From NCBI RefSeq assembly GCF_000174435.1, contig NZ_ACJN02000003.1:326263-390262 (forward strand): 64,000 nt of DNA. Reading direction: 5' to 3'. Numbering within the stretch: the first letter of the stretch is position 1; the number at the start of each line of letters is the position of its first letter. The stretch comes from Desulfonatronospira thiodismutans ASO3-1 (GTDB taxonomy: Bacteria > Desulfobacterota > Desulfovibrionia > Desulfovibrionales > Desulfonatronovibrionaceae). Positions 1 to 64,000 of the stretch are shown one piece after another. The notes beneath the pieces were generated by a model. The model searched no databases, had not been told where the DNA came from, and was given only the letters and a program-made list of their open reading frames with translations. Made by a program: the position numbers and the translations under genes.

Positions 1-2
1 AA

Positions 3-584
3 CTGGGCGGTCCCATTCACACCAAGGGTATGATGATCATCAAGGGCTACCTGCAGAACCTTTTCGCCCAGGAAAAGCCCCTGGTACTTTCCGGGAGCCT
101 GTGCTTCGAGCAGAACTACGCCCAGATAGACGGAGACTCGGCCTCCGGGGCGGAACTGGCCGCCCTGCTCTCAGCCCTGTCCAACATACCCATCAACCTG
201 TCATACGCTTTTACCGGGGCCATCAGCCAGTCCGGGGCCGTCATGGCGGTGGGCGAGGTCACCCGCAAGATCGAGGGGTATTTCGAGCTTTGCAGGCGAA
301 AGGGCCTTACCGGCGGGCAGGGGGTGATCATCCCCAGGGACAACCTGACCCATCTGATGCTCAGCAGGGAAGTCATTCAGGCGGTAAAGGACAATATGTT
401 CCAGGTATACGCAGTCACCTGCATAGAAGAAGCCATGGAAATCCTCACCGGGACCAGGGCCGGGAAAAAACTGGCCGACGGAAAATACTCCCCCGGTTCC
501 ATATACCGCCTGGCTGACGAACGCCTGCAGCACCTGGCCCACCTGGCCGACAAGCAGGTGCCGGGGAAGAGGAAGAAGAAATAA
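3..584 (+). CDS. Lon-like ATP-dependent protease, C-terminal fragment
   Basis: The reading frame is open from the window edge, so only the proteolytic C-terminus is present, about 193 residues. It shows the Lon serine-protease fold: GGPIHTKG at the start, the catalytic serine in the GDSAS segment (Ser codon near 138) and the catalytic lysine expected in the following VTRKIEG segment. This matches the LonB-like branch (COG1067) better than classical LonA, because the domain ends in a Lys-rich tail after EAMEILTG. The protein would degrade misfolded or regulatory proteins in the cytoplasm, with the AAA+ part encoded upstream of the window. The stop lies 3 bp from the convergent pump gene. The protease-domain assignment is firm; LonA versus LonB is less certain. 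Confidence 0.88.
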   Translation: MGGPIHTKGMMIIKGYLQNLFAQEKPLVLSGSLCFEQNYAQIDGDSASGAELAALLSALSNIPINLSYAFTGAISQSGAVMAVGEVTRKIEGYFELCRRKGLTGGQGVIIPRDNLTHLMLSREVIQAVKDNMFQVYAVTCIEEAMEILTGTRAGKKLADGKYSPGSIYRLADERLQHLAHLADKQVPGKRKKK

Positions 585-587
585 ACC

Positions 588-3500
588 TTACGTATTTCCT
601 TCCGGCGTCTTTATCCCGAAAAAAAGAGCATAAAGGACCGGGGCCACCAGGAGAGTGAGCACTGAGGCGAAGGTCAGCCCGCAGATGATGGCAATGGCCA
701 TGGACAGCCAGAATATATCCAGAAGAAGCGGGGTCATGCCCATGACCGTGGACAGGGTGGCCATCATCACCGGCCTGAGCCTGCTCACCGAAGCGTTGAC
801 AAGCCCCTGGTAAGGTTCTTCACCTGAGGCCAGATTGTTGTCTATACGGTCCAGAAGGACCACCACATTCTTTATGAGCATGCCCGACAGGCTCAGGGTC
901 CCCAGAAGGGCCATGAACCCGAAGGGCTGGCTGGTGGCCAGAAGCCCCAGGGTCACTCCGATCATGGCCAGGGGCAGGACCATGGCGATTATCAGGGGCT
1001 GGCGCAGGGTATTAAAAAGAGCCACCACTGCCAGGGCCATAAAAAGAAAGCTGATGGGCACCCCGGAAAAGACCTCCTTCTGAGAATCCCTGGACTGCTC
1101 GTATTCCCCGCCCCACTGCATCCTGTAGCCCGGAGGAAGCTCTATGGCCTCGATGTCGCTTCTTATGCGCTCCATAAGAGCCTGCCCCCCTCCCTGGTCC
1201 GCTTCGCACTGGGCAGTAATGGTCTTCTGCCGGTCGCGCCTGATGATCACCCCTTCTTCCCAGCCAAGTGTGGCCGATGACACCACCTGGCCCAGGGGAG
1301 CGCCCCGGGTCTCGCCCATGGGCCGGACATCTAAGGCGAACATGTCTTCAAGGCGCTGCCTGGATTCTTCCGGGGGGCGCAGGATAATGGGCAGCATCCT
1401 GTCCCCCTCCCGGTACAGTCCAGCCTGCAGCCCGTCGAAATTGAGCTTGACCGCCCTGGCGGCGTCCTCCCGGGTCACCCCGAACCTAATCCCCCTGGAC
1501 TGGGAATAATCCAGGTCGTAGGTCTTGACCATCTGACGCCAGTCGCTTCGCACTTCCCTGGAATCGGGATCATTATACATTATGTCTTCTGCCTGCCGGG
1601 CAAGGCCTCGAAGCACCTGCGCATCAGGCCCGCTGAAGCGCACTTCCACGGAGAACTCCACAGGCGGTCCCATGGGAAATTTGCGCACTCTGGGCTGGGC
1701 ATGAGGATAATTTTCCTCCAGATACCCCCGGGCGTACTCCTTGACCTCATCAAGGTCCGAGGCCCGGTACAGATTTACGATCACCTGTCCGAAGGACGGG
1801 TTGGGCATGTGAGGTTCCATGGCCAGGTAAAACCTGGGAGCACCCTCTCCGATAAATGAAGTGACGCTTTCCACCCCTGGATGCTTGAGGATATCTTCTT
1901 CCACCTTCTGCAGGTCCTGGGAAGTGGAGTGGATGCGCGTGCCTTCGGGCAGCCAGTAGTCAAGCTTTAGCTGAGGCCTGGTTGAAGGCGGAAAAAAGGT
2001 CTTGTCCACTAAGTAAAAACCCATTACCGCCAGGACAAAAAGCAGGGCCATGCCGGCCAGCAGGCTTTTTTTCCTGCGCAGGCACAAATGCAGAAGCCTG
2101 CGGTACAGCTGATAGATCCTGCCGGCATACGGGTCGCTTGGCTCCTGTCCCTGAGCTTTGCCCCGCCTGAGAAACATGTGACACCACAAAGGGGTCAGGG
2201 TCATGGCCAGGATCCAGCTGGAAATAAGGGAAATGGCGATGACCAGAAACAGTCCCCGGGTGTATTCGCCGGTGTCGTCTGAGGCCAGGACTATGGGCAT
2301 GAAGGCGAATACCGCCACCAGCGTGGCTCCAAGCAGAGGCCATCCAGTTTCCCTGACGCTCTCCACCGCTGCCTGCAGCCTCCTGGTCCCGGTCTGGATT
2401 TTTACCAGCATGCCTTCGGTGACCACTATGGCGTTGTCCACGATCATACCCAGGGAAATGATGAGCGCCCCAAGGGAGACCCTGTCCATGTCCATACCCA
2501 GGGCCAGCATCAGGGTAAAGGTCACCAGGATGGTCAAAAGCAGGCCGCTGCCGATGATCAGCCCGCTTCTGATGCCCATGAACACCAGAAGCAGCAGAAT
2601 GACTATGGTCACGGCCTGCAGGAGATTGAGCATAAAGGTATTTATGGCCTCGGTGACCTTGTCCGCCTGAAAGGCTACAAAGTCTGTCTGCACCCCCACC
2701 GGCAGCCTGTCCTGCAGGCTTTCCAGAGCGTCCTGCACCTGCTGGCCCATGTGCACCACGTTGCCCCCGGACACGGTGGAGACGCCTATAGCCAGGGCCT
2801 TTTGCCCGTCATGGCGGATCAGTGTGGCCGGGGGATCCAGGTAGCCCCGGCGGACTTCGGCGATATCCCCGAGCTGGATCATGCTTTCCAACTCGGGGTG
2901 CCGGGCATAGCCAAGCTCCAGCTCTCTTATGTCCTGAACCGATTCAAACTGCCCGCCCAGCACAAAGCGTACCCGCTCCCTGCCCAGATCCGCTTTTCCT
3001 GCGTCAGCGGCCATGCTGCTGCTTTCCAGAAACCCCATGACCTGGTTCATGGACAGGTCCAGTTCAGCCAGTCGGGCCCGGGAAATATCCACAAAAACCG
3101 TTTCCTGCTGCTGTCCCCAGATCTCCACCCTGGCCACTTCATCAGCCAGAAGCAGTTCTTTCTGGATCATCTCGGCATAGTCCAGAAGCTCACTGTAGGA
3201 ATAGTCCTCTCCGGTGAGGGCGATGAGCACTCCGTATACATCCCCGAAATCATCTATTATTTCAGGTTCGCCAGCTCCCGGTGGAAGATCGGGCCGGATG
3301 TCGGCTATCCTGTGCCTGAGACGGTCCCAGTGCTGGGGGACTTCATCAGCAGGGATATCCTCTTTGAGATGCACGTGGGCAATGGACACTCCCGGGCGGG
3401 ATTCGGTCTGGACATAATCCAGCTGGTCCAGGCGCATAACCGCCTTTTCCACATGATCCGAGACCTCGTTTTCCACCTCTGTGGGAGAAGCTCCAGGATA

Positions 3501-3653
3501 GGGGGTGATTATCACCGCGGTTTTGATGGTGAATTCGGGGTCTTCCAGCTTGCCCATGCTGAAATAGGCAATGACTCCGGCAATGCTCAAGACCAGGGTG
3601 AGGAATAGAAAAAAGCTTTTCTTTGTGATGGCCAGTTCTGCAATATTCATCAT
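588..3653 (-). CDS. RND efflux pump, inner-membrane permease (AcrB/HAE1 family)
   Basis: At 1021 aa it has the normal length for a hydrophobe/amphiphile efflux RND pump. An N-terminal membrane helix is followed by a periplasmic porter domain, a cluster of helices near residues 335-480, a second porter domain and a second helix cluster near 850-1000. The proton-relay helix reads GMIVDNAIVV, so one of the two adjacent Asp residues of AcrB is Asn here, as in several HAE1 subgroups. It should pump organic substrates using the proton gradient, as a trimer joined to the adaptor and TolC-like proteins encoded just upstream. Two ATGs occur in tandem (3653 and 3650). It is the last gene of the three-gene operon. 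The substrate cannot be read from sequence. Confidence 0.95.
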   Translation of the reverse strand: MMNIAELAITKKSFFLFLTLVLSIAGVIAYFSMGKLEDPEFTIKTAVIITPYPGASPTEVENEVSDHVEKAVMRLDQLDYVQTESRPGVSIAHVHLKEDIPADEVPQHWDRLRHRIADIRPDLPPGAGEPEIIDDFGDVYGVLIALTGEDYSYSELLDYAEMIQKELLLADEVARVEIWGQQQETVFVDISRARLAELDLSMNQVMGFLESSSMAADAGKADLGRERVRFVLGGQFESVQDIRELELGYARHPELESMIQLGDIAEVRRGYLDPPATLIRHDGQKALAIGVSTVSGGNVVHMGQQVQDALESLQDRLPVGVQTDFVAFQADKVTEAINTFMLNLLQAVTIVILLLLVFMGIRSGLIIGSGLLLTILVTFTLMLALGMDMDRVSLGALIISLGMIVDNAIVVTEGMLVKIQTGTRRLQAAVESVRETGWPLLGATLVAVFAFMPIVLASDDTGEYTRGLFLVIAISLISSWILAMTLTPLWCHMFLRRGKAQGQEPSDPYAGRIYQLYRRLLHLCLRRKKSLLAGMALLFVLAVMGFYLVDKTFFPPSTRPQLKLDYWLPEGTRIHSTSQDLQKVEEDILKHPGVESVTSFIGEGAPRFYLAMEPHMPNPSFGQVIVNLYRASDLDEVKEYARGYLEENYPHAQPRVRKFPMGPPVEFSVEVRFSGPDAQVLRGLARQAEDIMYNDPDSREVRSDWRQMVKTYDLDYSQSRGIRFGVTREDAARAVKLNFDGLQAGLYREGDRMLPIILRPPEESRQRLEDMFALDVRPMGETRGAPLGQVVSSATLGWEEGVIIRRDRQKTITAQCEADQGGGQALMERIRSDIEAIELPPGYRMQWGGEYEQSRDSQKEVFSGVPISFLFMALAVVALFNTLRQPLIIAMVLPLAMIGVTLGLLATSQPFGFMALLGTLSLSGMLIKNVVVLLDRIDNNLASGEEPYQGLVNASVSRLRPVMMATLSTVMGMTPLLLDIFWLSMAIAIICGLTFASVLTLLVAPVLYALFFGIKTPEGNT

Positions 3654-3668
3654 AATGGCTGGCTGAGG

Positions 3669-4922
3669 TTATTCCAGAGGCCTTACTTTCTGCCCCTCCT
3701 GGATGAAATGGGCCCCGGCAGTCACCACCAGGTCCCCGGCACCAAGACCCGAGAGCACCTGCACTCCGGCGGAGGTCAACTCCCCGGTGCGCACCTGCCT
3801 GGACTGCACCCTGGAACTCCCGGAATCATACACCCATACCCGGTCTTTGCCCTGGCTGTCCGTAAAGAGTGCTGTCTCGGGTACTGTCACCAATTGGTCA
3901 CCGTCTTCATCAGGAGCTATACTTATATGCACCTGGGCGGCCATGGAAGGAAGGGCCCGGATGTTTTCGGGCATGGTGAGAATTGCTGTGGCCTTGTAGC
4001 TGAGTTCCCTGGCATCGGTAGAGACCTCTTTCAGCCTGGCCGGCAGGGGAAAGCCCGGGTATGCATCCAGGATGCAGTAAACCTCTTTGATATCATCCTT
4101 TTGAACAACCAGCTGCTCCGGCAGGCCGAACTTAACCTCCAGCCGGGTCAGATCCTGGAGGGTGGCTACTGGCTGACCAGCAGAGATATTTTCATGGTTT
4201 TCAACATGCTTTTCAGCGATATACCCGGAAAATGGAGCCCGCAGCACCGAGTCCTGCAAAGCGCTCTGGGCCTCTTCCAGGGCTGCTTCCAGGGATTCAA
4301 TCCTGGACTGCATGGCCTGGATGTCTTCGTCCCTGGCCCCAATAAGGGCCTTCTGAAGCTCCATTTCCAGGTGGCGCTTGCGGCCCCGGGCCTCTTCCAG
4401 GGCGGTTTCGGTCCGGTCCAGCTCGGCCCTGGCCACGGCCCCCTGCTCATACAGTTCTTTATGCCGGCGGTACTGCAGCTGACTCTCCCGGACCGCGGAA
4501 CCGGCGGCCCTGAGCTCCGCCTCCAGGGAAATGACGTCTTCTGTCCTGGCCCCCTCCTGCATGGCTTTGAGGTTGGATCTGGCCTCCCCCAGGCTGCCCT
4601 CGAAATTTTGCACCGCCAGCCTGAAATCCCTGGGATCAAGCCTGGCCACCACCTGGCCCTTGTGAACATAGTCTCCTGTGTCCACCTCAAGGCTCTGCAG
4701 TTCATTGGCCACCCTAAAAGACATCCGGGTTTCCCGTTGCGGCCTTAACTTACCCGGCAAAATCCGGTTTATTTCCGGGGAAGGCTTCTTGATCTGCATG
4801 AGCTTGACCGGCCTGACTACATCCTCGGGCTCATCTTCTCCAGCGGGGACACACCCTGAAAAACCGCCCATTAGCAAAACTGTCAGGGCTGTAAGCAGAT
4901 AAGGAGCAATCATTTTGGCCAT
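3669..4922 (-). CDS. RND efflux periplasmic adaptor lipoprotein (membrane fusion protein)
   Basis: This is a 417-aa adaptor linking the RND pump to the outer-membrane channel. I place the start at 4922 (MAKMIAPYLL), preceded by GGGAG about 9 nt upstream. The longer frame to 4973 has no comparable site. The N-terminus is a lipoprotein signal with lipobox GFSGC. It is followed by a biotinyl-lipoyl-like half (ETRMSFRVANELQSLEV), a long heptad-rich alpha-hairpin (roughly residues 100-220), the second lipoyl half (VLRAPFSGYIAEKHVE), and beta-barrel and membrane-proximal domains ending in GLGAGDLVVTAGAH. The gap to the pump gene is 15 bp. The family call is secure. Confidence 0.94.
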   Translation of the reverse strand: MAKMIAPYLLTALTVLLMGGFSGCVPAGEDEPEDVVRPVKLMQIKKPSPEINRILPGKLRPQRETRMSFRVANELQSLEVDTGDYVHKGQVVARLDPRDFRLAVQNFEGSLGEARSNLKAMQEGARTEDVISLEAELRAAGSAVRESQLQYRRHKELYEQGAVARAELDRTETALEEARGRKRHLEMELQKALIGARDEDIQAMQSRIESLEAALEEAQSALQDSVLRAPFSGYIAEKHVENHENISAGQPVATLQDLTRLEVKFGLPEQLVVQKDDIKEVYCILDAYPGFPLPARLKEVSTDARELSYKATAILTMPENIRALPSMAAQVHISIAPDEDGDQLVTVPETALFTDSQGKDRVWVYDSGSSRVQSRQVRTGELTSAGVQVLSGLGAGDLVVTAGAHFIQEGQKVRPLE

Positions 4923-5089
4923 TCCAAATATCTCCCGAAAAAATGTGGCTACTAAAAATTCAATGCGCACCAATGGCGCAGAAGACAGAAGTCAAATGAC
5001 CACGCCGGGATGCGTGGCAGGCAGAGAACAGAAAATCAAAGGGCTATAGTTACTGTTCACCAGGGTCCGGGGACTTTTTGCAGTTGCAT

Positions 5090-6472
5090 CTAATTGGCCC
5101 TGAGACTTATATTCTTTTCGCCCATGGCCCGGTAGATGGAAGCTACTGCCTTGAGAAAATCCGACTCTGCATTTATCAGCCTGGCCTCTGCTGCTGTGAG
5201 ATTGGCCTGGGCATCCAGCACCTGGGTGCTGGTCCCCACCTGGGCCTCGTACCTGGCCTGGGCCATGCGGTAGCTTTCCTTGGCCTCTTCCAGTCCCTGC
5301 CTGGCCACCTTGATTCTCTGACGGCTCTCCTGGATAAGCAGGTAATCGGATTTGACCTCGAAAGACACGTTTTGCAGCAGATCCTCGTACTCGGCCACCA
5401 GCTGCCTGGTCTCCTGCCTGGCCTGCTCCCGGGCGTAATATGTCCTGCCCCATTCAAAAAGGGTCCACTGCATCTGCACCCCGGCCCTCCATTCGCTCCT
5501 GTCCTCCATGGCCGAACCGCTTACCGTGGGATCATCCCCGCGACGGAAGACATCAAAGGTGGCCCCCACGTGGGGATACATGTCACTGGCGGTGATGCGC
5601 TCGTCCTGTAAGGCCATCTGAATGCTTTTATCGGCTATGAATATGTCCGGGCGGTTCTGCAGGGCCCTGTCCCTGGACTCATCCAGATCCAGGGTGAAGG
5701 GTACGAACTCCAGGCGGCCCTCATAGACCACCTCCATGTTCCGGGGCAGCCCCAGAAGCATGTTCAGCCTGGATTCCAGGGTATCCACCCGGTTCCGGGC
5801 GGAGATAAGTTCCTGCTCGGCCTCGGATACATCCACTTTGGCCTCCAGCACGTGCTGCCTGGGCACCAGTCCTACATCATAGAAAGAACGGCTCACATCA
5901 AGGTGGGAATTAAGCCTGGTCAGGGAGTCCTCGGCCACCCGGACACTCTCTCTGGCCGCCAGCAGATCCAGGAAGGAGGTCTGGATTTCCAGGACAAGCT
6001 CCAGCTCGGCCCGGCTCAGCTGGGACTTGGACTGCTCATGGGCCAGCTTGGACTTCTCGTAGGTGCTCAGCAGATTAAACCCGGTAAACAGGGGCTGGTG
6101 AATATTTATATTCAGCTCCCACCTGTCACGGCTGCCGTGCCTGGTTCTAAAAGGCTCTTGAGGATCACCCGTGGGCACCCTGCTTTCCGGTCGCTCATCC
6201 AGCCTGGTATAGCCGTAGGACGAACTCAGGCTGGGGCCGAAGGCTCCTCTGGCCGATTTTGTCCCGTATTCCCGGCCCTTGACCTGTTCCCGCACCGCCT
6301 GCAGGGACTGGTTGCGCTCCAGGCCCATCTTGACAGCGGCTTCCATGTCTAAGACAGTCGGACCTTCTGCCCGCAGGCTGCCCACAGGCACGAAAAATGT
6401 CACCGCCATCAAAAGCAGGCCTGCTTTTAAAATTTGATACACCCCTGTCTCCTTAAGTTTGTTTCCATCCAA
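5090..6472 (-). CDS. TolC-family outer-membrane efflux channel
   Basis: This 460-aa protein has an N-terminal signal peptide (hydrophobic segment LLLMAVTFFVPVGSLRAE). It has the two-repeat architecture of outer-membrane efflux proteins: long coiled-coil helices rich in Glu, Arg and Ala, with conserved turns such as TRLNSHLDVSRSFYDVG in repeat one and the EAKESYRMAQARYEAQ / STQVLDAQANLTAAEARLINAE pair in repeat two. It would form the trimeric exit duct for the adjacent adaptor and pump. It is the first gene of the operon, about 145 nt downstream of the predicted transcription start. A gap of 167 bp separates it from the adaptor gene. Confidence 0.93.
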   Translation of the reverse strand: MDGNKLKETGVYQILKAGLLLMAVTFFVPVGSLRAEGPTVLDMEAAVKMGLERNQSLQAVREQVKGREYGTKSARGAFGPSLSSSYGYTRLDERPESRVPTGDPQEPFRTRHGSRDRWELNINIHQPLFTGFNLLSTYEKSKLAHEQSKSQLSRAELELVLEIQTSFLDLLAARESVRVAEDSLTRLNSHLDVSRSFYDVGLVPRQHVLEAKVDVSEAEQELISARNRVDTLESRLNMLLGLPRNMEVVYEGRLEFVPFTLDLDESRDRALQNRPDIFIADKSIQMALQDERITASDMYPHVGATFDVFRRGDDPTVSGSAMEDRSEWRAGVQMQWTLFEWGRTYYAREQARQETRQLVAEYEDLLQNVSFEVKSDYLLIQESRQRIKVARQGLEEAKESYRMAQARYEAQVGTSTQVLDAQANLTAAEARLINAESDFLKAVASIYRAMGEKNISLRAN

Positions 6473-6621
6473 CGATTACGCCGGCATTACCCTCTGATTT
6501 TTCAGTCCGTTGACTGCCACGCTTTACAGCGTGGCTGGCTGGACTTAATATGCTCTGTCCTCTATATCTGCACATGAGCATTGCGGCAACCATTCAAAGC
6601 TGCCTGCACCCTGCTTCTTGC

Positions 6622-6649
6622 ATTAAAATGCAAAAAAAATTATTGTCAA
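6622..6649 (-). promoter_or_regulatory. sigma70-type promoter for the efflux operon, with overlapping palindrome
   Basis: Read on the minus strand there is a perfect -35 (TTGACA, 6649-6644), a 16-nt spacer and a near-perfect -10 (TTTAAT, 6627-6622). It points at tolC, leaving a leader of about 140 nt. A perfect inverted repeat, CAACT-ATA-AGTTG (6647-6659), overlaps the -35 and is a plausible operator, although no regulator gene is nearby. The leader also holds a strong hairpin (GCCACGC/GCGTGGC, 6516-6535). Confidence 0.5.
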
Positions 6650-6693
6650 CTATAAGTTGCTACTGAAAAAAGCCCTGTGCCTTCATTTCATGT

Positions 6694-6770
6694 GCGCCTG
6701 TAGCTCAGCCGGATAGAGCACTGGACTTCGAATCCAGGTGCCGCAGGTTCGAATCCTGCCGGGCGCACCA
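6694..6770 (+). tRNA. tRNA-Arg (anticodon TCG)
   Basis: A complete cloverleaf can be drawn. Acceptor GCGCCTG pairs with CGGGCGC (one G-T pair). The D-stem is GCTC/GAGC and the anticodon stem CTGGA/TCCAG with loop CTTCGAA, so the anticodon is TCG (reads CGA, Arg). The T-arm is GCAGG-TTCGAAT-CCTGC. Discriminator A and an encoded CCA finish at 6770. The stop codon of the convergent ketosynthase gene begins at the very next base, 6771. Confidence 0.96.
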
Positions 6771-7982
6771 TTAATTCCAGGATTGGCCCTTCCCGAGCAC
6801 CAGTACAGCGTTGCTGCCTCCGAAAGCCAGAGACTGCGATATGGCCAGGTTACCTTCAACAGTGATCCGCTCGCTCACTGGAGAAGATGCAGACTCCGGG
6901 TCGGCTGAGCTAAAACCGGCACTGCCCGGAACACGTCCAAGATTCAGGCACCCCAGGGTGAGTACAGCCTCTATCCCCCCGGCGGCCCCTAAAGTATGCC
7001 CGGTGTACCCTTTGGTGGATAAAAAAGGGATATTCGGCAGAACCCGAGCAAGAACCATGTCTTCCACCCTGTCGTTGTCTTTCGTACCGGTTCCGTGGGC
7101 ATTGACAAAGGCGATCTGAGATAAATCCGCCTCACTCAGCCGCAGAGCCTGAGTCAGAGCCCTGAACAATCCTGCTCCTTCCGGGTGAGGTGCGGTCAAG
7201 TGGTGCGCATCACAGGCTGAACCATAACCCAGAATATGCCCGGAGACATTTTTTGTATCCAGTTTTCTCAGTAAGGGCGATTCCAGGATCATGATCCCTG
7301 CCCCTTCCCCCAGGTTCAGGCCGTTGCGGGAAATGTCAAAGGGACGGCAGGGCGAAACGTCCATAATCTTCAAAGAAGCGAAGCCGTTGTAGGTAACCCG
7401 GCAGAGCTCGTCAGTTCCTCCGGTTATTACCAGATCACAGACCCCTCCCTGGATCCAACCGGCGGCAACGCCAATTGCATCGGTCCCCGATGAACATGCG
7501 TTGACCACGGTCTGACACGGACCATCCAGGCCGAATTTTTCGGCAATAACCGAGGCCGGATTGTTTTTCAGATACCTGCACACCGGTTTTGGATCAGGCT
7601 GATTGCCGGCTAGGTATTCACGGTAATAATCCTCGTTGTTCAACGTGCTTCCAACAGTGGTACCAATGCACACTCCTACCTTCAGCCTGCCAAGGTCTCT
7701 TGCCTCCCACCCGGCATGGGTCAACGCCTCATCTACCGCACTCAGGGCATAAAGAACAGTCAGCGTATGCCTGTTTTCACTGCTGGAATTGCCTTGACCA
7801 AAAAGCTCACGGGGAACTTCAAACACAGGATAAATGTTTAAATGGTCAGTATGAAACCTGCCAGGTTTTGCAGGAGCTATGTCCCGAGAAAAAATTCCGG
7901 CCAGACAACTGGGAAGGTCCCGACCTGCCGCACACAGACAGCCCATCCCTGTGACTCGCACAGAACTACCTTGTCTTGTCAC
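6771..7982 (-). CDS. 3-oxoacyl-ACP synthase (FabF-like ketosynthase)
   Basis: This 403-aa condensing enzyme would extend an ACP-bound chain by two carbons with malonyl-ACP. The full catalytic set is visible: Cys163 in NACSSGTDAIG, His296 in NAHGTGT and His329 in GYTGHTLGAAGG. The start codon is GTG (7982) and overlaps the TGA of the upstream ACP gene as GTGA, so the two are translationally coupled. It is the last gene of the biosynthetic run, and its stop abuts the tRNA-Arg gene on the other strand. In aryl polyene clusters a FabF-type KS of this kind works in elongation or priming. Which step it performs here is not determinable. Confidence 0.93.
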   Translation of the reverse strand: MTRQGSSVRVTGMGCLCAAGRDLPSCLAGIFSRDIAPAKPGRFHTDHLNIYPVFEVPRELFGQGNSSSENRHTLTVLYALSAVDEALTHAGWEARDLGRLKVGVCIGTTVGSTLNNEDYYREYLAGNQPDPKPVCRYLKNNPASVIAEKFGLDGPCQTVVNACSSGTDAIGVAAGWIQGGVCDLVITGGTDELCRVTYNGFASLKIMDVSPCRPFDISRNGLNLGEGAGIMILESPLLRKLDTKNVSGHILGYGSACDAHHLTAPHPEGAGLFRALTQALRLSEADLSQIAFVNAHGTGTKDNDRVEDMVLARVLPNIPFLSTKGYTGHTLGAAGGIEAVLTLGCLNLGRVPGSAGFSSADPESASSPVSERITVEGNLAISQSLAFGGSNAVLVLGKGQSWN

Positions 7983-8233
7983 TGTTGTTTACGCTCCTGA
8001 ATAAAAGCGCTCAAGGCGTTGATGGATTGGAAAGCTGTTTGTCCCTCCTCCATATCCTTAATCTCCACCCCGAAATGTTTTTGAACAATCACTACCAATT
8101 CCACCGCATCCAGGGAATCCAACCCCAGACCGTCACCGAACATAGGAGCATCATCCTGGATATCCTCAGGGTGAATATCCTCCAGATTCAGCTCCCGTAT
8201 CAAAGTCTGCTTCAATTTCTGCTTAAACTCCAT
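7979..8233 (-). CDS. Acyl carrier protein
   Basis: From the preferred ATG at 8233 (AGGA upstream) this is an 84-aa carrier protein. The phosphopantetheine attachment serine is Ser40 in GLGLDSLDAVEL. It follows an acidic helix I and is followed by the VVIVQKHFGVEI helix typical of ACPs. An in-frame extension to 8278 adds 15 residues without a better ribosome site. It would hold the growing polyene chain as a thioester. It sits between the LpxL-like acyltransferase gene and the terminal ketosynthase gene; a second ACP gene lies at 24725. The ACP call is firm. Confidence 0.92.
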   Translation of the reverse strand: MEFKQKLKQTLIRELNLEDIHPEDIQDDAPMFGDGLGLDSLDAVELVVIVQKHFGVEIKDMEEGQTAFQSINALSAFIQERKQQ

Positions 8234-8287
8234 ACTGTTGTCCTGAACTGGTTGAGAAGTTTGGTGTTTGTTGAACACACCTGTCCG

Positions 8288-9196
8288 TCATTTCTGCCAT
8301 ATATCATGAAAATTGTAGAACTGATAAGGATTGTTGCGTACATACTCCTCAAGATACTGCACAAACTGAAGCACATAGGGCCGCAAGCTGTCCAGATGCC
8401 TGTCCTCTGCCGGCTTTACATGGATAACTCCGGCCAGTTCCAGGGCGTATGACCTGGGCCCTGTTTTGCGGGAAAACAGAACTGCAATGGGAGCCCCAGT
8501 GGCTGCAGCAATTTTGTAGGCCCCCACCGGAAATATGGCCTCCTGCCCAAGAAAAGGAACCCTTAGCCTATTGCGGTCATTGCCAAAGACTCGGTCCCCC
8601 ATTACGCTCACAATCTCACCTCGCTGCAGGGCACCAACAATCTCTACTGCACTAGCCGGAAGATTGTCCGGATCAATAATATTATAGGGTGGAGCCTCTT
8701 TTTGATGCTCATGATAATGCCGGTCTACATCGCCGGGCTCTCTTTTTATCAGCAGGTGCACTGGGCGCTGGAGCATGTGAAGACTGGACATGGAGGCCTG
8801 CCAGCAGCCTACATGGGCATTCATAAGTATCAAACCGCTTCCTTGGTCAAGCAGTTTCTGAATTTGTTCATAAGAATCAAACTGCACATCCAAGCTGTCA
8901 GGGCCGAGAATGCCCACTATAGCACGGTCCACCAACACCCTGGCAAAGGAAAGGCTCAGACGGAAACTGTCTGCAAACGCCGCAAGGCCGAATCGTTCCG
9001 GGAACCTCCTGCCCAGGTAATGCCTGGTTCTCCTGCGAAGGTCCGGCCTGAAAAGCATGTAATACCCAACCACTGGGTAAGTAAAAAAATAGGCCAGTCT
9101 CCGGCCGCCCAGCCGGATGGCTGCATAGAAAAATCTATGTTGCCACCTCGAGGCTATGCTCCGGCTGGACCAGGATCTAGCTTTCTTTTCAGTCAT
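8288..9196 (-). CDS. LpxL/HtrB-like acyltransferase with variant HX4Q motif
   Basis: At 302 aa it belongs to the lysophospholipid/lipid A late acyltransferase superfamily. The segment GLILMNAHVGCWQASM corresponds to the HX4(D/E) catalytic motif (His128), but the acidic residue is Gln133 here. A later VMGDRVF segment matches the conserved GDR block. APE clusters encode such a domain, often with a glycosyltransferase, and it is thought to place an acyl or polyene chain on a lipid head group at the inner membrane. The gene overlaps the end of the GT2 gene by 8 nt and is followed by the ACP gene. Function is inferred from family and context. Confidence 0.85.
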   Translation of the reverse strand: MTEKKARSWSSRSIASRWQHRFFYAAIRLGGRRLAYFFTYPVVGYYMLFRPDLRRRTRHYLGRRFPERFGLAAFADSFRLSLSFARVLVDRAIVGILGPDSLDVQFDSYEQIQKLLDQGSGLILMNAHVGCWQASMSSLHMLQRPVHLLIKREPGDVDRHYHEHQKEAPPYNIIDPDNLPASAVEIVGALQRGEIVSVMGDRVFGNDRNRLRVPFLGQEAIFPVGAYKIAAATGAPIAVLFSRKTGPRSYALELAGVIHVKPAEDRHLDSLRPYVLQFVQYLEEYVRNNPYQFYNFHDIWQK

Positions 9197-10379
9197 GGCT
9201 GTTTAAAAAAATACGCATCTGTTTGCTGATAATCCAGGACATGCCAAAAATGACCACAGCTACAAGGCTGGCCAGCACCGGGGCCAGCACCAGTGAGCCC
9301 AGAATCCATTCCCATATTCTCTCCAGACCTTGATAGCCCAGGGTCTGCAGGTTGAACTCGGTCAGAAACCGACCATGTCTAATATAATGTCCCACCTCGA
9401 TACACAGGGCCGGAACAAACGGGGGCATGCACAGCTGACTGGCTGCAACCGCTGTCACCCTGTTCCATGCCAGATAGCCGGCCACAAATAGTACCGCTAC
9501 TGTATGGATGCCTATGAGGGGCAGTGTACCCAGAAACACGCCCAGGAACCCGGCCTTGGCCAGTCCGGCAGGAGTGACTTCCTCGCGCAGTAAAATTTTC
9601 AGGGAGCGTATGGGGCGTATTACGCTGATGGAAGCAAGCCCCGATCCCCGCTCAACTATCCTGCGATGAGGCCAGGGGAACATAGAACGTATTGTCAGCC
9701 GCGTATTCAACCAGGATATTTTCAAGTTGTCCTTGAAAGAACTGAAATGTGAGATGCGCTGTGCTGGAGGAGGATAGTAAACATCTATCGGCACATCCAG
9801 AAGCTCTATACCGGCCCATGCCGATCTGACCAGCACCTCGATTTCGAAGGAGTACCTGTCTTCGGTGAATCTTAAATGTGAAAAAAGGGCTGTTGGGTAA
9901 GCCCTGAAACCGCTCTGGGCATCCTGGAGTTTCTGCCCGGTCTGAACCCGCAGCCAGAAATTAGAGAACCTGCGACCAAAGCGGGACGATGCCGGAACAT
10001 TTAGTGTCTCAAAATTGCGGCTTCCCACGATAACAGCCAGGGGAGAGCTAGTGATTGCAGCAAAAAAAACGGGCAGATCCCGGGGGTCATGCTGGCCGTC
10101 CGCATCAATGGTAATAATATGCGTAGCCCCCAGTGACCGGGCAGATTCAGCTGCAGTCCGTATGGCCACCCCTTTGCCCCGATTTTTTTCATGGGTGCGG
10201 ACATGTACCTGCAAATCCGAGATGGTTTCCACTCCTCCGTCAATGCTGCCGTCATCCACAACAAGGACATCTGGATGAATGGCCAGGATATCCGTGACCA
10301 CCTTTCTGAGGGTGTCGCCGTGATTATAAACGGGTACAACAACCAGGATCTTTATCTGTTCAGACGTCACTGTTTCCAA
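9189..10379 (-). CDS. Glycosyltransferase family 2 fused to a DUF2062 membrane domain
   Basis: This 396-aa protein has an N-terminal GT-A domain (VVVPVYNHGDTLRKV; VVDDGSIDGG; TIDADGQHDPRDLP, carrying the metal-binding Asp residues), similar to dolichyl-phosphate-sugar synthases. Residues from about 265 to 390 form a DUF2062-type membrane region (GLAKAGFLGVFLGTLPLIG and later hydrophobic segments). It would transfer a sugar from a nucleotide donor to a lipid carrier or the polyene lipid at the inner membrane. A 173-bp gap separates it from the upstream radical SAM gene, so a secondary promoter could lie there. The acyltransferase gene downstream overlaps its 3' end. Donor and acceptor are unknown. 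Confidence 0.88.
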   Translation of the reverse strand: METVTSEQIKILVVVPVYNHGDTLRKVVTDILAIHPDVLVVDDGSIDGGVETISDLQVHVRTHEKNRGKGVAIRTAAESARSLGATHIITIDADGQHDPRDLPVFFAAITSSPLAVIVGSRNFETLNVPASSRFGRRFSNFWLRVQTGQKLQDAQSGFRAYPTALFSHLRFTEDRYSFEIEVLVRSAWAGIELLDVPIDVYYPPPAQRISHFSSFKDNLKISWLNTRLTIRSMFPWPHRRIVERGSGLASISVIRPIRSLKILLREEVTPAGLAKAGFLGVFLGTLPLIGIHTVAVLFVAGYLAWNRVTAVAASQLCMPPFVPALCIEVGHYIRHGRFLTEFNLQTLGYQGLERIWEWILGSLVLAPVLASLVAVVIFGMSWIISKQMRIFLNSHD

Positions 10380-10552
10380 CCACTTGGCTTATTTATATTT
10401 GCAGAAATAAGGGTATGCCCGGCATCTGGCCTTCATTAATAATTATCTTGTCCCTTATCCCTGGAGTCAAACTTTTTTTCCCATACCGCCTGACATCCTT
10501 TGCGGCTTCTGCCAGCCCGAAAAAAAACAACCTGTCTTCAAGTCAGACTCGC

Positions 10553-12013
10553 TTAAGCCTGCTTTTCTCTGGAGAACCTCTCCCCGCTACGGGCAAAACG
10601 GATAAAGCTTCCCAGGTTGAGCACAAACCTTCGCCAGCTGTCTGGAGAATTCCACAGCATGGCCGCATAATCCACAAGCACCCGGGGGCGCTTGAAATGA
10701 TCGCGGTAGAAAGAACGGTGCAGTTCCTCCAGGCGCTGCAGGGTAAAACCCTGGGGCACGAACAGGAAATGCATGCAATCCATGCGGCTCCAGTCCTCCT
10801 GGAAGTCGCCGTATTCACGGATCGTTCGATAGACCGGCGCCCCTGGAAACGGGGTGAACTTGGTCAGATTAAAATCATCCACAGGCAGAGAGAACAAGAA
10901 CTGCCTGGTTTTTTCCACGCTGGCCTCTGTTTCTCCCGGCATTCCAATCATCAGCAGCCCTTTGACCCGGATACCGTATTTCTTGATCAGCCGTACGCGC
11001 TCGGCCAGCTTCTCCAGATTCACTTTCCGGTTCAAGGCATGCAGCATGTCCTGATCCCCGCTTTCAATTCCCAGGCTGATCATCCAGCAGCCTGCATCTT
11101 TTAACCTTTTCAGCAGGGATTCCGTCAAATGCTCCGAGCGGACAGCGCAGTTGAAACTCATGTTCAAGGGCCTGTTGACAAGCATGTCCGTGAGTCTCTC
11201 CAGACGCTTCAGCTTGAAGGAAAACTGGTCATCGTAAAAATTGATATGCCGGACTTTGAAGTGTTGATTAAGATAGCGCATATGCTCATATATGTACTCC
11301 GCAGAATTGAAACGGTAACTTTTTTGAAAAACGGAACGGTCGCAATAACTGCAGGAATACGGGCAGCCCCGGCTGGTAATGGCGCTGGTGTTGGGGGACT
11401 TGGGATAATTGAAAATGGGCAGCGGGTAGCTCTTGGGAAAACCTTCCAGTTTTTCATAGGCAGGGTAAGGCAGCTCATCCAGATCATCCAGCAGGGGGCG
11501 TCGACCAGTGAAGACAACCTCCCTGTTTCCCGGCTCCCTGTAGATCAAGCCCGGTATCCCCGGGGCATGGCCGCAGTTTTGCATAAGCTGCGCAAGGGTT
11601 TCCTCCCCTTCTCCAACTACTGCATAGTCGATTACCGCATGCTGGTGCATCATCTCTTCCCCCAGGGAGGAAACATGCACTCCTCCGAAAACCACGCGGA
11701 TATCCGGCAGCAGTGTCTTGGACTCACGGGCCAGCCTGATACCGTCCAGAAATGACGAGGTGGTGCAGGAGAATCCAATATAAGCCGGACGCTTATGTAT
11801 GAGAATGTCCTTCAGTCTTTGAACTGAATCAGGCCGGGCATTAAAATCCACTATATCCGCTTCAAGTCCGCGATGCTCAAGATAAGAAGCCAGCCCGCAC
11901 AGACCCAGCGGCGGCATGATGTTGGCCATCCTGGATATATCCCGTCCAGATTTGCCGGAACTGTATCCCAAAGGATGGACCAGTACGATCTTGCTATGAT
12001 CCACAGGATGCAT
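10553..12013 (-). CDS. B12-binding-domain radical SAM protein (1 of 3)
   Basis: This 486-aa protein has an N-terminal Rossmann-like domain of the cobalamin-binding type (KIVLVHPLGY; ADIVDFNARP; VVFGGVHVSSLGEEMM; YAVVGEGEETLAQL). It is followed by a radical SAM barrel whose [4Fe-4S]-binding motif CPYSCSYC (Cys217, 221, 224) is intact. I prefer the ATG at 12013, preceded by AGGAG at 8 nt, over the GTG at 12034. Relatives methylate unactivated carbons or remodel lipid-like substrates. With its two neighbours it forms a tandem of radical SAM genes inside a polyene-type cluster, which suggests tailoring of the acyl chain. Substrate and reaction are unknown. Confidence 0.9.
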   Translation of the reverse strand: MHPVDHSKIVLVHPLGYSSGKSGRDISRMANIMPPLGLCGLASYLEHRGLEADIVDFNARPDSVQRLKDILIHKRPAYIGFSCTTSSFLDGIRLARESKTLLPDIRVVFGGVHVSSLGEEMMHQHAVIDYAVVGEGEETLAQLMQNCGHAPGIPGLIYREPGNREVVFTGRRPLLDDLDELPYPAYEKLEGFPKSYPLPIFNYPKSPNTSAITSRGCPYSCSYCDRSVFQKSYRFNSAEYIYEHMRYLNQHFKVRHINFYDDQFSFKLKRLERLTDMLVNRPLNMSFNCAVRSEHLTESLLKRLKDAGCWMISLGIESGDQDMLHALNRKVNLEKLAERVRLIKKYGIRVKGLLMIGMPGETEASVEKTRQFLFSLPVDDFNLTKFTPFPGAPVYRTIREYGDFQEDWSRMDCMHFLFVPQGFTLQRLEELHRSFYRDHFKRPRVLVDYAAMLWNSPDSWRRFVLNLGSFIRFARSGERFSREKQA

Positions 12014-12030
12014 GAAGAGATCTCCTGAGT

Positions 12031-13398
12031 TCACCGCTGCACACGGCGCGTTCTCTTTTTCTCGGCTTCTATCAGCTTATCCCAGATAAGGCCGCGATAC
12101 CCGAATCTGCGCATCACGTTCATACGGTCCTGAGCCTCCTGCGGGGGGAAAAAGCAATTCCTGCAGCCATCTAGGGCTTTGGCCGCAATTTCATGCATTC
12201 TGTCCCGCTCGATTCCTGGACTGTGGTAATAGACAGGCCTTAGCAGGGAGGTTGATTCATCCAGAATCCCTTCTTTTATTGCGTGAGCATGCAGCTTTGT
12301 ACCCGGCAGAATGCGCAGCCCTGAATATACAAACGCAACACAGTCCTCCAGCTTGCCTATATTGCTCAGAGTTTCCCTGATAGTAGCCTCGGTTTCATTG
12401 GGTCCGCCTATAATGAAATAATGTGCTACCGGGATACCACGTCTTACACAGGCAGCATTGAATCTCAGAACATCAGAGGAGCAAAACCCCTTGCCCAGAC
12501 CTTCCAGGGTGGGCTCAGCGCAAGAGTCGGACCCCACTTCCATCCCCAGAAGCCCGGAATGCAGCAGCAGATCCAGATCATCGTCCCTGATCGGATCAGG
12601 GCGGAAAAACGCACTCCAGCGCACCGGCAGATTGCGTCTGGCCAAGGCCAGGGCCAGCTCCAGATAATGTCCCCGGCAATCATTGAACACGGAATCGGTA
12701 AAAAATATATGCTCCACTCCATGATCTCTGGACAATTTAGCTACATCCTCGACCACTTCTTCGGGGTGACGGGCACGCAAAAAGGGACCTTCCAGGGAGG
12801 GATAGCTGCAGTAGACGCAGCTGTGCGGACACCCCCGCTTGGTTTGTAGACCGGGCAGCCCGCTTTCTTTATTGTAATACTCCAGGATATCTTTATCCAC
12901 CAGAGGGGAGCACAGCTGCGACTTATGCAGAACTTCCTTGCTTCTTACGATGCGCGGACCGTGGCCGTTGTTCTGGATTCTTTCCAGCAGCTTCACAACA
13001 GCCGCCTCTCCTTCCCCCTCCACGCCGAAATCCGCGCCAAGATATTCCAGGATGGCTTCAGGCATTATGGAAAAGGCCGGCCCCCCTACTACTATCGGGG
13101 CTCTTGTAATTTCGCGGAGGCTGTCAATTATTCTTCTTGTCTGTTCCAGAAACCATCTGCTTTGATCGCTGAAAGAATCTACATTATCAATATTGCGCAG
13201 GGACACACCGACAACCCCGGGGGCAAATTCCAGCACCTCTTTGCCAAGCAGTTCTTCAGACTCATTGCTGACCAGATAGTCGAACTGCTTGACCTCGTGG
13301 CCGGCATTGCTCAAGGCCGAGGCAATCATGGCCATGCCCTGGGGATAAACCGGGTAGGGCTCAAGGCTTGTGTTCGTGGAAAGCAAAAACACTTTCAA
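12031..13398 (-). CDS. B12-binding-domain radical SAM protein (2 of 3)
   Basis: At 455 aa it has the same two-domain design as its neighbour. A Rossmann-type N-terminus (KVFLLSTNTS; IVVGGPAFSIMPEAIL; FGVEGEGEAAVVKLL) precedes a radical SAM core with cluster motif CPHSCVYC (Cys190, 194, 197). The start appears to be TTG at 13398, with GGCGG about 9 nt upstream. The first ATG would remove the first beta strand of the fold. The TGA overlaps the alternative GTG start of the next gene. The classical DxHxxG cobalamin motif is not seen, which is usual for this class. The sequence differs enough from the flanking paralogues to suggest a separate reaction. Confidence 0.88.
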   Translation of the reverse strand: MKVFLLSTNTSLEPYPVYPQGMAMIASALSNAGHEVKQFDYLVSNESEELLGKEVLEFAPGVVGVSLRNIDNVDSFSDQSRWFLEQTRRIIDSLREITRAPIVVGGPAFSIMPEAILEYLGADFGVEGEGEAAVVKLLERIQNNGHGPRIVRSKEVLHKSQLCSPLVDKDILEYYNKESGLPGLQTKRGCPHSCVYCSYPSLEGPFLRARHPEEVVEDVAKLSRDHGVEHIFFTDSVFNDCRGHYLELALALARRNLPVRWSAFFRPDPIRDDDLDLLLHSGLLGMEVGSDSCAEPTLEGLGKGFCSSDVLRFNAACVRRGIPVAHYFIIGGPNETEATIRETLSNIGKLEDCVAFVYSGLRILPGTKLHAHAIKEGILDESTSLLRPVYYHSPGIERDRMHEIAAKALDGCRNCFFPPQEAQDRMNVMRRFGYRGLIWDKLIEAEKKRTRRVQR

Positions 13399-13439
13399 TG
13401 CAGCACCGCCTGTTTTGTCTTGTTCAACCTGCTTATTCC

Positions 13440-14699
13440 TCAGGCTGTTTTGCCTGGAAATGCTCTTTTGCGCTTGGGATCATAACGCCGATACGTCCCG
13501 TCATCCATTTCCTTGCCGATTACTTTTTTGAACAGATTGGCCATGCGCAACTGATGCCCTCCCTGGCCAAAAAAAGCATCCCAGGCGTAGTAGTAGAGCT
13601 CCTGAAGTTTGTCCGGGCTCATTTGCTTGGGCTGAAATACCACCCTGTCACAGGTATATTTGTTCCAGTCATTGCTCAGGATACGATTCTGCTTCTCCAG
13701 TTTTCTGCGGATGGGAGTGTGCGGAAAAGGAGTCAGGATAGTGAACTCTGCCATATCAAGATCCTCTTTTATGAGGAAGTCCACCATTCGCTTTATATAG
13801 CTCTCGTTGTGATCATCCATGCCCAGCAGAATCGTCCCTTCAATACCAATATCATGATCCTTGAGCATCCTTATTCTTTCCCGGATAGTCTTGGAATCGT
13901 CTATAACGGCCTGATACACGTACCAGCATCCAGCCCGGGCAGCCAGATCAAGGATCTCCGGGTCATAAAGCACCGGGTGCGAGATCCATTTGCGTTTCAG
14001 CGGGATCATGGCTGTAAAAAACTCCTTGAGCCACTCCCGATCCTGGGCAAGGGAGTTGTCCACGAAAAACAAACGGTTATTGGGAATGGATTCAACTTCC
14101 CGGATAACCCTGTCCAGTGGTCGGGGCCTGAAGGAGTTGCCCCCCAGATATCCCACGCAGCAAGGCATGCAATTGAATCTGCACCCCCTTGAAGCATGCA
14201 CCAGGTCCACCATCTGCACTCCGCGATAATTGTACAATTCCCTCTGCAGTAGACTTCTGCGCGCCGTTCCCACCATGGAGATCTCCGGGGGGGAATTCAG
14301 ATAGTCATACCTCCTGCGCAGCGCCCCGGCTCTTAGATCCTGGATGACCTGTCCGAAACGGCCTTCCACTTCACCAAGAAACAGGGAATCAGCGTGTCCT
14401 GCAGCCTCTTCAGCGTGCAAAGAGACTGCAATGCCGCCCATAATCACGGGGATGCCCATCTCCCGGTACCTGTCCGCGATCGCGAAGGCCCTGGGCAGCT
14501 GGCAGGTCAGCATGACTGATAAGGCGGCCAGGTCTGCCGCAGGATCAAAATAAAGATCCTCAAGATTGTCGTCGGTAAAGTCTATTTCAACACCGTCCGG
14601 AACTTCAGCCGCAAAAACCACCGGTCCGTGCGGGGGGAGATGAAACTCGGTCTGCCTTTCCAGCTTAGGCCATCTGGGATAGATGAGATGCATTTTCAT
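13440..14699 (-). CDS. B12-binding-domain radical SAM protein (3 of 3)
   Basis: This 419-aa protein is the first of three adjacent radical SAM genes in the direction of transcription. The N-terminal domain is shorter and divergent, but retains the IPVIMGGIAVSLHAEEA and SLFLGEVEGRFGQVIQDL blocks typical of cobalamin-binding radical SAM proteins. The cluster motif is CRFNCMPC (Cys173, 177, 180), followed by another Cys. Adjacent genes are the chain-length-factor-like protein gene upstream (17 bp away) and radical SAM protein 2 downstream. The product could methylate, cyclise or rearrange an ACP- or lipid-bound chain. This is inference from family and location only. Confidence 0.87.
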   Translation of the reverse strand: MKMHLIYPRWPKLERQTEFHLPPHGPVVFAAEVPDGVEIDFTDDNLEDLYFDPAADLAALSVMLTCQLPRAFAIADRYREMGIPVIMGGIAVSLHAEEAAGHADSLFLGEVEGRFGQVIQDLRAGALRRRYDYLNSPPEISMVGTARRSLLQRELYNYRGVQMVDLVHASRGCRFNCMPCCVGYLGGNSFRPRPLDRVIREVESIPNNRLFFVDNSLAQDREWLKEFFTAMIPLKRKWISHPVLYDPEILDLAARAGCWYVYQAVIDDSKTIRERIRMLKDHDIGIEGTILLGMDDHNESYIKRMVDFLIKEDLDMAEFTILTPFPHTPIRRKLEKQNRILSNDWNKYTCDRVVFQPKQMSPDKLQELYYYAWDAFFGQGGHQLRMANLFKKVIGKEMDDGTYRRYDPKRKRAFPGKTA

Positions 14700-14716
14700 A
14701 AAAAAGCTTCCCGTAT

Positions 14717-15454
14717 TCAGGTTTTGGTTGTGGACAAGCTGTTTTCAAGCACCTGACACTGGAGAACCAGGTCGTCCATGGTGTGGACCTGTTTGCTGCC
14801 CAGCCGTATTGAATCAGACTCCAGGCGCACCAGGGCATAGGGTCGGCTTTGAGAGCGCAGTTCTGCCTCCAGCACCACAAAAACCGCCCCGGCAGCATCA
14901 TGCCGACAGGAATCAAGCCAGGGATCGATTCCCCCGGGAGGCTGGAGGTCGCATGAACCTGCAAGCATCATCTCTGCTTCTCCGTCGTTTAAATCATACA
15001 GTGCCGCCTTTACCCCTCCCAGGGAAAAAGGACTCGAACGGTGCAACACATATGAAGGTCCGGTGAGTCCGAAACGCAGCGCCGTCTCTCCCAGGAAGCA
15101 GTTTGGCAGAGTATAGGTAAACAGATGTGGACTTGGCCATCGCCCTTGAGTGTCAAACACTGTACCCAGAAAATCCACATCCGTGGATATGCATCCAAAA
15201 CGGGTAGCGGCTGCGATGCCTGCGGGGTGTTTATCAACCTTTCCGGCCAGGCCGGCATCCTCAAGTGACTTGGCTGCTGCAGCGAGACCGATTTTGGAGA
15301 AGGCGTCCATTCTGCCGAAACGCTCATCCGGTGATTCCAGTACTTGTTCCCTGGAGGGCGCCCGCAGCGATTCGCCGGGCGATGCAAACTCCTGCATGCC
15401 CCGGCCGGGACCTGTTGAGGTAAGCCACCCCATTCCGGTTAAAAAAGCCTGCAT
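14717..15454 (-). CDS. Ketosynthase-like chain length factor (N-terminal KS half, no catalytic Cys)
   Basis: This 245-aa protein corresponds only to the N-terminal half of a ketosynthase (Ketoacyl-synt_2 type), the size typical for the APE partner subunit (ApeC-like). The region aligned with the active-site Cys reads HRSSPFSLGG (near residues 138-147) and has no cysteine, and no HGTGT or GHTLG block follows. It probably dimerises with the complete ketosynthase encoded immediately upstream and sets chain length. The ATG at 15454 has GGAG 8 nt upstream; a GTG at 15463 would overlap the KS gene by 7 nt. The small size is normal for the family, so I do not call it a pseudogene. Confidence 0.85.
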   Translation of the reverse strand: MQAFLTGMGWLTSTGPGRGMQEFASPGESLRAPSREQVLESPDERFGRMDAFSKIGLAAAAKSLEDAGLAGKVDKHPAGIAAATRFGCISTDVDFLGTVFDTQGRWPSPHLFTYTLPNCFLGETALRFGLTGPSYVLHRSSPFSLGGVKAALYDLNDGEAEMMLAGSCDLQPPGGIDPWLDSCRHDAAGAVFVVLEAELRSQSRPYALVRLESDSIRLGSKQVHTMDDLVLQCQVLENSLSTTKT

Positions 15455-15456
15455 TC

Positions 15457-16587
15457 TCAACACTCCGGCAGTTTCAGGACAAGGGCCGCGTTGATTCCGC
15501 CAAACCCGGAGTTAGTGGTTACAATAACCCGGCGGTCAAGACTGCTGGACCGGGAGGAAACATATCCGGCGGCAGCATCCTCCGGATCTTCCAGTCCCAC
15601 TGTAGGCGGAACGACTCCGGCATGCAGGGACTTGATGCTAAGAGCCGCCTCCACCCCGCCGGCCGCTCCCAGGGTATGTCCCAGGGCTCCCTTTACCGAG
15701 TAGACGGGCCGGGCGCGATCTCCAAATACTGACTTGAAAGCGGTGATCTCCATGGCATCGTTGTAAACTGTTCCCGTGCCGTGGGCATGCACGGCCCCCA
15801 CATCTCCTGCTGACAGCCCTCCCCGGCTCAGTGCCTGGTTCAAGGCCGCTATCAGACCGCATCCATCCCGGGCCGGGGCTGTTATGTGCACTGCATCGCA
15901 GGCCGCGCCCCAGCCTGATATTTCAGCGATGACTGATACAGTATTTTCCCGGACTCTGTCTTCACTGACCACATGTATGGCAGCAGCCCCCTCCCCCAGG
16001 CTCAAACCGGAACGGTTGCTGTCAAAGGGGCGGCATGCTGATTTATCCAGGGCGTGAAGCGAGGAAAAACCCTGGTATACGAACTGGGAAACAACATCCG
16101 CACAAACCACCAGCACTGACTCGGCCCGGCCAAAAGCAACCTCCCTGGCTGCCCGGGCCAGGGCAATGGTGGATGAGGCGCAGGCCGCGCTGACAGCCAA
16201 GCCGGGACTGTCCAGGGACATTCGCCTGCGCACCCGGCTTAAGAGCCATTGGGGAAAGGCGGTTTGAATGTCGGCCGGAATCCCGCGCATGACCTTTTCC
16301 AGAGAGTCCACCCCTGCCTTGGTGGTGGCGGCGAAGGGCACAGTATCTCTGGACAGGCCGGGAAAATCCTGCAGCACTAGTTCCAACAGGGTATGTATGC
16401 ACGATGTGTTGTCCGGCTGCTCCAACAGGGCAATGGTGGCTGCATTTCCGGAAAATCCGCGGTTGATCGGGCCTATGCCTGTACTTCCGCGCAACAGGCC
16501 GGCGAAAGTCTGCTCCAGGTTCCCCAGAGCGGTTGCAATCCGGATATCCTGCACGAACACTCTGTTCAAAGCTCGCCTCGCTTCCAT
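15457..16587 (-). CDS. 3-oxoacyl-ACP synthase, probable partner of the chain length factor
   Basis: This 376-aa ketosynthase has a complete active site: Cys136 in SAACASSTIAL, His269 in HAHGTGT and His304 in ALGHTLGAAGG. The N-terminus is shorter than in FabF. It resembles the elongating KS of aryl polyene systems (ApeO-like) and directly precedes the CLF-like gene, the pairing expected of a KS-CLF heterodimer. The ATG at 16587 lies inside the thioesterase gene (22-nt overlap). It would perform repeated Claisen condensations during polyene assembly. Confidence is high for the family and moderate for the pairing. Confidence 0.92.
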   Translation of the reverse strand: MEARRALNRVFVQDIRIATALGNLEQTFAGLLRGSTGIGPINRGFSGNAATIALLEQPDNTSCIHTLLELVLQDFPGLSRDTVPFAATTKAGVDSLEKVMRGIPADIQTAFPQWLLSRVRRRMSLDSPGLAVSAACASSTIALARAAREVAFGRAESVLVVCADVVSQFVYQGFSSLHALDKSACRPFDSNRSGLSLGEGAAAIHVVSEDRVRENTVSVIAEISGWGAACDAVHITAPARDGCGLIAALNQALSRGGLSAGDVGAVHAHGTGTVYNDAMEITAFKSVFGDRARPVYSVKGALGHTLGAAGGVEAALSIKSLHAGVVPPTVGLEDPEDAAAGYVSSRSSSLDRRVIVTTNSGFGGINAALVLKLPEC

Positions 16588-17024
16588 CTCCTGCAGAATT
16601 CACTGTAAAAGTCCGGAAAAGTCATCAGGATGTTTCTGTCTGCGTCCAGCATCATCTGCACGGTATACCCCCTGGTGGTCACTGCTCCGGCCTTATTGCG
16701 TATGATATATTCAGTGTTTATACGAGCGGCTTCGCAATAGTGCTGAATCCCTTCCACTGTGAACTCCTCTGAAAAACCCAGAGGACCGTGGTAATCCACG
16801 TGCATCCTTTTTATGGGGACAGACACGTTATGCTCATAAAAAGTCATATAGCCGATGCCGTATTTTTCTCCCAGAGCCATGCGGGCATCCTCAAAGTAAC
16901 TGGGGTAGCGGCCATGCCAGACAATACCCAGGGGATCCACTTCTTCAAATCTGACCCAGCGGGAGCATACCGCCCTGAGAGGAGGGGGATGGCCGTCAAC
17001 GCTGGGAAAGTAAGGTTTATGCAT
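16566..17024 (-). CDS. Acyl-CoA/ACP thioesterase, 4HBT hot-dog fold (YbgC-like)
   Basis: This 152-aa protein has the classic 4HBT signature VRFEEVDPLGIVWHGRYPSYFEDAR near residues 27-51. The Asp and the His-Tyr pair match those used by 4-hydroxybenzoyl-CoA-type thioesterases. It would hydrolyse or edit acyl-ACP/CoA intermediates; an equivalent gene (apeK-like) is present in aryl polyene clusters. The start at 17024 overlaps the stop of the dehydratase gene by 8 nt, and its own 3' end overlaps the ketosynthase gene by 22 nt. The substrate is not known. Confidence 0.88.
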   Translation of the reverse strand: MHKPYFPSVDGHPPPLRAVCSRWVRFEEVDPLGIVWHGRYPSYFEDARMALGEKYGIGYMTFYEHNVSVPIKRMHVDYHGPLGFSEEFTVEGIQHYCEAARINTEYIIRNKAGAVTTRGYTVQMMLDADRNILMTFPDFYSEFCRRWKRGEL

Positions 17025-17421
17025 CAGGCCGGTCCTTCTGCGAAAGAGAAAATTCGAGTGTGAACGAGGAAGCCGTTTCCCCGTTTACCGTAAGCTGCAC
17101 GCCAAAAGACAGCAGGTCCTGGCCATCAGCTTTGCATTCCGCCATGATCATCTGCTCTGGAGTTAGTTTACGCAGAAACTTGGCCCGCTTGACCTTTTCC
17201 AGCAGCATATTGTTCTTTTGCCCGGGCGGACATAAATCCTCCGCCAGGACAACCCCCATGCAGATCTGCACCACTGCCGGCAATACCGGATCTCCGGGGA
17301 AATGTCCTGAAAACCCGACAAAATCAGCAGAAAAGCAAAAATATTGCCTGACGGTCCTGTTGTCTACAACCTCCGGGGAATGGTAACGGGCGGACAAAAC
17401 CACTTTTCTGACAGCATTCAT
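17017..17421 (-). CDS. FabZ/FabA-like hot-dog dehydratase
   Basis: At 134 aa it is a compact hot-dog protein with FSGHFPGDPVLPAVVQI near residues 37-53. This matches the catalytic-His segment of 3-hydroxyacyl-ACP dehydratases (GHFPGxPVxPG), with Ala in place of the usual Gly after the second Pro. In aryl polyene synthesis two small dehydratases act as a heterodimer (ApeI and ApeP). This gene and the one at 21094 are candidates for that pair. ATGA overlap with the upstream lipoprotein gene implies translational coupling. It would remove water to create the conjugated double bonds. Confidence 0.83.
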   Translation of the reverse strand: MNAVRKVVLSARYHSPEVVDNRTVRQYFCFSADFVGFSGHFPGDPVLPAVVQICMGVVLAEDLCPPGQKNNMLLEKVKRAKFLRKLTPEQMIMAECKADGQDLLSFGVQLTVNGETASSFTLEFSLSQKDRPDA

Positions 17422-18071
17422 TTTTCCTGCACCTCGTGTAATACAAGCACCAGCCGGAACCCGGCTCGTTCATCATTATAGATTATACGCCCGGGAAGAG
17501 TCATCCCGTCTATATCCTGATACTCGGTATAGTCAACTTGCCAGTTCTCCCGGGGGCAGGATACTTGCGTCAAGCGTCCATCTGCCTGTGTGCACTCCTG
17601 TAATACGGGCTCACCTTGAAAACTGCTGTGCACAAGTACGGAATGAGGACCCATGTACACCTTTGCCTCGGATGCTGGCCGGGAGTACAGAAAAATTCTC
17701 CGGACACTGCTGGCCACCAGCTGGGCCAGGGGTTCCCGCCTTTCGCCCAGGGCTGACGACAGATAATGGCTTTCAAGTTCCTGCTCCCTCACTGAAAGAT
17801 CAAAAAGCTTCATCCCCATTTCTGTCAGGCCTGCAATCCTGATTTGCCCGCGATCCCGGTCCACAAGCATCAACCCCTGCAGGACCCTGTGCTCTTCCCG
17901 GATTTCCAGAAAGACCGTATGCCTGAGACCCACCGCGCCGCCGGCCCCGGACCAAATATCCAGGCTGCATGAAAGTCCTGTATCAGGGGATACTGCAACG
18001 TATTCCTCTGGAGGAGAGAACTGGGAGGCGCATCCACCCAAAAAAAACAACAGCAGAACAACCTTAACCAT
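17418..18071 (-). CDS. DUF3261-like lipoprotein of the polyene export set
   Basis: I start this gene at 18071, where MVKVVLLLFFLGGCASQ forms a lipoprotein signal with lipobox LGGC, giving 217 aa. The 28-residue upstream extension lies inside the MMPL gene and would displace the signal. The mature part is beta-rich (LSCSLDIWSGAGGAVG; LMLVDRDRGQIRIAGLTEMG) and resembles DUF3261 proteins, which accompany LolA-like and MMPL proteins in aryl polyene clusters. It probably works at the outer membrane with these in moving the product. It overlaps the MMPL gene by 8 nt and the dehydratase gene by 4 nt. The DUF assignment is from recognition only. Confidence 0.75.
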   Translation of the reverse strand: MVKVVLLLFFLGGCASQFSPPEEYVAVSPDTGLSCSLDIWSGAGGAVGLRHTVFLEIREEHRVLQGLMLVDRDRGQIRIAGLTEMGMKLFDLSVREQELESHYLSSALGERREPLAQLVASSVRRIFLYSRPASEAKVYMGPHSVLVHSSFQGEPVLQECTQADGRLTQVSCPRENWQVDYTEYQDIDGMTLPGRIIYNDERAGFRLVLVLHEVQEK

Positions 18072-20466
18072 GATGGTGCTTTTTCTCCAGAGCCGGAACC
18101 AGAATAATAGCCGCGAGCATGGCCGGACCAATCCCTGTGAGGATGGTGACCCCAATGGAATAAAGAGCCGGGTGATCAGCCAGAGTCAGTGCCCCGAATC
18201 CTGCCAGGGTGGTAAGGCCGGAAACCAGAACAGCCCGCTCGGTTACCGCATTTTCCCTGCAGGTGATGCGTAAAGTCATAAAAATACCGTAATCCACGCC
18301 CAGACCAAGAACCAGGAACATGGCCGCTATCGAAAAAAGGTTGAATTCGAGACCCAGCAGGGCAGCCCCGATGATCAGGGAGGAAAGCCCGGCCACCGCC
18401 GGCAGCAGGGCCTGGAAAACACGCCGCAGATCCCTGAACAGCAAGGCAGCCAGGGCCAGGACAAAAACGCCGGCTGCAACAAGAAAGCCGGTTATATCTT
18501 TACGCAGATCAGCGGCAATATCCTGGCTCAGAAGCTCCTGGGAAACCAGCCTGGCATCCTGAAACGGCTGTACCCCGGAGTCCACCCCGGATGCAAAGAG
18601 CGCATGCACCTCAGGATTGTCTGGAACCATGGTCACGACTCTTGATGAGTTTTCCTCCGTATACACAAGCATATCCATCGCATCTCCCAGACCCAGGACA
18701 TGAAGCTCTTTTTGGGTGACCGGTTGAGGGACTGCAGCTATAAAATCAAAGAAGGGATCAAATGCCTCTGCCGAGAATCCCAGATCCCGGCTTTCCCTGT
18801 CAATTATCTCCTTGAGCTTTGTCTGGTGTTCGGACCAGAATTTTTGCCATCCCTCCATGGCCTCTTGCTGCCGGGATTCTGGGGGAAGCAAGGGAGCAAG
18901 GCTTATGATTGCCTCTCCGGGCAGCTCTGCAGAAAGGTGTCTGAACAGGTTGTCTGCATTTTTAAGGGACATGTCCAGATCATCGCCCTCAGAAAAGATC
19001 ATGGCCATGCCGCGCACATCCCCCCATGATTCGGTTACGGCCTGCTCTGCCTCTGCCAGCTCTTCAGGGACCTTGTTCAGGGCCTGCAGGCGACCGTCAA
19101 AGCTTATCCCGGGCCAACAAAGCGCGGCTGACAGAACTAGCCCCAGAAAGACGGTTACAGCCGTCCATTTGCCGACATAACTCTGCCTGCGGAATGCCGC
19201 AAAAAGCTTTCTTTGCGGAACTGATCCAGAAGCGGACAAAAAAACGGGCAGGACCATCAGGGCCAAAAGCATGGCGGCGCTCAGCCCGGAAATGGTGAAC
19301 AGAGCTAACTGGCGCTGTCCAGGCAGACTGGACAAAAACAGCATGCTGAAGACACCGCAAGTGGTAAGCCAGCAGAAAAGGATCGGTCTGCACACCCGGG
19401 TCAGGGCCTTGACTGCGGTGGGACCGCTTTGAACCGCATAGTAGACATGCAGGCCATAATCAACTGACAGCCCCATGAGTACAGCACCAAAGCCTATTGT
19501 GATGCCGGACACCGCTGAGCTTGTCACAGCCACGGCGGCAATACCTGCAAGCAGGGATGCAAAGGGAATGGCATAAACCATCAGCCCGCGCCACGTTCGC
19601 ACAAAGCCCAGGTACAGGATCAGAATGCCCAGTGCGGAAACTGCCAGCACAACCACAAGATCCTTCTGAATGGTGTCGGCATTGGCGACAGTATATGAAT
19701 GACCGCTGATGATGTGAGCACGGGCATGGTCTGGAAGCTGCTTTGATATTATCTCCTCAAGCTGCCGGAGCATCTCCCTGGAGCCCCGGGCATCAGTCAT
19801 GTCCACGGGTGATTCCAGAGAAACGAGCACGCTTTTGCGGTCAGCGCTTTGATACACGCCACTGGATTCCAACACCGCGCCGGCATCATTTCCGAACATA
19901 TCCAGGAAGCCCAGCTTTTCCAGGACAATCGTTCGCAATTTCAGCGGATCCATACGAATGACCTTCTTGAGTCCTATTCCCTGCAGGCCGGCAAGATCCT
20001 CCCTGGCCTGCTCCAGAGACTGGCGCACGGCATCAGGCTCGACCTTCTTCTCCATTCGATCCAGATCCTGTACGCTCACAGTTGCCGGCATCAGGTGCAT
20101 CAGGTGCTGCATGGCTTCAGATGGAGCCATCTTGTCCGAGGATGAGGGCATGGGTTCAAACCAGGGAGCACCGGCCTCCGAGCGTATATTCACTCCTGCT
20201 TGCACAAGGGAGTCCGGGGCTTTACCGTCTTGATCCTCAAGGATTACAAAAATCCTGGACAGCAACTGCGCACTGCTGAGCTTACGGAAATCCTCAGCGG
20301 TACGGGAGGAATCGTCGGGGAGCATGGTGCTGATGTCTTCGGAAACGCTGAGGTTCTTCAGCGTGATAAAAGCAAAACTCAGACAAGCGGCAAGAGCCAG
20401 AAGCAACAGGAGTTTTCTATGTGCAAGAAACTCAAAGAGTCGAGAAACCAGGTTCTGGATAGACAT
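18064..20466 (-). CDS. MMPL/RND-type exporter
   Basis: This 800-aa membrane protein has the duplicated layout of MMPL transporters. One helix near residue 20 and a periplasmic loop to about 235 are followed by five helices (including GFGAVLMGLSVDYGLHVYY). A second cycle has a periplasmic loop at about 445-640 and helices ending with AAMFLVLGLGVDYGIFMTL. The two GLxVDYG motifs carry the Asp-Tyr pairs used for proton coupling. It belongs to the hopanoid/polyene exporter branch and is a standard APE component (ApeM-like). It should move the lipid-linked product out of the inner membrane toward LolA. Confidence 0.92.
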   Translation of the reverse strand: MSIQNLVSRLFEFLAHRKLLLLLALAACLSFAFITLKNLSVSEDISTMLPDDSSRTAEDFRKLSSAQLLSRIFVILEDQDGKAPDSLVQAGVNIRSEAGAPWFEPMPSSSDKMAPSEAMQHLMHLMPATVSVQDLDRMEKKVEPDAVRQSLEQAREDLAGLQGIGLKKVIRMDPLKLRTIVLEKLGFLDMFGNDAGAVLESSGVYQSADRKSVLVSLESPVDMTDARGSREMLRQLEEIISKQLPDHARAHIISGHSYTVANADTIQKDLVVVLAVSALGILILYLGFVRTWRGLMVYAIPFASLLAGIAAVAVTSSAVSGITIGFGAVLMGLSVDYGLHVYYAVQSGPTAVKALTRVCRPILFCWLTTCGVFSMLFLSSLPGQRQLALFTISGLSAAMLLALMVLPVFLSASGSVPQRKLFAAFRRQSYVGKWTAVTVFLGLVLSAALCWPGISFDGRLQALNKVPEELAEAEQAVTESWGDVRGMAMIFSEGDDLDMSLKNADNLFRHLSAELPGEAIISLAPLLPPESRQQEAMEGWQKFWSEHQTKLKEIIDRESRDLGFSAEAFDPFFDFIAAVPQPVTQKELHVLGLGDAMDMLVYTEENSSRVVTMVPDNPEVHALFASGVDSGVQPFQDARLVSQELLSQDIAADLRKDITGFLVAAGVFVLALAALLFRDLRRVFQALLPAVAGLSSLIIGAALLGLEFNLFSIAAMFLVLGLGVDYGIFMTLRITCRENAVTERAVLVSGLTTLAGFGALTLADHPALYSIGVTILTGIGPAMLAAIILVPALEKKHHHG

Positions 20467-20469
20467 GGA

Positions 20470-21090
20470 TTAAAACAGCTCATGGTCAAGGTCCTGGTTC
20501 AGGCTGACCTCTTCAAAACGGATGTTCGTCCTGTCGCTGTCATGCTCCAGAATCCTTATTTTTTCTATGTGAGTAGATGTGGAGTCGAAGCTGATGAGCA
20601 CTTTACTGATTATATCCCTGAGCTCCTTTGCCTCCGGCTCGAGTTCGAGGACCATGGGCTCGCTTTCAGCCAGGGTCAAGCTGAAATGATCTTCTATGGC
20701 CTGCAAGTCCATGGTGGACCAGGCAAGCATCTGGTCAACTATAACGGACAAAACCGGATCCCTGGACAGCGGGGCGGACTGGGACATGCCGGACTCTTCG
20801 CTCCAGCGCCGCACCTGCAAGCCGTCTGAAGAAAAACCGAAGACAGAGGGTTCTTCATAAGCCCAGCGGATTCTACCAGGTCGGTCTATGGCAAAGGAGC
20901 CTCTGGAAACCAGGGTTTGATCGAAAACATCCAGATGCTTCTTTTGAACAAAAGAACCGGACACGGTTTGTATGGAATCATGGATTTCATGCAGCTTTTC
21001 CAGAACATCCGCAGGAATGGACTGGTCCTTCCCCCATCCGGTGAAGGGCATCAGAATAAACACAAACAAAGCAAGTGCTGATTTGATCAT
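20470..21090 (-). CDS. LolA-like periplasmic carrier
   Basis: This 206-aa protein has an N-terminal signal peptide (ALALFVFILMPFTGWG). The LolA-like fold is indicated by VSGSFVQKKHLDVFDQTLVSRGSFAIDRPGRIRW near residues 44-76 and a following beta-rich region. Proteins of this subgroup sit next to MMPL exporters in aryl polyene clusters (ApeL-like). They are thought to shuttle the hydrophobic product across the periplasm, not lipoproteins in general. The gene is 3 bp upstream of the MMPL gene and 3 bp downstream of the dehydratase gene. Confidence 0.87.
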   Translation of the reverse strand: MIKSALALFVFILMPFTGWGKDQSIPADVLEKLHEIHDSIQTVSGSFVQKKHLDVFDQTLVSRGSFAIDRPGRIRWAYEEPSVFGFSSDGLQVRRWSEESGMSQSAPLSRDPVLSVIVDQMLAWSTMDLQAIEDHFSLTLAESEPMVLELEPEAKELRDIISKVLISFDSTSTHIEKIRILEHDSDRTNIRFEEVSLNQDLDHELF

Positions 21091-21093
21091 GTT

Positions 21094-21540
21094 TCAGTCC
21101 TGGCCGCTTTCCTGAGAGGCCAGCCAGATTTTCAGCTCCCCGCTGGCCAGTAGTTTGTTCTGACAACGTACTTCACCGGTAAGCAGTACAAAGCCGGCAA
21201 AATCACCTGCAGGCCGAATGGATATGGTCAGGTAGTCCCCTGCACGGGCCTCTCCCCAGAAATGCATCTGCTTTATGCCCACCAGGTATCCTTTTACGCC
21301 CCGGCCTCCGGACTGGACTGCGGTTTTGCCGTTTATGGCGGCAAAGGCCTGAGCCATGAGTTCAGCCAGGGCTTCCCGGGCAAGAAGGCCGTTTTGGTCT
21401 ACAAAAATGTTCCCGTCGTGAATCCTGGCTGCCGCCTCGCCCGAGCCGTCATCTCCTGAGCACAGCACTGTATCCACAAGCCGCATGGGGCGTTCGTGAG
21501 GCATAAGCCCTTCAGCGGATACAGGTTCTTTTGAATTCAT
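21094..21540 (-). CDS. ApeP-like 3-hydroxyacyl-ACP dehydratase
   Basis: From the ATG at 21540 (GAGAGG about 8 nt upstream) this is a 148-aa hot-dog protein. It starts with the family signature LMPHERPMRLVDTVL, in which the His-Arg-Pro-Met-Leu-Val-Asp arrangement is typical of ApeP-type dehydratases. A central helix follows (REALAELMAQAFAAINGK), then the GYLVGIKQMHFWGEARAGD strand. It probably pairs with the small dehydratase at 17017. An in-frame start at 21570 would lie inside the radical SAM/SPASM gene and has no better site. It acts after ketoreduction in each elongation round. Confidence 0.84.
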   Translation of the reverse strand: MNSKEPVSAEGLMPHERPMRLVDTVLCSGDDGSGEAAARIHDGNIFVDQNGLLAREALAELMAQAFAAINGKTAVQSGGRGVKGYLVGIKQMHFWGEARAGDYLTISIRPAGDFAGFVLLTGEVRCQNKLLASGELKIWLASQESGQD

Positions 21541-21542
21541 AT

Positions 21543-22589
21543 CTATATCCTCTCGGGGTTTTTCCAGCATAGAGGGTCAGCCGCCAGATAGTCGCCGGTA
21601 TACTGGTAAGCCATGCCCCTGCAGCCATAACAGTATGGATGCAGTTCGCAATCCCGGCATGCTCCCTTGATGTTTTCCCGGATGTTGCGCAGGTCCTGGA
21701 CAACCCTGCTTTGGTGCAGAATACGGGCAAGACTGTCCCGGCGGATATTACCCACCTTGATGTTAACGCCGGGGCAGGGAATTACGTCGCCATGTACTGT
21801 TACCGTGCAAGTGTAGAGATGGCGCATGCAGGTCAGGCCGGCAACCGGAGGATGGGGCTCCCATTCGAATCCAAATCTCTCTTTGTCCATAAGGGATAAT
21901 CTTTGAAAAAGATCGCGGATCTCTTCTGGTTCCAGAAAAAGATCAGGGTGTTTTCTGGCCCGCCCCTGCAAAGTAATGGTTTCAAAGTAGGGAACCATGC
22001 TGTTTTCTCTGATCCAGGCCCACATCTCGGGCAGTTCGTCAAGATTATGTCTGCATATGACAGTCTGTACGCCCAAGGCAAGTCCTGAAGAAGGGTAGCC
22101 GGCCTGTTGCAGATGTTTGAATCCCTGGCTGATATCCTGGAAAGCCCCCGGTCTTCCGGCAAGCCGGTCCTGAACTTCGGGGTTCATGCTGTTCATTTTA
22201 ATAACAGGACTGACCCCGAGCTCAGCGAATATTTCAGCCGTTTCAGCGGTAATGAGCGTGCCGTTGGTGAAGAGGTCTATGGCTGCCCCGCGCTTGTAAA
22301 TATGCTGCAGTACAGGCAGGATCTGCGGGTGAGCCAGAGGCTCCCCACCGCCCAGAACGATTATTCTTCTGGCTCCGAGCTCCACTGCCTGGTCAACAGC
22401 AGCAGTAATCTCTTCAAAACGCAATTCATTTTCCAACGGCGCGCCGGATTCAGCATAACAATAGATGCAGCGCAGATTGCAGGCCATGGACAGTTCAAGC
22501 TCCATGGACAGTATCCGACCCGTAGTCCTTGCTTTTTCAATTTCTGGTTGGGAAAAATGGTTCCCCCAGAATTTGTTGCACTTACTCAT
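21543..22589 (-). CDS. Radical SAM/SPASM protein
   Basis: This 348-aa enzyme has the radical SAM motif CNLRCIYC (Cys37, 41, 44) and the GGGEPLAHP SAM-binding turn. Its C-terminal SPASM region holds further cysteines (VIPCPG; CRDCELHPYCYGCRG) for auxiliary Fe-S clusters. The start at 22589 has AGGGA upstream and overlaps the ligase gene by 8 nt. SPASM enzymes usually modify peptides, but some act on sugars or alcohols. Its location between the AMP-ligase and dehydratase genes suggests it modifies the starter unit or head group. It is not a standard APE gene, so its role is open. Confidence 0.9.
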   Translation of the reverse strand: MSKCNKFWGNHFSQPEIEKARTTGRILSMELELSMACNLRCIYCYAESGAPLENELRFEEITAAVDQAVELGARRIIVLGGGEPLAHPQILPVLQHIYKRGAAIDLFTNGTLITAETAEIFAELGVSPVIKMNSMNPEVQDRLAGRPGAFQDISQGFKHLQQAGYPSSGLALGVQTVICRHNLDELPEMWAWIRENSMVPYFETITLQGRARKHPDLFLEPEEIRDLFQRLSLMDKERFGFEWEPHPPVAGLTCMRHLYTCTVTVHGDVIPCPGVNIKVGNIRRDSLARILHQSRVVQDLRNIRENIKGACRDCELHPYCYGCRGMAYQYTGDYLAADPLCWKNPERI

Positions 22590-23898
22590 ACAGTTCTTCC
22601 CTGAGGTCAAAAAAAGTGGCTGGTTTGCGTTTACCCTGGACCATGGTCCGGGTCTGCACTGCTTCTGGATCGGTCAGAACAACCTCGGGTTTGATTCTGA
22701 TTCTGGAGGCGATCCTTTCAGCAACCATGAGAGAGGTTAAGCCAGGAGACCGGGTGCCTGCTACCACCCGGACATGGTCGGACAGGGCAAACCTTCCTGT
22801 GACCTCGATATAGAAATTGACAACTTCAGGAATCTCCTGAAGCACAGAGAAAATGGCCTGAGGGTATACAGTAGTGCCCTTTATCTTCAAAAGCTGACAC
22901 TTGCGTCCCAGAATAGGGCTCAGGCGGGGGGTGCTGCGGCCGCAGGAACAGGGATCCGTGTGCAGAACCGCCATATCCCCGGTCCTGAAACGCAGCAAAG
23001 GCATCCCGGCAACCTGCAGAGGGGTGGTAACCACTTCTCCCGATTCTCCCTGCTTCACCGGCTCCCCATCTTTATTCAATATCTCCACCACGATCAACTC
23101 AGGGTGAAAATGCCCTCCTTTCCCCTGTTCACATTCGCAAAAAGTCGTGGCCATCTCTGTGCTGGCATAGGTGCCAAAAATTTTTGCACCCCAGAATTCT
23201 TGCAGCCTCTTGCCCAGCGGAGACAAAGTAAAATCCTGGTTTCGGACCGGCTCCCCTATGCATACCAGACGCTGCATGCCCAGCGACCTCGGATCTTCCC
23301 CCTTTTCCGCCAGGCGCTGGGCTACTGTCAACATCAGTGTGGGCACTCCGACCATGGCCGTGGGCCTGTGGCTTTGCACCAGATCCATGAGTACCGGCAT
23401 GCTGCTGGATCCAGCACGTATGATTGCGGCACCGATGCGCATCAGCCCCATGAAATAGGCCAGGCCGGCCATGAAACAGCGGTCCATGGCAGCGGCTATA
23501 AGGACTTTGTCCCTCTTGTGGATACCGGCAGCCCCAAAGGCTGTTTCTTCGTTGAAAGCGAGCCTGTCAAGATCGCCTCGGGTCTGCTTCAGAGCGGCAG
23601 GATGTCCTGTGGTTCCCGAAGTAAGACAGAGATCCGCCACTTCTTCTTCCGCCACGCAGAGGAAATCCTGCGTGTACCCCTCCAGGTCGGACTTGCTGGT
23701 TATGGGAAATTTCCGCAGATCGTCCAGCTGGGCGATGCTTTCCTGATCCAGTCCCGAGTCAGTGAATATCTTGCGGTAAAAGCGGGAATTCCGGGACAGA
23801 TACTGTACATGATTCTTTAAAAGCGCAAGCTGGCGCTTGTAAATCTTTTCCGGGGCGGCAAATTCCAGTCCCGGGCTGAATGCATGCTTCCACGTCAT
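22582..23898 (-). CDS. PaaK-like AMP-dependent acyl/aryl ligase
   Basis: This 438-aa adenylate-forming enzyme resembles phenylacetate-CoA ligases. The motifs visible are DLCLTSGTTGHPAALK (phosphate loop), GTYASTEMATTFCECEQG (adenine-binding region), RFRTGDMAVLHTDPCSCGRSTPRL and a C-terminal ACT-like lid ending in VQTRTMVQGKRKPATFFD with the expected Lys. In APE clusters the ligase loads the aryl starter acid onto an ACP. A PaaK-type member fits activation of an aromatic acid. The gene overlaps the PlsC gene by ATGA. The starter acid cannot be deduced, and no ammonia-lyase or chorismate lyase gene is present in the window. Confidence 0.88.
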   Translation of the reverse strand: MTWKHAFSPGLEFAAPEKIYKRQLALLKNHVQYLSRNSRFYRKIFTDSGLDQESIAQLDDLRKFPITSKSDLEGYTQDFLCVAEEEVADLCLTSGTTGHPAALKQTRGDLDRLAFNEETAFGAAGIHKRDKVLIAAAMDRCFMAGLAYFMGLMRIGAAIIRAGSSSMPVLMDLVQSHRPTAMVGVPTLMLTVAQRLAEKGEDPRSLGMQRLVCIGEPVRNQDFTLSPLGKRLQEFWGAKIFGTYASTEMATTFCECEQGKGGHFHPELIVVEILNKDGEPVKQGESGEVVTTPLQVAGMPLLRFRTGDMAVLHTDPCSCGRSTPRLSPILGRKCQLLKIKGTTVYPQAIFSVLQEIPEVVNFYIEVTGRFALSDHVRVVAGTRSPGLTSLMVAERIASRIRIKPEVVLTDPEAVQTRTMVQGKRKPATFFDLREELYE

Positions 23899-24728
23899 TT
23901 GTTACTCTCCTGGCTGCACCGGCGCATATCGGCCAAAGCCTGGTCTATACGCTCCTTGACCTGCTTACGCAGAGCAACATGGTCTGATTCCCCGGAAAAA
24001 CCTGATGGCTCAATGCTGCCCAGGGCCTGCATGCGCACTGTGGCCGGGGCCATGAAAAATCGCCCCGGAGGCAGGAGCTGGTCGGTTCCGCTTATGCAGA
24101 CTGGCACCAGAGGCGTATCAGTCTGCACTGCCAGCTTGAAGGCCCCGGAATAAAAGCGCCCCAGCTCGCCGTCCCGGCTGCGATGCCCTTCAGGAAAGAA
24201 CATCAGGGAAACACCCTGAGACAAAAGCGCACTGCAACGCCTCATAGCCCTGTCCACACCAAGAGACTCCATATCCACATAGCCTGCCAGACGCATAAAC
24301 GGGGCGTACCAGAACATGCGGAAAGGCCATTTTCGTACTGTAAAAGCCACATTACTGAAGGGCAAGGCACCCATGCAGAATATATCAAAAAAAGACAGAT
24401 GGTTGACAACGATAATGCAGGGCACAGGGAAACGATCAGCACTCAAACCATCAGTTTCAAAGCGCACAAAAGGAGACATTATGACCATCCAGATCCGGCC
24501 GTAAACCCAGATGAAATAACGTACAGTCCGGCCAACATCGCGACCTGCCAGGAACTTGGCCAGCGGCAGGACCAGGGGAGCAAGAAGAATAAAAAAAAGA
24601 GTCTGGAGAATAAGCAGAGGATAGACCGTTAGGTTCATGATCAAAGCCTGTATGCTCAATCGGCTGCGGCTGCTTCGCAACACGGTCCTGGAGGGGCCGG
24701 TTCCGGAAGGCCTGACAGGGTCAGTCAT
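23895..24728 (-). CDS. PlsC-like 1-acyl-glycerol-phosphate acyltransferase
   Basis: At 277 aa it has the acyltransferase motif NHLSFFD (His110, Asp115) and the downstream FFPEGHRSRDGELGRFYSGAFKLA block that binds the phosphate head group. A strongly hydrophobic segment at about residues 35-60 anchors it in the membrane. APE loci carry such an enzyme, thought to attach the polyene acyl chain to a glycerol- or sugar-based anchor. ATGA overlaps with both neighbours (ACP gene upstream, ligase gene downstream) place it in the core operon. Together with the LpxL-like enzyme it gives the locus two acyltransferases. Confidence 0.9.
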   Translation of the reverse strand: MTDPVRPSGTGPSRTVLRSSRSRLSIQALIMNLTVYPLLILQTLFFILLAPLVLPLAKFLAGRDVGRTVRYFIWVYGRIWMVIMSPFVRFETDGLSADRFPVPCIIVVNHLSFFDIFCMGALPFSNVAFTVRKWPFRMFWYAPFMRLAGYVDMESLGVDRAMRRCSALLSQGVSLMFFPEGHRSRDGELGRFYSGAFKLAVQTDTPLVPVCISGTDQLLPPGRFFMAPATVRMQALGSIEPSGFSGESDHVALRKQVKERIDQALADMRRCSQESNK

Positions 24729-24979
24729 TCCAGTTCCTTTTTCTTCTCTTCGATAAATGCGTATAGGTCACCCATTGTCCGTATGTTCTGGATGGCTTTT
24801 TCATCCCTGAGTTTACAACCAAAGGCATTTTCCAGCACTATAACCATGTCCACGGCATCCAGGCTGTCCAGCCCAAGGTCGTTGTATAGATGTGCTTCCG
24901 GACTCATGTCCGCCGGTTCAAGCTCAAACTCCTCGCTCAGAGCTCTGTTTACGGTTTCAATGATTTGCTGCTGCGTCAT
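24725..24979 (-). CDS. Acyl carrier protein
   Basis: This 84-aa ACP has the phosphopantetheine serine at Ser39 in LYNDLGLDSLDAVDMVIVLE. It is the second carrier of the cluster and is encoded between a ketosynthase gene and a PlsC gene, with 4-nt ATGA overlaps on both sides. APE systems use two ACPs, one of which carries the aryl starter. Which of the two here is the starter carrier is not evident. Confidence 0.93.
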   Translation of the reverse strand: MTQQQIIETVNRALSEEFELEPADMSPEAHLYNDLGLDSLDAVDMVIVLENAFGCKLRDEKAIQNIRTMGDLYAFIEEKKKELE

Positions 24980-26205
24980 ACGTATTTCCTTACAACCAGA
25001 GATGTGTTGACTCCGCCCAGGGCAAAGTTATTTTTGAGCGCCGTTTTCACGGCACATGACTCAAGCGTTTGTACGTGGCGGACCATGGCACAGTCTTCAC
25101 TGGGAATGTTCAGGTTCAGAGTCGGCAGGCAGACCTCCTCCTGCAACATATTGAGCATGCCGATCATTTCCAGGGAACCGCTGGCAGCCAGCGAATGCCC
25201 GAAGTGCCCCTTGAAACTGCTTACCGGAATATCTGCTCCGAATATATGTTCTATGGCTCTGCATTCGGCCGAGTCTCCCAGTGTTGTCGCCGTGGCGTGC
25301 GCATTGACATAATCTACTTCATCAGAACCAACTCCTGCACTGGCCAGAGCCATGCGCATGCATTGCTCTATCCGGGCGGAGTCGGGAGTGGAGATGTTCG
25401 AAGTATCTGTATTGGAAGCAAACCCGACAATTTCCGCCAGTATCGAGGCCCCGCGGCTCAAAGCTGAATCAAGGGATTCCAGAACGAGGATTCCACATCC
25501 CTCGGAGCATACTATTCCGTCACGTCTTTCGTCAAAGGGGCGTGGAGAACTGTCAGGGACGGTATTGAACTGTGTCGATGCTGCATTGATAATATCAAAA
25601 ATGGCCACTGTCAACGGATGCAGTTCTTCAGCCCCGCCGCAGAGCACAATATCCTGACGACCCAGTGCAATCGCCTCAAAGGCCAGGCCGATTGCCTGCA
25701 CTCCTGTGGCACAGGCTGCTGAGGGGGCCAGGATTCGGCCGGTGATGCCCAGGGACTGTGCGACATTGGCGGCACAGCTGTGGCCCATGATTTTAAAGAA
25801 AAGAGATGACTTGACCCGTTCAACAGAGAAGTCTTGTAAATAATCGGAGAAAAAATCCTGTAGAGTCTGAGGGCTGCTTACTGTTGTGCCGATAATGACT
25901 CCAGTCTGTTCCGAACGGCGCTGCTCTTCCCGGACATCTGCCATTTCCAGGGCTTCCATGGCGGCCAGAGTGGAATAAACAGACATCCTGGACATGGACC
26001 TTCTGAACTTCCGGGGAATCTGTTTTTCGTCCAGGTCCGGAACCACCCCGGCGATATGACACCGCAAACCCTTGACCGTTTCCAGGTCAGGCACCTGCCT
26101 GATGGCGCTGGCACCCTTTTTTAACGAAGAATATAAGATGTCGGCACCCATCCCATAAGGAGAAACAGCGCCCATCCCGGTTACCACGACTCGGTTCAGC
26201 GACAT
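24976..26205 (-). CDS. 3-oxoacyl-ACP synthase (FabF-like)
   Basis: From the ATG at 26205 (AGAGG 7 nt upstream) this is a 409-aa ketosynthase. The frame is open to 26436 but the extra segment lies inside the oxidoreductase gene. The active site is intact: Cys165 in PSAACATGVQAIG, His303 in NAHATATTLGD and His337 in SFKGHFGHSLAASG. The second block reads NAHATAT where FabF has NAHGTST. The gene overlaps the oxidoreductase gene by 10 nt and the ACP gene by 4 nt. It provides one of the condensations; the specific step is unknown. Confidence 0.93.
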   Translation of the reverse strand: MSLNRVVVTGMGAVSPYGMGADILYSSLKKGASAIRQVPDLETVKGLRCHIAGVVPDLDEKQIPRKFRRSMSRMSVYSTLAAMEALEMADVREEQRRSEQTGVIIGTTVSSPQTLQDFFSDYLQDFSVERVKSSLFFKIMGHSCAANVAQSLGITGRILAPSAACATGVQAIGLAFEAIALGRQDIVLCGGAEELHPLTVAIFDIINAASTQFNTVPDSSPRPFDERRDGIVCSEGCGILVLESLDSALSRGASILAEIVGFASNTDTSNISTPDSARIEQCMRMALASAGVGSDEVDYVNAHATATTLGDSAECRAIEHIFGADIPVSSFKGHFGHSLAASGSLEMIGMLNMLQEEVCLPTLNLNIPSEDCAMVRHVQTLESCAVKTALKNNFALGGVNTSLVVRKYV

Positions 26206-27680
26206 TTCCGGACCTCTTGGATAAGTTTCTGTTGGCCAAGAATGACACCGCAGGTCAGAAAAGCTGAGATGGTTCCCCCCAGAATACCCGGCGCCGTCAG
26301 GGCCTGACCTGTTAAATACAACCCTCTGATCTTGCTCAGGGGAGTGGGGTTTAATTGACCGTATTTCTGTTTGATCCCGTAGAGACATCCTGAAGGCGCA
26401 TTGGCGTAATCCCTGAACGTGAGCGGAGTTGCGCAATCCAGCATGGTTAAGGAATGGATCGCAGGAACCTTGCGCAGGACATGATCATGGACTCTTTGCA
26501 TCAGCGCCTGCTTCATTTCTAGATACGACTCCGGTCGATGCTCGGGCAGGCTGTCCCGCCAGGGGTACATCTCCTGCATTGACGCCGGACAAAGCATGAT
26601 CATGCCCGGTCGCGACTTTTCATTCTCCAGGCCGGCAGAGGCAAAGAAAAAAGGCCTTTTTTCGATGGCACGCTCCAGGTGACAATAGGTATCCAGATCA
26701 TCGTCAGGACAAAGAAAGAGATTTTTTCTGCTGAGCATCTCAGGCAGCTGCTCCAGCTCCGCAGAAAACATGAACGCCGAGGTAGTGTCCTCAAAAGCCT
26801 GAAAGCGTTGCCTGGTTGCGGGACGGAAAGCTGTCTCTTCCACCAGGGGCAATAATGCCCTGGGGTGAATGCTGGAAATGCACCCTTTTGCTTGAACAGT
26901 TTCCCCGTTTGCGAGTTCAACACCTTGAAATTCGCCTGCCCTGACCATGACCTTGGCCACATTACTCCTGCTGAAAATGTCGGCATCCAGATTCCTGAGA
27001 CGCTGCAGCAGCGTCTTTGCCAGGGTGCGGCCACCCCCTTTGATCCCGTGTACTGAACTGTACAGGGACCCCGCAACCTGGGCATGAACAGACACGGAAG
27101 ACCTGCCCGGCTCTGTCCCGTACAAAAGATAATGCATGGAGAGAATGGAGCGCAGTCTGGGATTACTGATAAGGCCCTGCAAGAATGATTTGAGGCTTTG
27201 GCTGGAGTATGGATCGTACATGAATATGTTGTTCGAGGAGATGTCCAGGTTCAAATGCGGAGACCTGTTGAACTCCTCGCTGACCGTGTGCAGGTAGGAA
27301 TCAATCCCCTTCTTCTCATGGGGGAAGGCGGAGCACAAACGGTCCCGGAGACGCTCGTACCCGAAGGGGAAGGAAAAACTGTAATCATCGTCTGTGAAGT
27401 AAAACGAATCGAAGCACTCACTGTCATAGGGGATTTTTTCCAGATCCTCGGCAATGTTCAAATAGCGGAAATAACTGTCAAGGGCTTCGCCATGTGCAAA
27501 GGCACCAGTATAATGAAAACCCGTATCAATATGTATCCCCCGGCGCTTAAACCCTCTCAGCAGGGGAGCAGGCTGGGCAGCCTTTTCCAGAACAGCTACA
27601 CTTAGCCCCTGTTTACTCAGGATTATTCCCGAAACCAGGCCGGAAATGCCTGATCCGATTACTACATAGTCGTATTTCAT
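26196..27680 (-). CDS. Phytoene-desaturase-like FAD oxidoreductase
   Basis: This 494-aa flavoprotein begins with the dinucleotide-binding motif VIGSGISGLVSGIILSKQG and the ribose-binding acidic end VLEKAAQPAPLLRGF. It ends with GLYLTGQALTAPGILGGTISAF, the C-terminal FAD block of the CrtI/CrtISO/RetSat group. Members desaturate, isomerise or saturate conjugated polyenes. It is not part of the minimal aryl polyene set, but phytoene-desaturase-like enzymes occur in proposed ladderane clusters. ATGA overlap with the upstream ketosynthase gene ties it to the operon. A role on a polyene intermediate is likely; the direction of redox is unknown. Confidence 0.9.
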   Translation of the reverse strand: MKYDYVVIGSGISGLVSGIILSKQGLSVAVLEKAAQPAPLLRGFKRRGIHIDTGFHYTGAFAHGEALDSYFRYLNIAEDLEKIPYDSECFDSFYFTDDDYSFSFPFGYERLRDRLCSAFPHEKKGIDSYLHTVSEEFNRSPHLNLDISSNNIFMYDPYSSQSLKSFLQGLISNPRLRSILSMHYLLYGTEPGRSSVSVHAQVAGSLYSSVHGIKGGGRTLAKTLLQRLRNLDADIFSRSNVAKVMVRAGEFQGVELANGETVQAKGCISSIHPRALLPLVEETAFRPATRQRFQAFEDTTSAFMFSAELEQLPEMLSRKNLFLCPDDDLDTYCHLERAIEKRPFFFASAGLENEKSRPGMIMLCPASMQEMYPWRDSLPEHRPESYLEMKQALMQRVHDHVLRKVPAIHSLTMLDCATPLTFRDYANAPSGCLYGIKQKYGQLNPTPLSKIRGLYLTGQALTAPGILGGTISAFLTCGVILGQQKLIQEVRKCR

Positions 27681-28900
27681 GTTCCGAAACCAAGGGTAAT
27701 GCAGGCATTGGTGCCCCCGAACCCGGCGGAGTTGCAGAGTACACTTCGAAGCTCGGCGTGCCTGGACTCTGTTACTATATCCAGTTTGGCCGAGGTCTCG
27801 TCCGGCTCTTCAAAGTTGATGTTCGGGGCAACAAATCCGTTCCTGGCCATCAATATGCAGTATACAACCTGGGCAGCGCCCGACATCCACAGTTCATGGC
27901 CGGTCATGGATTTCAAAGATGAAACAGCCGGGGTGTGTTCCCCGAAAATAGCTGTGATGCTCCCGGCTTCTGCCGAATCTCCAGAGGGGGTTGAGGTTGC
28001 GTGGGCACAGATAGAATCGATATCCGAAGGCTTCAGCCCCCCTTGATGCAGGCCGGAACGCATGGCCCGTTCAAGACCGTCGGAACTGGGGGATGAAACA
28101 TGCTGCCCGTCCGAGGAAAAACCATACCCCATGACCTCTCCCAGGATCAGGGCGCCTCGTTTACGGGCCAGGTCATAACGCTCCAGAATAATCGCAGCTG
28201 CTCCGCCGCTGGGCACAAGGCCGTCACGTCCAGCATCAAACGGTCGGCTTGCCCCCCCGGGCTCATCAGTTCTGCCGGAAAAGGCGCCGAGGCCGTCAAA
28301 GCTGCACATGGACTCCCAGTTGATTTCCTGGGCGCCTCCGCAGATCACTCTCTTCTGACGTCCCAGGGCGATCAGATCTGCTGCCTGGCCCACGGCATGG
28401 CCGCCGCTGGAGCAGGCCGAACTGATTGACCAACAAGCTCCCCGGGCACCCAGCAAAGTATTCAGGTTCATGGTGATGGTGGAGGTCATGGACCTGAAAA
28501 TCAGCCCGCTACCCAGAGAACGGGTATCCCTGAGCCTGCGGAGATAGTCCACCTGCTCCACTGCTGCCTGGCAGCTGGAATCACATCCGAAAATCAGTCC
28601 GGTCTCTTCATCGCGCAGCTGCTCAGGATCGATTCCAGCCATTTCCAGGGCGTCCATGACAGCGGCATGCGCCTGGACAGCAAAATCGGGCATGGTTTTA
28701 CGCTGCTTGCGGCCCAGGTATCTGGTAGGCTCAAAACCTCGAATCACTCCAGTCAATGGGCTGATAAAACCCATTTCCTGTCTTTGCGGATCAACTTCAA
28801 TCCCGGACTGCCCCTTGTAAAGAGCTGTGGTTACGGAATCTATATCATTGCCCAGGCAGGAAATAATTCCCACGCCGGTTACAACGACCCTATGCATCAT
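27677..28900 (-). CDS. 3-oxoacyl-ACP synthase, first gene of the main operon
   Basis: This 407-aa ketosynthase starts at the tandem ATGs at 28900 and 28897, preceded by AGG and an AT-rich leader; the longer frame to 28981 crosses the predicted promoter. Catalytic residues are Cys163 in SSACSSGGHAVG, His300 in CAHATSTPSGD and His335 in LKSMTGHELWMSG, all intact and FabB/FabF-like. It shares the HATxT variant of the first His motif with the KS at 24976, so these two may be the closest paralogues in the cluster. It leads a minus-strand run of genes down to 6771. Confidence 0.92.
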   Translation of the reverse strand: MMHRVVVTGVGIISCLGNDIDSVTTALYKGQSGIEVDPQRQEMGFISPLTGVIRGFEPTRYLGRKQRKTMPDFAVQAHAAVMDALEMAGIDPEQLRDEETGLIFGCDSSCQAAVEQVDYLRRLRDTRSLGSGLIFRSMTSTITMNLNTLLGARGACWSISSACSSGGHAVGQAADLIALGRQKRVICGGAQEINWESMCSFDGLGAFSGRTDEPGGASRPFDAGRDGLVPSGGAAAIILERYDLARKRGALILGEVMGYGFSSDGQHVSSPSSDGLERAMRSGLHQGGLKPSDIDSICAHATSTPSGDSAEAGSITAIFGEHTPAVSSLKSMTGHELWMSGAAQVVYCILMARNGFVAPNINFEEPDETSAKLDIVTESRHAELRSVLCNSAGFGGTNACITLGFGT

Positions 28901-28921
28901 AAAAAACCTGTATATTTTATT

Positions 28922-28961
28922 ATTATATAGAGAAACAGTTTTTTTCAAAAAGTAACTGTTT
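28922..28961 (-). promoter_or_regulatory. Putative promoter and operator of the polyene operon
   Basis: On the minus strand there is a -35-like TTGAAA (28948-28943) and a consensus -10 TATAAT (28927-28922) with a short 15-nt spacer, leading into the ketosynthase ATG at 28900. An inverted repeat of AAACAGTT and AACTGTTT (28933-28940 and 28954-28961, 13 nt apart) surrounds the -35 and could bind a repressor or activator. The spacing is sub-optimal, in keeping with an activator-dependent promoter. Confidence 0.4.
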
Positions 28962-29323
28962 ACCACCTGAGAGCTGGACAATCGAAACCCGCGGACGAAG
29001 ATCTAGTGTCATGGGGTTAAGAAAATCAAAGTAAAATGCCTTAACGACATAGTCACACCTGAAGATTGATTAATAAATCACGCCATTAATGTGATATGCA
29101 CCGAAATTGATTCAAAGCAAGTGTTAAATAGTATGAAATGTTATAAAACAGAGTAAAGGTTTTGATCTATCTGTCACTCTATGGTATAAAAGCAAATATT
29201 TAAGACCTGTTTGCCGGAAAACTGAACCATCAGAGTACATATCGATAGAATGGTAAACTATTATTATTTAATTCTAAGCTATAATATTATTTTTTATTTT
29301 GAAAAAAAGCCACTACTTATCAC
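28962..29323. other. AT-rich intergenic stretch, no gene seen
   Basis: About 360 bp between the main operon and the lipoprotein gene. It is clearly richer in A and T than the flanking biosynthetic genes and contains no convincing reading frame, RNA or strong hairpin. Confidence 0.5.
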
Positions 29324-29965
29324 TCAATATTGAAGAACATTACGTATCTCTTTATCATTAATAAGAAGTTCAATTTTATCTGTGAATGCTTTAGGAATGA
29401 CTTGTTTAGCATGCCCAGCAGGATTAATGAAACTTCCACCTAAATTATCTCTCCCTTTAATACTGTTACTTGCTAGTTGCATTCCTGCGCCATCCAATAT
29501 CGAAACTTTCATATCATATATAAGCGCGGTATTGTTATATGTATCACTTTTCCACTCATTTATTGTCATAACTAACAATCTGTCTGATCCTTTTTCCTTT
29601 AACTTATCAATAACAGAGTCTTTATCCATGTTGGATGAAACAGATATATATTGGACCTCGAAACCTCTCTCTACAAGAGAATTCGCTAATGACTTTGACA
29701 TATCATCGGCAAGGGAATTACCGCTTTCAGTCTTTACATCAAAAGGATTACCATATCCGCCTCGCTGCAGTCCAACAAAATCGGGGTCTTTATTACCAGA
29801 GACTATATATGCTCTTTGATCGTGGGCAGTTACAGCAACTGCTATAGTATTCTCAATATTAATGTTTGCAATAGCATCATGGTAACTATGTTTATTTCCA
29901 AATGCACACCCTAATAAGACTGTCGATAAAATTACAATCGATACCATACGAATTAAGGTTTTCAT
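29324..29965 (-). CDS. Putative lipoprotein, AT-rich orphan gene
   Basis: This 213-aa protein begins with a lipoprotein signal (IVILSTVLLGC) and a good ribosome site (AGGAG 8 nt before the ATG). The mature part alternates strands and helices (NTIAVAVTAHDQRAYIVSG; SLADDMSKSLANSLVERGFEVQY; RLLVMTINEWKSDTY), loosely resembling YajG/FlgO-type outer-membrane lipoproteins. I do not recognise the family with confidence. Codon use is markedly AT-richer than in all neighbours, and it separates the ketoreductase gene from the rest of the cluster, which suggests later insertion. Its relation to the polyene pathway is unclear. Confidence 0.75.
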   Translation of the reverse strand: MKTLIRMVSIVILSTVLLGCAFGNKHSYHDAIANINIENTIAVAVTAHDQRAYIVSGNKDPDFVGLQRGGYGNPFDVKTESGNSLADDMSKSLANSLVERGFEVQYISVSSNMDKDSVIDKLKEKGSDRLLVMTINEWKSDTYNNTALIYDMKVSILDGAGMQLASNSIKGRDNLGGSFINPAGHAKQVIPKAFTDKIELLINDKEIRNVLQY

Positions 29966-30001
29966 GACTTTTCTCCTGCAATATATTTTAAATATTAAAA
30001 A

Positions 30002-30742
30002 TCACATATAAATGCCTCCATTGACAGCAATAACTTGCCCTGTGATATATGAAGCTTTGTCCGAACAAAGAAAGGATACTGCGCCTGCAACTTCCTCCGG
30101 CTGCCCGATCCTGTTCAGCGGCACTCGCGGCAGCATCTCTTTCCAGGGCAGATCTGTAGTCATGTCGGTTTCAATAAATCCTGGGGCTACTGCATTCACC
30201 AGGATATTTCGTTTTCCCATCTCTTGAGCTAAAGACTTTGTAGCCCCAATCAGCCCTGATTTGGCTGCTGCATAGTTAGTCTGGCCGGGCATTCCAGATT
30301 GACCTGCGGTAGAAACAATGTTGACTATGCGTCCACTGCGCTTGCGGAGCATTTTTTCCAAGGCCAGCTTTGTCACCAGGAAAAATCCGTCCAGATGGAC
30401 ATCCAAAACTTTTCTCCAGTCATCATGATAATCCATAGTCAGCATCAACTTGTCAGCTGCATACCCGGCGTTGTTGATCACGGCAAAAGGAGTTTCCTTT
30501 TCCAAAACAGGCTCCAGAGCTAAAAAGGCAGCTTCCGGGTCCGCCACATCAAAAGGCAGCAGCTGGCATTTTCGCCCCAGGATTTCAATCGAATCCTTGA
30601 CTACAGACGCTTTTTGATGATTGCTTCTGTAGTTCAGCCATATATCGAATCCGTCCCGGGCCAGCATTATTGCTGTAGCCGCTCCTATCCCCCTGCTGCC
30701 GCCTGTAACCAGGGCAGTACGCGGTTTGTTTTGTGCATGCAT
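30002..30742 (-). CDS. 3-oxoacyl-ACP reductase (FabG-like SDR)
   Basis: This 246-aa short-chain dehydrogenase has the cofactor motif TGGSRGIGAA, the NNAG block, and catalytic Ser144, Tyr157 and Lys161 (YAAAKSG). An Arg after the glycine motif fits NADPH. It should reduce the 3-keto intermediate after each condensation (ApeQ-like). AAGGG lies 7 nt before the ATG. It lies on the far side of the AT-rich lipoprotein gene but is the only ketoreductase in the region, so it very likely belongs to the pathway. Confidence 0.93.
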   Translation of the reverse strand: MHAQNKPRTALVTGGSRGIGAATAIMLARDGFDIWLNYRSNHQKASVVKDSIEILGRKCQLLPFDVADPEAAFLALEPVLEKETPFAVINNAGYAADKLMLTMDYHDDWRKVLDVHLDGFFLVTKLALEKMLRKRSGRIVNIVSTAGQSGMPGQTNYAAAKSGLIGATKSLAQEMGKRNILVNAVAPGFIETDMTTDLPWKEMLPRVPLNRIGQPEEVAGAVSFLCSDKASYITGQVIAVNGGIYM

Positions 30743-30901
30743 GGCAATCCCTTGATGATTGGAGCAGAGCAGGCAGCAACAAATATATCTGACAAGCCTA
30801 AAAAAGCTTGCTTATTTTTGAGCTAGACTTTGTTGTTGCCTGATTTCCGCTGTTGCTTTAAACTGATATACGGTTCACAAACACAGCAGCATATACTATA
30901 A

Positions 30902-31531
30902 CTACTGTCTTACATTCTCTACATATCCTTCAGCATTAAACTCAACTACACTTGTAACAAATCTGTTGCGCCAATAGGTCCAGCTCGAACTCTCCAGAGA
31001 AGGTGTTCTATGTTTTGCAGGGTAACCCAGTGCAGTGAGTACTCCGTCTTTGCTCATGCCTTCCAAAGCCTTGCCGGCTTCAATGCCTTTCTGATCAATC
31101 TCGGAAAAACCCTCAATAGAAACCGGCTCATCCGAGGTGATCAGTTCCACATATTGTTCTTCACTCATTTCCATGCGTCCACTGTGATATTCAAAAAACA
31201 CCATCTGGCCTGTATCCATTACCTTGAAATAAAACCCGTTTCTTCTGGCGCGCCTATCAGGAAATTCTATTTCGGATCCAGCTGGAATGATGATATGCCC
31301 ATCTCCCGGATCAACAAATCCGGCATAGCTGGCTTTAATATCACGCCCGCTGTCCTGGGCATGGATATTATACTTGGTATATACCTCCGGTTCATCTGCA
31401 TATATTGCATGCAGGTTACTGCTTGCTCCGCGGCAGCCCAGAGCCAGGGTGGCAAGAATAAAAGGCAGACAAAGATAGAGCAACAACTTGGCCAGAGAAA
31501 AAGATTTAGAAGAAAGGATGTTCCTGGTCAT
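30902..31531 (-). CDS. Lipoprotein with BamE/SmpA-like C-terminus
   Basis: The start at 31531 (AGGAG 8 nt upstream) gives 209 aa with a lipoprotein signal ending in LATLALGC. Residues from about 155 to the end (GMSKDGVLTALGYPAKH ... WTYWRNRFVTSVVEFNAEGYVENV) have the helix-then-beta pattern of BamE/OmlA-type domains, in which a small domain binds at the outer membrane. The N-terminal half is not recognised. It is close to the PagL-like gene (about 40 bp). A role in cell-envelope assembly is likely; a link with polyene export is only suggested by location. Confidence 0.75.
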   Translation of the reverse strand: MTRNILSSKSFSLAKLLLYLCLPFILATLALGCRGASSNLHAIYADEPEVYTKYNIHAQDSGRDIKASYAGFVDPGDGHIIIPAGSEIEFPDRRARRNGFYFKVMDTGQMVFFEYHSGRMEMSEEQYVELITSDEPVSIEGFSEIDQKGIEAGKALEGMSKDGVLTALGYPAKHRTPSLESSSWTYWRNRFVTSVVEFNAEGYVENVRQ

Positions 31532-31572
31532 AACTTTACTCCTGTTATTTAGTTTAGACAAAAAAACAGTGC

Positions 31573-32199
31573 TTAAAAAAACCATCCCATATTAATGACA
31601 AGGGAATTAACCCCTCGGTTATCACTGCTCAACCCTGCATTGGAAAGGTGATGTAAGCGAACGGACATCCAGGGCTGCAGGTTGTGGTCCCCGGCAAACT
31701 CAATCCCAACTCCTGCCTGAGGATTGAAATTCAATCGCGTGCCCTGCTCTTTGACCTTGTATTCTGTATAGATAAGCCCTACACCACCTTCAATATAAGG
31801 ACGAACAAACCTGCTGCTCAAACCGTCAAGATAGTACAGGGCCAAAAATCCGACTGAAGCCAGAATCTCTGGAGGAGAACGCAGGGTTCCTCCCAGGCTG
31901 CCCTCCACCTTGAAACGCAGGGACTCAGGGGCTCTGTGGGGCCAGATGGCATCATAATCATAAAGAGCAAACCCGGTAACAGTGGCGAAGTCTCTGGCAT
32001 CTGATGGATCATAGGCAAGTGCTACCCCAAGCCCCATTCCGTAACGTGGCTCTACAACCTCACTGCGTTCCTGTTCTTCAGCATTAGCCAGCCCGGGGGC
32101 AACAATCATGCTGAACACAGCAAAAAGACACAAAAGCGGTACATAAAGCCATGCATCACGCAATCTGTCAATCGACCAGTGTGACTGCGCCAAAATCAC
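31573..32199 (-). CDS. PagL-like lipid A 3-O-deacylase / acyloxyacyl hydrolase
   Basis: At 208 aa it has a signal peptide (LLCLFAVFSMIVAPGLANA) and alternating strands of a small outer-membrane beta-barrel ending in Phe (VINMGWFF). The catalytic motif of PagL is seen as RLHHLSNAGL near residues 181-190 (His and Ser), followed by DNRGVNSL. An Asn is found about where PagL has its Glu, so the third residue of the triad is uncertain. It may trim ester-linked acyl chains from lipid A or a related lipid. The start overlaps the KS-like gene by 32 nt. Confidence 0.78.
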   Translation of the reverse strand: MILAQSHWSIDRLRDAWLYVPLLCLFAVFSMIVAPGLANAEEQERSEVVEPRYGMGLGVALAYDPSDARDFATVTGFALYDYDAIWPHRAPESLRFKVEGSLGGTLRSPPEILASVGFLALYYLDGLSSRFVRPYIEGGVGLIYTEYKVKEQGTRLNFNPQAGVGIEFAGDHNLQPWMSVRLHHLSNAGLSSDNRGVNSLVINMGWFF

Positions 32200-33304
32200 C
32201 CCCTTTCCCGATTTGCAAGCAGACTATCCCGGGATCCTGCTGCATACAGTTTTCTGCGATGGATGTACCTGGCTCCTCAGAGCATGGAAACAGTTGCCCC
32301 TGTTGTATTTTCAGCCCGGCAACAGCGAGGTCAAAGGCCTGGCTTGCGGGCAGTCCGCCGAAAATATGTGCATGCGCTGCTCCCTGTGAGCTTTGTCCGG
32401 GAATCAGATCGGCGTTGCTTTTGCAAGCAAGTTCTGAACCGCTGTTAAGAATCAGGGGTGCTGGTCCAGAAAATGATAAGCTGCATTCATGCCATCTGCC
32501 CTGCTGGATATCGGTGATGCAGCCATAATCATCGACTGTTTTTTCAGAAGACAAGAGAAAAAAAGCAGCACCCTCGCCCATAACACTCCCTTGATCATCC
32601 CCAGCGAGATTGCCCGAAATATCTTTGCTGCCAGGAACGCAAAGCCTCAGCCAGCTATAACCGCGCAATGCACAGTACTCATCAACTGCTCCAAAAAGAA
32701 CATAATCAACCCTGTTTTCCAGCAGCCACTGCCTGGCTGTAATCAACCCCGAAGAAACAGACAGTTCAAACTGGCTGACAGTGAGACTCGGCCCGGTGAT
32801 GTTCAGGAGAATCGAAATGTGTGCAGCAGCTGCATTGTGCACAGAATTGGAAAAATATGTAGGAGAGGCGCAGGCATCGCCGTCATTGATCACAGAATCC
32901 AGAAAGGAAAAAGTGGTTGCCGCGGCACCGTAGCTCGTGGCAATTACAATACCCATTCTTTCCCGGGGGTTATCCAGCATGCCTGCGTCTTCCAGGGCCA
33001 GAAACGACCCGAGCACAGCCATGCGTGAATAATGGTCAATACGACGCAACACTTTCCTGGGCAGATATCTGCCCAAAGCACCTGTATCCGCGGTCGCGAC
33101 AGGCAGGTCTTTCTGTGCATTGTCCAGGTCATGGCTGGTAAAAGAAGTTTCTGCCGCCCTGTCTTCCTCCAGAGCCTTCCTCAGATCATGCACGCCTGTG
33201 CCGAAGCTGCCCAGAACTCCTATACCCCGGATATAGACAGGCAAAAATGCCGCTCCTGAAGAGCCTGCATCTGCCTGATAGGTTTGCTTTGAATAACAGG
33301 TCAT
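32168..33304 (-). CDS. Ketosynthase-like protein lacking catalytic residues
   Basis: This 378-aa protein has the N-terminal fold of a ketosynthase (YIRGIGVLGSFGTGVHDL; ILLNITGPSLTVSQ), but where the active-site Cys-x-x-Gly should lie it reads SVSSG (residues 182-186) with no cysteine. No HGTGT-type histidine block is visible; the only related region reads GAAHAHIFGG. It is more likely a regulatory or chain-length partner than an enzyme, though decay is possible. It is the outermost biosynthetic gene of the cluster and overlaps the PagL-like gene by 32 nt. The N-terminal 20 residues are poorly conserved and the true start could be further in. Confidence 0.75.
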   Translation of the reverse strand: MTCYSKQTYQADAGSSGAAFLPVYIRGIGVLGSFGTGVHDLRKALEEDRAAETSFTSHDLDNAQKDLPVATADTGALGRYLPRKVLRRIDHYSRMAVLGSFLALEDAGMLDNPRERMGIVIATSYGAAATTFSFLDSVINDGDACASPTYFSNSVHNAAAAHISILLNITGPSLTVSQFELSVSSGLITARQWLLENRVDYVLFGAVDEYCALRGYSWLRLCVPGSKDISGNLAGDDQGSVMGEGAAFFLLSSEKTVDDYGCITDIQQGRWHECSLSFSGPAPLILNSGSELACKSNADLIPGQSSQGAAHAHIFGGLPASQAFDLAVAGLKIQQGQLFPCSEEPGTSIAENCMQQDPGIVCLQIGKGGDFGAVTLVD

Positions 33305-33905
33305 TTCTTCTGCTGGATAAGTATACGTTGTGCAGGCTGCTCAGGCAAAAAATATTGTATGCCCCTGCTGCCACATGAATGTTTAGCCGGCATCTTCAGC
33401 TATTGCAATGCCGTCTGACTTTGCAAATAACCATTGATGATTATTATAAGTATAATCTGGCACAAACATAGTGAACTTGTCAATGTATTGATTATTGCGA
33501 TCAGGTCAGTACTGGCCGAATATCTGGATTTCATCCGGGAAAATGCATCCCGGCTGGAAGCTTGCAGGTGCAGAATTCAGATGTGATTTTTTTGAGAACT
33601 TTGCCGCCGGATCAATGACACAGCCCCGGGTTGTTTGCTTGTCTGTCGGACTGCTTTTTCTTCACTCTGGCACAGGACCGCACTTGAATCCATGAGAGAC
33701 GTCTTGTCCTGGACATTTTCTCTTGCCTGTAGGGAGCCCTGCAGCATGATTTTGAGTTGTGCCCGACAGTTTTTTACAGTATATTGTCACTGATAGCCAG
33801 CCTGTTAAGGCAACAATGAACAACATCTGCCAATGCCTTCGGGAAAACCCATGAACAGACATCAGAAGATGCGAAAATGATGGATATGCCATCTGCTGAG
33901 CCATT
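33305..33905. other. Intergenic boundary of the polyene cluster
   Basis: About 600 bp without a supported gene. Toward the cluster (33440-33485) it is AT-rich and holds TTGACA and TATACT/TATAAT-like hexamers on the minus strand, but their spacing (23 nt) is too wide for a normal promoter. No direct repeat, tRNA fragment or integrase remnant was seen here. Confidence 0.5.
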
Positions 33906-34202
33906 ATGACCCTCTGGACCATTGCCTCTCTGGCCATTCTTCTAGGTATTGCACTTGCACTGCTGGGCATCAAGGTCAGGCGCTCCGCACGCATGCATGA
34001 AATGTTTTTTCCTGGACTGCAGACAGGTAAAAAAAGCTCGAAAAAAGAGCAGGAACTAGCAAAAAGACTTCTCGGCCTGGTACATGGACGCGAAGATGTG
34101 GCCCGCAGGCTTGTTGAGCTGGAGCAGTCCAGGAATCCTGAAAAATCCAGAAAATGGTGTCTGAACAAGGCTATAGAGTCCTTGAAGAGAGAACGCAGAT
34201 AA
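33906..34202 (+). CDS. Small membrane-anchored hypothetical protein
   Basis: This 98-aa protein has one N-terminal membrane helix (TIASLAILLGIALALLGIKV) and a highly charged cytoplasmic tail (KKSSKKEQELAKRLLGLVHGREDVARRLVELEQSR) that could form a helix or coiled coil. No recognised family. The ribosome site is weak. A longer frame on the opposite strand is low-complexity Ser/Arg-rich and is judged a shadow. The amphipathic, gene-like composition supports this strand, but not strongly. Confidence 0.5.
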   Translation: MTLWTIASLAILLGIALALLGIKVRRSARMHEMFFPGLQTGKKSSKKEQELAKRLLGLVHGREDVARRLVELEQSRNPEKSRKWCLNKAIESLKRERR

Positions 34203-34248
34203 CAGCCGGACCCTGCAGGCTCTGCTGTATCCGGGAAAATCCCGCCTT

Positions 34249-34803
34249 TCACTGCCCTTCCTGCTTTTTGTCCACATAGACCCGGTAAACTTCTTCAGCC
34301 AGCAGTTCCAGGGGCTGGTCCGCAGCAAGGACAATATCCGCGCACTCCATGTAAAGTTTCTGGCGTTTTTCCAGTGTAGCGCGTATCTCTTCCCTGAAAT
34401 CCAGATCCGAAAGCGCCGGTCTCTGTCCCGGTTTGGGATCCTCTGCAAGTCTGGAACAGATAAGATCAGCTTCTGCCTGCAGATACACCGTCAAATGCCG
34501 AAAATCTTTAAGCAGTTCCCTGTTGGCACTTCCCAGCACTACCCCGCCGCCGGTGGCTACTACCATGGGCCCGGACCCGGCCGTGCGCTGCAGGAACTTG
34601 CTCTCCAGGTCCCTGAAATACTCCCAGCCCTGGCCCGAGACTATCTCCTGAATGCTTTGCCCCTGTTCCTCCTGCAGGGCCTTATCCGCGTCCACGGCCT
34701 TAAGTCCTGTCCTGCCGGCAATATCCTCAGCCAGCGTGGTCTTGCCGCTGGCCCTGGGTCCGATAAGATAAATATTGCCTTTTTTATTTCTGAATCCACT
34801 CAT
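34249..34803 (-). CDS. aroK: Shikimate kinase
   Basis: From the ATG at 34803 this is a 184-aa kinase that phosphorylates shikimate in the chorismate pathway. Walker A is GPRASGKTT; the shikimate-binding Asp pair is in AVDADKAL; ATGGGVVL is the glycine-rich substrate loop; and GQRPALSD supplies the lid Arg. An alternative ATG at 34815 exists, and both starts lie within the TrmH gene (20-32 nt overlap). It makes precursors of aromatic amino acids and of aryl acids, but there is no evidence that it is dedicated to the polyene pathway. Confidence 0.9.
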   Translation of the reverse strand: MSGFRNKKGNIYLIGPRASGKTTLAEDIAGRTGLKAVDADKALQEEQGQSIQEIVSGQGWEYFRDLESKFLQRTAGSGPMVVATGGGVVLGSANRELLKDFRHLTVYLQAEADLICSRLAEDPKPGQRPALSDLDFREEIRATLEKRQKLYMECADIVLAADQPLELLAEEVYRVYVDKKQEGQ

Positions 34804-35377
34804 GGTATAATTCATCCTGTCTGTCCCCGGGCAGAGCCCTTTCTTCCAGGAGCCCGGCCTGGTGCCTTTGCCTGAAGGCCTCGTAAAGAATAACAGCCGC
34901 CGCCACGGATACATTCAGGCTTTGGACCATGCCCTGCATGGGAATGTATATTTCCTGGGCCACCATCTGTTCCAGGTCTTCCTGGACCCCGCTGTGCTCG
35001 TTTCCGAGTATTACAGCTGTAGGCCGGGTAAAGTCCCACTCAGGCAGGGATATGGACTGCGGCCCGAATCCGGTACGAATCAGGCAAAGGCCCTGCCCCT
35101 CCAGCCTTTGCACCATTTCCCCGGCATCCCTGTGTCTTATGCGCCTGACCCACTTGCGGGCCGAGGCCGAAGATTTTCTGCCCACCTCCGGAAATGGCTG
35201 GCCCACGTATAAAAGATGCACGTCCGGGACTGCAAAGGCGTCACAGCTGCGCAGGATGGCTGAAACGTTGTGCGGGTCATGGATATTGTTCATGACCAGG
35301 GTCAGGTCTCTTTGCCTTCTGCAAAGGACATCCTTTATCCTTAGCTTTCTTCTGTCTGTTCTGGGAGTATCTTTCAT
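34784..35377 (-). CDS. trmH: tRNA (guanosine-2'-O-)-methyltransferase (SpoU/TrmH family)
   Basis: At 197 aa it has the three SpoU motifs: NIHDPHNVSAILRSCDAF (motif 1), AVILGNEHSGV (motif 2) and IPMQGMVQSLNVSVAAAVILYEA (motif 3, the trefoil-knot SAM site). The length and the MVQSLNVS form match TrmH, which methylates G18 of tRNA, better than the larger RlmB. The TrmH subgroup call is likely but not certain. The gene follows tlyA on the minus strand. Confidence 0.88.
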   Translation of the reverse strand: MKDTPRTDRRKLRIKDVLCRRQRDLTLVMNNIHDPHNVSAILRSCDAFAVPDVHLLYVGQPFPEVGRKSSASARKWVRRIRHRDAGEMVQRLEGQGLCLIRTGFGPQSISLPEWDFTRPTAVILGNEHSGVQEDLEQMVAQEIYIPMQGMVQSLNVSVAAAVILYEAFRQRHQAGLLEERALPGDRQDELYHEWIQK

Positions 35378-35384
35378 GGCGGGT

Positions 35385-36146
35385 TTAACGGGTATAAGAC
35401 TCGTGGCGAAAGCAGACCAGATGCTCCTGGTTGCCCCTGGGCCCCTTTATCCTGGAAAGAGTCCAGCCATTAAGCACAAGATCCAGTTCTTTGGTGACTG
35501 CATCAATCACCCCCTGCACAGCCTTGCTTGCAGCCTCGAAAGATCTGACCACTCCCTTTACGGTCTGCCCCCTGCCCACTTCAAACTGGGGCTTGACCAG
35601 GGCGATGACCAGCGCCTCCTGCTGCAGAAAAGGCATCACGCAGGGCATAACCTGCTTAAGAGAGATAAAGGAGCAGTCTATGGCGGCCAGGTGGACCTTT
35701 TCCGGCAAAAGGGAGGCCGGAGCCTTGCGGATATTTATCTGTTCCAGGCAGACCACCCTGGGATCCTGTCTCAGTTTCCAGTGCAGCTGCCCTGTACCCA
35801 CGTCCAGGGCGTAAACCCGAAGCGCTCCCATCTGCAGCATGCAGTCAGTAAATCCGCCGGTGGAAGCGCCCACATCCAGGCAGACCCTGTCCTGAACCCT
35901 GATTTCAAAATCTTCCAGAGCGCCCAGAAGTTTTTCCCCGCCCCGGCTTACAAAACGCTCAGGCTGCTGCACCCTTAAGACCGAGTCTTCAGGTAGTGCC
36001 TGTCCCGGCTTTTCCACCCGAACTTCCCGGTCTTCCAGGTTCAGGTAGACCTGCCCGGCCATGATCAGCCTTTTGGCTGCTTCCTTAGATTCAGCCAGGC
36101 CCTGTTCATGCAGCAGCAGGTCTGCCCGGTATTTTCTGGAACGCAT
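35385..36146 (-). CDS. tlyA: TlyA-family rRNA 2'-O-methyltransferase
   Basis: This 253-aa protein has an N-terminal S4 RNA-binding domain (ADLLLHEQGLAESKEAAKRLIMAGQVYLN) and an FtsJ-type methyltransferase domain: CLDVGASTGGFTDCMLQMG as the SAM site, AIDCSFISLKQVMP as the active-site strand and LVKPQFEVGRGQTVKGVV as the motif with the catalytic Lys. Family members 2'-O-methylate cytidines of rRNA; in Mycobacterium TlyA also affects capreomycin sensitivity. It is 7 bp upstream of trmH. Confidence 0.92.
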   Translation of the reverse strand: MRSRKYRADLLLHEQGLAESKEAAKRLIMAGQVYLNLEDREVRVEKPGQALPEDSVLRVQQPERFVSRGGEKLLGALEDFEIRVQDRVCLDVGASTGGFTDCMLQMGALRVYALDVGTGQLHWKLRQDPRVVCLEQINIRKAPASLLPEKVHLAAIDCSFISLKQVMPCVMPFLQQEALVIALVKPQFEVGRGQTVKGVVRSFEAASKAVQGVIDAVTKELDLVLNGWTLSRIKGPRGNQEHLVCFRHESYTR

Positions 36147-36204
36147 GCTCTTTAAGGAAGTGGAGGGCTTCCTGTCGCAGACAGGAGTTTCACCGGGGCT
36201 CTAA

Positions 36205-36260
36205 CCATGCCCCATACCCCATGCCCCATGCCCCATGCTCCGTGCGCCATGCCCCATGCT
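36205..36260. repeat. Heptanucleotide tandem array, unit CCATGCC (8 copies)
   Basis: Eight contiguous 7-bp units: CCATGCC, CCATACC, CCATGCC, CCATGCC, CCATGCT, CCGTGCG, CCATGCC, CCATGCT. The array ends 2 bp before the stop codon of the glucan phosphorylase gene. A second, unrelated heptamer array is at 50432. Confidence 0.85.
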
Positions 36261-36262
36261 CC

Positions 36263-38824
36263 TCACGCCCAGTGTATCAGGCCCAGGCAGTGGGGATCCA
36301 GAAGCAGGGAGTGGTAGGGCAGAATACGCACGGTATACCCGAAGCGCCCGGTCTCGAAAGTTTCCAGTTTACCCTCGTAGAGGATCCAGCCGTCATCAAG
36401 CTTCTTTTTCTGCTGCATGAGAACCGTCTTGCGGCTGAGGAAACTGCCGTCCATGTCCACATCACCGGCGTATATCTCCACCTGGATGTCCTCGGTTGAC
36501 AGTCCATTGACATCTATTTCGGCACTTACGGTTATTTCATCCCCGGCATACAGCTCATCCTCAGCCGCTGCCCGGACATTGCGGATCTGGACGCTGCCCC
36601 ACTTGGTCATAAGCTCCATTCTCCAGTCCGCCAGTGACTTGGCCTTTTCAAAGTTGTTCTTTTCCAGGGCCATAAAGTTCTTGTAGGCCGGGAGATACGC
36701 AGTCTCCACATAGTCTTCAACCATGCGGTGCGAACTGAACTGCGGGGCCAGGTCCCGCAGGCCGTTTTTCATCTTGCGCACCCATTCCGTGGGCAGGCTG
36801 CCATGCCTGCGGTCGTAAAATGTGGGCACAATTTCCTTTTCCAGGACGTTGTAAAGGTAGTGACTCTCCACAAGGTCCTGGTATTCCTGGTCGGAATAGC
36901 TCTCCCCCATACCTATGGCCCAACCGTAGCGGTTGTCCGTGGTATAGGCCTCGTCCCACCAGCCGTCCAGGGTACTGAAGTTGAGCACCCCGTTGGCCAC
37001 GGCTTTCATTCCGCTGGTGCCGCAGGCCTCCAGAGGACGTTTGGGGTTGTTAAGCCACACATCGCACCCCTGCAGCATGTAGCTTGCAATCTCCATATCG
37101 TAGTCTTCCAGGAAAACAAGGCGGTGGCTTAAATCTGCCTCCCGGGCGTGCTGCACGATCTGCTGAATGATCTTCTTGCCTTCCACGTCCTTGGGGTGGG
37201 CTTTGCCTGCAAATATGAACTGCACCGGATATTTTTCGTGGTTAACGATTTCCAGAAGTCTTTTGACATCGGTCAAAAGCAGGTTGGCCCTTTTGTAGGT
37301 GGCGAATCTGCGGGCAAACCCTATGGTCAGAGCACTGGGATCCAGGGCTTCCTCGGCCAGGTGCAGCTCGCTGCGTCTGCCGCCGCGGGCCACGGTCTGC
37401 TCCTTGAGCCTGTAGCGCACGTAATCAACCAGTCTTTCCCGGAGCCGCTCGTGGGTTCTCCAGAGTTCTGAATCGGGTATGGCCTGAGATTGCTTCCAGA
37501 CCCTCTGGCAGTCGGGGTCCTCCCTCCAGTCGGATCCCAGGTAGCGGTCGAAAAGATAAGACATATCCGGGGCTATCCAGGTGGTGATATGGATGCCGTT
37601 GGTAATGGCTCCGATGGGCACGTCATCCACGGGGTACTGGGGCCAGACTTTCTTCCACATGTTTCTGGAAACAGTGCCGTGCAGCTGGCTCACCCCATTA
37701 TTAAACCTTGACAAACGCAAAGCCAGCACGGTCATACAGAAATGCTCCTGGTCGTCCCGGGGATCCTCCCTGCCCAGGGCCATGAAGACCTTGAAGGCCA
37801 GGCCCAGTTCCCGGGCATAGGGCTCAAAATATTTATGCATCAGGTCCGGGGCGAAACGGTCGTTGCCGGCAGGCACTGGAGTATGTGTGGTGAATACGCT
37901 GCTTGAGGCCACCAGCTCGGTGGCAGCCTCAAAGGACATGCCATGATCCTGCATGAAGAGCTTGATCCTCTCCAGGCCGGCAAAAGCTGAATGGCCTTCG
38001 TTCATATGGATCACTCTGGGATTAAGGTCCATGGCATGCATGGCCCTTAAGCCTCCAATGCCCAGGACGATTTCCTGCTTGATGCGCATTTCCCAGTCAC
38101 CACCGTAAAGCTGGGCAGTGATCTCCCGGTCCTGGGGTTCATTTTCGCTTATATTGGTATCAAGAAGATACAGATCAATACGGCCGATATTGGCTTTCCA
38201 GACCCGCATGCTGACCTTGCGCTCCACCAGGTCCACCTGGACGGTCAAGGGGCTGCCGTCCTTGTTCCTGACCAGGGTCAGGGGCATCTGCTCGAAATCA
38301 TTGACCGGGTATCTCTCCTGCTGCCATCCGTCATTGGTGAGGTACTGCCGGAAATAACCGTTCTGGTAACACATGCCGACAGCCACTAAGGGAAGGTTTA
38401 AATCACTGGCTGACTTTAAGTGGTCGCCTGCAAGCACACCCAGGCCTCCGGAGTAAATGGGCAGGGAAAGGCTTATGCCGTACTCGGCGCTGAAATAGGC
38501 CACCACCGGTTCTCCACCGCTTTTCTCAAATTCGAAGGAGGTCTTGGTGCTGGCTTTGTAGTTGTCCAGGCTGGCCTTGACCTGGTGCAGCCTGTCCCGG
38601 AAAAATTCGTCTCCGGCCAGATCTTCCAGAGTCTCCTTAGGCAAAAGATTTAAAAACTTCACCGGGTTCTGCCCGCTCTTGTGCCAGAGCTGATAATCTA
38701 TCCGGCTGAAAAGCTCACTGATCTCGTGTTTCCATGAAAACCAGAAATTAAAGGCCAGCTCCCACAGCGGGGCCAGCTCCCCGGGCAGTCTGGGTATGAC
38801 GTTGTATACTTTTAATGGCCGCAT
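36263..38824 (-). CDS. glgP: Alpha-glucan (maltodextrin/glycogen) phosphorylase, DUF3417 type
   Basis: This 853-aa enzyme starts with a DUF3417 region (VYNVIPRLPGELAPLWELAFNFW), followed by the GT35 catalytic part (GLGVLAGDHLKSASDLNLPLVAVGM; HMNEGHSAFAGLER; GFARRFATYKRANLL). The pyridoxal-phosphate site is EACGTSGMKAVANG, with the Schiff-base Lys. It releases glucose 1-phosphate from alpha-1,4-glucans in the cytoplasm and is the form common in bacteria with glycogen reserves. The end of the gene abuts a heptamer array. Family certain; the natural chain length of the substrate is unknown. Confidence 0.93.
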   Translation of the reverse strand: MRPLKVYNVIPRLPGELAPLWELAFNFWFSWKHEISELFSRIDYQLWHKSGQNPVKFLNLLPKETLEDLAGDEFFRDRLHQVKASLDNYKASTKTSFEFEKSGGEPVVAYFSAEYGISLSLPIYSGGLGVLAGDHLKSASDLNLPLVAVGMCYQNGYFRQYLTNDGWQQERYPVNDFEQMPLTLVRNKDGSPLTVQVDLVERKVSMRVWKANIGRIDLYLLDTNISENEPQDREITAQLYGGDWEMRIKQEIVLGIGGLRAMHAMDLNPRVIHMNEGHSAFAGLERIKLFMQDHGMSFEAATELVASSSVFTTHTPVPAGNDRFAPDLMHKYFEPYARELGLAFKVFMALGREDPRDDQEHFCMTVLALRLSRFNNGVSQLHGTVSRNMWKKVWPQYPVDDVPIGAITNGIHITTWIAPDMSYLFDRYLGSDWREDPDCQRVWKQSQAIPDSELWRTHERLRERLVDYVRYRLKEQTVARGGRRSELHLAEEALDPSALTIGFARRFATYKRANLLLTDVKRLLEIVNHEKYPVQFIFAGKAHPKDVEGKKIIQQIVQHAREADLSHRLVFLEDYDMEIASYMLQGCDVWLNNPKRPLEACGTSGMKAVANGVLNFSTLDGWWDEAYTTDNRYGWAIGMGESYSDQEYQDLVESHYLYNVLEKEIVPTFYDRRHGSLPTEWVRKMKNGLRDLAPQFSSHRMVEDYVETAYLPAYKNFMALEKNNFEKAKSLADWRMELMTKWGSVQIRNVRAAAEDELYAGDEITVSAEIDVNGLSTEDIQVEIYAGDVDMDGSFLSRKTVLMQQKKKLDDGWILYEGKLETFETGRFGYTVRILPYHSLLLDPHCLGLIHWA

Positions 38825-39003
38825 GCATATCCTCCGCTTTTTTTAATGAAATATAGTCCGGTAAACATTACCATATTAAAAAGGGTCTGCAGGCGCAGAC
38901 AACCTCCCTTAATTTCTTGCCACCGTCTTGCCACCCATCAATGCAAATTGCAAGGCTCAATTAAACCTTGCAGGATAAACCCTCAGCAGGTATCTTTTTC
39001 TGA

Positions 39004-39024
39004 GGTCAGAAGTCAGAGGTCAGA
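39004..39024. repeat. Dispersed copy of the TCTGACY heptamer (3 units)
   Basis: GGTCAGA, AGTCAGA, GGTCAGA in the glgP-dut gap. On the complementary strand these are TCTGACC, TCTGACT, TCTGACC, the same unit as the 12-copy array at 50432, about 11 kb away and in the opposite orientation. Confidence 0.8.
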
Positions 39025-39072
39025 GGACGTCGCTAAAGTCCATTGAATCAACTTGAAAAACATTAAGAGAAT

Positions 39073-39534
39073 ATGCACAACCACATCACCGTCAAAATCA
39101 AATTTCTTCCCCACTCCGAGCCTGGTGAAAATGGTCTTGAATATGCAACATCCGGTTCCGCCGGAGTGGATCTGAAAGCCTGGATCCAGGAAAACGAGAT
39201 AACCCTCGCCCCTGGGCAGAGACATCCCTTTCCCGCCGGAGTGGCCCTGGAGATCAACGAACCCTCTGTGGCCGGCTTTGTTTTTTCCCGCAGCGGCCTG
39301 GGCACCAAACAGGGACTGGTGGTCAGTCAGGGGGTGGGCGTCATCGACCCGGACTACCGCGGGGAAATCATCGTCTCATTACTGAATAATTCCGGGGAAC
39401 CAAAGACTGTTGCCAGGGGACAGCGCATAGCCCAGCTGATCTTCATGCCCTGGTTCAAGGCCCGGTTTGAAGAAGTTTCGGAACTGTCCCGGACCTCCAG
39501 GGGCGCCGGAGGATTCGGTCATTCCGGAGAGTGA
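39073..39534 (+). CDS. dut: dUTP diphosphatase
   Basis: This 153-aa trimeric dUTPase hydrolyses dUTP to dUMP, protecting DNA from uracil. The five motifs are visible: SAGVDLKA (1), SRSGLGTKQG (2), GVIDPDYRGEI (3), GQRIAQLIF (4) and the C-terminal RGAGGFGHSG (5). It is the first gene of a plus-strand run of house-keeping genes. The stop overlaps the extended frame of argD, but the argD start I prefer is 24 bp downstream. Confidence 0.95.
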   Translation: MHNHITVKIKFLPHSEPGENGLEYATSGSAGVDLKAWIQENEITLAPGQRHPFPAGVALEINEPSVAGFVFSRSGLGTKQGLVVSQGVGVIDPDYRGEIIVSLLNNSGEPKTVARGQRIAQLIFMPWFKARFEEVSELSRTSRGAGGFGHSGE

Positions 39535-39557
39535 TGCCTCATCAAGGAGTAACAGAA

Positions 39558-40751
39558 ATGGAAAACACCAGTTTAGAGCAAAAAACAGAAAAATACCTCT
39601 GCCCAACCTACGCCCGCTACCCTCTGGCGGTGAAAACTGCTTCGGGCTGCAGGCTTTACGATTTTCAGGGCCGGGAGTACATTGATCTTCTGGCCGGCAT
39701 ATCCGTGTGCAACCTGGGCCACTCTCACCCCGAAATCGTGCAGGCCATCTGCAGCCAGGCAGGCAAACTGGTTCACACAAGCAATCTCTTTTACCAGGAA
39801 GAACAGGTCCTTCTATCTGAAAAACTGGTTGAGACCTGCCACTTAGACAAGGTATTCTTCTGCAACTCCGGGGCTGAGGCCAATGAGGCCGCAATAAAAC
39901 TAATGCGGCGCTATATGAGCCGGGTCAGGGGTGAAAACCGCCATGAACTCATCACCTTTTCCGGGTCCTTTCACGGCAGAACCCTGGCCACCATGACAGC
40001 CACCGGCCAGGACAAGATCAAGGAAGGCTTCGCCCCTCTTCCTGAAGGGTTCAGACATGTCCCCTTAAACGATGTTCAGGCCCTGGAGGATGCGGTGAAT
40101 GAAAACACCGCAGCCATAATGGCTGAATGCATCCAGGGCGAAGGCGGCATAAAACTTATGTCTCCGGAATTCAAGAAAAAAATCAACGAGCTTCAAAGAA
40201 GCCGGGATATTTTGCTCATAGTGGACGAGATCCAGACAGGCATGGGACGAACCGGTTCTCTGTGGGCCTTTGAGCAGGAGGGCCTGGAGCCGGACATGTT
40301 TACATCCTCCAAGGCCCTGGCCGCGGGCCTGCCCATGGGAGCCCTGCTGGCCAGGGAGGAAGTCGCTTCGGCCTTTGGTCCTGGCAGTCACGGGACAACC
40401 TTTGGAGGCGGTCCACTGCCCTCTGTTGCCGCTCTCAAGTCCCTGGAAATAATCCAGCGCGACGGACTGTTGGACTACTGCCGGGACCTGGGGCAGTGGG
40501 CCGCAAATCGCTTTCGGGAAACAGGCCGCAAATGCCCCGGCACCATCAGGGAAGTAAGGGGCAGAGGGCTCATGCTGGGCATTGAGCTGGAGTTTCCGGG
40601 CAAGGATGTATGGCAGGCCCTGCTTGACAGGGGATTCGTGCTCAACCTGACCCAGGAAAGCGTGCTCAGGCTTTTGCCACCCCTGACAATAACCGGGCAG
40701 GACCTGGAGCAATTCGCTCTGGCCCTGGAGCAGGTACTGCAAAAACACTGA
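39558..40751 (+). CDS. argD: Acetylornithine aminotransferase
   Basis: From the ATG at 39558, with AAGGAG 8 nt upstream, this is a 397-aa class III PLP aminotransferase. Markers: FFCNSGAEANEAAIKLMRR, TFSGSFHGRTLATM, the PLP-binding VDEIQTGMGRTG, and the SSKALAAGLPMGALLA block with the Schiff-base Lys. It transfers an amino group between glutamate and N-acetylglutamate semialdehyde in arginine synthesis, and often also serves in lysine synthesis. The substrate call rests on overall similarity; other omega-aminotransferases share these motifs. Confidence 0.9.
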   Translation: MENTSLEQKTEKYLCPTYARYPLAVKTASGCRLYDFQGREYIDLLAGISVCNLGHSHPEIVQAICSQAGKLVHTSNLFYQEEQVLLSEKLVETCHLDKVFFCNSGAEANEAAIKLMRRYMSRVRGENRHELITFSGSFHGRTLATMTATGQDKIKEGFAPLPEGFRHVPLNDVQALEDAVNENTAAIMAECIQGEGGIKLMSPEFKKKINELQRSRDILLIVDEIQTGMGRTGSLWAFEQEGLEPDMFTSSKALAAGLPMGALLAREEVASAFGPGSHGTTFGGGPLPSVAALKSLEIIQRDGLLDYCRDLGQWAANRFRETGRKCPGTIREVRGRGLMLGIELEFPGKDVWQALLDRGFVLNLTQESVLRLLPPLTITGQDLEQFALALEQVLQKH

Positions 40752-40758
40752 CCAGGTC

Positions 40759-41034
40759 ATGCAAGACAGCAATCATATGCAACAGGCCCGTGTCACGGGC
40801 ATAAAAACAGCAGAACGTCTGGACCTCACCCCGCAGTGGGTGCGGCGGATACGGGTTGCCGGAGATTCCCTGAAAAAAGCCGTGCAGACGCTGCCCCGCG
40901 GAGTTCTAACCCCGGCTGTTATAACCCGTCAGGACATGTGGGAAATCAAGCACCACATGCTCATGCATGAAAAGCTCAGGGCCAGGCCGGTGCCGGAGCT
41001 GTGCCCGGGAAGGATAATAAAAAAATATGTTTAA
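40759..41034 (+). CDS. Conserved small hypothetical protein
   Basis: This 91-aa protein is rich in Arg and Lys and has no membrane segment. It has helix-forming stretches (LTPQWVRRIRVAGDSLKKAVQTL; MWEIKHHMLMHEKLRA). It sits between argD and prmA and overlaps prmA by 8 nt, so it is most likely expressed with them. No family recognised. A second ATG at Met7 (40777) may be the true start. Confidence 0.65.
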   Translation: MQDSNHMQQARVTGIKTAERLDLTPQWVRRIRVAGDSLKKAVQTLPRGVLTPAVITRQDMWEIKHHMLMHEKLRARPVPELCPGRIIKKYV

Positions 41035-41914
41035 ACTGAAAATCAAAGCCGGCCCGGATGAAAAAGAGGCTCTGGAATCCCTTTTGTACGAGCACATTTC
41101 CTGGGGATGGGAGGAAGAGGAGCTTCCGGGACAGGCCCTGGTGTTCGACATTTATTTCCACCAGGAGGACGCCGGGCACCGGTTCAAAGAAGTGTCCCGG
41201 TCAATGTGCCCGCATATAGAGATCATGGAGGAAACAGTTCCTGTTCAGGACTGGAACAATGCCTGGAAGGACTTTTTCACCCCCATTGAGGTGGACCAGA
41301 GATTTGTGGTTCTGCCGGACTGGCTGCAACATGAAAAACAGGCGGCTGTCCCCATAATCATCACCCCCAAAATGGCTTTCGGGACCGGGCATCACGCCAC
41401 GACATACCTCTGCCTGCGGGCTGTATCCCGTCTATGGGATCTGGGGTATTTGAAAAGCGGGCAAAATTTTCTGGACCTGGGGACCGGATCGGGCATCCTG
41501 GGCATTGCCTGCTCCAGGCTGGGCATGAGCGGGCTGGGAGTGGACATTGATCCTGTAGCCGTGGAAAATGCCCAGGAAAATACACGGATAAACAGGGTCG
41601 GGGAAATGTTTGAGGTGCGCGAGGGAGGCCTTTCCTCTCTCAGGCCTGACCAGAAGTTCAACCTGATCCTGGGCAACATACTGTCCTCCACACTGAAACA
41701 GCTGGCCCCGGACATCATCAAACACCTGGACGACTCCGCTATTCTTGTTCTGTCCGGGATCCTGACGGACCAGGCATCAAGTGTGGAAGAAAGATACGAG
41801 GCTCTGGGCCTGGGCCGTCCGGCCCGCCTGAATATGCAGGAATGGTCGGCCCTGGTCTGGGCCGGGGGGAAAGACAGCCGTGAGCAGCTCAACCTTGTTG
41901 ATGCACTTTTATGA
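41027..41914 (+). CDS. prmA: Ribosomal protein L11 methyltransferase
   Basis: This 295-aa enzyme trimethylates ribosomal protein L11. The N-terminal substrate-binding domain is followed by the Rossmann methyltransferase fold: FGTGHHATTYLCLRA, FLDLGTGSGILGIACSRLG (SAM motif I), GVDIDPVAVENAQENTRIN and LILGNILSSTL (motif with the Asn-x-Leu that faces the substrate). Overlaps at both ends (8 nt and up to 35 nt) indicate an operon with the flanking genes. Confidence 0.92.
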   Translation: MFKLKIKAGPDEKEALESLLYEHISWGWEEEELPGQALVFDIYFHQEDAGHRFKEVSRSMCPHIEIMEETVPVQDWNNAWKDFFTPIEVDQRFVVLPDWLQHEKQAAVPIIITPKMAFGTGHHATTYLCLRAVSRLWDLGYLKSGQNFLDLGTGSGILGIACSRLGMSGLGVDIDPVAVENAQENTRINRVGEMFEVREGGLSSLRPDQKFNLILGNILSSTLKQLAPDIIKHLDDSAILVLSGILTDQASSVEERYEALGLGRPARLNMQEWSALVWAGGKDSREQLNLVDALL

Positions 41915-42527
41915 AACCCTCCTTGCTTCTCTTGGGCCAAGCCAGTGGTGGCCGGGAGAGACTCCTTTTGAAATCTGCGTGGGGGCTGTTCTGACTCAGA
42001 ACACCAACTGGTCCAATGTTCAAAAGGCCATTAACAACCTGAAAAGCCGCGACCTGCTGCACCCCGAAAAAATGGCCTCTCTGGACGACGAGTTACTGGC
42101 CGAACTCATCAGGCCATCGGGCTATTTCAGGATAAAGGCCCGCAGGCTCAAGAATCTGCTGGAGTTTCTGCGCCTGGAATGCGCTTATCATCTCCCGGAT
42201 CTGTCCAGCCAGGACCTGCAGCAGCTCAGAGACAAACTGCTGCAGGTAAAAGGCATAGGCCCGGAAACAGCTGACAGTATCCTGCTGTATGCCCTGGAAA
42301 AGCCAAGCTTTGTAGTGGACGCCTATACCAGTCGCATACTCAACAGGCATTTGCTGGTACATGAAGATATCGATTATCATGAACTCAGAGATTTTTTCAT
42401 GGACCGCCTGCCCAGGGATGTGGCACTATACAACGAATACCACGCCCTGCTGGTGCGAACCGGCAAAAAGTGGTGCAACAAGAACAACCCCCGGTGCGAC
42501 GGATGTCCGCTGGGATCGTATTTATAG
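41880..42527 (+). CDS. Endonuclease III-like DNA glycosylase, atypical
   Basis: This protein of up to 215 aa (GTG at 41880; 208 aa from the ATG at 41901, which fits the family start MHFYETLL better) has the HhH-GPD fold. Signs: GETPFEICVGAVLTQNTNW, the helix-hairpin-helix LLQVKGIGPETADSILLYAL, and the catalytic Asp in VVDAYTSRI. The lysine of bifunctional Nth (in LPGVGRKTA) is replaced by Glu, and of the four Fe-S cysteines only three are found (CNKNNPRCDGC, then a stop). It therefore looks like a monofunctional glycosylase of a distinct subgroup, with substrate unknown. Confidence 0.85.
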   Translation: MSSSTLLMHFYETLLASLGPSQWWPGETPFEICVGAVLTQNTNWSNVQKAINNLKSRDLLHPEKMASLDDELLAELIRPSGYFRIKARRLKNLLEFLRLECAYHLPDLSSQDLQQLRDKLLQVKGIGPETADSILLYALEKPSFVVDAYTSRILNRHLLVHEDIDYHELRDFFMDRLPRDVALYNEYHALLVRTGKKWCNKNNPRCDGCPLGSYL

Positions 42528-42631
42528 TAAATACCAGGGTGACAACTATTTATCTCTTGAACAAAAATCTTTTCCCGGGAGTTCTAAATACCATTGACAA
42601 GGCTCCTGCCGGTATAAAAAATACAGCAGGC

Positions 42632-43741
42632 ATGCTTCCAGGCTTTTCTTTGCTGATCATTTTGCTGCTGTGTTTTATCATGCTCCCCGGGCCCGCTCCG
42701 GCCTCTCATCCCGAGGATATTGAATCCGAAATTGAAAGCCGCAGGGAAGAGGTCAGCGAACATAAACGCACCCTGGATCGCCTGAGTACCAGGGAAAGAG
42801 AAGTCTATTCCCGGCTGGCCGAAACTGAAGACAGGCTGGACGAAATCTCCAGGGATCTGCAAAACCAGGAAGAGAAGCTGGCAGACCTGCAGGCCAGGGA
42901 AGCAAGGATATTCCAGGAATACCAGGATCTCAGCCGGGAAAGGGACAAAACCAGGTCCAGGGCCCGAGACATCATGGCCGACCTGTGGCCCATATACATA
43001 GAAAGCCGCAGTCAGGGACTGGCCGATATGCAGGACTGGGCCGAAATGGACCGTCAGGTTCAATGGCTGAGGGCCATCCACCAGGAAATGAACATCACCC
43101 TGGCCCGGCTGCATGAGCAGACCAGGCAGATCACGGGGAGGCTGGCTGATCTGCAGAGCGCCAAGGAGGATTTCGAGGATCAGCTTGGAGATGTCAACGC
43201 GCTGAAAGACCGGCTGCTGGAAAAAAAGCTGAAATTTGTCCGGGAACTCCAGGAAATAAGGGCTGAAAAACTGGCCAGGGAAGAGATGGTGGAAGAAATC
43301 ATGGATGTAATCGAATCCTTGAACTACCGTCTCAAGGTGGTTACCGAAAGAGAATTTGAGGAACTTAAAGGACATCTGCCATGGCCTGCCAGCGGCGAAG
43401 TCAAGATGTCCTTCAGTCCTTCGGACAGCCCTCCCCACAACGGCAAGAGCATTTCCCTGGAGGAGAATGCACCGGTCAGGGCCATTTCATGGGGCAAAGT
43501 AGTGCATAATGATACCTTGCGCGGTTTCGGCAGAGTGGTTATTATTTTTCATGGAGATGACTACTACTCGCTTTATGCCTACCTGTCCGAAAGCACCGTC
43601 GCCATAGGCCAGGATGTGGAACAGGGTGAAACCATCGGCAAGGCAGGATATTACCCGGAAATAAATACTCATGGCATATATTTTGAATTGCGTTTACAGC
43701 AAAAACCTATTAATCCTGATGACTGGTTGAGCAAGTCATGA
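42632..43741 (+). CDS. EnvC/LytM-type coiled-coil protein, probable amidase activator
   Basis: The frame is open from 42470, but only the ATG at 42632 gives a normal signal peptide (LPGFSLLIILLLCFIMLPGPAPA), for about 369 aa. Residues 30-260 form a long coiled coil of the EnvC type (REEVSEHKRTLDRLSTREREVYSRL and further heptads). The C-terminal M23 (LytM) domain is degenerate: the HxH zinc site reads HGIYFE and the LYAHLS block reads LYAYLS. This indicates an activator of murein amidases used in cell separation. The gene precedes a CtpA-type protease gene, an arrangement widespread in proteobacteria. Confidence 0.82.
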   Translation: MLPGFSLLIILLLCFIMLPGPAPASHPEDIESEIESRREEVSEHKRTLDRLSTREREVYSRLAETEDRLDEISRDLQNQEEKLADLQAREARIFQEYQDLSRERDKTRSRARDIMADLWPIYIESRSQGLADMQDWAEMDRQVQWLRAIHQEMNITLARLHEQTRQITGRLADLQSAKEDFEDQLGDVNALKDRLLEKKLKFVRELQEIRAEKLAREEMVEEIMDVIESLNYRLKVVTEREFEELKGHLPWPASGEVKMSFSPSDSPPHNGKSISLEENAPVRAISWGKVVHNDTLRGFGRVVIIFHGDDYYSLYAYLSESTVAIGQDVEQGETIGKAGYYPEINTHGIYFELRLQQKPINPDDWLSKS

Positions 43742-43787
43742 CAGCTCTTCCAGCCTTGAGATGTGTCTGCAAAAAATTAACAAAAAC

Positions 43788-43925
43788 GTATCATGTCAGC
43801 GCTTTTAAGGAAAGCAGGGGACAGGCACCCCCGCACTTATTTTTCTGTAGGCTGATTGACGGGTTTTAAAAATAAGTGCGGGGAGAGCCAGTCCCCATGC
43901 CACATGCAAAGCGCTGACATGATAC
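43788..43925. mobile_element. MITE-like nested palindrome with 8-bp target duplication
   Basis: The ends are perfect 18-bp inverted repeats (GTATCATGTCAGCGCTTT at 43788-43805 and its complement at 43908-43925). Inside are GGGGAC/GTCCCC and a second perfect 16-bp pair (CCCCGCACTTATTTTT, 43829-43844 / 43868-43883). The flanks are identical 8-bp direct repeats, ACAAAAAC (43780-43787 and 43926-43933), as expected of a target-site duplication. It carries no gene and lies between the envC-like gene and the ctpA gene. Confidence 0.8.
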
Positions 43926-43996
43926 ACAAAAACAGCTGATCACCAAAGCTTGATATGCTTTGCCATACCCCAAACAAAAATATTCTGGAGGCAATA

Positions 43997-45277
43997 ATGC
44001 GTATAAACCACCTGATAGGTACAATTGCAATTCTGCTGCTCCTTACTGTTGCCCCCTGGACCAGCCAGGCCAGGGACAACGATATGGACAGCCTCAAAAT
44101 GTTCAGTGAGGTCCTGCATCTCATTGAAGACAACTATGTAGAAGAAAAAGACCGGGAGGATCTCATCCGGGGAGCCATCCAGGGGATGCTGCGCAACCTT
44201 GATCCCCACTCCTCCTACGTAGACCTGGATCAGCTCAGGATGATGCAGGAGGATTTTGAAGGCAAGTTCGGAGGCATAGGCATCCAGATAGGCATCCGGG
44301 ACGGCAATCTTGTGGTCATCTCACCCATAGAGGGCACACCGGCCTACGAAGCAGGTCTTGAACCCGGGGACGTGATCATGGAAATTGAAGGGGAGCCCAC
44401 CCAGGACATGGCCCTTACAGACGCAGTAAACAAAATCCGCGGCCCCAAGGGGGAGCCCGTAGAACTGACCATCCTCTCTGAAGGCTCTCAGAGCCCTGAA
44501 AAAGTAAAAATCGTGCGCGACGATATACCGGTGCACTCAGTCAAAAGCCAGGAACTGGAATCAGGATACCTGCACCTGCGCATCACTGACTTCAAGGCCA
44601 CCACCACCGAAGACCTCAAGGAGGAAATCCGCAAGTACTCTTCGGAAAAAGAGATCAAGGGCATTGTTCTGGACCTTAGAAACAACCCCGGAGGCCTCCT
44701 GGACCAGGCTGTTTCAGTTTCCGACATCTTCCTGGATGACGGACTCATCGTCTATACCCAGGGCCGCGAAGAAGCGCAGCGCAAGGACTATTCAGCCACC
44801 AGCAGCGCCGAGGACGTTACTTCCCCCATGGTGGTCCTCATCAACGCCGGATCTGCCTCAGGTTCTGAAATCGTGGCCGGGGCCCTGCAGGACAGGAACC
44901 GTGCCCTGCTGCTTGGGGAGCCCACCTTCGGCAAGGGTTCGGTGCAAAGCATCCTCCCCGTGGCTGACGGGTCGGCCATCAAACTGACCATAGCCAACTA
45001 CTACACTCCCGACGGACGCTCCATTGAAGCCGAAGGTGTAGCACCGGACATTCATATTCCCCACCGGGTTGATGCAGTTGATGAAGATGAACAGCAGCAG
45101 GAAATGCAGGAATCCATGATGCAGTTTCACATTGATCAGCCGGATGAAAGGCCTGACGACGAGGAAGAACGCTATTCCGAGGAAGTGCAGAAACTGCTGG
45201 ATGAGGACAACCAGTTGCGCATGGCCCTGGAACTGCTGCGTTCCATGCCCAGAATACAGGAACTGAGCTACAACTGA
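43997..45277 (+). CDS. ctpA: C-terminal processing peptidase (S41 family)
   Basis: From the ATG at 43997 (GGAGG 6 nt upstream) this is 426 aa with a signal peptide or anchor (IGTIAILLLLTVAPWTSQA). A PDZ domain (residues about 85-165, GGIGIQIGIRDGN) precedes the serine-protease core: LRNNPGGLLDQAV, NAGSASGSEIVAGAL (nucleophile Ser in SGSE) and the catalytic Lys in FGKGSVQ. It cleaves C-terminal tails in the periplasm. The acidic Gln/Glu-rich tail (ADEDEQQQEM-like region) is unusual but common in deltaproteobacterial members. It is downstream of the EnvC-like gene across the MITE. Confidence 0.93.
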   Translation: MRINHLIGTIAILLLLTVAPWTSQARDNDMDSLKMFSEVLHLIEDNYVEEKDREDLIRGAIQGMLRNLDPHSSYVDLDQLRMMQEDFEGKFGGIGIQIGIRDGNLVVISPIEGTPAYEAGLEPGDVIMEIEGEPTQDMALTDAVNKIRGPKGEPVELTILSEGSQSPEKVKIVRDDIPVHSVKSQELESGYLHLRITDFKATTTEDLKEEIRKYSSEKEIKGIVLDLRNNPGGLLDQAVSVSDIFLDDGLIVYTQGREEAQRKDYSATSSAEDVTSPMVVLINAGSASGSEIVAGALQDRNRALLLGEPTFGKGSVQSILPVADGSAIKLTIANYYTPDGRSIEAEGVAPDIHIPHRVDAVDEDEQQQEMQESMMQFHIDQPDERPDDEEERYSEEVQKLLDEDNQLRMALELLRSMPRIQELSYN

Positions 45278-45289
45278 TCAACAAGACCC

Positions 45290-46612
45290 ATGGCCTCCTC
45301 CGGCAAAAATAAAACCGGTTCCCAAAAAAAAGCTGCTCCCCGGAAAAATTTCCCCTTGGGATATTTTTTCTGGGGTGCAGCAACCGTCATCACCCTTGTG
45401 TCCTTACTGGGAATCCTGCTTCTGCCTCCCAAAAAACAGTCTGCAGATACCAGCTCAGAAACACTTGCTCAAAAAAAAGAACAAGTTACCCACACTTCTT
45501 CTGACCCCGGCAAGACCCTGACTGCCACAGACAGAAAGTTTACCTACGAGGAAAAAGTGGGTACCGGTTTCGAGCAGAGAGTCTGGGAGGCTGATATGGC
45601 CATTTTGAATGTACTGGACAGGATGGGCAAGGATCAGGGCCATATCCTTCGCAACCGCGTGGACAACCGTTTTTTTTACGGCACTCCCTTCAATTTCCAG
45701 GAAATGTTTATTTATACCGATGACAGGCAAAAACAGTTCATCCGGCAGCTGGAAAAAGTCCTGGACAGCTTTGTAGCCAACGCGGAGATCAAGCCTCAGG
45801 ATCCCAAGCGTCAGAAGTGGGCCATAAACATTTCAGGACATACCACTCACGTTCTGCACCTGGGCATTCAAAAGCCGGACAGGCAGAAGGGATCGGGCAG
45901 TCTGGTCATCATCATAGACGATCTTGGAGAATGTCTGGAGTTTGCCAGGAAGCTCGCTGAACTTAATTTTCCGGTAACATACTCCATTCTTCCCTACCTG
46001 CACAAGACGGAAGAAGTAGCGGAATTCGCATCAAAAAAAGATTTCGAGGTCATGCTGCACATGCCCATGGAGCCGGATACATACCACCGGGGAGTAGAAC
46101 CGGGCCCGGGCGCTCTTTTTGTGGACATGACCCCCCGGGAAATAAGACGTCAGCTTGTGCACAGCCTGGAGCAGGTGCCTCAGGCCACAGGGATGAACAA
46201 TCACATGGGGTCGGCCTTTACCCGGCATTACGAGGGAATGCAGGTAGTCTTTGAAGAGCTTGAAAAAAGGGACATGTTCTTTCTGGACAGCGTAACCACT
46301 CCAGACAGCGTTGCCCGGCGTCTGGCACGGGAAACCGGCCTGGATTTCATGCAGCGCCATGTCTTTCTGGATAATGTCCGGAGCATCCAGGCCATTACCT
46401 ACCAGTTGCAGAAGGCGGAGCAGCTGGCTTCCAGGCACGGCATGGCCGTGGCCATAGGGCACCCGTATCCGGAAACGCTTGAAGCCCTGCAACAGTGGAG
46501 CAAAAACAGGGACGCAAAAATAAACATGGCCAGTGTGGACGAACTGTTGCTTCAGCAGAGAATCCGGGCCGTTTCCTCATCCAGTGACGGCCATACAGCC
46601 AGTGCAGATTAA
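45290..46612 (+). CDS. Divergent polysaccharide deacetylase family protein
   Basis: This 440-aa protein has an N-terminal membrane helix (YFFWGAATVITLVSLLGILLL) and a Lys/Ser/Thr-rich linker. The C-terminal half is a DUF610-type divergent polysaccharide deacetylase: SLVIIIDDLGECLEFARKL, PVTYSILPYLHKTEEVAEFA, MLHMPMEP, TGMNNHMGSAFTR and GMAVAIGHPYPETLEALQQW. It probably works on peptidoglycan or another envelope glycan in the periplasm, consistent with the EnvC and CtpA neighbours. Catalytic activity has not been shown for most members. Confidence 0.86.
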   Translation: MASSGKNKTGSQKKAAPRKNFPLGYFFWGAATVITLVSLLGILLLPPKKQSADTSSETLAQKKEQVTHTSSDPGKTLTATDRKFTYEEKVGTGFEQRVWEADMAILNVLDRMGKDQGHILRNRVDNRFFYGTPFNFQEMFIYTDDRQKQFIRQLEKVLDSFVANAEIKPQDPKRQKWAINISGHTTHVLHLGIQKPDRQKGSGSLVIIIDDLGECLEFARKLAELNFPVTYSILPYLHKTEEVAEFASKKDFEVMLHMPMEPDTYHRGVEPGPGALFVDMTPREIRRQLVHSLEQVPQATGMNNHMGSAFTRHYEGMQVVFEELEKRDMFFLDSVTTPDSVARRLARETGLDFMQRHVFLDNVRSIQAITYQLQKAEQLASRHGMAVAIGHPYPETLEALQQWSKNRDAKINMASVDELLLQQRIRAVSSSSDGHTASAD

Positions 46613-46642
46613 ATAAGATACTTAAAATAAAAAGGAGAAAAA

Positions 46643-47062
46643 ATGACTCAGAGGACACTTTCCATCATCAAACCGGATGCAGTACAAAGAAACCTGCAGG
46701 GTGCAATCATGAAAATGATTCAGGACAGCGGCCTGAAAATCGTGGCCATGAAAATGCTGCGCCTGAGCAAGGATGAAGCCCGGGGCTTCTACGATGTACA
46801 TAAGGACAGGCCTTTTTTTGACAGCCTTACCGACTACATGTCTTCGGGACCAATAGTCGTCAGCATCCTGGAAGGAGAAAACGGCATCGACAAATACCGG
46901 GAGATCATGGGGGCCACCAACCCGGAAAATGCGCAGGAAGGCACCATCCGCAAGGCCTATGCCCTGGATATAGAAAAAAACTCGGTACACGGCTCTGATG
47001 CCCCGGAAACAGCACAGGTGGAAATGGCCTATTTTTTCAGTAAAATGGAGATGGTGGGTTAG
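46643..47062 (+). CDS. ndk: Nucleoside diphosphate kinase
   Basis: At 139 aa it is the standard bacterial Ndk that transfers phosphate between NTPs and NDPs. [14 protein letters not shown] opens the protein, and the phospho-histidine is in [13 protein letters not shown]. It has an AAGGAG ribosome site upstream. Its TAG is directly followed by the ATG of proC, with no spacer. Confidence 0.96.
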
Positions 47063-47866
47063 ATGAAAGCGCGTCTTGGACTTATCGGTACAGGCAATAT
47101 GGGCGGGGCCATGGTCCAGGGCCTTGCTCATCGGCAGGATCTCGAACTGCACGGCTATGATCCGGACAAATCATGCCTGGAGCGCCTGGGCCGTGAATGC
47201 GGCTTGAAGCAACAGCCCGGTCCTGCAGAGCTGGCCAGGGACTGCGATTATGTAGTGCTGGCGGTCAAGCCGGGTCTTGCGCCCGCTGTGGCGGCAGAAA
47301 TATCCTCAAGCCTGGACCGGTCCAAATGCCTCATCTCAGTGGCAGCCGGGGTGAAAACCGGAGACCTTGCCTTCTGGAGCAACAAGGCCTGTCCGGTGGT
47401 CAGGGTAATGCCCAACACTCCGGCCCTGGTTGGACGCGGCGTGTTCGCCCTCTGCCTGGAGGATGACACCCTTTCCCCGGAACAGGCCGGGTTTATTCAG
47501 GGTCTTTTCCAGGACCTGGGCCAGGTGCACGTGCTTCCGGAAAAATCCTTTGATGCCTTTACCGCCCTTATCGGGTCCGGTCCAGCCTATGTATACTATT
47601 TCATGGAAAGCATGGTGGATGCCGGGGTGTATATGGGTCTTGGCAGAGCCCAGGCCACGGAGATGGTTTTGGAGCTTTTTGCAGGCTCGGCCCATATGGC
47701 CCACAAGGAAAAATGTCATATCACCCAGCTGAAGGAGATGGTCACTTCCCCCGGAGGTACCACCACAGCCGGGCTGGGAGCACTGGAAAAAAGAGCGGTC
47801 AAGGCCGCTGTCCTGAAAGCAGTACAGGAGGCCGCCCGCCGCAGCAGGGAACTTGGCGGCAAGTAA
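47063..47866 (+). CDS. proC: Pyrroline-5-carboxylate reductase
   Basis: This 267-aa enzyme catalyses the last step of proline synthesis. The N-terminal cofactor motif is LGLIGTGNMGGAMVQGL. RVMPNTPALVGRGVFAL and the C-terminal signature ITQLKEMVTSPGGTTTAGLGALE are typical of ProC. It starts at the base after the ndk stop and converges with thiD across 25 bp. Confidence 0.95.
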   Translation: MKARLGLIGTGNMGGAMVQGLAHRQDLELHGYDPDKSCLERLGRECGLKQQPGPAELARDCDYVVLAVKPGLAPAVAAEISSSLDRSKCLISVAAGVKTGDLAFWSNKACPVVRVMPNTPALVGRGVFALCLEDDTLSPEQAGFIQGLFQDLGQVHVLPEKSFDAFTALIGSGPAYVYYFMESMVDAGVYMGLGRAQATEMVLELFAGSAHMAHKEKCHITQLKEMVTSPGGTTTAGLGALEKRAVKAAVLKAVQEAARRSRELGGK

Positions 47867-47891
47867 ACGCCGCAGCCCTGTGTTTCTACTT

Positions 47892-48695
47892 TCAGCTCAG
47901 GGCAGCTAAGTGGTTCACCGGACCGTGGCCCCTTCCCAGGGGAAAACTTTTCTCCAGGGCCAGCTGCAGATAGTCCCTGCCTTTGACCACCGCTGCCTGC
48001 ATATCCATGCCCAGGGCCAGGTTGGCTGCTATGGCTGCCGAAAGCGTACACCCGGTGCCGTGATTACTGGTTGTATTGACCCTTGCCTTAGTAATGGCCA
48101 GGGGCTCTTGTCCCCGTATGCCCAGCCAGTCGGTGATATCATGAGTCGGACTGAAATGCCCGCCCTTTAAAAGCACACCCTCTGCACCCATATCCTGCAG
48201 CCTGACTATGGCCTTTAGAATATCATCTCTGGAACTTATCCGGTGCATGCCCGTCAAAAGCTCGGCTTCGGGACGATTGGGGGTGATAAGGGCGGACAGG
48301 GGCAGGATTTTATCTTTGAGGGCCTGCACAGCTTCGTCCTGCAGGAGCTTGTGCCCGCTCTGGCTTACGCAGACCGGGTCCACAACCAGGGGAAAGTCCG
48401 CGCCTTTCAGGGCCCCGGCCACCGCGGATATAATATCCGCCGAAAAAAGCATCCCGGTCTTGGCTGCACGTACAGGAAAATCATCCAGCACGCTTTGCAG
48501 CTGCAGGGCCACAAAGTCCGGTTCAGGGGCAAAAACACCCTGCACCCCGGTGGTATTCTGGGCGGTCAAGGCCGTGATCACTGACAGGCCGTAGACCCTG
48601 TGCATAGAAAATGTCTTGAGGTCCGCCTGAATCCCGGCTCCACCTCCTGGATCTGATCCGGCAATGGTCAATGTGCAGGGCAGAGGACTGGTCAT
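47892..48695 (-). CDS. thiD: Hydroxymethylpyrimidine/phosphomethylpyrimidine kinase
   Basis: This 267-aa ribokinase-fold enzyme phosphorylates HMP twice in thiamine synthesis. The signature [38 protein letters not shown] region is at the N-terminus, and the anion-hole motif [20 protein letters not shown] is near residues 208-227. It overlaps the end of glnS by 4 nt. No TPP riboswitch was seen in front of the operon. Confidence 0.94.
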
Positions 48696-50383
48696 TGGTT
48701 CTGCATCTTTTTTTCAATTTTGGCCCAGGTATCCTTGAGAGAAACAGTCCTGTTAAAAACCGGACTCTGGGGATGGCTTTCCGGATCTACACAAAAATAA
48801 CCCAGTCTTTCAAACTGCAGAAAATCCCCGGGGGCAAGCTCTTTAACAGCCGGCTCCATCATGCAGCCATGCATCTTTTGCAGTGAATCCGGGTTCAATG
48901 TATCATCCAAACCAAGGCCCTTTTTTTCGTCCTGCAGGGGATTGGGCCTGGAAAACAGGCGGTCATAAATGTGCACGCTGGACTGCACAGCGTGAGCCGC
49001 CGACACCCAGTGCAGGGTCCCCTTGACCTTGCGTCCGTCCGGAGAATCCCCGCCTCTGGTCTCTGGATCATAGGTGCAGCGTATCTCCTGGATTTCGCCT
49101 GTTTGCGGGTCCCTGACCACTTCCCGGCAGGTAATAAAATAGGCATACCTCAGACGGACCTCGCGGCCCGGGGCCAGTCGGAAATACTTTTTGGGAGGGT
49201 CCTCCCGGAAGTCGTCAGCCTCGATATAAATCACCCCGGAAAAGGGAATACTGCGCGTTCCCATGCTCTCGTCCTCGGGATTGTTTATGGCTTCCAGTTC
49301 TTCTGAACTTTGCCCGGGATAATTGGTTATGACCACTTTGACCGGGTTTAATACCCCCATATACCTGGGAGCCCGCCTGTTCAGGTCTTCGCGGATGCAG
49401 TACTCCAGCAGGGACATGTCCACCACGTTGTCGCTTTTGGCCACCCCGATGAGATCGCAGAACTTCCGGATGGAACCCGGTGTATATCCGCGGCGTCTGA
49501 GACCGGATATGGTGGGCATCCTGGGATCGTCCCAGCCATGTACGTGGCCTGCCTGAACCAGCTGGGTAAGCTTGCGCTTGCTCATTACCGTGTAGTTCAG
49601 GCTAAGCCTGGCGAACTCTATCTGCTGAGGGTGACATTTTACCCCCAGTTTCTCCAGAAACCAGTCGTAAAGGGGCCGGTGATCCTGAAATTCCAGAGAG
49701 CACAGGGAATGAGTGATGCCCTCTATGGAATCCGACAAGCAGTGAGCGTAATCATAAGTGGGGTAAATGCACCAGGCATCCCCGGTCCGGTGATGCCTGG
49801 CCTTGAGGATGCGGTAGATTACCGGGTCACGCATATTGATATTGGCAGAAGCCATATCGATTTTTGCCCGCAGAACATGGGCTCCTTCTTCGAAGCTCCC
49901 CTTTTTCATTTCCTGAAAAAGATCCAGGTTCTCCTGCACGCTGCGCTCCCTGTAGGGGCTGTTTCGGCCCGGCTGGGTAAGGGTGCCCCGGTAACTGCGG
50001 ATTTCTTCCGGACCCAGGCTGCAGACATAGGCCTGTCCCTGCTGGATAAGCTGAAGTGCATACTCATAAAACTGCTGAAAGTAATCAGAGGCATAGTAAA
50101 GATGCTCTCCCCAGTCGTAACCGAGCCACTTTACGTCCTCAATGATGGAATGCACGTATTCCGGGTCTTCCTTCTTGGGGTTGGTGTCGTCAAAACGCAG
50201 GTGACACCGTCCGCCGTACTTTTTTGCCAGCCCGAAATTGAGACAGATGGACTTGGCATGGCCGATATGCAGATAACCGTTGGGCTCAGGGGGAAACCTG
50301 GTCACCACGGTATTATGCTTGCCGCTTTTAAGATCCTGCTCGATTATATCCTGGATAAAATGGGACGCTTCTGCTGTTTCCAT
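48692..50383 (-). CDS. glnS: Glutaminyl-tRNA synthetase
   Basis: From the ATG at 50383 (AAGGA about 12 nt upstream) this is 563 aa; a GTG at 50407 is the alternative. The class I motifs are [16 protein letters not shown] (HIGH) and VMSKRKL (KMSKS). The [19 protein letters not shown] block is GlnRS-type, and the C-terminal beta-barrel anticodon domain is present ([23 protein letters not shown]). It charges tRNA-Gln directly. Downstream thiD overlaps by 4 nt. Confidence 0.95.
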
Positions 50384-50431
50384 AAAAGCTAAAATTCCTT
50401 GATTCACGGCTGAATGGGTTTGCCTTTCTCT

Positions 50432-50515
50432 TCTGACCTCTGATCTCTGACTTCTGACTTCTGACCTCTGACCTCTGACCTCTGACCTCTGATCTCTGAC
50501 CTCTGACTTCTGACT
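50432..50515. repeat. Heptanucleotide tandem array, unit TCTGACY (12 copies)
   Basis: Twelve contiguous 7-bp units, mostly TCTGACC or TCTGACT with two TCTGATC, between glnS and the histidine kinase gene. The array runs into the stop codon of the kinase gene (50514-50516). There are no spacers, so it is not a CRISPR. Confidence 0.9.
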
Positions 50516-53066
50516 ACTGCGACCTGGCCAGGTATCTGCGGATCATTTTCATCAATTCACTGTTGTCCACCGGTTTGGAAAGATAGGCATTCATGCCGGC
50601 CTCGAAACAGTGCTGCCTGCTTGCAGCATCAGCCAGGGCGGTGACAGCGACAATGGGAACCTGTTTGAGTCCGTCAAAATCACCCTTCCTGATCATCCTG
50701 GTCAGTTCATACCCGTCATGTACAGGCACCATGACATCCATAAGGATAAGTGAGATGTCCTGGTTGCTTTTCAGCACCTCCAGGGCCTCACGCCCGTCCA
50801 TGGCGGTAAGCACATTGAACCCCTTCTTCTGCAGCATGCGCCTTATGAGCATGAGATTTATTTTTTCATCTTCCACTATGAGTATGCATTTGTTTTCCGG
50901 ATTTAGAATCTCCTCGTATTCCGGGAGGTCTTCTTCTGTTTCCCGTCCGGGCTCCAGTTCCAGAATAAAATAAAAGGTGCTTCCCAGGCCCTTTCTGGAT
51001 TCAACCCCTGTTTCCCCGCCCAGGGAACGTACAAGCTGCCTGCATACACTAAGACCGATACCCGTGCCCTGGTAGCGCTTGAACTGAATATCGTGCTCAC
51101 CGATAACAAACGGCTCAAAGATGTCTTTCTGCATTTCATGGGGGATGCCGCCTCCTGTATCCTCTACTTCAAAAAGAAGAGGAACAGTGGTGGCCTCGCT
51201 GTCCTGTCTGCTGTCGGACTGTTTTGAAATCCTCAACACTACCTTTCCTTCATGCGTGAATTTGACTGCATTGTCCACTAAGTTCCATACGATCTGGCGC
51301 AGCATCCCCACATCGGAAACCAGCCAGGAGGGCACATCTTCCTGAATATCCAGCTCCAGGCCGATCTGTTTGTTGCGGGCCTGGGGCTGAAAAAAACTCA
51401 CCAGCTTGCTCATTTCCTCATGCAGGACAAAAGGCTGTGGATGGACCTGCTGGATATCATCCTGCAGCGAGGACAGTTCAAGTATCTTGTTCAAAGAGGC
51501 CAGAAGCTGACTTGATGAATTAAGGGCCATTTCTACATATTCTTTTTCCGCGGGTTTCAGTTCGGAATCGGCCAGGGTCTGCAGAACGCTCATAATTCCG
51601 TTCAGAGGGGTGCGCAGTTCGTGATTCATGTTTTCAAGAAACCTGTCCTTGGCCCTGTTGGCTGTTTCAGCCGACTTCTTGGCCTGGCTCAGTTCCTGTT
51701 CCATGAGCTTGCGCTCGGTCATATCCACGTTGGTCCCTGCCATGCGCAGAGGCCGGCCCTGTTCATCGCTTTGCACCACCTTGCCCCTGGTGAGTATCCA
51801 CAGGGTCTCTCCGTTCTTGCTTACCGCCCTGTATTCAATAGAAAAATTCTCTGACTGGCGCAAAAAGCCATCCATCTGTTTTTTGACTTCGTCCTTGTCT
51901 GCTGGGTGGATCACCGCAAGGAAACTGTCATAGTTCTGGGGCAGCTCGTAAGGCTCATAACCCAGCATGGTGTACCATCTGGGACTGAAATAAGTTGTAC
52001 CGGAGCGGATATCCCAGTCCCATATGGCGTCCTGGGTGGCTTCCATGGCCAGGGTGAAAATCTCGTTGGTCTTTTGCAGCTCTTTTTCCACCTGTTTTCT
52101 CTTGGCCCGGTGGCGCAAAAACCATACCCCGTAGCCCATATTCCGGGCCACGCTTTCCAGGTACTCCCTGGTCTTGCCTGCAAAGCTCCCCGAGCTTTGA
52201 GAAGTGATGGTCAGGGCCCCGAATCCCACTCCGGAATAGGCAATGGGCAGGGATAAAATCTCCCTGATGCCTTCTTTCATAAAGAGTTCGGACCAGCAAT
52301 GCATACAAGGGTCCTTGGACACATCCTCTATATGCACCGGCTGTCCAGTCTTTATGGCCCTGGAAGTGGGCCCCTGCCCGTATGGACTCTCGTTCCAGTT
52401 GATTTTAATTACTTTAACCAGGTCTTTTTTAGGGCCGCTGGAAGCCATTATCTTCACACTTTGTTCACTGTCCCTGCGGGCATAGTCAACCCAGACCAGG
52501 GGATAGCCTATCTGGCTGGAGATGGTCTGACACACATTCTGCAGCATTGTCTGCTCGTCATCGGCCTTTATGATGATCTCGTTGCAGCGGCTGAGCGCTT
52601 TGAGGATGGTGTTGGTATGCCACAGTTCCTGCTCCAGGGTGTCCATCCTGTTGACCCGCCAGTCAAGCTGAGCCCTGAGATTCAGGTTCATGGCGCGCAG
52701 CTCGCTGATTAAAAACAGGTGCTCCAGGCGGCTTTTAAATTCACCCCGGCTGCAGGTAACATTCAGCACGCTGTCCGCTTGCACCTCGCCTGCAAGCTTG
52801 GCCGGTTCCTCGTCCTGGTAGAGCATTAAAATGGAAAACCCGCTTTCGTGAAACTTTTTGCGCAGTGCCAGGGACGGGCCATCCTGGTAATCCCGTACAA
52901 CCTGCTCATCCAGGATACAGACGTTTATTTCAGAATGGACCATTAGATCCTCAAGCTCGCCTGGTTCCAGAACCCGCACTGAGGATTCGGGGAAATACGC
53001 CTGACAAATTTCTTCAACAAGTTTTTGCAGGCCCTGGTTACGGGACAGGATGTATATTGCAGACAT
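50514..53066 (-). CDS. Hybrid sensor histidine kinase / response regulator
   Basis: This 850-aa cytoplasmic signalling protein has no membrane helix. Domains in order are a receiver-like N-terminus without a clear phosphoacceptor (1-120), a short coiled coil, a GAF domain (about 155-320), a PAS/PAC domain (about 335-460), a HisKA domain with His482 in [12 protein letters not shown], a HATPase_c domain ([25 protein letters not shown]) and a C-terminal receiver domain with the phosphoacceptor in LILMDVMVP and Lys in LSKPVD. It could sense redox, metabolites or light through GAF/PAS. No partner gene is adjacent. Confidence 0.93.
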
Positions 53067-53173
53067 GCTTTTATATCTTTACGTTCCTTACGGGTATTTT
53101 GGATAGAATCGGGCAAGGGCAGGACTGCCTTTTACACAGGCTGGTCCGGTCTTTAGCAGGCCCCGCCTGAACT

Positions 53174-53351
53174 GTAACCATTCAGGGGGGCAGGTACCGG
53201 CCAGGGGGACAGTCCCCGCGACACTTGTCCTGCACAAATACACAAATTACAGACGCAAAATTTTGTGAAGCTGCACAATCATTACTTAGCGGGGGACAGT
53301 CCCCCTTGCCTTGTGCCATTAGTCACCACCGAGTACCCCCTGAATGGTTAC
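53174..53351. mobile_element. MITE-like palindrome element with 7-bp target duplication
   Basis: The ends are perfect 16-bp inverted repeats (GTAACCATTCAGGGGG at 53174-53189 and its complement at 53336-53351). Two GGGGACAGTCCCC-type palindromes lie inside (53205-53217 and 53291-53305). The element is flanked by a direct repeat CTGAACT (53167-53173 and 53352-53358). No coding capacity. It resembles the element at 43788 in its GTA-C start, inner GGGGAC/GTCCCC and flanking duplication. Confidence 0.75.
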
Positions 53352-53672
53352 CTGAACTGGATATCTATCCGGCACATTTTTTTAAAACGGCTGCTTTCAA
53401 CTTTCTTATCTTTCATCATAACCCGGAATAGAACACTTGTCCATTACGGGTTTCCTGCCTTAAGATACGCTTTTACGCTGACAAAAACACTACAGATCCA
53501 CATGAAAACTGGAGTGTTACAGCCGGCTGCAATTTCAGTTTGATTATTTTTAACCGCTGCCCTCGCGCAGGGACCAGATAAATATGTTTATTACGCTCTG
53601 CTTTCCTCCTTTTAAGGATCTTTTGCAGGTCAGGACAAAGAAATCCGGACAAAACAGGGACAGAGCATGCCC
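53352..53672. other. Intergenic stretch after the MITE-like element
   Basis: About 320 bp between the element and recD2. I see no gene, RNA or clear terminator in it. Small translated fragments are not gene-like. Confidence 0.45.
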
Positions 53673-55841
53673 TCACTCAAAGGCTTTCTGCAGCCGATAT
53701 CTCAGGTGGGTGTAGCGCCTGGAGGCACCGGTGCTGCGAAGGCCCATGCCCATGGCCTTGGATGAACCAATGAGCACGGCCAGCTCTCTGGCCCTGGTAA
53801 GACCCGTGTAGATGAGGTTGCGCTGCAGCAGGAGATAGTGCTGGGTGACCACCGGCATAATCACCGCCGGGTATTCGCTGCCCTGGGACTTGTGCACGCT
53901 TACGGCATAGGCCAGAGTCAGCTCATCCAGCTCGTCCAGGTCGTAAACCACCTCTCTGCCGTCGAAATCCACCATCAACTCCGAGTCTTCCAGGTTCACC
54001 TCCCTGATCCAGCCCAGGTCCCCGTTGTATACATCCTTTTCGTAATTATTGCGCATCTGGAGCACCCGGTCCCTGACCCGGAACCTGCGGTAACCGCGAA
54101 CCACTGCGTCAGGACCGGGATTGAGCCTGTCCTGCAGAAGACGGTTCAACTCCGCAGTGCCCACATCCCCCTTGTGCATGGGAGTAAGAACCTGAATATC
54201 CTTCAGGGGATCCAGGTTGTACACCGCCGGGATGCGCTGGCATACCATGTAAGTTATAAGCTCCTGGATTTTGGCCAGATCATCCTGCTGTACCCAGAAA
54301 AAATCAGCCTGGGGCGGTTTTTTGTCCGATGAGACCGGAAACTTGCCGGTGTTTAAGCGATGCGCGTTGACCACTATGCTGGACTGCCTGGCCTGTCTGA
54401 AGATACTGGTCAAAACAGCCCTGGGCACTGTTTCGCTGTCCAGGATGTCCTTGAGCACGTTGCCGGGCCCTACAGCAGGAAGCTGATTCACGTCGCCCAC
54501 CATGACCAGTCTGCATGTTACCGGCAGGGCCCTTAAAAGCTGAACCGTAAGCGATGCATCCAGCATGGACACCTCGTCCACTATTACTGCGTCGGCCTTG
54601 AGCTTGTTGTCCTCGTTATGTTCAAATCCCCCGGAAGGGTTGAAGCCAAGCATGCGATGGATGGTGGCCGCCCCTGCACCGGTGGCCTGGGAAAGCCTTT
54701 TGGCCGCTCTGCCGGTGGGGGCCGCCAGCTTGATCTTAAGCCCCAGAGCGGAAAAAGTGCGTACCAGCATGCGGGTGATGGTGGTTTTTCCTGTACCTGG
54801 TCCTCCGGTAATGACAAAGGTCTTGTTCAGACAGCCATCAAGCACTGCCTGGCGCTGCTCCGGAGTCAGGCGGATCCTTTCCTGTCTCTCCAGCTGTTCC
54901 AGGCCGGCTTCCACCTTCTCCCCGGACAGGGCCGCAGGATGAGTACTCATGCTGCAAAGTCTTTGCGCCAGATCCTGCTCCACCTTGTAGTAGTAGCTCA
55001 GGTAAACCGCCCTGGTTATGCCCTGTTCAGGCAGATCCTGAACCACCACCCTCTTTTTCTCCACCAGAGAATCGAGAGCGGCCTGAACATCGTCAAGGGA
55101 CACTTCCCCCAGAAGCTCCAGCACCTTTTCCAGAAGTTCCTGTGCCGGGTAGAACAGGTGCCCCTGTTCCCCCAGAGAAAAAAGCTGATAAGCAATGGCG
55201 GCCTGCAGGCGCTCCCGGCTGTTGGGAGGAAGCCCCAGCTTTATGGCCATCCTGTCCGCGGTTTTAAATCCGATGCCCCGGATATCGTACACCAGGTCGT
55301 AAGGGTTGTCCTTGAGCTGCTGCACGGCTTCACCGCCGTACTTTCTGTATATCCTGGCAGCAAAGGTGGTGGGGATCTCGTAAGTCTGCAGAAAAAGCAT
55401 GAGGTTGCGGATCTCGCGCTGCTGCGACCAGGAGGCTTTGATCTTGTCCAGCTTTTTGACCCCGATTCCTTCCACCTTTAGAAGCCTGTCCGGGTCGCTG
55501 TCCAGAATGTCGAGCACCTTTTCCCCGAAAGCCGCTACCATCTTGCCGGCCATCACCGGCCCTACACCCTTGATCATGCCGGAAGCCAGGTACCTCTTGA
55601 TGCCGCTGATGCTGGCCGGAAAAACCTGCTCAAACTCCTGGACCATGAACTGCCGGCCATATTTGGGGTGCTCTTTCCATTCGCCCTTCAATTGAAGGGT
55701 CTCCCCCGGAACAAGGTTGCCCATGTAGCCGCAGACGGTAACCTGCCCCGGCTCGCCTGAGGCCTTCACCCGGGCTATTGCATAACCGTTGTTCGAATTG
55801 GTATAAGTAAGGCTGATTACTTCTGCCTTGATTTCCTTCAT
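53673..55841 (-). CDS. recD2: RecD2-type SF1 DNA helicase
   Basis: From the ATG at 55841 (start of the conserved sequence MKEIKAEV) this is 722 aa; the longer frame begins with TTG and is not supported. An N-terminal OB-like domain and tandem HhH region (KVEGIGVKKLDKIKASW; GIGFKTADRMAIKLG) precede the helicase: Walker A ITGGPGTGKTTITRML, motif II VIVDEVSMLD, a QLPAVGPGNVLKD block and the C-terminal YAVSVHKSQGSEYPAVIMPV. RecD2 acts outside RecBCD as a 5'-3' helicase in DNA repair. It is divergent from the thioredoxin-like gene. Confidence 0.92.
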   Translation of the reverse strand: MKEIKAEVISLTYTNSNNGYAIARVKASGEPGQVTVCGYMGNLVPGETLQLKGEWKEHPKYGRQFMVQEFEQVFPASISGIKRYLASGMIKGVGPVMAGKMVAAFGEKVLDILDSDPDRLLKVEGIGVKKLDKIKASWSQQREIRNLMLFLQTYEIPTTFAARIYRKYGGEAVQQLKDNPYDLVYDIRGIGFKTADRMAIKLGLPPNSRERLQAAIAYQLFSLGEQGHLFYPAQELLEKVLELLGEVSLDDVQAALDSLVEKKRVVVQDLPEQGITRAVYLSYYYKVEQDLAQRLCSMSTHPAALSGEKVEAGLEQLERQERIRLTPEQRQAVLDGCLNKTFVITGGPGTGKTTITRMLVRTFSALGLKIKLAAPTGRAAKRLSQATGAGAATIHRMLGFNPSGGFEHNEDNKLKADAVIVDEVSMLDASLTVQLLRALPVTCRLVMVGDVNQLPAVGPGNVLKDILDSETVPRAVLTSIFRQARQSSIVVNAHRLNTGKFPVSSDKKPPQADFFWVQQDDLAKIQELITYMVCQRIPAVYNLDPLKDIQVLTPMHKGDVGTAELNRLLQDRLNPGPDAVVRGYRRFRVRDRVLQMRNNYEKDVYNGDLGWIREVNLEDSELMVDFDGREVVYDLDELDELTLAYAVSVHKSQGSEYPAVIMPVVTQHYLLLQRNLIYTGLTRARELAVLIGSSKAMGMGLRSTGASRRYTHLRYRLQKAFE

Positions 55842-56163
55842 GTGTGTTATTATACAGTTTACGGCTGCGCCTGATTTCCCATGCAGCCCGTTTTTCAAGA
55901 ACCTTGATGCCGCTTACGGCAATCCCCTTTATATCAGTCAGGATACAATGACAAACAAAATCATGGTCACCAATAATAAAAGCCCCGGTCGGAAAGCAGG
56001 AGCATACTGCTTCCATATCAGCTATCCAGACATGTGCAGGCCTTATTACCCCGGCAAAACGCATTCATCTCCTTGACTTTCAGGCCGGTACAAGGATAAT
56101 TTCACTCTTGCAGGAAGGTTACCCCTTTTTCCACAAAACAGCAAACAGGCACGGACAAAAGTT
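55842..56163. other. Divergent intergenic region, recD2 / thioredoxin-like gene
   Basis: About 320 bp that must contain promoters for both genes. I cannot pick out a convincing -35/-10 pair and see no RNA gene; the small frames found are low-complexity shadows. Confidence 0.45.
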
Positions 56164-56598
56164 ATGAAAAAGGCACTGGCAGCAATAATATTTGTAGGGG
56201 CGGTTTTCGCCATAATATTCACCTATACCCACCAGATGGAACAGGAATCAGCCGCCATCATGGAGAGTATAACCCAGGAAGGCAGGGTGACCATGCTCAA
56301 CGTGGGGGCAGAGTTCTGCCCACCCTGCCAGGCCATGGAGCCTGTGCTCAAAGAAGTGCAGGAACATTATCAGGACCAGGTGCACATGCCTTACCTGGAC
56401 ATGCAGAAACATTCCTCCCAGGTACAGCATCTGGGGGTTCAGACCACTCCCACCCAGATCTTTTTTGATCATCAGGGAGAAGAAGTTTACAGGCACGAGG
56501 GGATACTCGAAAAAGATGAAATAAAGGACAAGCTGGACGAACTGCTGGAAAAGAACACCGCCCGGCTCCCCGGCTTAAGCCCGGCTGCTGCATTATAA
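56164..56598 (+). CDS. Thioredoxin-fold protein, membrane-anchored, CPPC
   Basis: This 144-aa protein has an N-terminal anchor or signal (ALAAIIFVGAVFAIIF). The active site is EFCPPCQAMEP (Cys52, Cys55), with the cis-Pro in TTPTQIFF. A CPPC centre is usually reducing or disulfide-exchange active. The thioredoxin domain is followed by a short hydrophobic tail. It probably maintains thiols in the periplasm. It is 62 bp ahead of ribF, possibly co-transcribed. Confidence 0.88.
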   Translation: MKKALAAIIFVGAVFAIIFTYTHQMEQESAAIMESITQEGRVTMLNVGAEFCPPCQAMEPVLKEVQEHYQDQVHMPYLDMQKHSSQVQHLGVQTTPTQIFFDHQGEEVYRHEGILEKDEIKDKLDELLEKNTARLPGLSPAAAL

Positions 56599-56659
56599 AA
56601 GCCCATGGCGGCGGCAGACCCCGGGCCATTGAACAACAAACAGGAACTCACACGTATTA

Positions 56660-57601
56660 ATGATTGTATATGATATAAACGCTCTTACAGACAAGATAGA
56701 GGGCAGTGCCCTGACCATAGGCAATTTTGACGGAGTACATGTAGGTCACCAGCAGCTTATTCAACAGGTCAGGAAAAGAGGCAGAAGAATGGGCCTGTCC
56801 AGCATAGTGGTCACCTTCGACCCGCATCCCTTAAGAGTCCTTGTGGGGAAAAAAACTCCCCCCTTCATCACCCTCAACCAGCACAAGCTTGAACTCATGC
56901 AGGAACTGGGGGTGGATTATATTTTATGCATGACCTTCAACAAGGACATTGCATCCATGGAGCCCGAGGATTTCGTGTATGATTTCCTGGTAAAAAAACT
57001 CCGGCTGCGGGAATTGATAGTGGGCTACGATTACGTTTTCGGTAAGAACCGCAGGGGTAATTTTCACCTGTTGCAGCAGCTTGGTCAAAAATACGGTTTC
57101 AGCGTGGACCAGTTCATGCCGGTAATGGTGGATGGAGCCATAGTCAGCTCCACCCGTATCCGGGACCTGGTGGAAAGCGGGCGGGTGTGGGAGGTGCATC
57201 CTTTACTGGGCCGTTTTTACAGTGTTGAGGGCCGGGTCACTACAGGAAGACAGCGGGGCGGTTCATTGCTGGGGTTTCCCACGGCCAACATCCTCCTGCA
57301 GGACGAGCTTTTTCCCAGCACCGGGGTTTACGCGGTATGGGCGGAAATATCCGGCAGCATACATGCTGCTGTGGCCAATATAGGCTACAATCCCACCTTC
57401 GGCAACGACTACCTTTCCGTGGAGGTGCATATTTTTGATTTCCATCAGGATGTTTACAACCACAAGGTCAAGGTGCATTTCGTCCAGCGCCTGCGATCAG
57501 AAAAAAAGTTCGCCGGGATAGAAGAGCTGAAATCTCAGATCACCCTGGACTGCAAGCTTGCCCGTGAAATTCTGAAGATGCCCGAAGCCAAACTCTGCTG
57601 A
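56660..57601 (+). CDS. ribF: Bifunctional riboflavin kinase / FAD synthetase
   Basis: At 313 aa it has both domains. The N-terminal FAD synthetase nucleotidyltransferase has ALTIGNFDGVHVGHQQLI and the conserved GYDYVFGKNRRGN loop with SSTRIRDLVESG. The C-terminal riboflavin kinase has GRVTTGRQRGGSLLGFPTANI, GVYAVWAEI and NIGYNPTFG. It makes FMN and FAD. The AAA-type weak ribosome site contrasts with the strong conservation. Confidence 0.95.
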   Translation: MIVYDINALTDKIEGSALTIGNFDGVHVGHQQLIQQVRKRGRRMGLSSIVVTFDPHPLRVLVGKKTPPFITLNQHKLELMQELGVDYILCMTFNKDIASMEPEDFVYDFLVKKLRLRELIVGYDYVFGKNRRGNFHLLQQLGQKYGFSVDQFMPVMVDGAIVSSTRIRDLVESGRVWEVHPLLGRFYSVEGRVTTGRQRGGSLLGFPTANILLQDELFPSTGVYAVWAEISGSIHAAVANIGYNPTFGNDYLSVEVHIFDFHQDVYNHKVKVHFVQRLRSEKKFAGIEELKSQITLDCKLAREILKMPEAKLC

Positions 57602-57694
57602 AGACCTGGTATTGATTAATCCCGGCAAATGGTTAATCTTTCTCAGGCAATATTAAAACAAAACCAGAGACACCGTGGAGGAACAAATACACGC

Positions 57695-58084
57695 ATGACA
57701 CAATCCCGGAAAAAATCCCCTTCGCCAATGGAACAAAAGCTGCATCACCTGGCTGGAGCGCTGCATGAAAAAAAGGCAACTGATCTTTACGCCCTTGATG
57801 TAACTGTTTACTGCAGCGCCTTTGAGGGACTGATCCTGGCCACCGCCCAGAGCGAAAGACACGCCAGATCCCTGGCTGATCACCTTCTGGAGGTGGCCCA
57901 CGGACAAAACTGGGACTACCTCGGCATGGAGGGATACCAGCAGGCGGGATGGATCCTGCTGGACTTTAACGACATCCTGGTACACATTTTTCAGGAAGAG
58001 CACAGAAGTTTTTACAACCTTGAAGGCTTCTGGAACCGCGGCCTGTCCATAGCCCTTGATCTGCCGGAGAATGACCATGCATAA
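57695..58084 (+). CDS. rsfS: Ribosome silencing factor
   Basis: From the ATG at 57695 (GGAGG about 13 nt upstream) this is 129 aa. RsfS blocks subunit joining during starvation by binding ribosomal protein L14. Markers: LHEKKATDLYALDVT (N-terminal), FEGLILATAQSERHARSLAD and GWILLDFNDILVHIFQEEHRSFYNLEGFW (the conserved D-V-I-V-H-x-F block). The frame is open to 57629 without a better site. It overlaps gpmI by 8 nt. Confidence 0.9.
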   Translation: MTQSRKKSPSPMEQKLHHLAGALHEKKATDLYALDVTVYCSAFEGLILATAQSERHARSLADHLLEVAHGQNWDYLGMEGYQQAGWILLDFNDILVHIFQEEHRSFYNLEGFWNRGLSIALDLPENDHA

Positions 58085-59621
58085 CAACAGAACTCCCGTG
58101 GTCCTTTTAATACTGGATGGATGGGGCCTGGCCCCCCAGGGTCCCGGCAATGCCTTTTCCCGGGCCCACACCCCCAACCTGGACCTTATCATGAATACAT
58201 ATCCCTGCACATCCCTTGAATGCTCAGGCCCGCAGGTGGGACTGCCCCGGGGGCAGATGGGCAACTCCGAAGTTGGACATCTGAACATCGGGGCAGGACG
58301 CGTAGTCTACCAGGACATTTTGCGCATCAGCCTGACCCTGGAAGAAGGACGGCTGGGGCAAAACCCTGTCCTGGAAGATCTTTTAAACCGGATGGGGCCG
58401 GAAAGCACCCTGCACCTCATGGGACTTGTCTCTGACGGCGGAGTGCACAGTCTTCAGGAGCACCTGCACGGACTTCTAAATATCCTGGGCCAAAAAAACG
58501 TCTCCAGGGTCATGGTGCATTGTTTTCTGGATGGACGCGATACTTCCCCCACTTCCGGAGCGCATTTTGTATCCCGCCTTCAGGAATACATGGAGTCATG
58601 CGGCACAGGCCGCATAGCAACGGTAATGGGCAGGTATTATGCCATGGACCGGGACAAGAGGTGGGAGCGTACCCGGGAAGCCTACGAAGCTCTTACCCTG
58701 GGCCGGGCCGAAGCGGTCAGGGACCCGGTGCAGGCCATTCAGGCATCTTACTCCCGGGGGGTCACCGATGAATTTGTAAAGCCCATGGTGCTGACAGACG
58801 AGGACAATCATCCAGTCGGGTGTCTTCAGGATAATGATGCAGTTCTTTTTTTCAACTTCAGGGCGGACAGGGCCAGACAGCTTACCCAGGCACTTTATCG
58901 CAGGGACTTTCAGGAATTTACTCGCAGCAAGGCTCCAGATCTTTCTGTAGCCACCATGACTGAATACGATAAAAGTTTCGGCCTTCCTGTCCTTTTTCCA
59001 CCGGAAAATCTGCAGAATATACTGGGAGAAGTTCTCTCCAACAACTCAATTGCCCAGCTGCGTATCGCGGAAACAGAAAAATACGCCCACGTCACCTACT
59101 TTTTCAACGGCGGCCTGGAAGAACCTTTCCAGCAAGAAGAAAGGGTGCTTATCCCCTCCCCCAGGGAGGTGGCTACTTATGATCACAAACCGGAGATGAG
59201 CGCTTTCCAGGTCACAGAAAAACTGTGCAGCCTTATCCGCCAGGAAAAATATAATCTGTACGTCTGCAATCTGGCCAACCTGGATATGGTGGGTCATACC
59301 GGCAATATCCAGGCAGCAGTCAAGGCCTGCGAAACAGTGGACAGGTGCGCCGGGTCAGTCCTGGAGGCAGTACTGGAAAAAAACGGCATTTTACTGCTCA
59401 CCTCTGATCACGGCAACTCAGAAGACATGCTGGCTGAAAACGGCAGCCCCAAAACAGCCCACAGCACCAATCCTGTTCCTTTCTGCCTGGTAAACTGTCC
59501 TGGACAAGAACTACGCCGGGAGGGCATGCTTGCAGACATCGCCCCCACAATCCTGGACCTGTGGTCCATAGACCTTCCTGCTGAAATGGACGGCAAAAGC
59601 CTGCTCTACAAGGAGAAATAA
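58077..59621 (+). CDS. gpmI: Phosphoglycerate mutase, 2,3-bisphosphoglycerate-independent
   Basis: From the ATG at 58077 (GGAG 7 nt upstream) this is 514 aa. GpmI interconverts 3- and 2-phosphoglycerate using two Mn ions. Markers: VLLILDGWG with metal-binding Asp, GQMGNSEVGHLNIGAGR with the phospho-serine, VHCFLDGRDTSPTSG, and LLTSDHGNSEDM. ATGs at 58071 and 58056 are alternatives. It ends at the base before the next ATG. Confidence 0.95.
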   Translation: MHNNRTPVVLLILDGWGLAPQGPGNAFSRAHTPNLDLIMNTYPCTSLECSGPQVGLPRGQMGNSEVGHLNIGAGRVVYQDILRISLTLEEGRLGQNPVLEDLLNRMGPESTLHLMGLVSDGGVHSLQEHLHGLLNILGQKNVSRVMVHCFLDGRDTSPTSGAHFVSRLQEYMESCGTGRIATVMGRYYAMDRDKRWERTREAYEALTLGRAEAVRDPVQAIQASYSRGVTDEFVKPMVLTDEDNHPVGCLQDNDAVLFFNFRADRARQLTQALYRRDFQEFTRSKAPDLSVATMTEYDKSFGLPVLFPPENLQNILGEVLSNNSIAQLRIAETEKYAHVTYFFNGGLEEPFQQEERVLIPSPREVATYDHKPEMSAFQVTEKLCSLIRQEKYNLYVCNLANLDMVGHTGNIQAAVKACETVDRCAGSVLEAVLEKNGILLLTSDHGNSEDMLAENGSPKTAHSTNPVPFCLVNCPGQELRREGMLADIAPTILDLWSIDLPAEMDGKSLLYKEK

Positions 59622-59861
59622 ATGAGCGAACCAAGCTTTATCCCCCCTGTAAAACCGGTGGGCATGGAACTGGTCATGTTTTATCCATGTCCGTACTGCG
59701 GACGCAACGTCCCCCTGCTGGCCCCAACGGAAGCATCCATGGGAAGCTGCGACTTCTGCCGCAAGCAGTTTCCACTGGTACCCATAGACAATACCACAGT
59801 ACAGTATATAAAGCTTATCCTGCACAACGGACAGGCTGCCATTGATCCCGAATATGTCTGA
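59622..59861 (+). CDS. Small four-cysteine (zinc-ribbon-like) protein
   Basis: This 79-aa protein has two CxxC pairs, YPCPYCGRNVPL and SCDFCRKQFPL, 20 residues apart, which suggests a zinc ribbon. A conserved N-terminal PVKPVGMELV stretch and a C-terminal VQYIKLILHNGQAAIDPE complete it. It starts at the base after the gpmI stop and ends the operon. I do not know the function; similar small proteins appear in related bacteria. Confidence 0.75.
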   Translation: MSEPSFIPPVKPVGMELVMFYPCPYCGRNVPLLAPTEASMGSCDFCRKQFPLVPIDNTTVQYIKLILHNGQAAIDPEYV

Positions 59862-59896
59862 GCATGAGAGCTAAAAGCACCATGCCCGGACATACC

Positions 59897-60022
59897 AAGG
59901 AGGGGAGCACATCGAGGCACGGCAACACTCTGTTGCATGCATCTGTATAAATACTCCGTCTGGGCCTTGATTAAACTTCCACCCCCACAGTAAATCCAAG
60001 CCACGGTGTAGCTCCCCTCCTT
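59897..60022. repeat. Repeat family copy A, inverted ends AAGGAGGGGAGC/GCTCCCCTCCTT
   Basis: A 126-bp unit with 12-bp inverted ends. The body contains CACGGCAACACTCTGT, GCATGCATCTGT and AATCCAAGCCACGGTGTA, shared nearly base for base with copy B. No target duplication seen at the edges. Confidence 0.75.
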
Positions 60023-60087
60023 AGCCTGGTAAGTGCCGGGGAAGGAAGGGAGCTGATTATCGAACCACCCCCAGCCCCTCCTTAACC

Positions 60088-60212
60088 AAGGAGGGGAGCA
60101 GATCGAGGCACGGCAACACTCTGTCGCATGCATCTGTCAAACACTCCATCTGAATCGTGATTAAACTTCCACCACCCAAGTAAATCCAAGCCACGGTGTA
60201 GCTCCCCTCCTT
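60088..60212. repeat. Repeat family copy B
   Basis: A 125-bp unit with the same inverted ends and nearly the same body as copy A, starting about 190 bp later. It is followed at 60217-60235 by an extra GGAGGGGCCGGGGGTGG segment that mirrors the sequence between copies A and B. Confidence 0.75.
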
Positions 60213-60267
60213 AGCCAAGGAGGGGCCGGGGGTGGTTGTATGAAATCCCTTCCTTATAAACATTCCA

Positions 60268-60375
60268 GAAGCCCACCACCCAAGTAACTCCTGGCCACGG
60301 TAAATCTCCCCTCCTTAACCCAGGAGGAGAGCACATCGAGGGACGGCAACACTCTGTCGCATGCATCTGTCGTGT
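60268..60375. repeat. Repeat family copy C, rearranged
   Basis: A related segment in which the order is swapped: the CCACCCAAGTAA...CCACGGTAAATCTCCCCTCCTT part comes first, then GGAGAGCACATCGAGGGACGGCAACACTCTGTCGCATGC-like sequence. It lies directly in front of the IS66-type element and is more diverged than A and B. Confidence 0.65.
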
Positions 60376-60450
60376 CTTTCCGGCAAGCCTGCGTGAAAAA
60401 TTTGAGGGCCTGGGGTACTATCGGTGACCAAACCATAAGGAGGACAACCG

Positions 60451-60789
60451 ATGCTACAGCAATCAGCCCCAGCCACCCGGCCAGGCCTTGAAGAAGTCAA
60501 GAGACAGTTCGAGCACTGGCGGGAAACCAGACACACACGATCTCCGATTCCCAACCACCTATGGGCCAGTGCAGTCAGCCTTGCCCAGGATTATTCCATC
60601 TGCAAAATAGCAAAGGTCTTGCACCTCAATCACAGCCACCTCAAAAAGCGGGTCCAGGCCGAGCAGGCTCAAGAGTCCCTACAGCCAGGTCCTTCCTTTG
60701 TTGAATTTGAACTCACGTCATCTTTGCCTTGCACCGATATCACCTGGAGACCGAAGCTCGAGATGGATCAAGCTCAAAATGCAGCTTAA
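60451..60789 (+). CDS. tnpA: IS66 accessory protein TnpA
   Basis: This 112-aa protein is Arg-rich and has a putative helix-turn-helix (YSICKIAKVLHLNHSHLKKRVQ, residues about 49-70), as found in IS66 orfA products. It has an excellent ribosome site (AAGGAGG 7 nt upstream). It is the first gene of the element. It probably binds the element's DNA or partners TnpB; neither function is proven in the family. Confidence 0.8.
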   Translation: MLQQSAPATRPGLEEVKRQFEHWRETRHTRSPIPNHLWASAVSLAQDYSICKIAKVLHLNHSHLKKRVQAEQAQESLQPGPSFVEFELTSSLPCTDITWRPKLEMDQAQNAA

Positions 60790-60846
60790 AGGTCCAGACC
60801 TGCCTAATCCCCTTGAGATCCTCTCGGCTTTCTGGAGCAAAGGGGC

Positions 60847-61209
60847 ATGATTCAGCTCACTCCCCAGATGCGCATCCTTGTAGCTGTGGAGCCTGTTGAT
60901 TTCAGAAAAGGGATCGACGGGCTGACAAAAATCTGCCGGCAGAGGATCAAATCAGATCCCTTTTCAGGCTGCGTCTTTGTATTTTGCAACAAAAAGAAAA
61001 CAGCCATCAAGATAATCACCTACGATGGCCAAGGCTTCTGGATGTGCCAGAAGCGATTATCCCAAGGCAGGTTTCAGTGGTGGCCTGATAAAAGCCAGAG
61101 TGGCATTTGTCCTCTGGCAGTCCATGAGCTGCAGCTTTTGATCTGGAACGGCAATCCTCAAAATGCGCAGGTTGCACCACAATGGAGAAAAATTCTCACG
61201 GAATTTTAA
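60847..61209 (+). CDS. tnpB: IS66 protein TnpB
   Basis: At 120 aa it has the diagnostic IS66 Orf2 sequence: PVDFRKGIDGLTKICRQRI, CVFVFCNKKKTAIKIITYDGQGFWMCQKRLSQGRFQWWP. TnpB is required for IS66 transposition along with the large transposase TnpC, but its biochemical role is not clear. It precedes the DruA-like gene by 45 bp. Confidence 0.92.
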   Translation: MIQLTPQMRILVAVEPVDFRKGIDGLTKICRQRIKSDPFSGCVFVFCNKKKTAIKIITYDGQGFWMCQKRLSQGRFQWWPDKSQSGICPLAVHELQLLIWNGNPQNAQVAPQWRKILTEF

Positions 61210-61254
61210 CTTAGGGGCTTGCGTTCCTATCCGTTTTCCTCTATATTCCCTCCC

Positions 61255-62133
61255 ATGCAAACGATACTGAGATACAGGGGCAGGGACATCACAGAAGAAG
61301 ATGTCCGGTTCATCAGACAGCTCATTTTCGAGCATCCTGGAGACAGCCGGTGGGCCTTGTCCAAAAAGCTCTGCACAGCATGGAACTGGGTCCAGCAAAA
61401 CGGCCAACTCAAGGACATGGTCTGCAGGGGGCTCATGCTGGCCCTGCACAGACAGGGGCACATAATTCTTCCGCCGGCACAAAAAGTAACTGCCACTGGG
61501 TACAATCGCAAAGAACCAGTCTCGGTTCAGGTGGATCAAACCCCACTTACATCTTCACTCAAGGACATCACCCCTCTTGAGTTTCGACAGGTGCGCAAGA
61601 CACCTTTTGAGGGCCTGTTTTCCAGCCTCCTCAAGGAGCATCATTATCTGGGCTACACCCAGCCTGTGGGCGAGCACCTCAAGTACCTGGTCTTTGCAAA
61701 CAAGCAGCCCATAGCCTGTCTTTCCTGGTCTTCAGCTCCAAGGCATATCGGCGTCCGGGACAATTTCATCGGCTGGACCCAAAAAGACAGGGAAAAGAAT
61801 CTCTTTCTTATTGCCTACAACAGCAGGTTCCTCATCCTGCCCTGGATCCAGGTCTCCTGCTTGGCCTCCCATATCCTGGCCCAAATGACCAAGATTGTGC
61901 AAAGGGACTGGGAGAGCATCTACAAGCATCCGATATATTACCTGGAAACCTTTGTTGATCAAGAGCGCTTCAAAGGAACCTGTTATTTTGCAGCCAACTG
62001 GCTCTATCTCGGGCAGACTACAGGCCGGGGCAAAAACGACCACACAGGCAAAGCAAACCGTTCACTCAAGGCTGTCCTGGGCTATCCCCTGACCCGAGAC
62101 TTTCGGAAGCGATTGCGGGGGCTCAACCGGTGA
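61255..62133 (+). CDS. DUF4338 / DruA-like protein carried in the IS66 element
   Basis: From the ATG at 61255 this is 292 aa (TTG at 61219 possible). It has a helical N-terminus (LIFEHPGDSRWALSKKLCTAWNW) and a second domain with HHYLGYTQPVGEHLKYLVF and IACLSWSSAPRHIGVRDNFIGW. A C-terminal block YLETFVDQERFKGTCYFAANWLYLGQTTGRGK matches the DUF4338 family. DUF4338 includes DruA, the defining protein of the Druantia anti-phage system, but relatives also occur in IS elements. It is placed between tnpB and tnpC, with its TGA overlapping the GTG of tnpC, so it is part of the transposition operon and not a full Druantia system. Confidence 0.85.
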   Translation: MQTILRYRGRDITEEDVRFIRQLIFEHPGDSRWALSKKLCTAWNWVQQNGQLKDMVCRGLMLALHRQGHIILPPAQKVTATGYNRKEPVSVQVDQTPLTSSLKDITPLEFRQVRKTPFEGLFSSLLKEHHYLGYTQPVGEHLKYLVFANKQPIACLSWSSAPRHIGVRDNFIGWTQKDREKNLFLIAYNSRFLILPWIQVSCLASHILAQMTKIVQRDWESIYKHPIYYLETFVDQERFKGTCYFAANWLYLGQTTGRGKNDHTGKANRSLKAVLGYPLTRDFRKRLRGLNR

Positions 62134-63722
62134 AAAAGAAAGTCCAATCCATCGATCTGGACCAAGAGCAGATCGACGCCCTTTTACAGCGCGCATCAAA
62201 AAACGAGCTGGAAGAGACAGATCTGGATATCATCAAAGCCTTGGTCCAAGCCATCCAGCTTTTGCATCAGGCTGTGGACGATAAAGCTGCCTCCATCAAG
62301 CGTCTCCTGCGCACGATCTTTGGCGCTTCTTCAGAGACAAAAAAGAAACTGTTCCAGGAGGATGACCAGCAAAACAAGGACCAGAAGAGTAGTCAAGATC
62401 CTGTACAAAAGCCTCCTGATGAAAAACCACCCAAGGGACACGGCCGAAACGGAAAAGACGACTATACCGGGGCTGCAAAATGCATATACCCTCACCAAAC
62501 CCTGAAGCCGGGCGATATCTGCCCCTTGTGCGGTCAAGGAAAAGTCTATCCCATAAAACCGAAGTTCCGCATTCGGATTACAGCCACAGCTCCACTTACA
62601 GCCAAGATCCATGAGCTTAAGAGCCTTCGCTGTAACTGCTGTCTCGAGGTGTTCACCGCAGATCCTCCAGAAGACATTGGAGAAAAAAAATACGACGAAC
62701 CTGCCCGGAGCATGATCGCCATCTTGAAGTACGGGAGCGGGTTTCCTTTTCATCGCTTGGAAAAGCTCCAGGAATCTCTGGGCATACCCCTGCCGGCCGC
62801 AACACAATGGGATCTGGTCGAACAAACTGGAACACAGCTTCTTCCTGTGTATGATGAACTCATCCGCCAAGCGGCTCAAGGTGAGGTCGTGCATAACGAC
62901 GACACCAACATGAAAATCCAGCAGCTTATCAAGGAGAACAAGGAAGCCGGGCCGAAAAGAAAAGGCATGTTCACCACCGGGATTGTCTCTGTACTTCAGG
63001 GACGCCATATTGCTCTCTTTGCCACCGGCAGACAGCATGCGGGGGAGAATCTGGAGGAGATTCTCAAAAAAAGAGACCACAACCTGCCCCCGCCAATACA
63101 CATGTGTGATGCCCTGGCCCGAAACATTCCCAAGGGCTTACAGATCATTTTAGCCAATTGCCTGACCCATGGCAGACGCAACTTTGTCGATATCCTGGAC
63201 AATTTCCCTGATGAGTGCCGGTATGTCATTGAACAGCTGGCTATTGTCTATAAAAATGATGACATGGCCAAAAAGCAGGAGATGTCTGCTCAAGAACGGC
63301 TTGTATGGCATCAACAGGAAAGCGCACCGGTTATGAGCGAACTCAAGTCCTGGGCCTGGGCCCAGCTGGAGGAGAAAAAAGTAGAGCCCAATTCAGGATT
63401 GGGCAAAGCCCTGGCTTACATGCAAAAACACTGGGATCCTCTGACTCTTTTTTTGAGAGAACCAGGTGCTCCCCTGGACAACAATATCTGCGAACGTGCC
63501 CTGAAAAAAGCCATCCAGCACCGGAAGAATTCTTTATTTTACCGCACCCTGCGCGGGGCCAGGATCGGCGATCTGTTCATGAGCTTCATTCATACCTGTC
63601 AGCTTAACAAAGTGAACTCCTTTGACTACCTGACCCAGCTTCAGAAAAACATAGAAGAGGCCCTCGCGGCTCCACAAAAATGGATGCCCTGGAACTATCG
63701 AGAAAACCTCCCCAACGAATAA
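62130..63722 (+). CDS. tnpC: IS66-family transposase TnpC
   Basis: This 530-aa DDE transposase starts with GTG at 62130. A leucine-zipper-like N-terminus (QEQIDALLQRASKNELEETDLDIIKALVQ) and a basic linker lead to a zinc finger (CPLCGQGKVYPIK; CNCCLEVF). The DDE catalytic part follows: EVVHNDDTNMKI, HMCDALARN and, at the end, NNICERALKKAIQHRKNSLFYRTLRGARIGDLFMSFIHTC with the catalytic Glu. It is apparently intact and thus potentially active. Confidence 0.95.
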   Translation: MKKKVQSIDLDQEQIDALLQRASKNELEETDLDIIKALVQAIQLLHQAVDDKAASIKRLLRTIFGASSETKKKLFQEDDQQNKDQKSSQDPVQKPPDEKPPKGHGRNGKDDYTGAAKCIYPHQTLKPGDICPLCGQGKVYPIKPKFRIRITATAPLTAKIHELKSLRCNCCLEVFTADPPEDIGEKKYDEPARSMIAILKYGSGFPFHRLEKLQESLGIPLPAATQWDLVEQTGTQLLPVYDELIRQAAQGEVVHNDDTNMKIQQLIKENKEAGPKRKGMFTTGIVSVLQGRHIALFATGRQHAGENLEEILKKRDHNLPPPIHMCDALARNIPKGLQIILANCLTHGRRNFVDILDNFPDECRYVIEQLAIVYKNDDMAKKQEMSAQERLVWHQQESAPVMSELKSWAWAQLEEKKVEPNSGLGKALAYMQKHWDPLTLFLREPGAPLDNNICERALKKAIQHRKNSLFYRTLRGARIGDLFMSFIHTCQLNKVNSFDYLTQLQKNIEEALAAPQKWMPWNYRENLPNE

Positions 63723-63845
63723 TCTCCTCCACGCCAAGCCAGCGCAATATCAACAGACCCTCCTCCTGGACCTTGAGTCATGGAGGAGGTGTCTCAACTT
63801 GTGCTGTGATAACCGAAAATTGACCAGCCCCTGAACTGGCCCTCC

Positions 63846-64000
63846 AAGCAAAGCCTACGCCAGCTGCCGTGAAATTTTTTCTGCTTACGCACGTCTGCCG
63901 AAAGTACACATACAAAGGCCCTTTCAGGCATTGCCGGTACCAGACATTTCAAGGCCAACCAGATGATTTTCCAGGAAAACGATCCCGGTGAGGGATTTTA
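63846..64000. other. Sequence to the window edge, no gene seen
   Basis: About 150 bp beyond the apparent end of the IS66-type element. No supported reading frame, RNA or repeat; the neighbouring gene probably starts outside the window. Confidence 0.4.

Follow-up and report, generated by a model that had tools for sequence, protein, structure and literature searches.

A gene-less, multicopy MITE between two peptidase genes of Desulfonatronospira thiodismutans, with ends resembling those of ISBst12-type IS66 elements and a core hairpin shared with a second MITE family

The window analysed here, a stretch of 64,000 nucleotides from Desulfonatronospira thiodismutans ASO3-1, comes from a sulfur bacterium of soda lakes and carries a short, non-coding element between two co-directional genes for an M23 and an S41 peptidase (Table 1). 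The element proper covers 138 bp (43788-43925) when the flanking duplications are excluded, and it consists of terminal inverted repeats, subterminal arms, and a core hairpin, the inner arms of which pair at 16 of 16 positions. Direct reading and a repeat search reproduced the 18-bp ends, the 8-bp duplication, and the nested palindrome described in the first-pass annotation, each at the same position. The whole strand folded far more stably than its shuffled versions, with z-scores of -10 as DNA and -12 as RNA, and none of 200 shuffles folded as well. Among open reading frames of at least 80 amino acids, no gene belonging to the element was found; the sole overlapping frame is a spurious one of 98 amino acids that enters the next gene. 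A search of Rfam with the element returned only weak miRNA-like hairpin scores and nothing meaningful, and plasmid and phage collections contained no match to it.

Table 1. Features of the element and its surroundings (window positions), and examples of the second MITE family
Feature	Position	Strand	Evidence and remarks
M23 peptidase gene, upstream context	42470-43741	+	Pfam PF01551, E 1.3e-20
Left target-site duplication copy ACAAAAAC	43780-43787	+	Read in the sequence; exact 8-bp duplications, mutually different, at 33 genome copies
Left terminal inverted repeat GTATCATGTCAGCGCTTT	43788-43805	+	18/18 complementary to the right repeat
Left subterminal arm TAAGGAAAGCA	43806-43816	+	Kept among the copies read
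80-bp core hairpin GGGGACAGGC...GCCAGTCCCC	43817-43896	.	Inner arms 43829-43844/43868-43883; common to the second MITE family
Right subterminal arm ATGCCACATGC	43897-43907	+	Kept among the copies read
Right terminal inverted repeat AAAGCGCTGACATGATAC	43908-43925	-	Repeat search, 18/18
Right target-site duplication copy ACAAAAAC	43926-43933	+	Read in the sequence
S41 (CtpA-like) peptidase gene, downstream context	43997-45277	+	Pfam PF03572, E 2.1e-56; GGAGG before ATG; start 43997
Second MITE family, examples in own genome	L017 2970-3049; L018 3045-3124; C1:17095-17244; C3:610804-610952		

The first-pass annotation had proposed searching the genome for the end sequence, and many further copies were found. 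The copy counts derive from searches and fetched loci of the own genome: the 154-bp query gave 52 BLAST matches, the end pattern GTAWCWGTTYAGCNC with one mismatch occurred at 144 places compared with 3 for a reversed control pattern, and at least 57 elements with both arms were present among the fetched loci. Exact 8-bp duplications flank 33 copies, all 33 being different and without a strong motif; because these pairs were picked for having a duplication and matching ends, the number counts intact copies and does not give a rate. About 30 fetched copies constitute a subfamily of 151 bp with a different core (CTCCGGGACCCACTTGAGC...), and their near-identity indicates a recent spread. The copy in the window belongs to the CCCCGCACTTATTTTT-core subfamily, which is older and more diverse. 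End matches numbered 550 in the sister Desulfonatronospira genome G006 and 222 in G010, a member of another genus, and none were found in the more distant genera among the relatives' genomes searched. This recently active family has a new sequence but is of an ordinary kind, and its description documents a large MITE family for Desulfonatronospira and relatives.

Several variants of this architecture were also observed. An extra palindrome, CTCCGGGCTGTATGCCTCCGGGCAGGAAGCC, lies in the right arm at C3:257682 (L014), C2:634985 (L015), C2:491712 (L138), and C1:769166 (L156). Hairpins of 41 to 42 bp made of two MITE ends alone occur at L298 1355-1395, L283, L292, and L279 (G006); one of them keeps a nearly intact 8-bp duplication, and they are perhaps collapsed copies. 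More MITEs with GTAACTGTTCAGC ends but different cores, among them GGACCCCGGATCTGGTCCGGGGTGACG and TCGGTATCGG repeats, were seen at L197, L212, L217, L220, L221, C2:122468, C2:170110, and C4:100309, with 8-bp duplications wherever both ends were located.

We compared the joined flanks of 18 copies with relatives in search of empty sites. The site of the copy at C2:687808 is empty to the exact base in G005, where TTCCAGTT is present once, and single target copies were also found for C1:59269 in G002, C3:152979 in G006, and C2:836142 in G002, the last insertion being common, with identical flanks, to G006. Empty sites with a single target, which had been suggested as a check, are thereby at hand for four copies other than that of the window, one of them base-exact; at the window site, the spacer in relatives is too diverged to display a single ACAAAAAC, and the element is missing there. 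The copies, the differing duplications, and the empty sites bear out the earlier view of a transposed MITE-like unit. The nested palindrome, which had been counted as evidence of transposition, is instead a separate module.

The element has what characterises MITEs, being short and non-coding, with terminal inverted repeats, duplications of constant length, dispersed copies, and empty sites (at other copies); elements of this kind are well known, and the family is a new one among them. The Chunjie MITE of Geobacter uraniireducens, from a different genus, is comparable in description: it occurs in 38 copies, 178-235 bp in length and mostly intergenic, in which inverted and direct repeats are conserved (PMC10969869). 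QMITE2 of Coxiella burnetii is also a MITE, with direct repeats of 7-9 bp, inverted repeats of 23-29 bp, and a REP palindrome in the core (PMC10969869), but it differs in sequence and host, and its REP occurs in one MITE family whereas the core in the window occurs in two.

We consider the element to be a non-autonomous MITE mobilised in trans, most likely by an IS66 transposase of the single-ORF, ISBst12-type branch, the gene of which lies outside the element (probability of about 0.8). Such a transposase would recognise ends of ~18 bp with the pattern GTAWC-WGTTYAGC and join them to a target site, the two strands of which are cut 8 bp apart; repair would then generate the 8-bp duplication. 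We infer both the identity of the acting transposase and that the element was cut or copied as DNA. The link to this group is drawn from the ends of the MITEs and the length of their duplication, both of which resemble those of ISBst12-type IS66 elements. Direct repeats of 8 bp are the rule in the IS66 family (PMC11946415), and ISDge4, a member of the ISBst12 group, is bounded by GTGACTACTCAGCA/GTAACTGCTCAGCA and an 8-bp repeat (PMC12898284). The group shares 8-bp direct repeats with the MITEs and has ends of the GTAAC-TGCTCAGCA type (PMC12898284), which the MITE ends resemble to a varying degree; its elements are 1.4-1.8 kb long with a transposase gene, whereas the short, gene-less element in the window starts with GTATC. 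Three single-ORF IS66 elements, more distant than the plasmid ones named below, carry 8-bp duplications; their ends are GTAACTGCTCAGCAC in Deinococcus, GTATCGGCTCAATAA in Nostoc, and, differing between the two sides, GTAACTATTCAGCC and GTAACTATTCACCC in Geobacillus. A single-ORF IS66 element with DruA in G006, the GTAACTTCTCAATAGTTC ends of which are perfect and the duplication of which measures 8 bp, is inserted within a MITE of the window family; its kin, the Caballeronia, Allochromatium, and Serratia plasmid IS66 elements, have GTAACTTCTCAATAA or GTAACTTCTCA ends and 8-bp duplications.

The end sequences of the MITE group include GTATCTGTTTAGCGCTTT and GTAACTGTTCAGCAC, with GTATCTGTCAGCGC and GTAACAGTTTAGCC as further variants in the family, and related MITEs in the same genomes have GTAACTGTTCAGCAC at one end and GTAACTGTTCACC at the other, an AGC/ACC asymmetry identical to that of the Geobacillus element. 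Judged by sequence, the end group would fit ISBst12-type IS66 elements, including this asymmetry. The ends of the Deinococcus element are matched at 14 of 15 positions by the GTAACTGTTCAGCAC relatives, at 11 of 15 by GTATCTGTTTAGCGC, and at 9-10 of 15 by the window copy. The two ends within one element are alike at 16.1 of 18 positions; exchanging ends at random between elements lowers this to 13.5, and none of 10,000 such shuffles reached the observed value. Both ends of the window copy carry an unusual ATGTCAGC where the consensus has CTGTTTAGC. Several points count against the IS66 link: the low identity of the window copy's ends to those of the Deinococcus element, its GTAT start where classical IS66 has GTAA, the lack of an autonomous element in the searches described below, and the production of 8-bp duplications by other transposases as well. 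A DDE_Tnp_IS66 transposase gene is absent from the element, and it should therefore be called mobilised like IS66 and not a member of IS66. The IS66 guess of the first-pass annotation gains support at the level of the group, through the likeness of the ends to those of the ISBst12 type. By its ends, this MITE family would be connected to ISBst12, a branch of IS66 that has received little study and the transposition of which has been directly observed only recently (PMC12898284).

No autonomous element with ends GTATCTGTTYAGCGC turned up, whether in the own genome, at the IS66 loci of relatives, or in a filtered scan that took one genome from each of 84,980 species. Nearly all matches of the genome-per-species contig scan were MITE variants in a Desulfonatronospira MAG, and end patterns without the MITE arms revealed no parent in six genomes. 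The full transposase-bearing element with the same ends that had been anticipated as the parent was accordingly not found in these searches. Since autonomous partners can be missing from a genome, a partner is not required, and the status of the element as a MITE is unaffected. Two IS66 types of the own genome were rejected as parents because their ends differ, namely the classical type A (2483 bp, 9 copies, ends GTAAGCGTCCA) and type B with DruA (~3.5 kb, ends GTGTC/ACTTTC-GGC), one element of which occupies 60370-63910 of the window. The earlier remark that the ends are unlike those of the window's IS66 element was correct and extends to both types. The DruA-bearing elements considered as parents were likewise ruled out by their ends.

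The same MITE might have been moved by a transposase of another family that makes 8-bp duplications, such as the IS1595, ISL3, IS256, or ISAs1 types. The lack of a parent in the searches and an ISAs1-type element in the genome lend this some weight, but in that element the ends are CAGGGCCAATTT and the duplication measures 10 bp, and the MITE ends resemble those of ISBst12-type IS66, with the same duplication length; we therefore regard another family as unlikely, and an ISBst12-type transposase acting in trans as the better account.

The core common to two families is the sole unusual part of the element. Several BLAST matches end precisely at the limits of the core (query 38-117), which identifies it as a discrete module. 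The second MITE family has ends CACTACAGCGAAACTTAT and exact 4-bp NTAN duplications in 13 of 15 cases, and 14 of the 15 contain the GGGGACAGGC core or a variant, the remaining one having only GGGGACAGTCCCC. In a hybrid at C1:490627-490715 (L016 3028-3116), the left arm of the first family and the right arm of the second are joined via the shared core. For a MITE mobilised by its outer ends, the inner GGGGACAGGC...GCCAGTCCCC hairpin would be cargo and dispensable for defining the element. The core was probably exchanged between the two families at the palindrome, through recombination or template switching, either of which would explain the exchange without a special enzyme. More tentatively, and with some doubt on our part, the hairpin could be a cassette that passes whole from one MITE family to another, the families using different transposases, with 8-bp and 4-bp duplications; if so, these genomes would build MITEs by combining ends and hairpin cores that are each interchangeable. 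The shared core and the hybrid copy suggest that MITE cores may be exchangeable, which bears on the origin of gene-less elements.

The sharing of the core by two MITE families whose ends differ, together with ~30 Y1_Tnp matches in the genome, might also be taken to mean that the inner hairpin is the mobile unit, a REP-like palindrome that a Y1 (RAYT) transposase spreads and for which the outer repeats only provide a landing platform. REP sequences and REPINs mobilised by RAYT do resemble the core, as short, palindromic, multicopy hairpins without genes, but the window element has outer transposon-type ends and 8-bp duplications, and the Y1 genes of this genome are without the motif. Around the 30 Y1 loci read, the core motif appeared once, in a separate complete MITE ~0.4 kb away; moreover, the outer ends and not the core set the duplications and empty sites, and nearly no stand-alone cores were found. 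Spread by RAYT is thus highly improbable, and for the insertion at the window site it is largely refuted.

The orthologous M23-S41 gene pair occurs without the element in five relatives, and in G002 its spacer is only ~55 nt. A chance inverted repeat, or an immobile hairpin that regulates the peptidase gene pair or terminates its transcription, as the position between co-directional genes and the stable fold could suggest, is refuted by the dozens of copies with other neighbours, differing duplications, and empty sites, by the five relatives, and by the finding of neither a promoter-like sequence in the element nor a terminator-like site on its + strand. The insertion of the MITE widened the gap between the two peptidase genes, and a transcript of the element would form a very stable hairpin. 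The element probably has no host function; the S41 peptidase gene downstream might be subject to a polar or spacing effect.

DruA (PF14236), familiar from Druantia, an anti-phage system, was encountered beside or fused to transposases of several unrelated kinds, namely IS66 (two types), ISAs1-type, and Tn5-type, the fusions measuring 606 aa with the ISAs1-type and 760 aa with the Tn5-type (3 copies). This pattern suggests an accessory module used by insertion sequences in general, and a literature search for DruA in such a role found no paper. The DruA sites are window 61543-63563 (type B IS66), L267 1471-3263, L269 2848-5127, L274 1881-3698, and L277 637-3114. The ISAs1-type element with a DruA domain at C1:663217-665143 (L022/L267) is inserted in the end of a MITE of the window family, with a 10-bp duplication, GGTATCTGTT.
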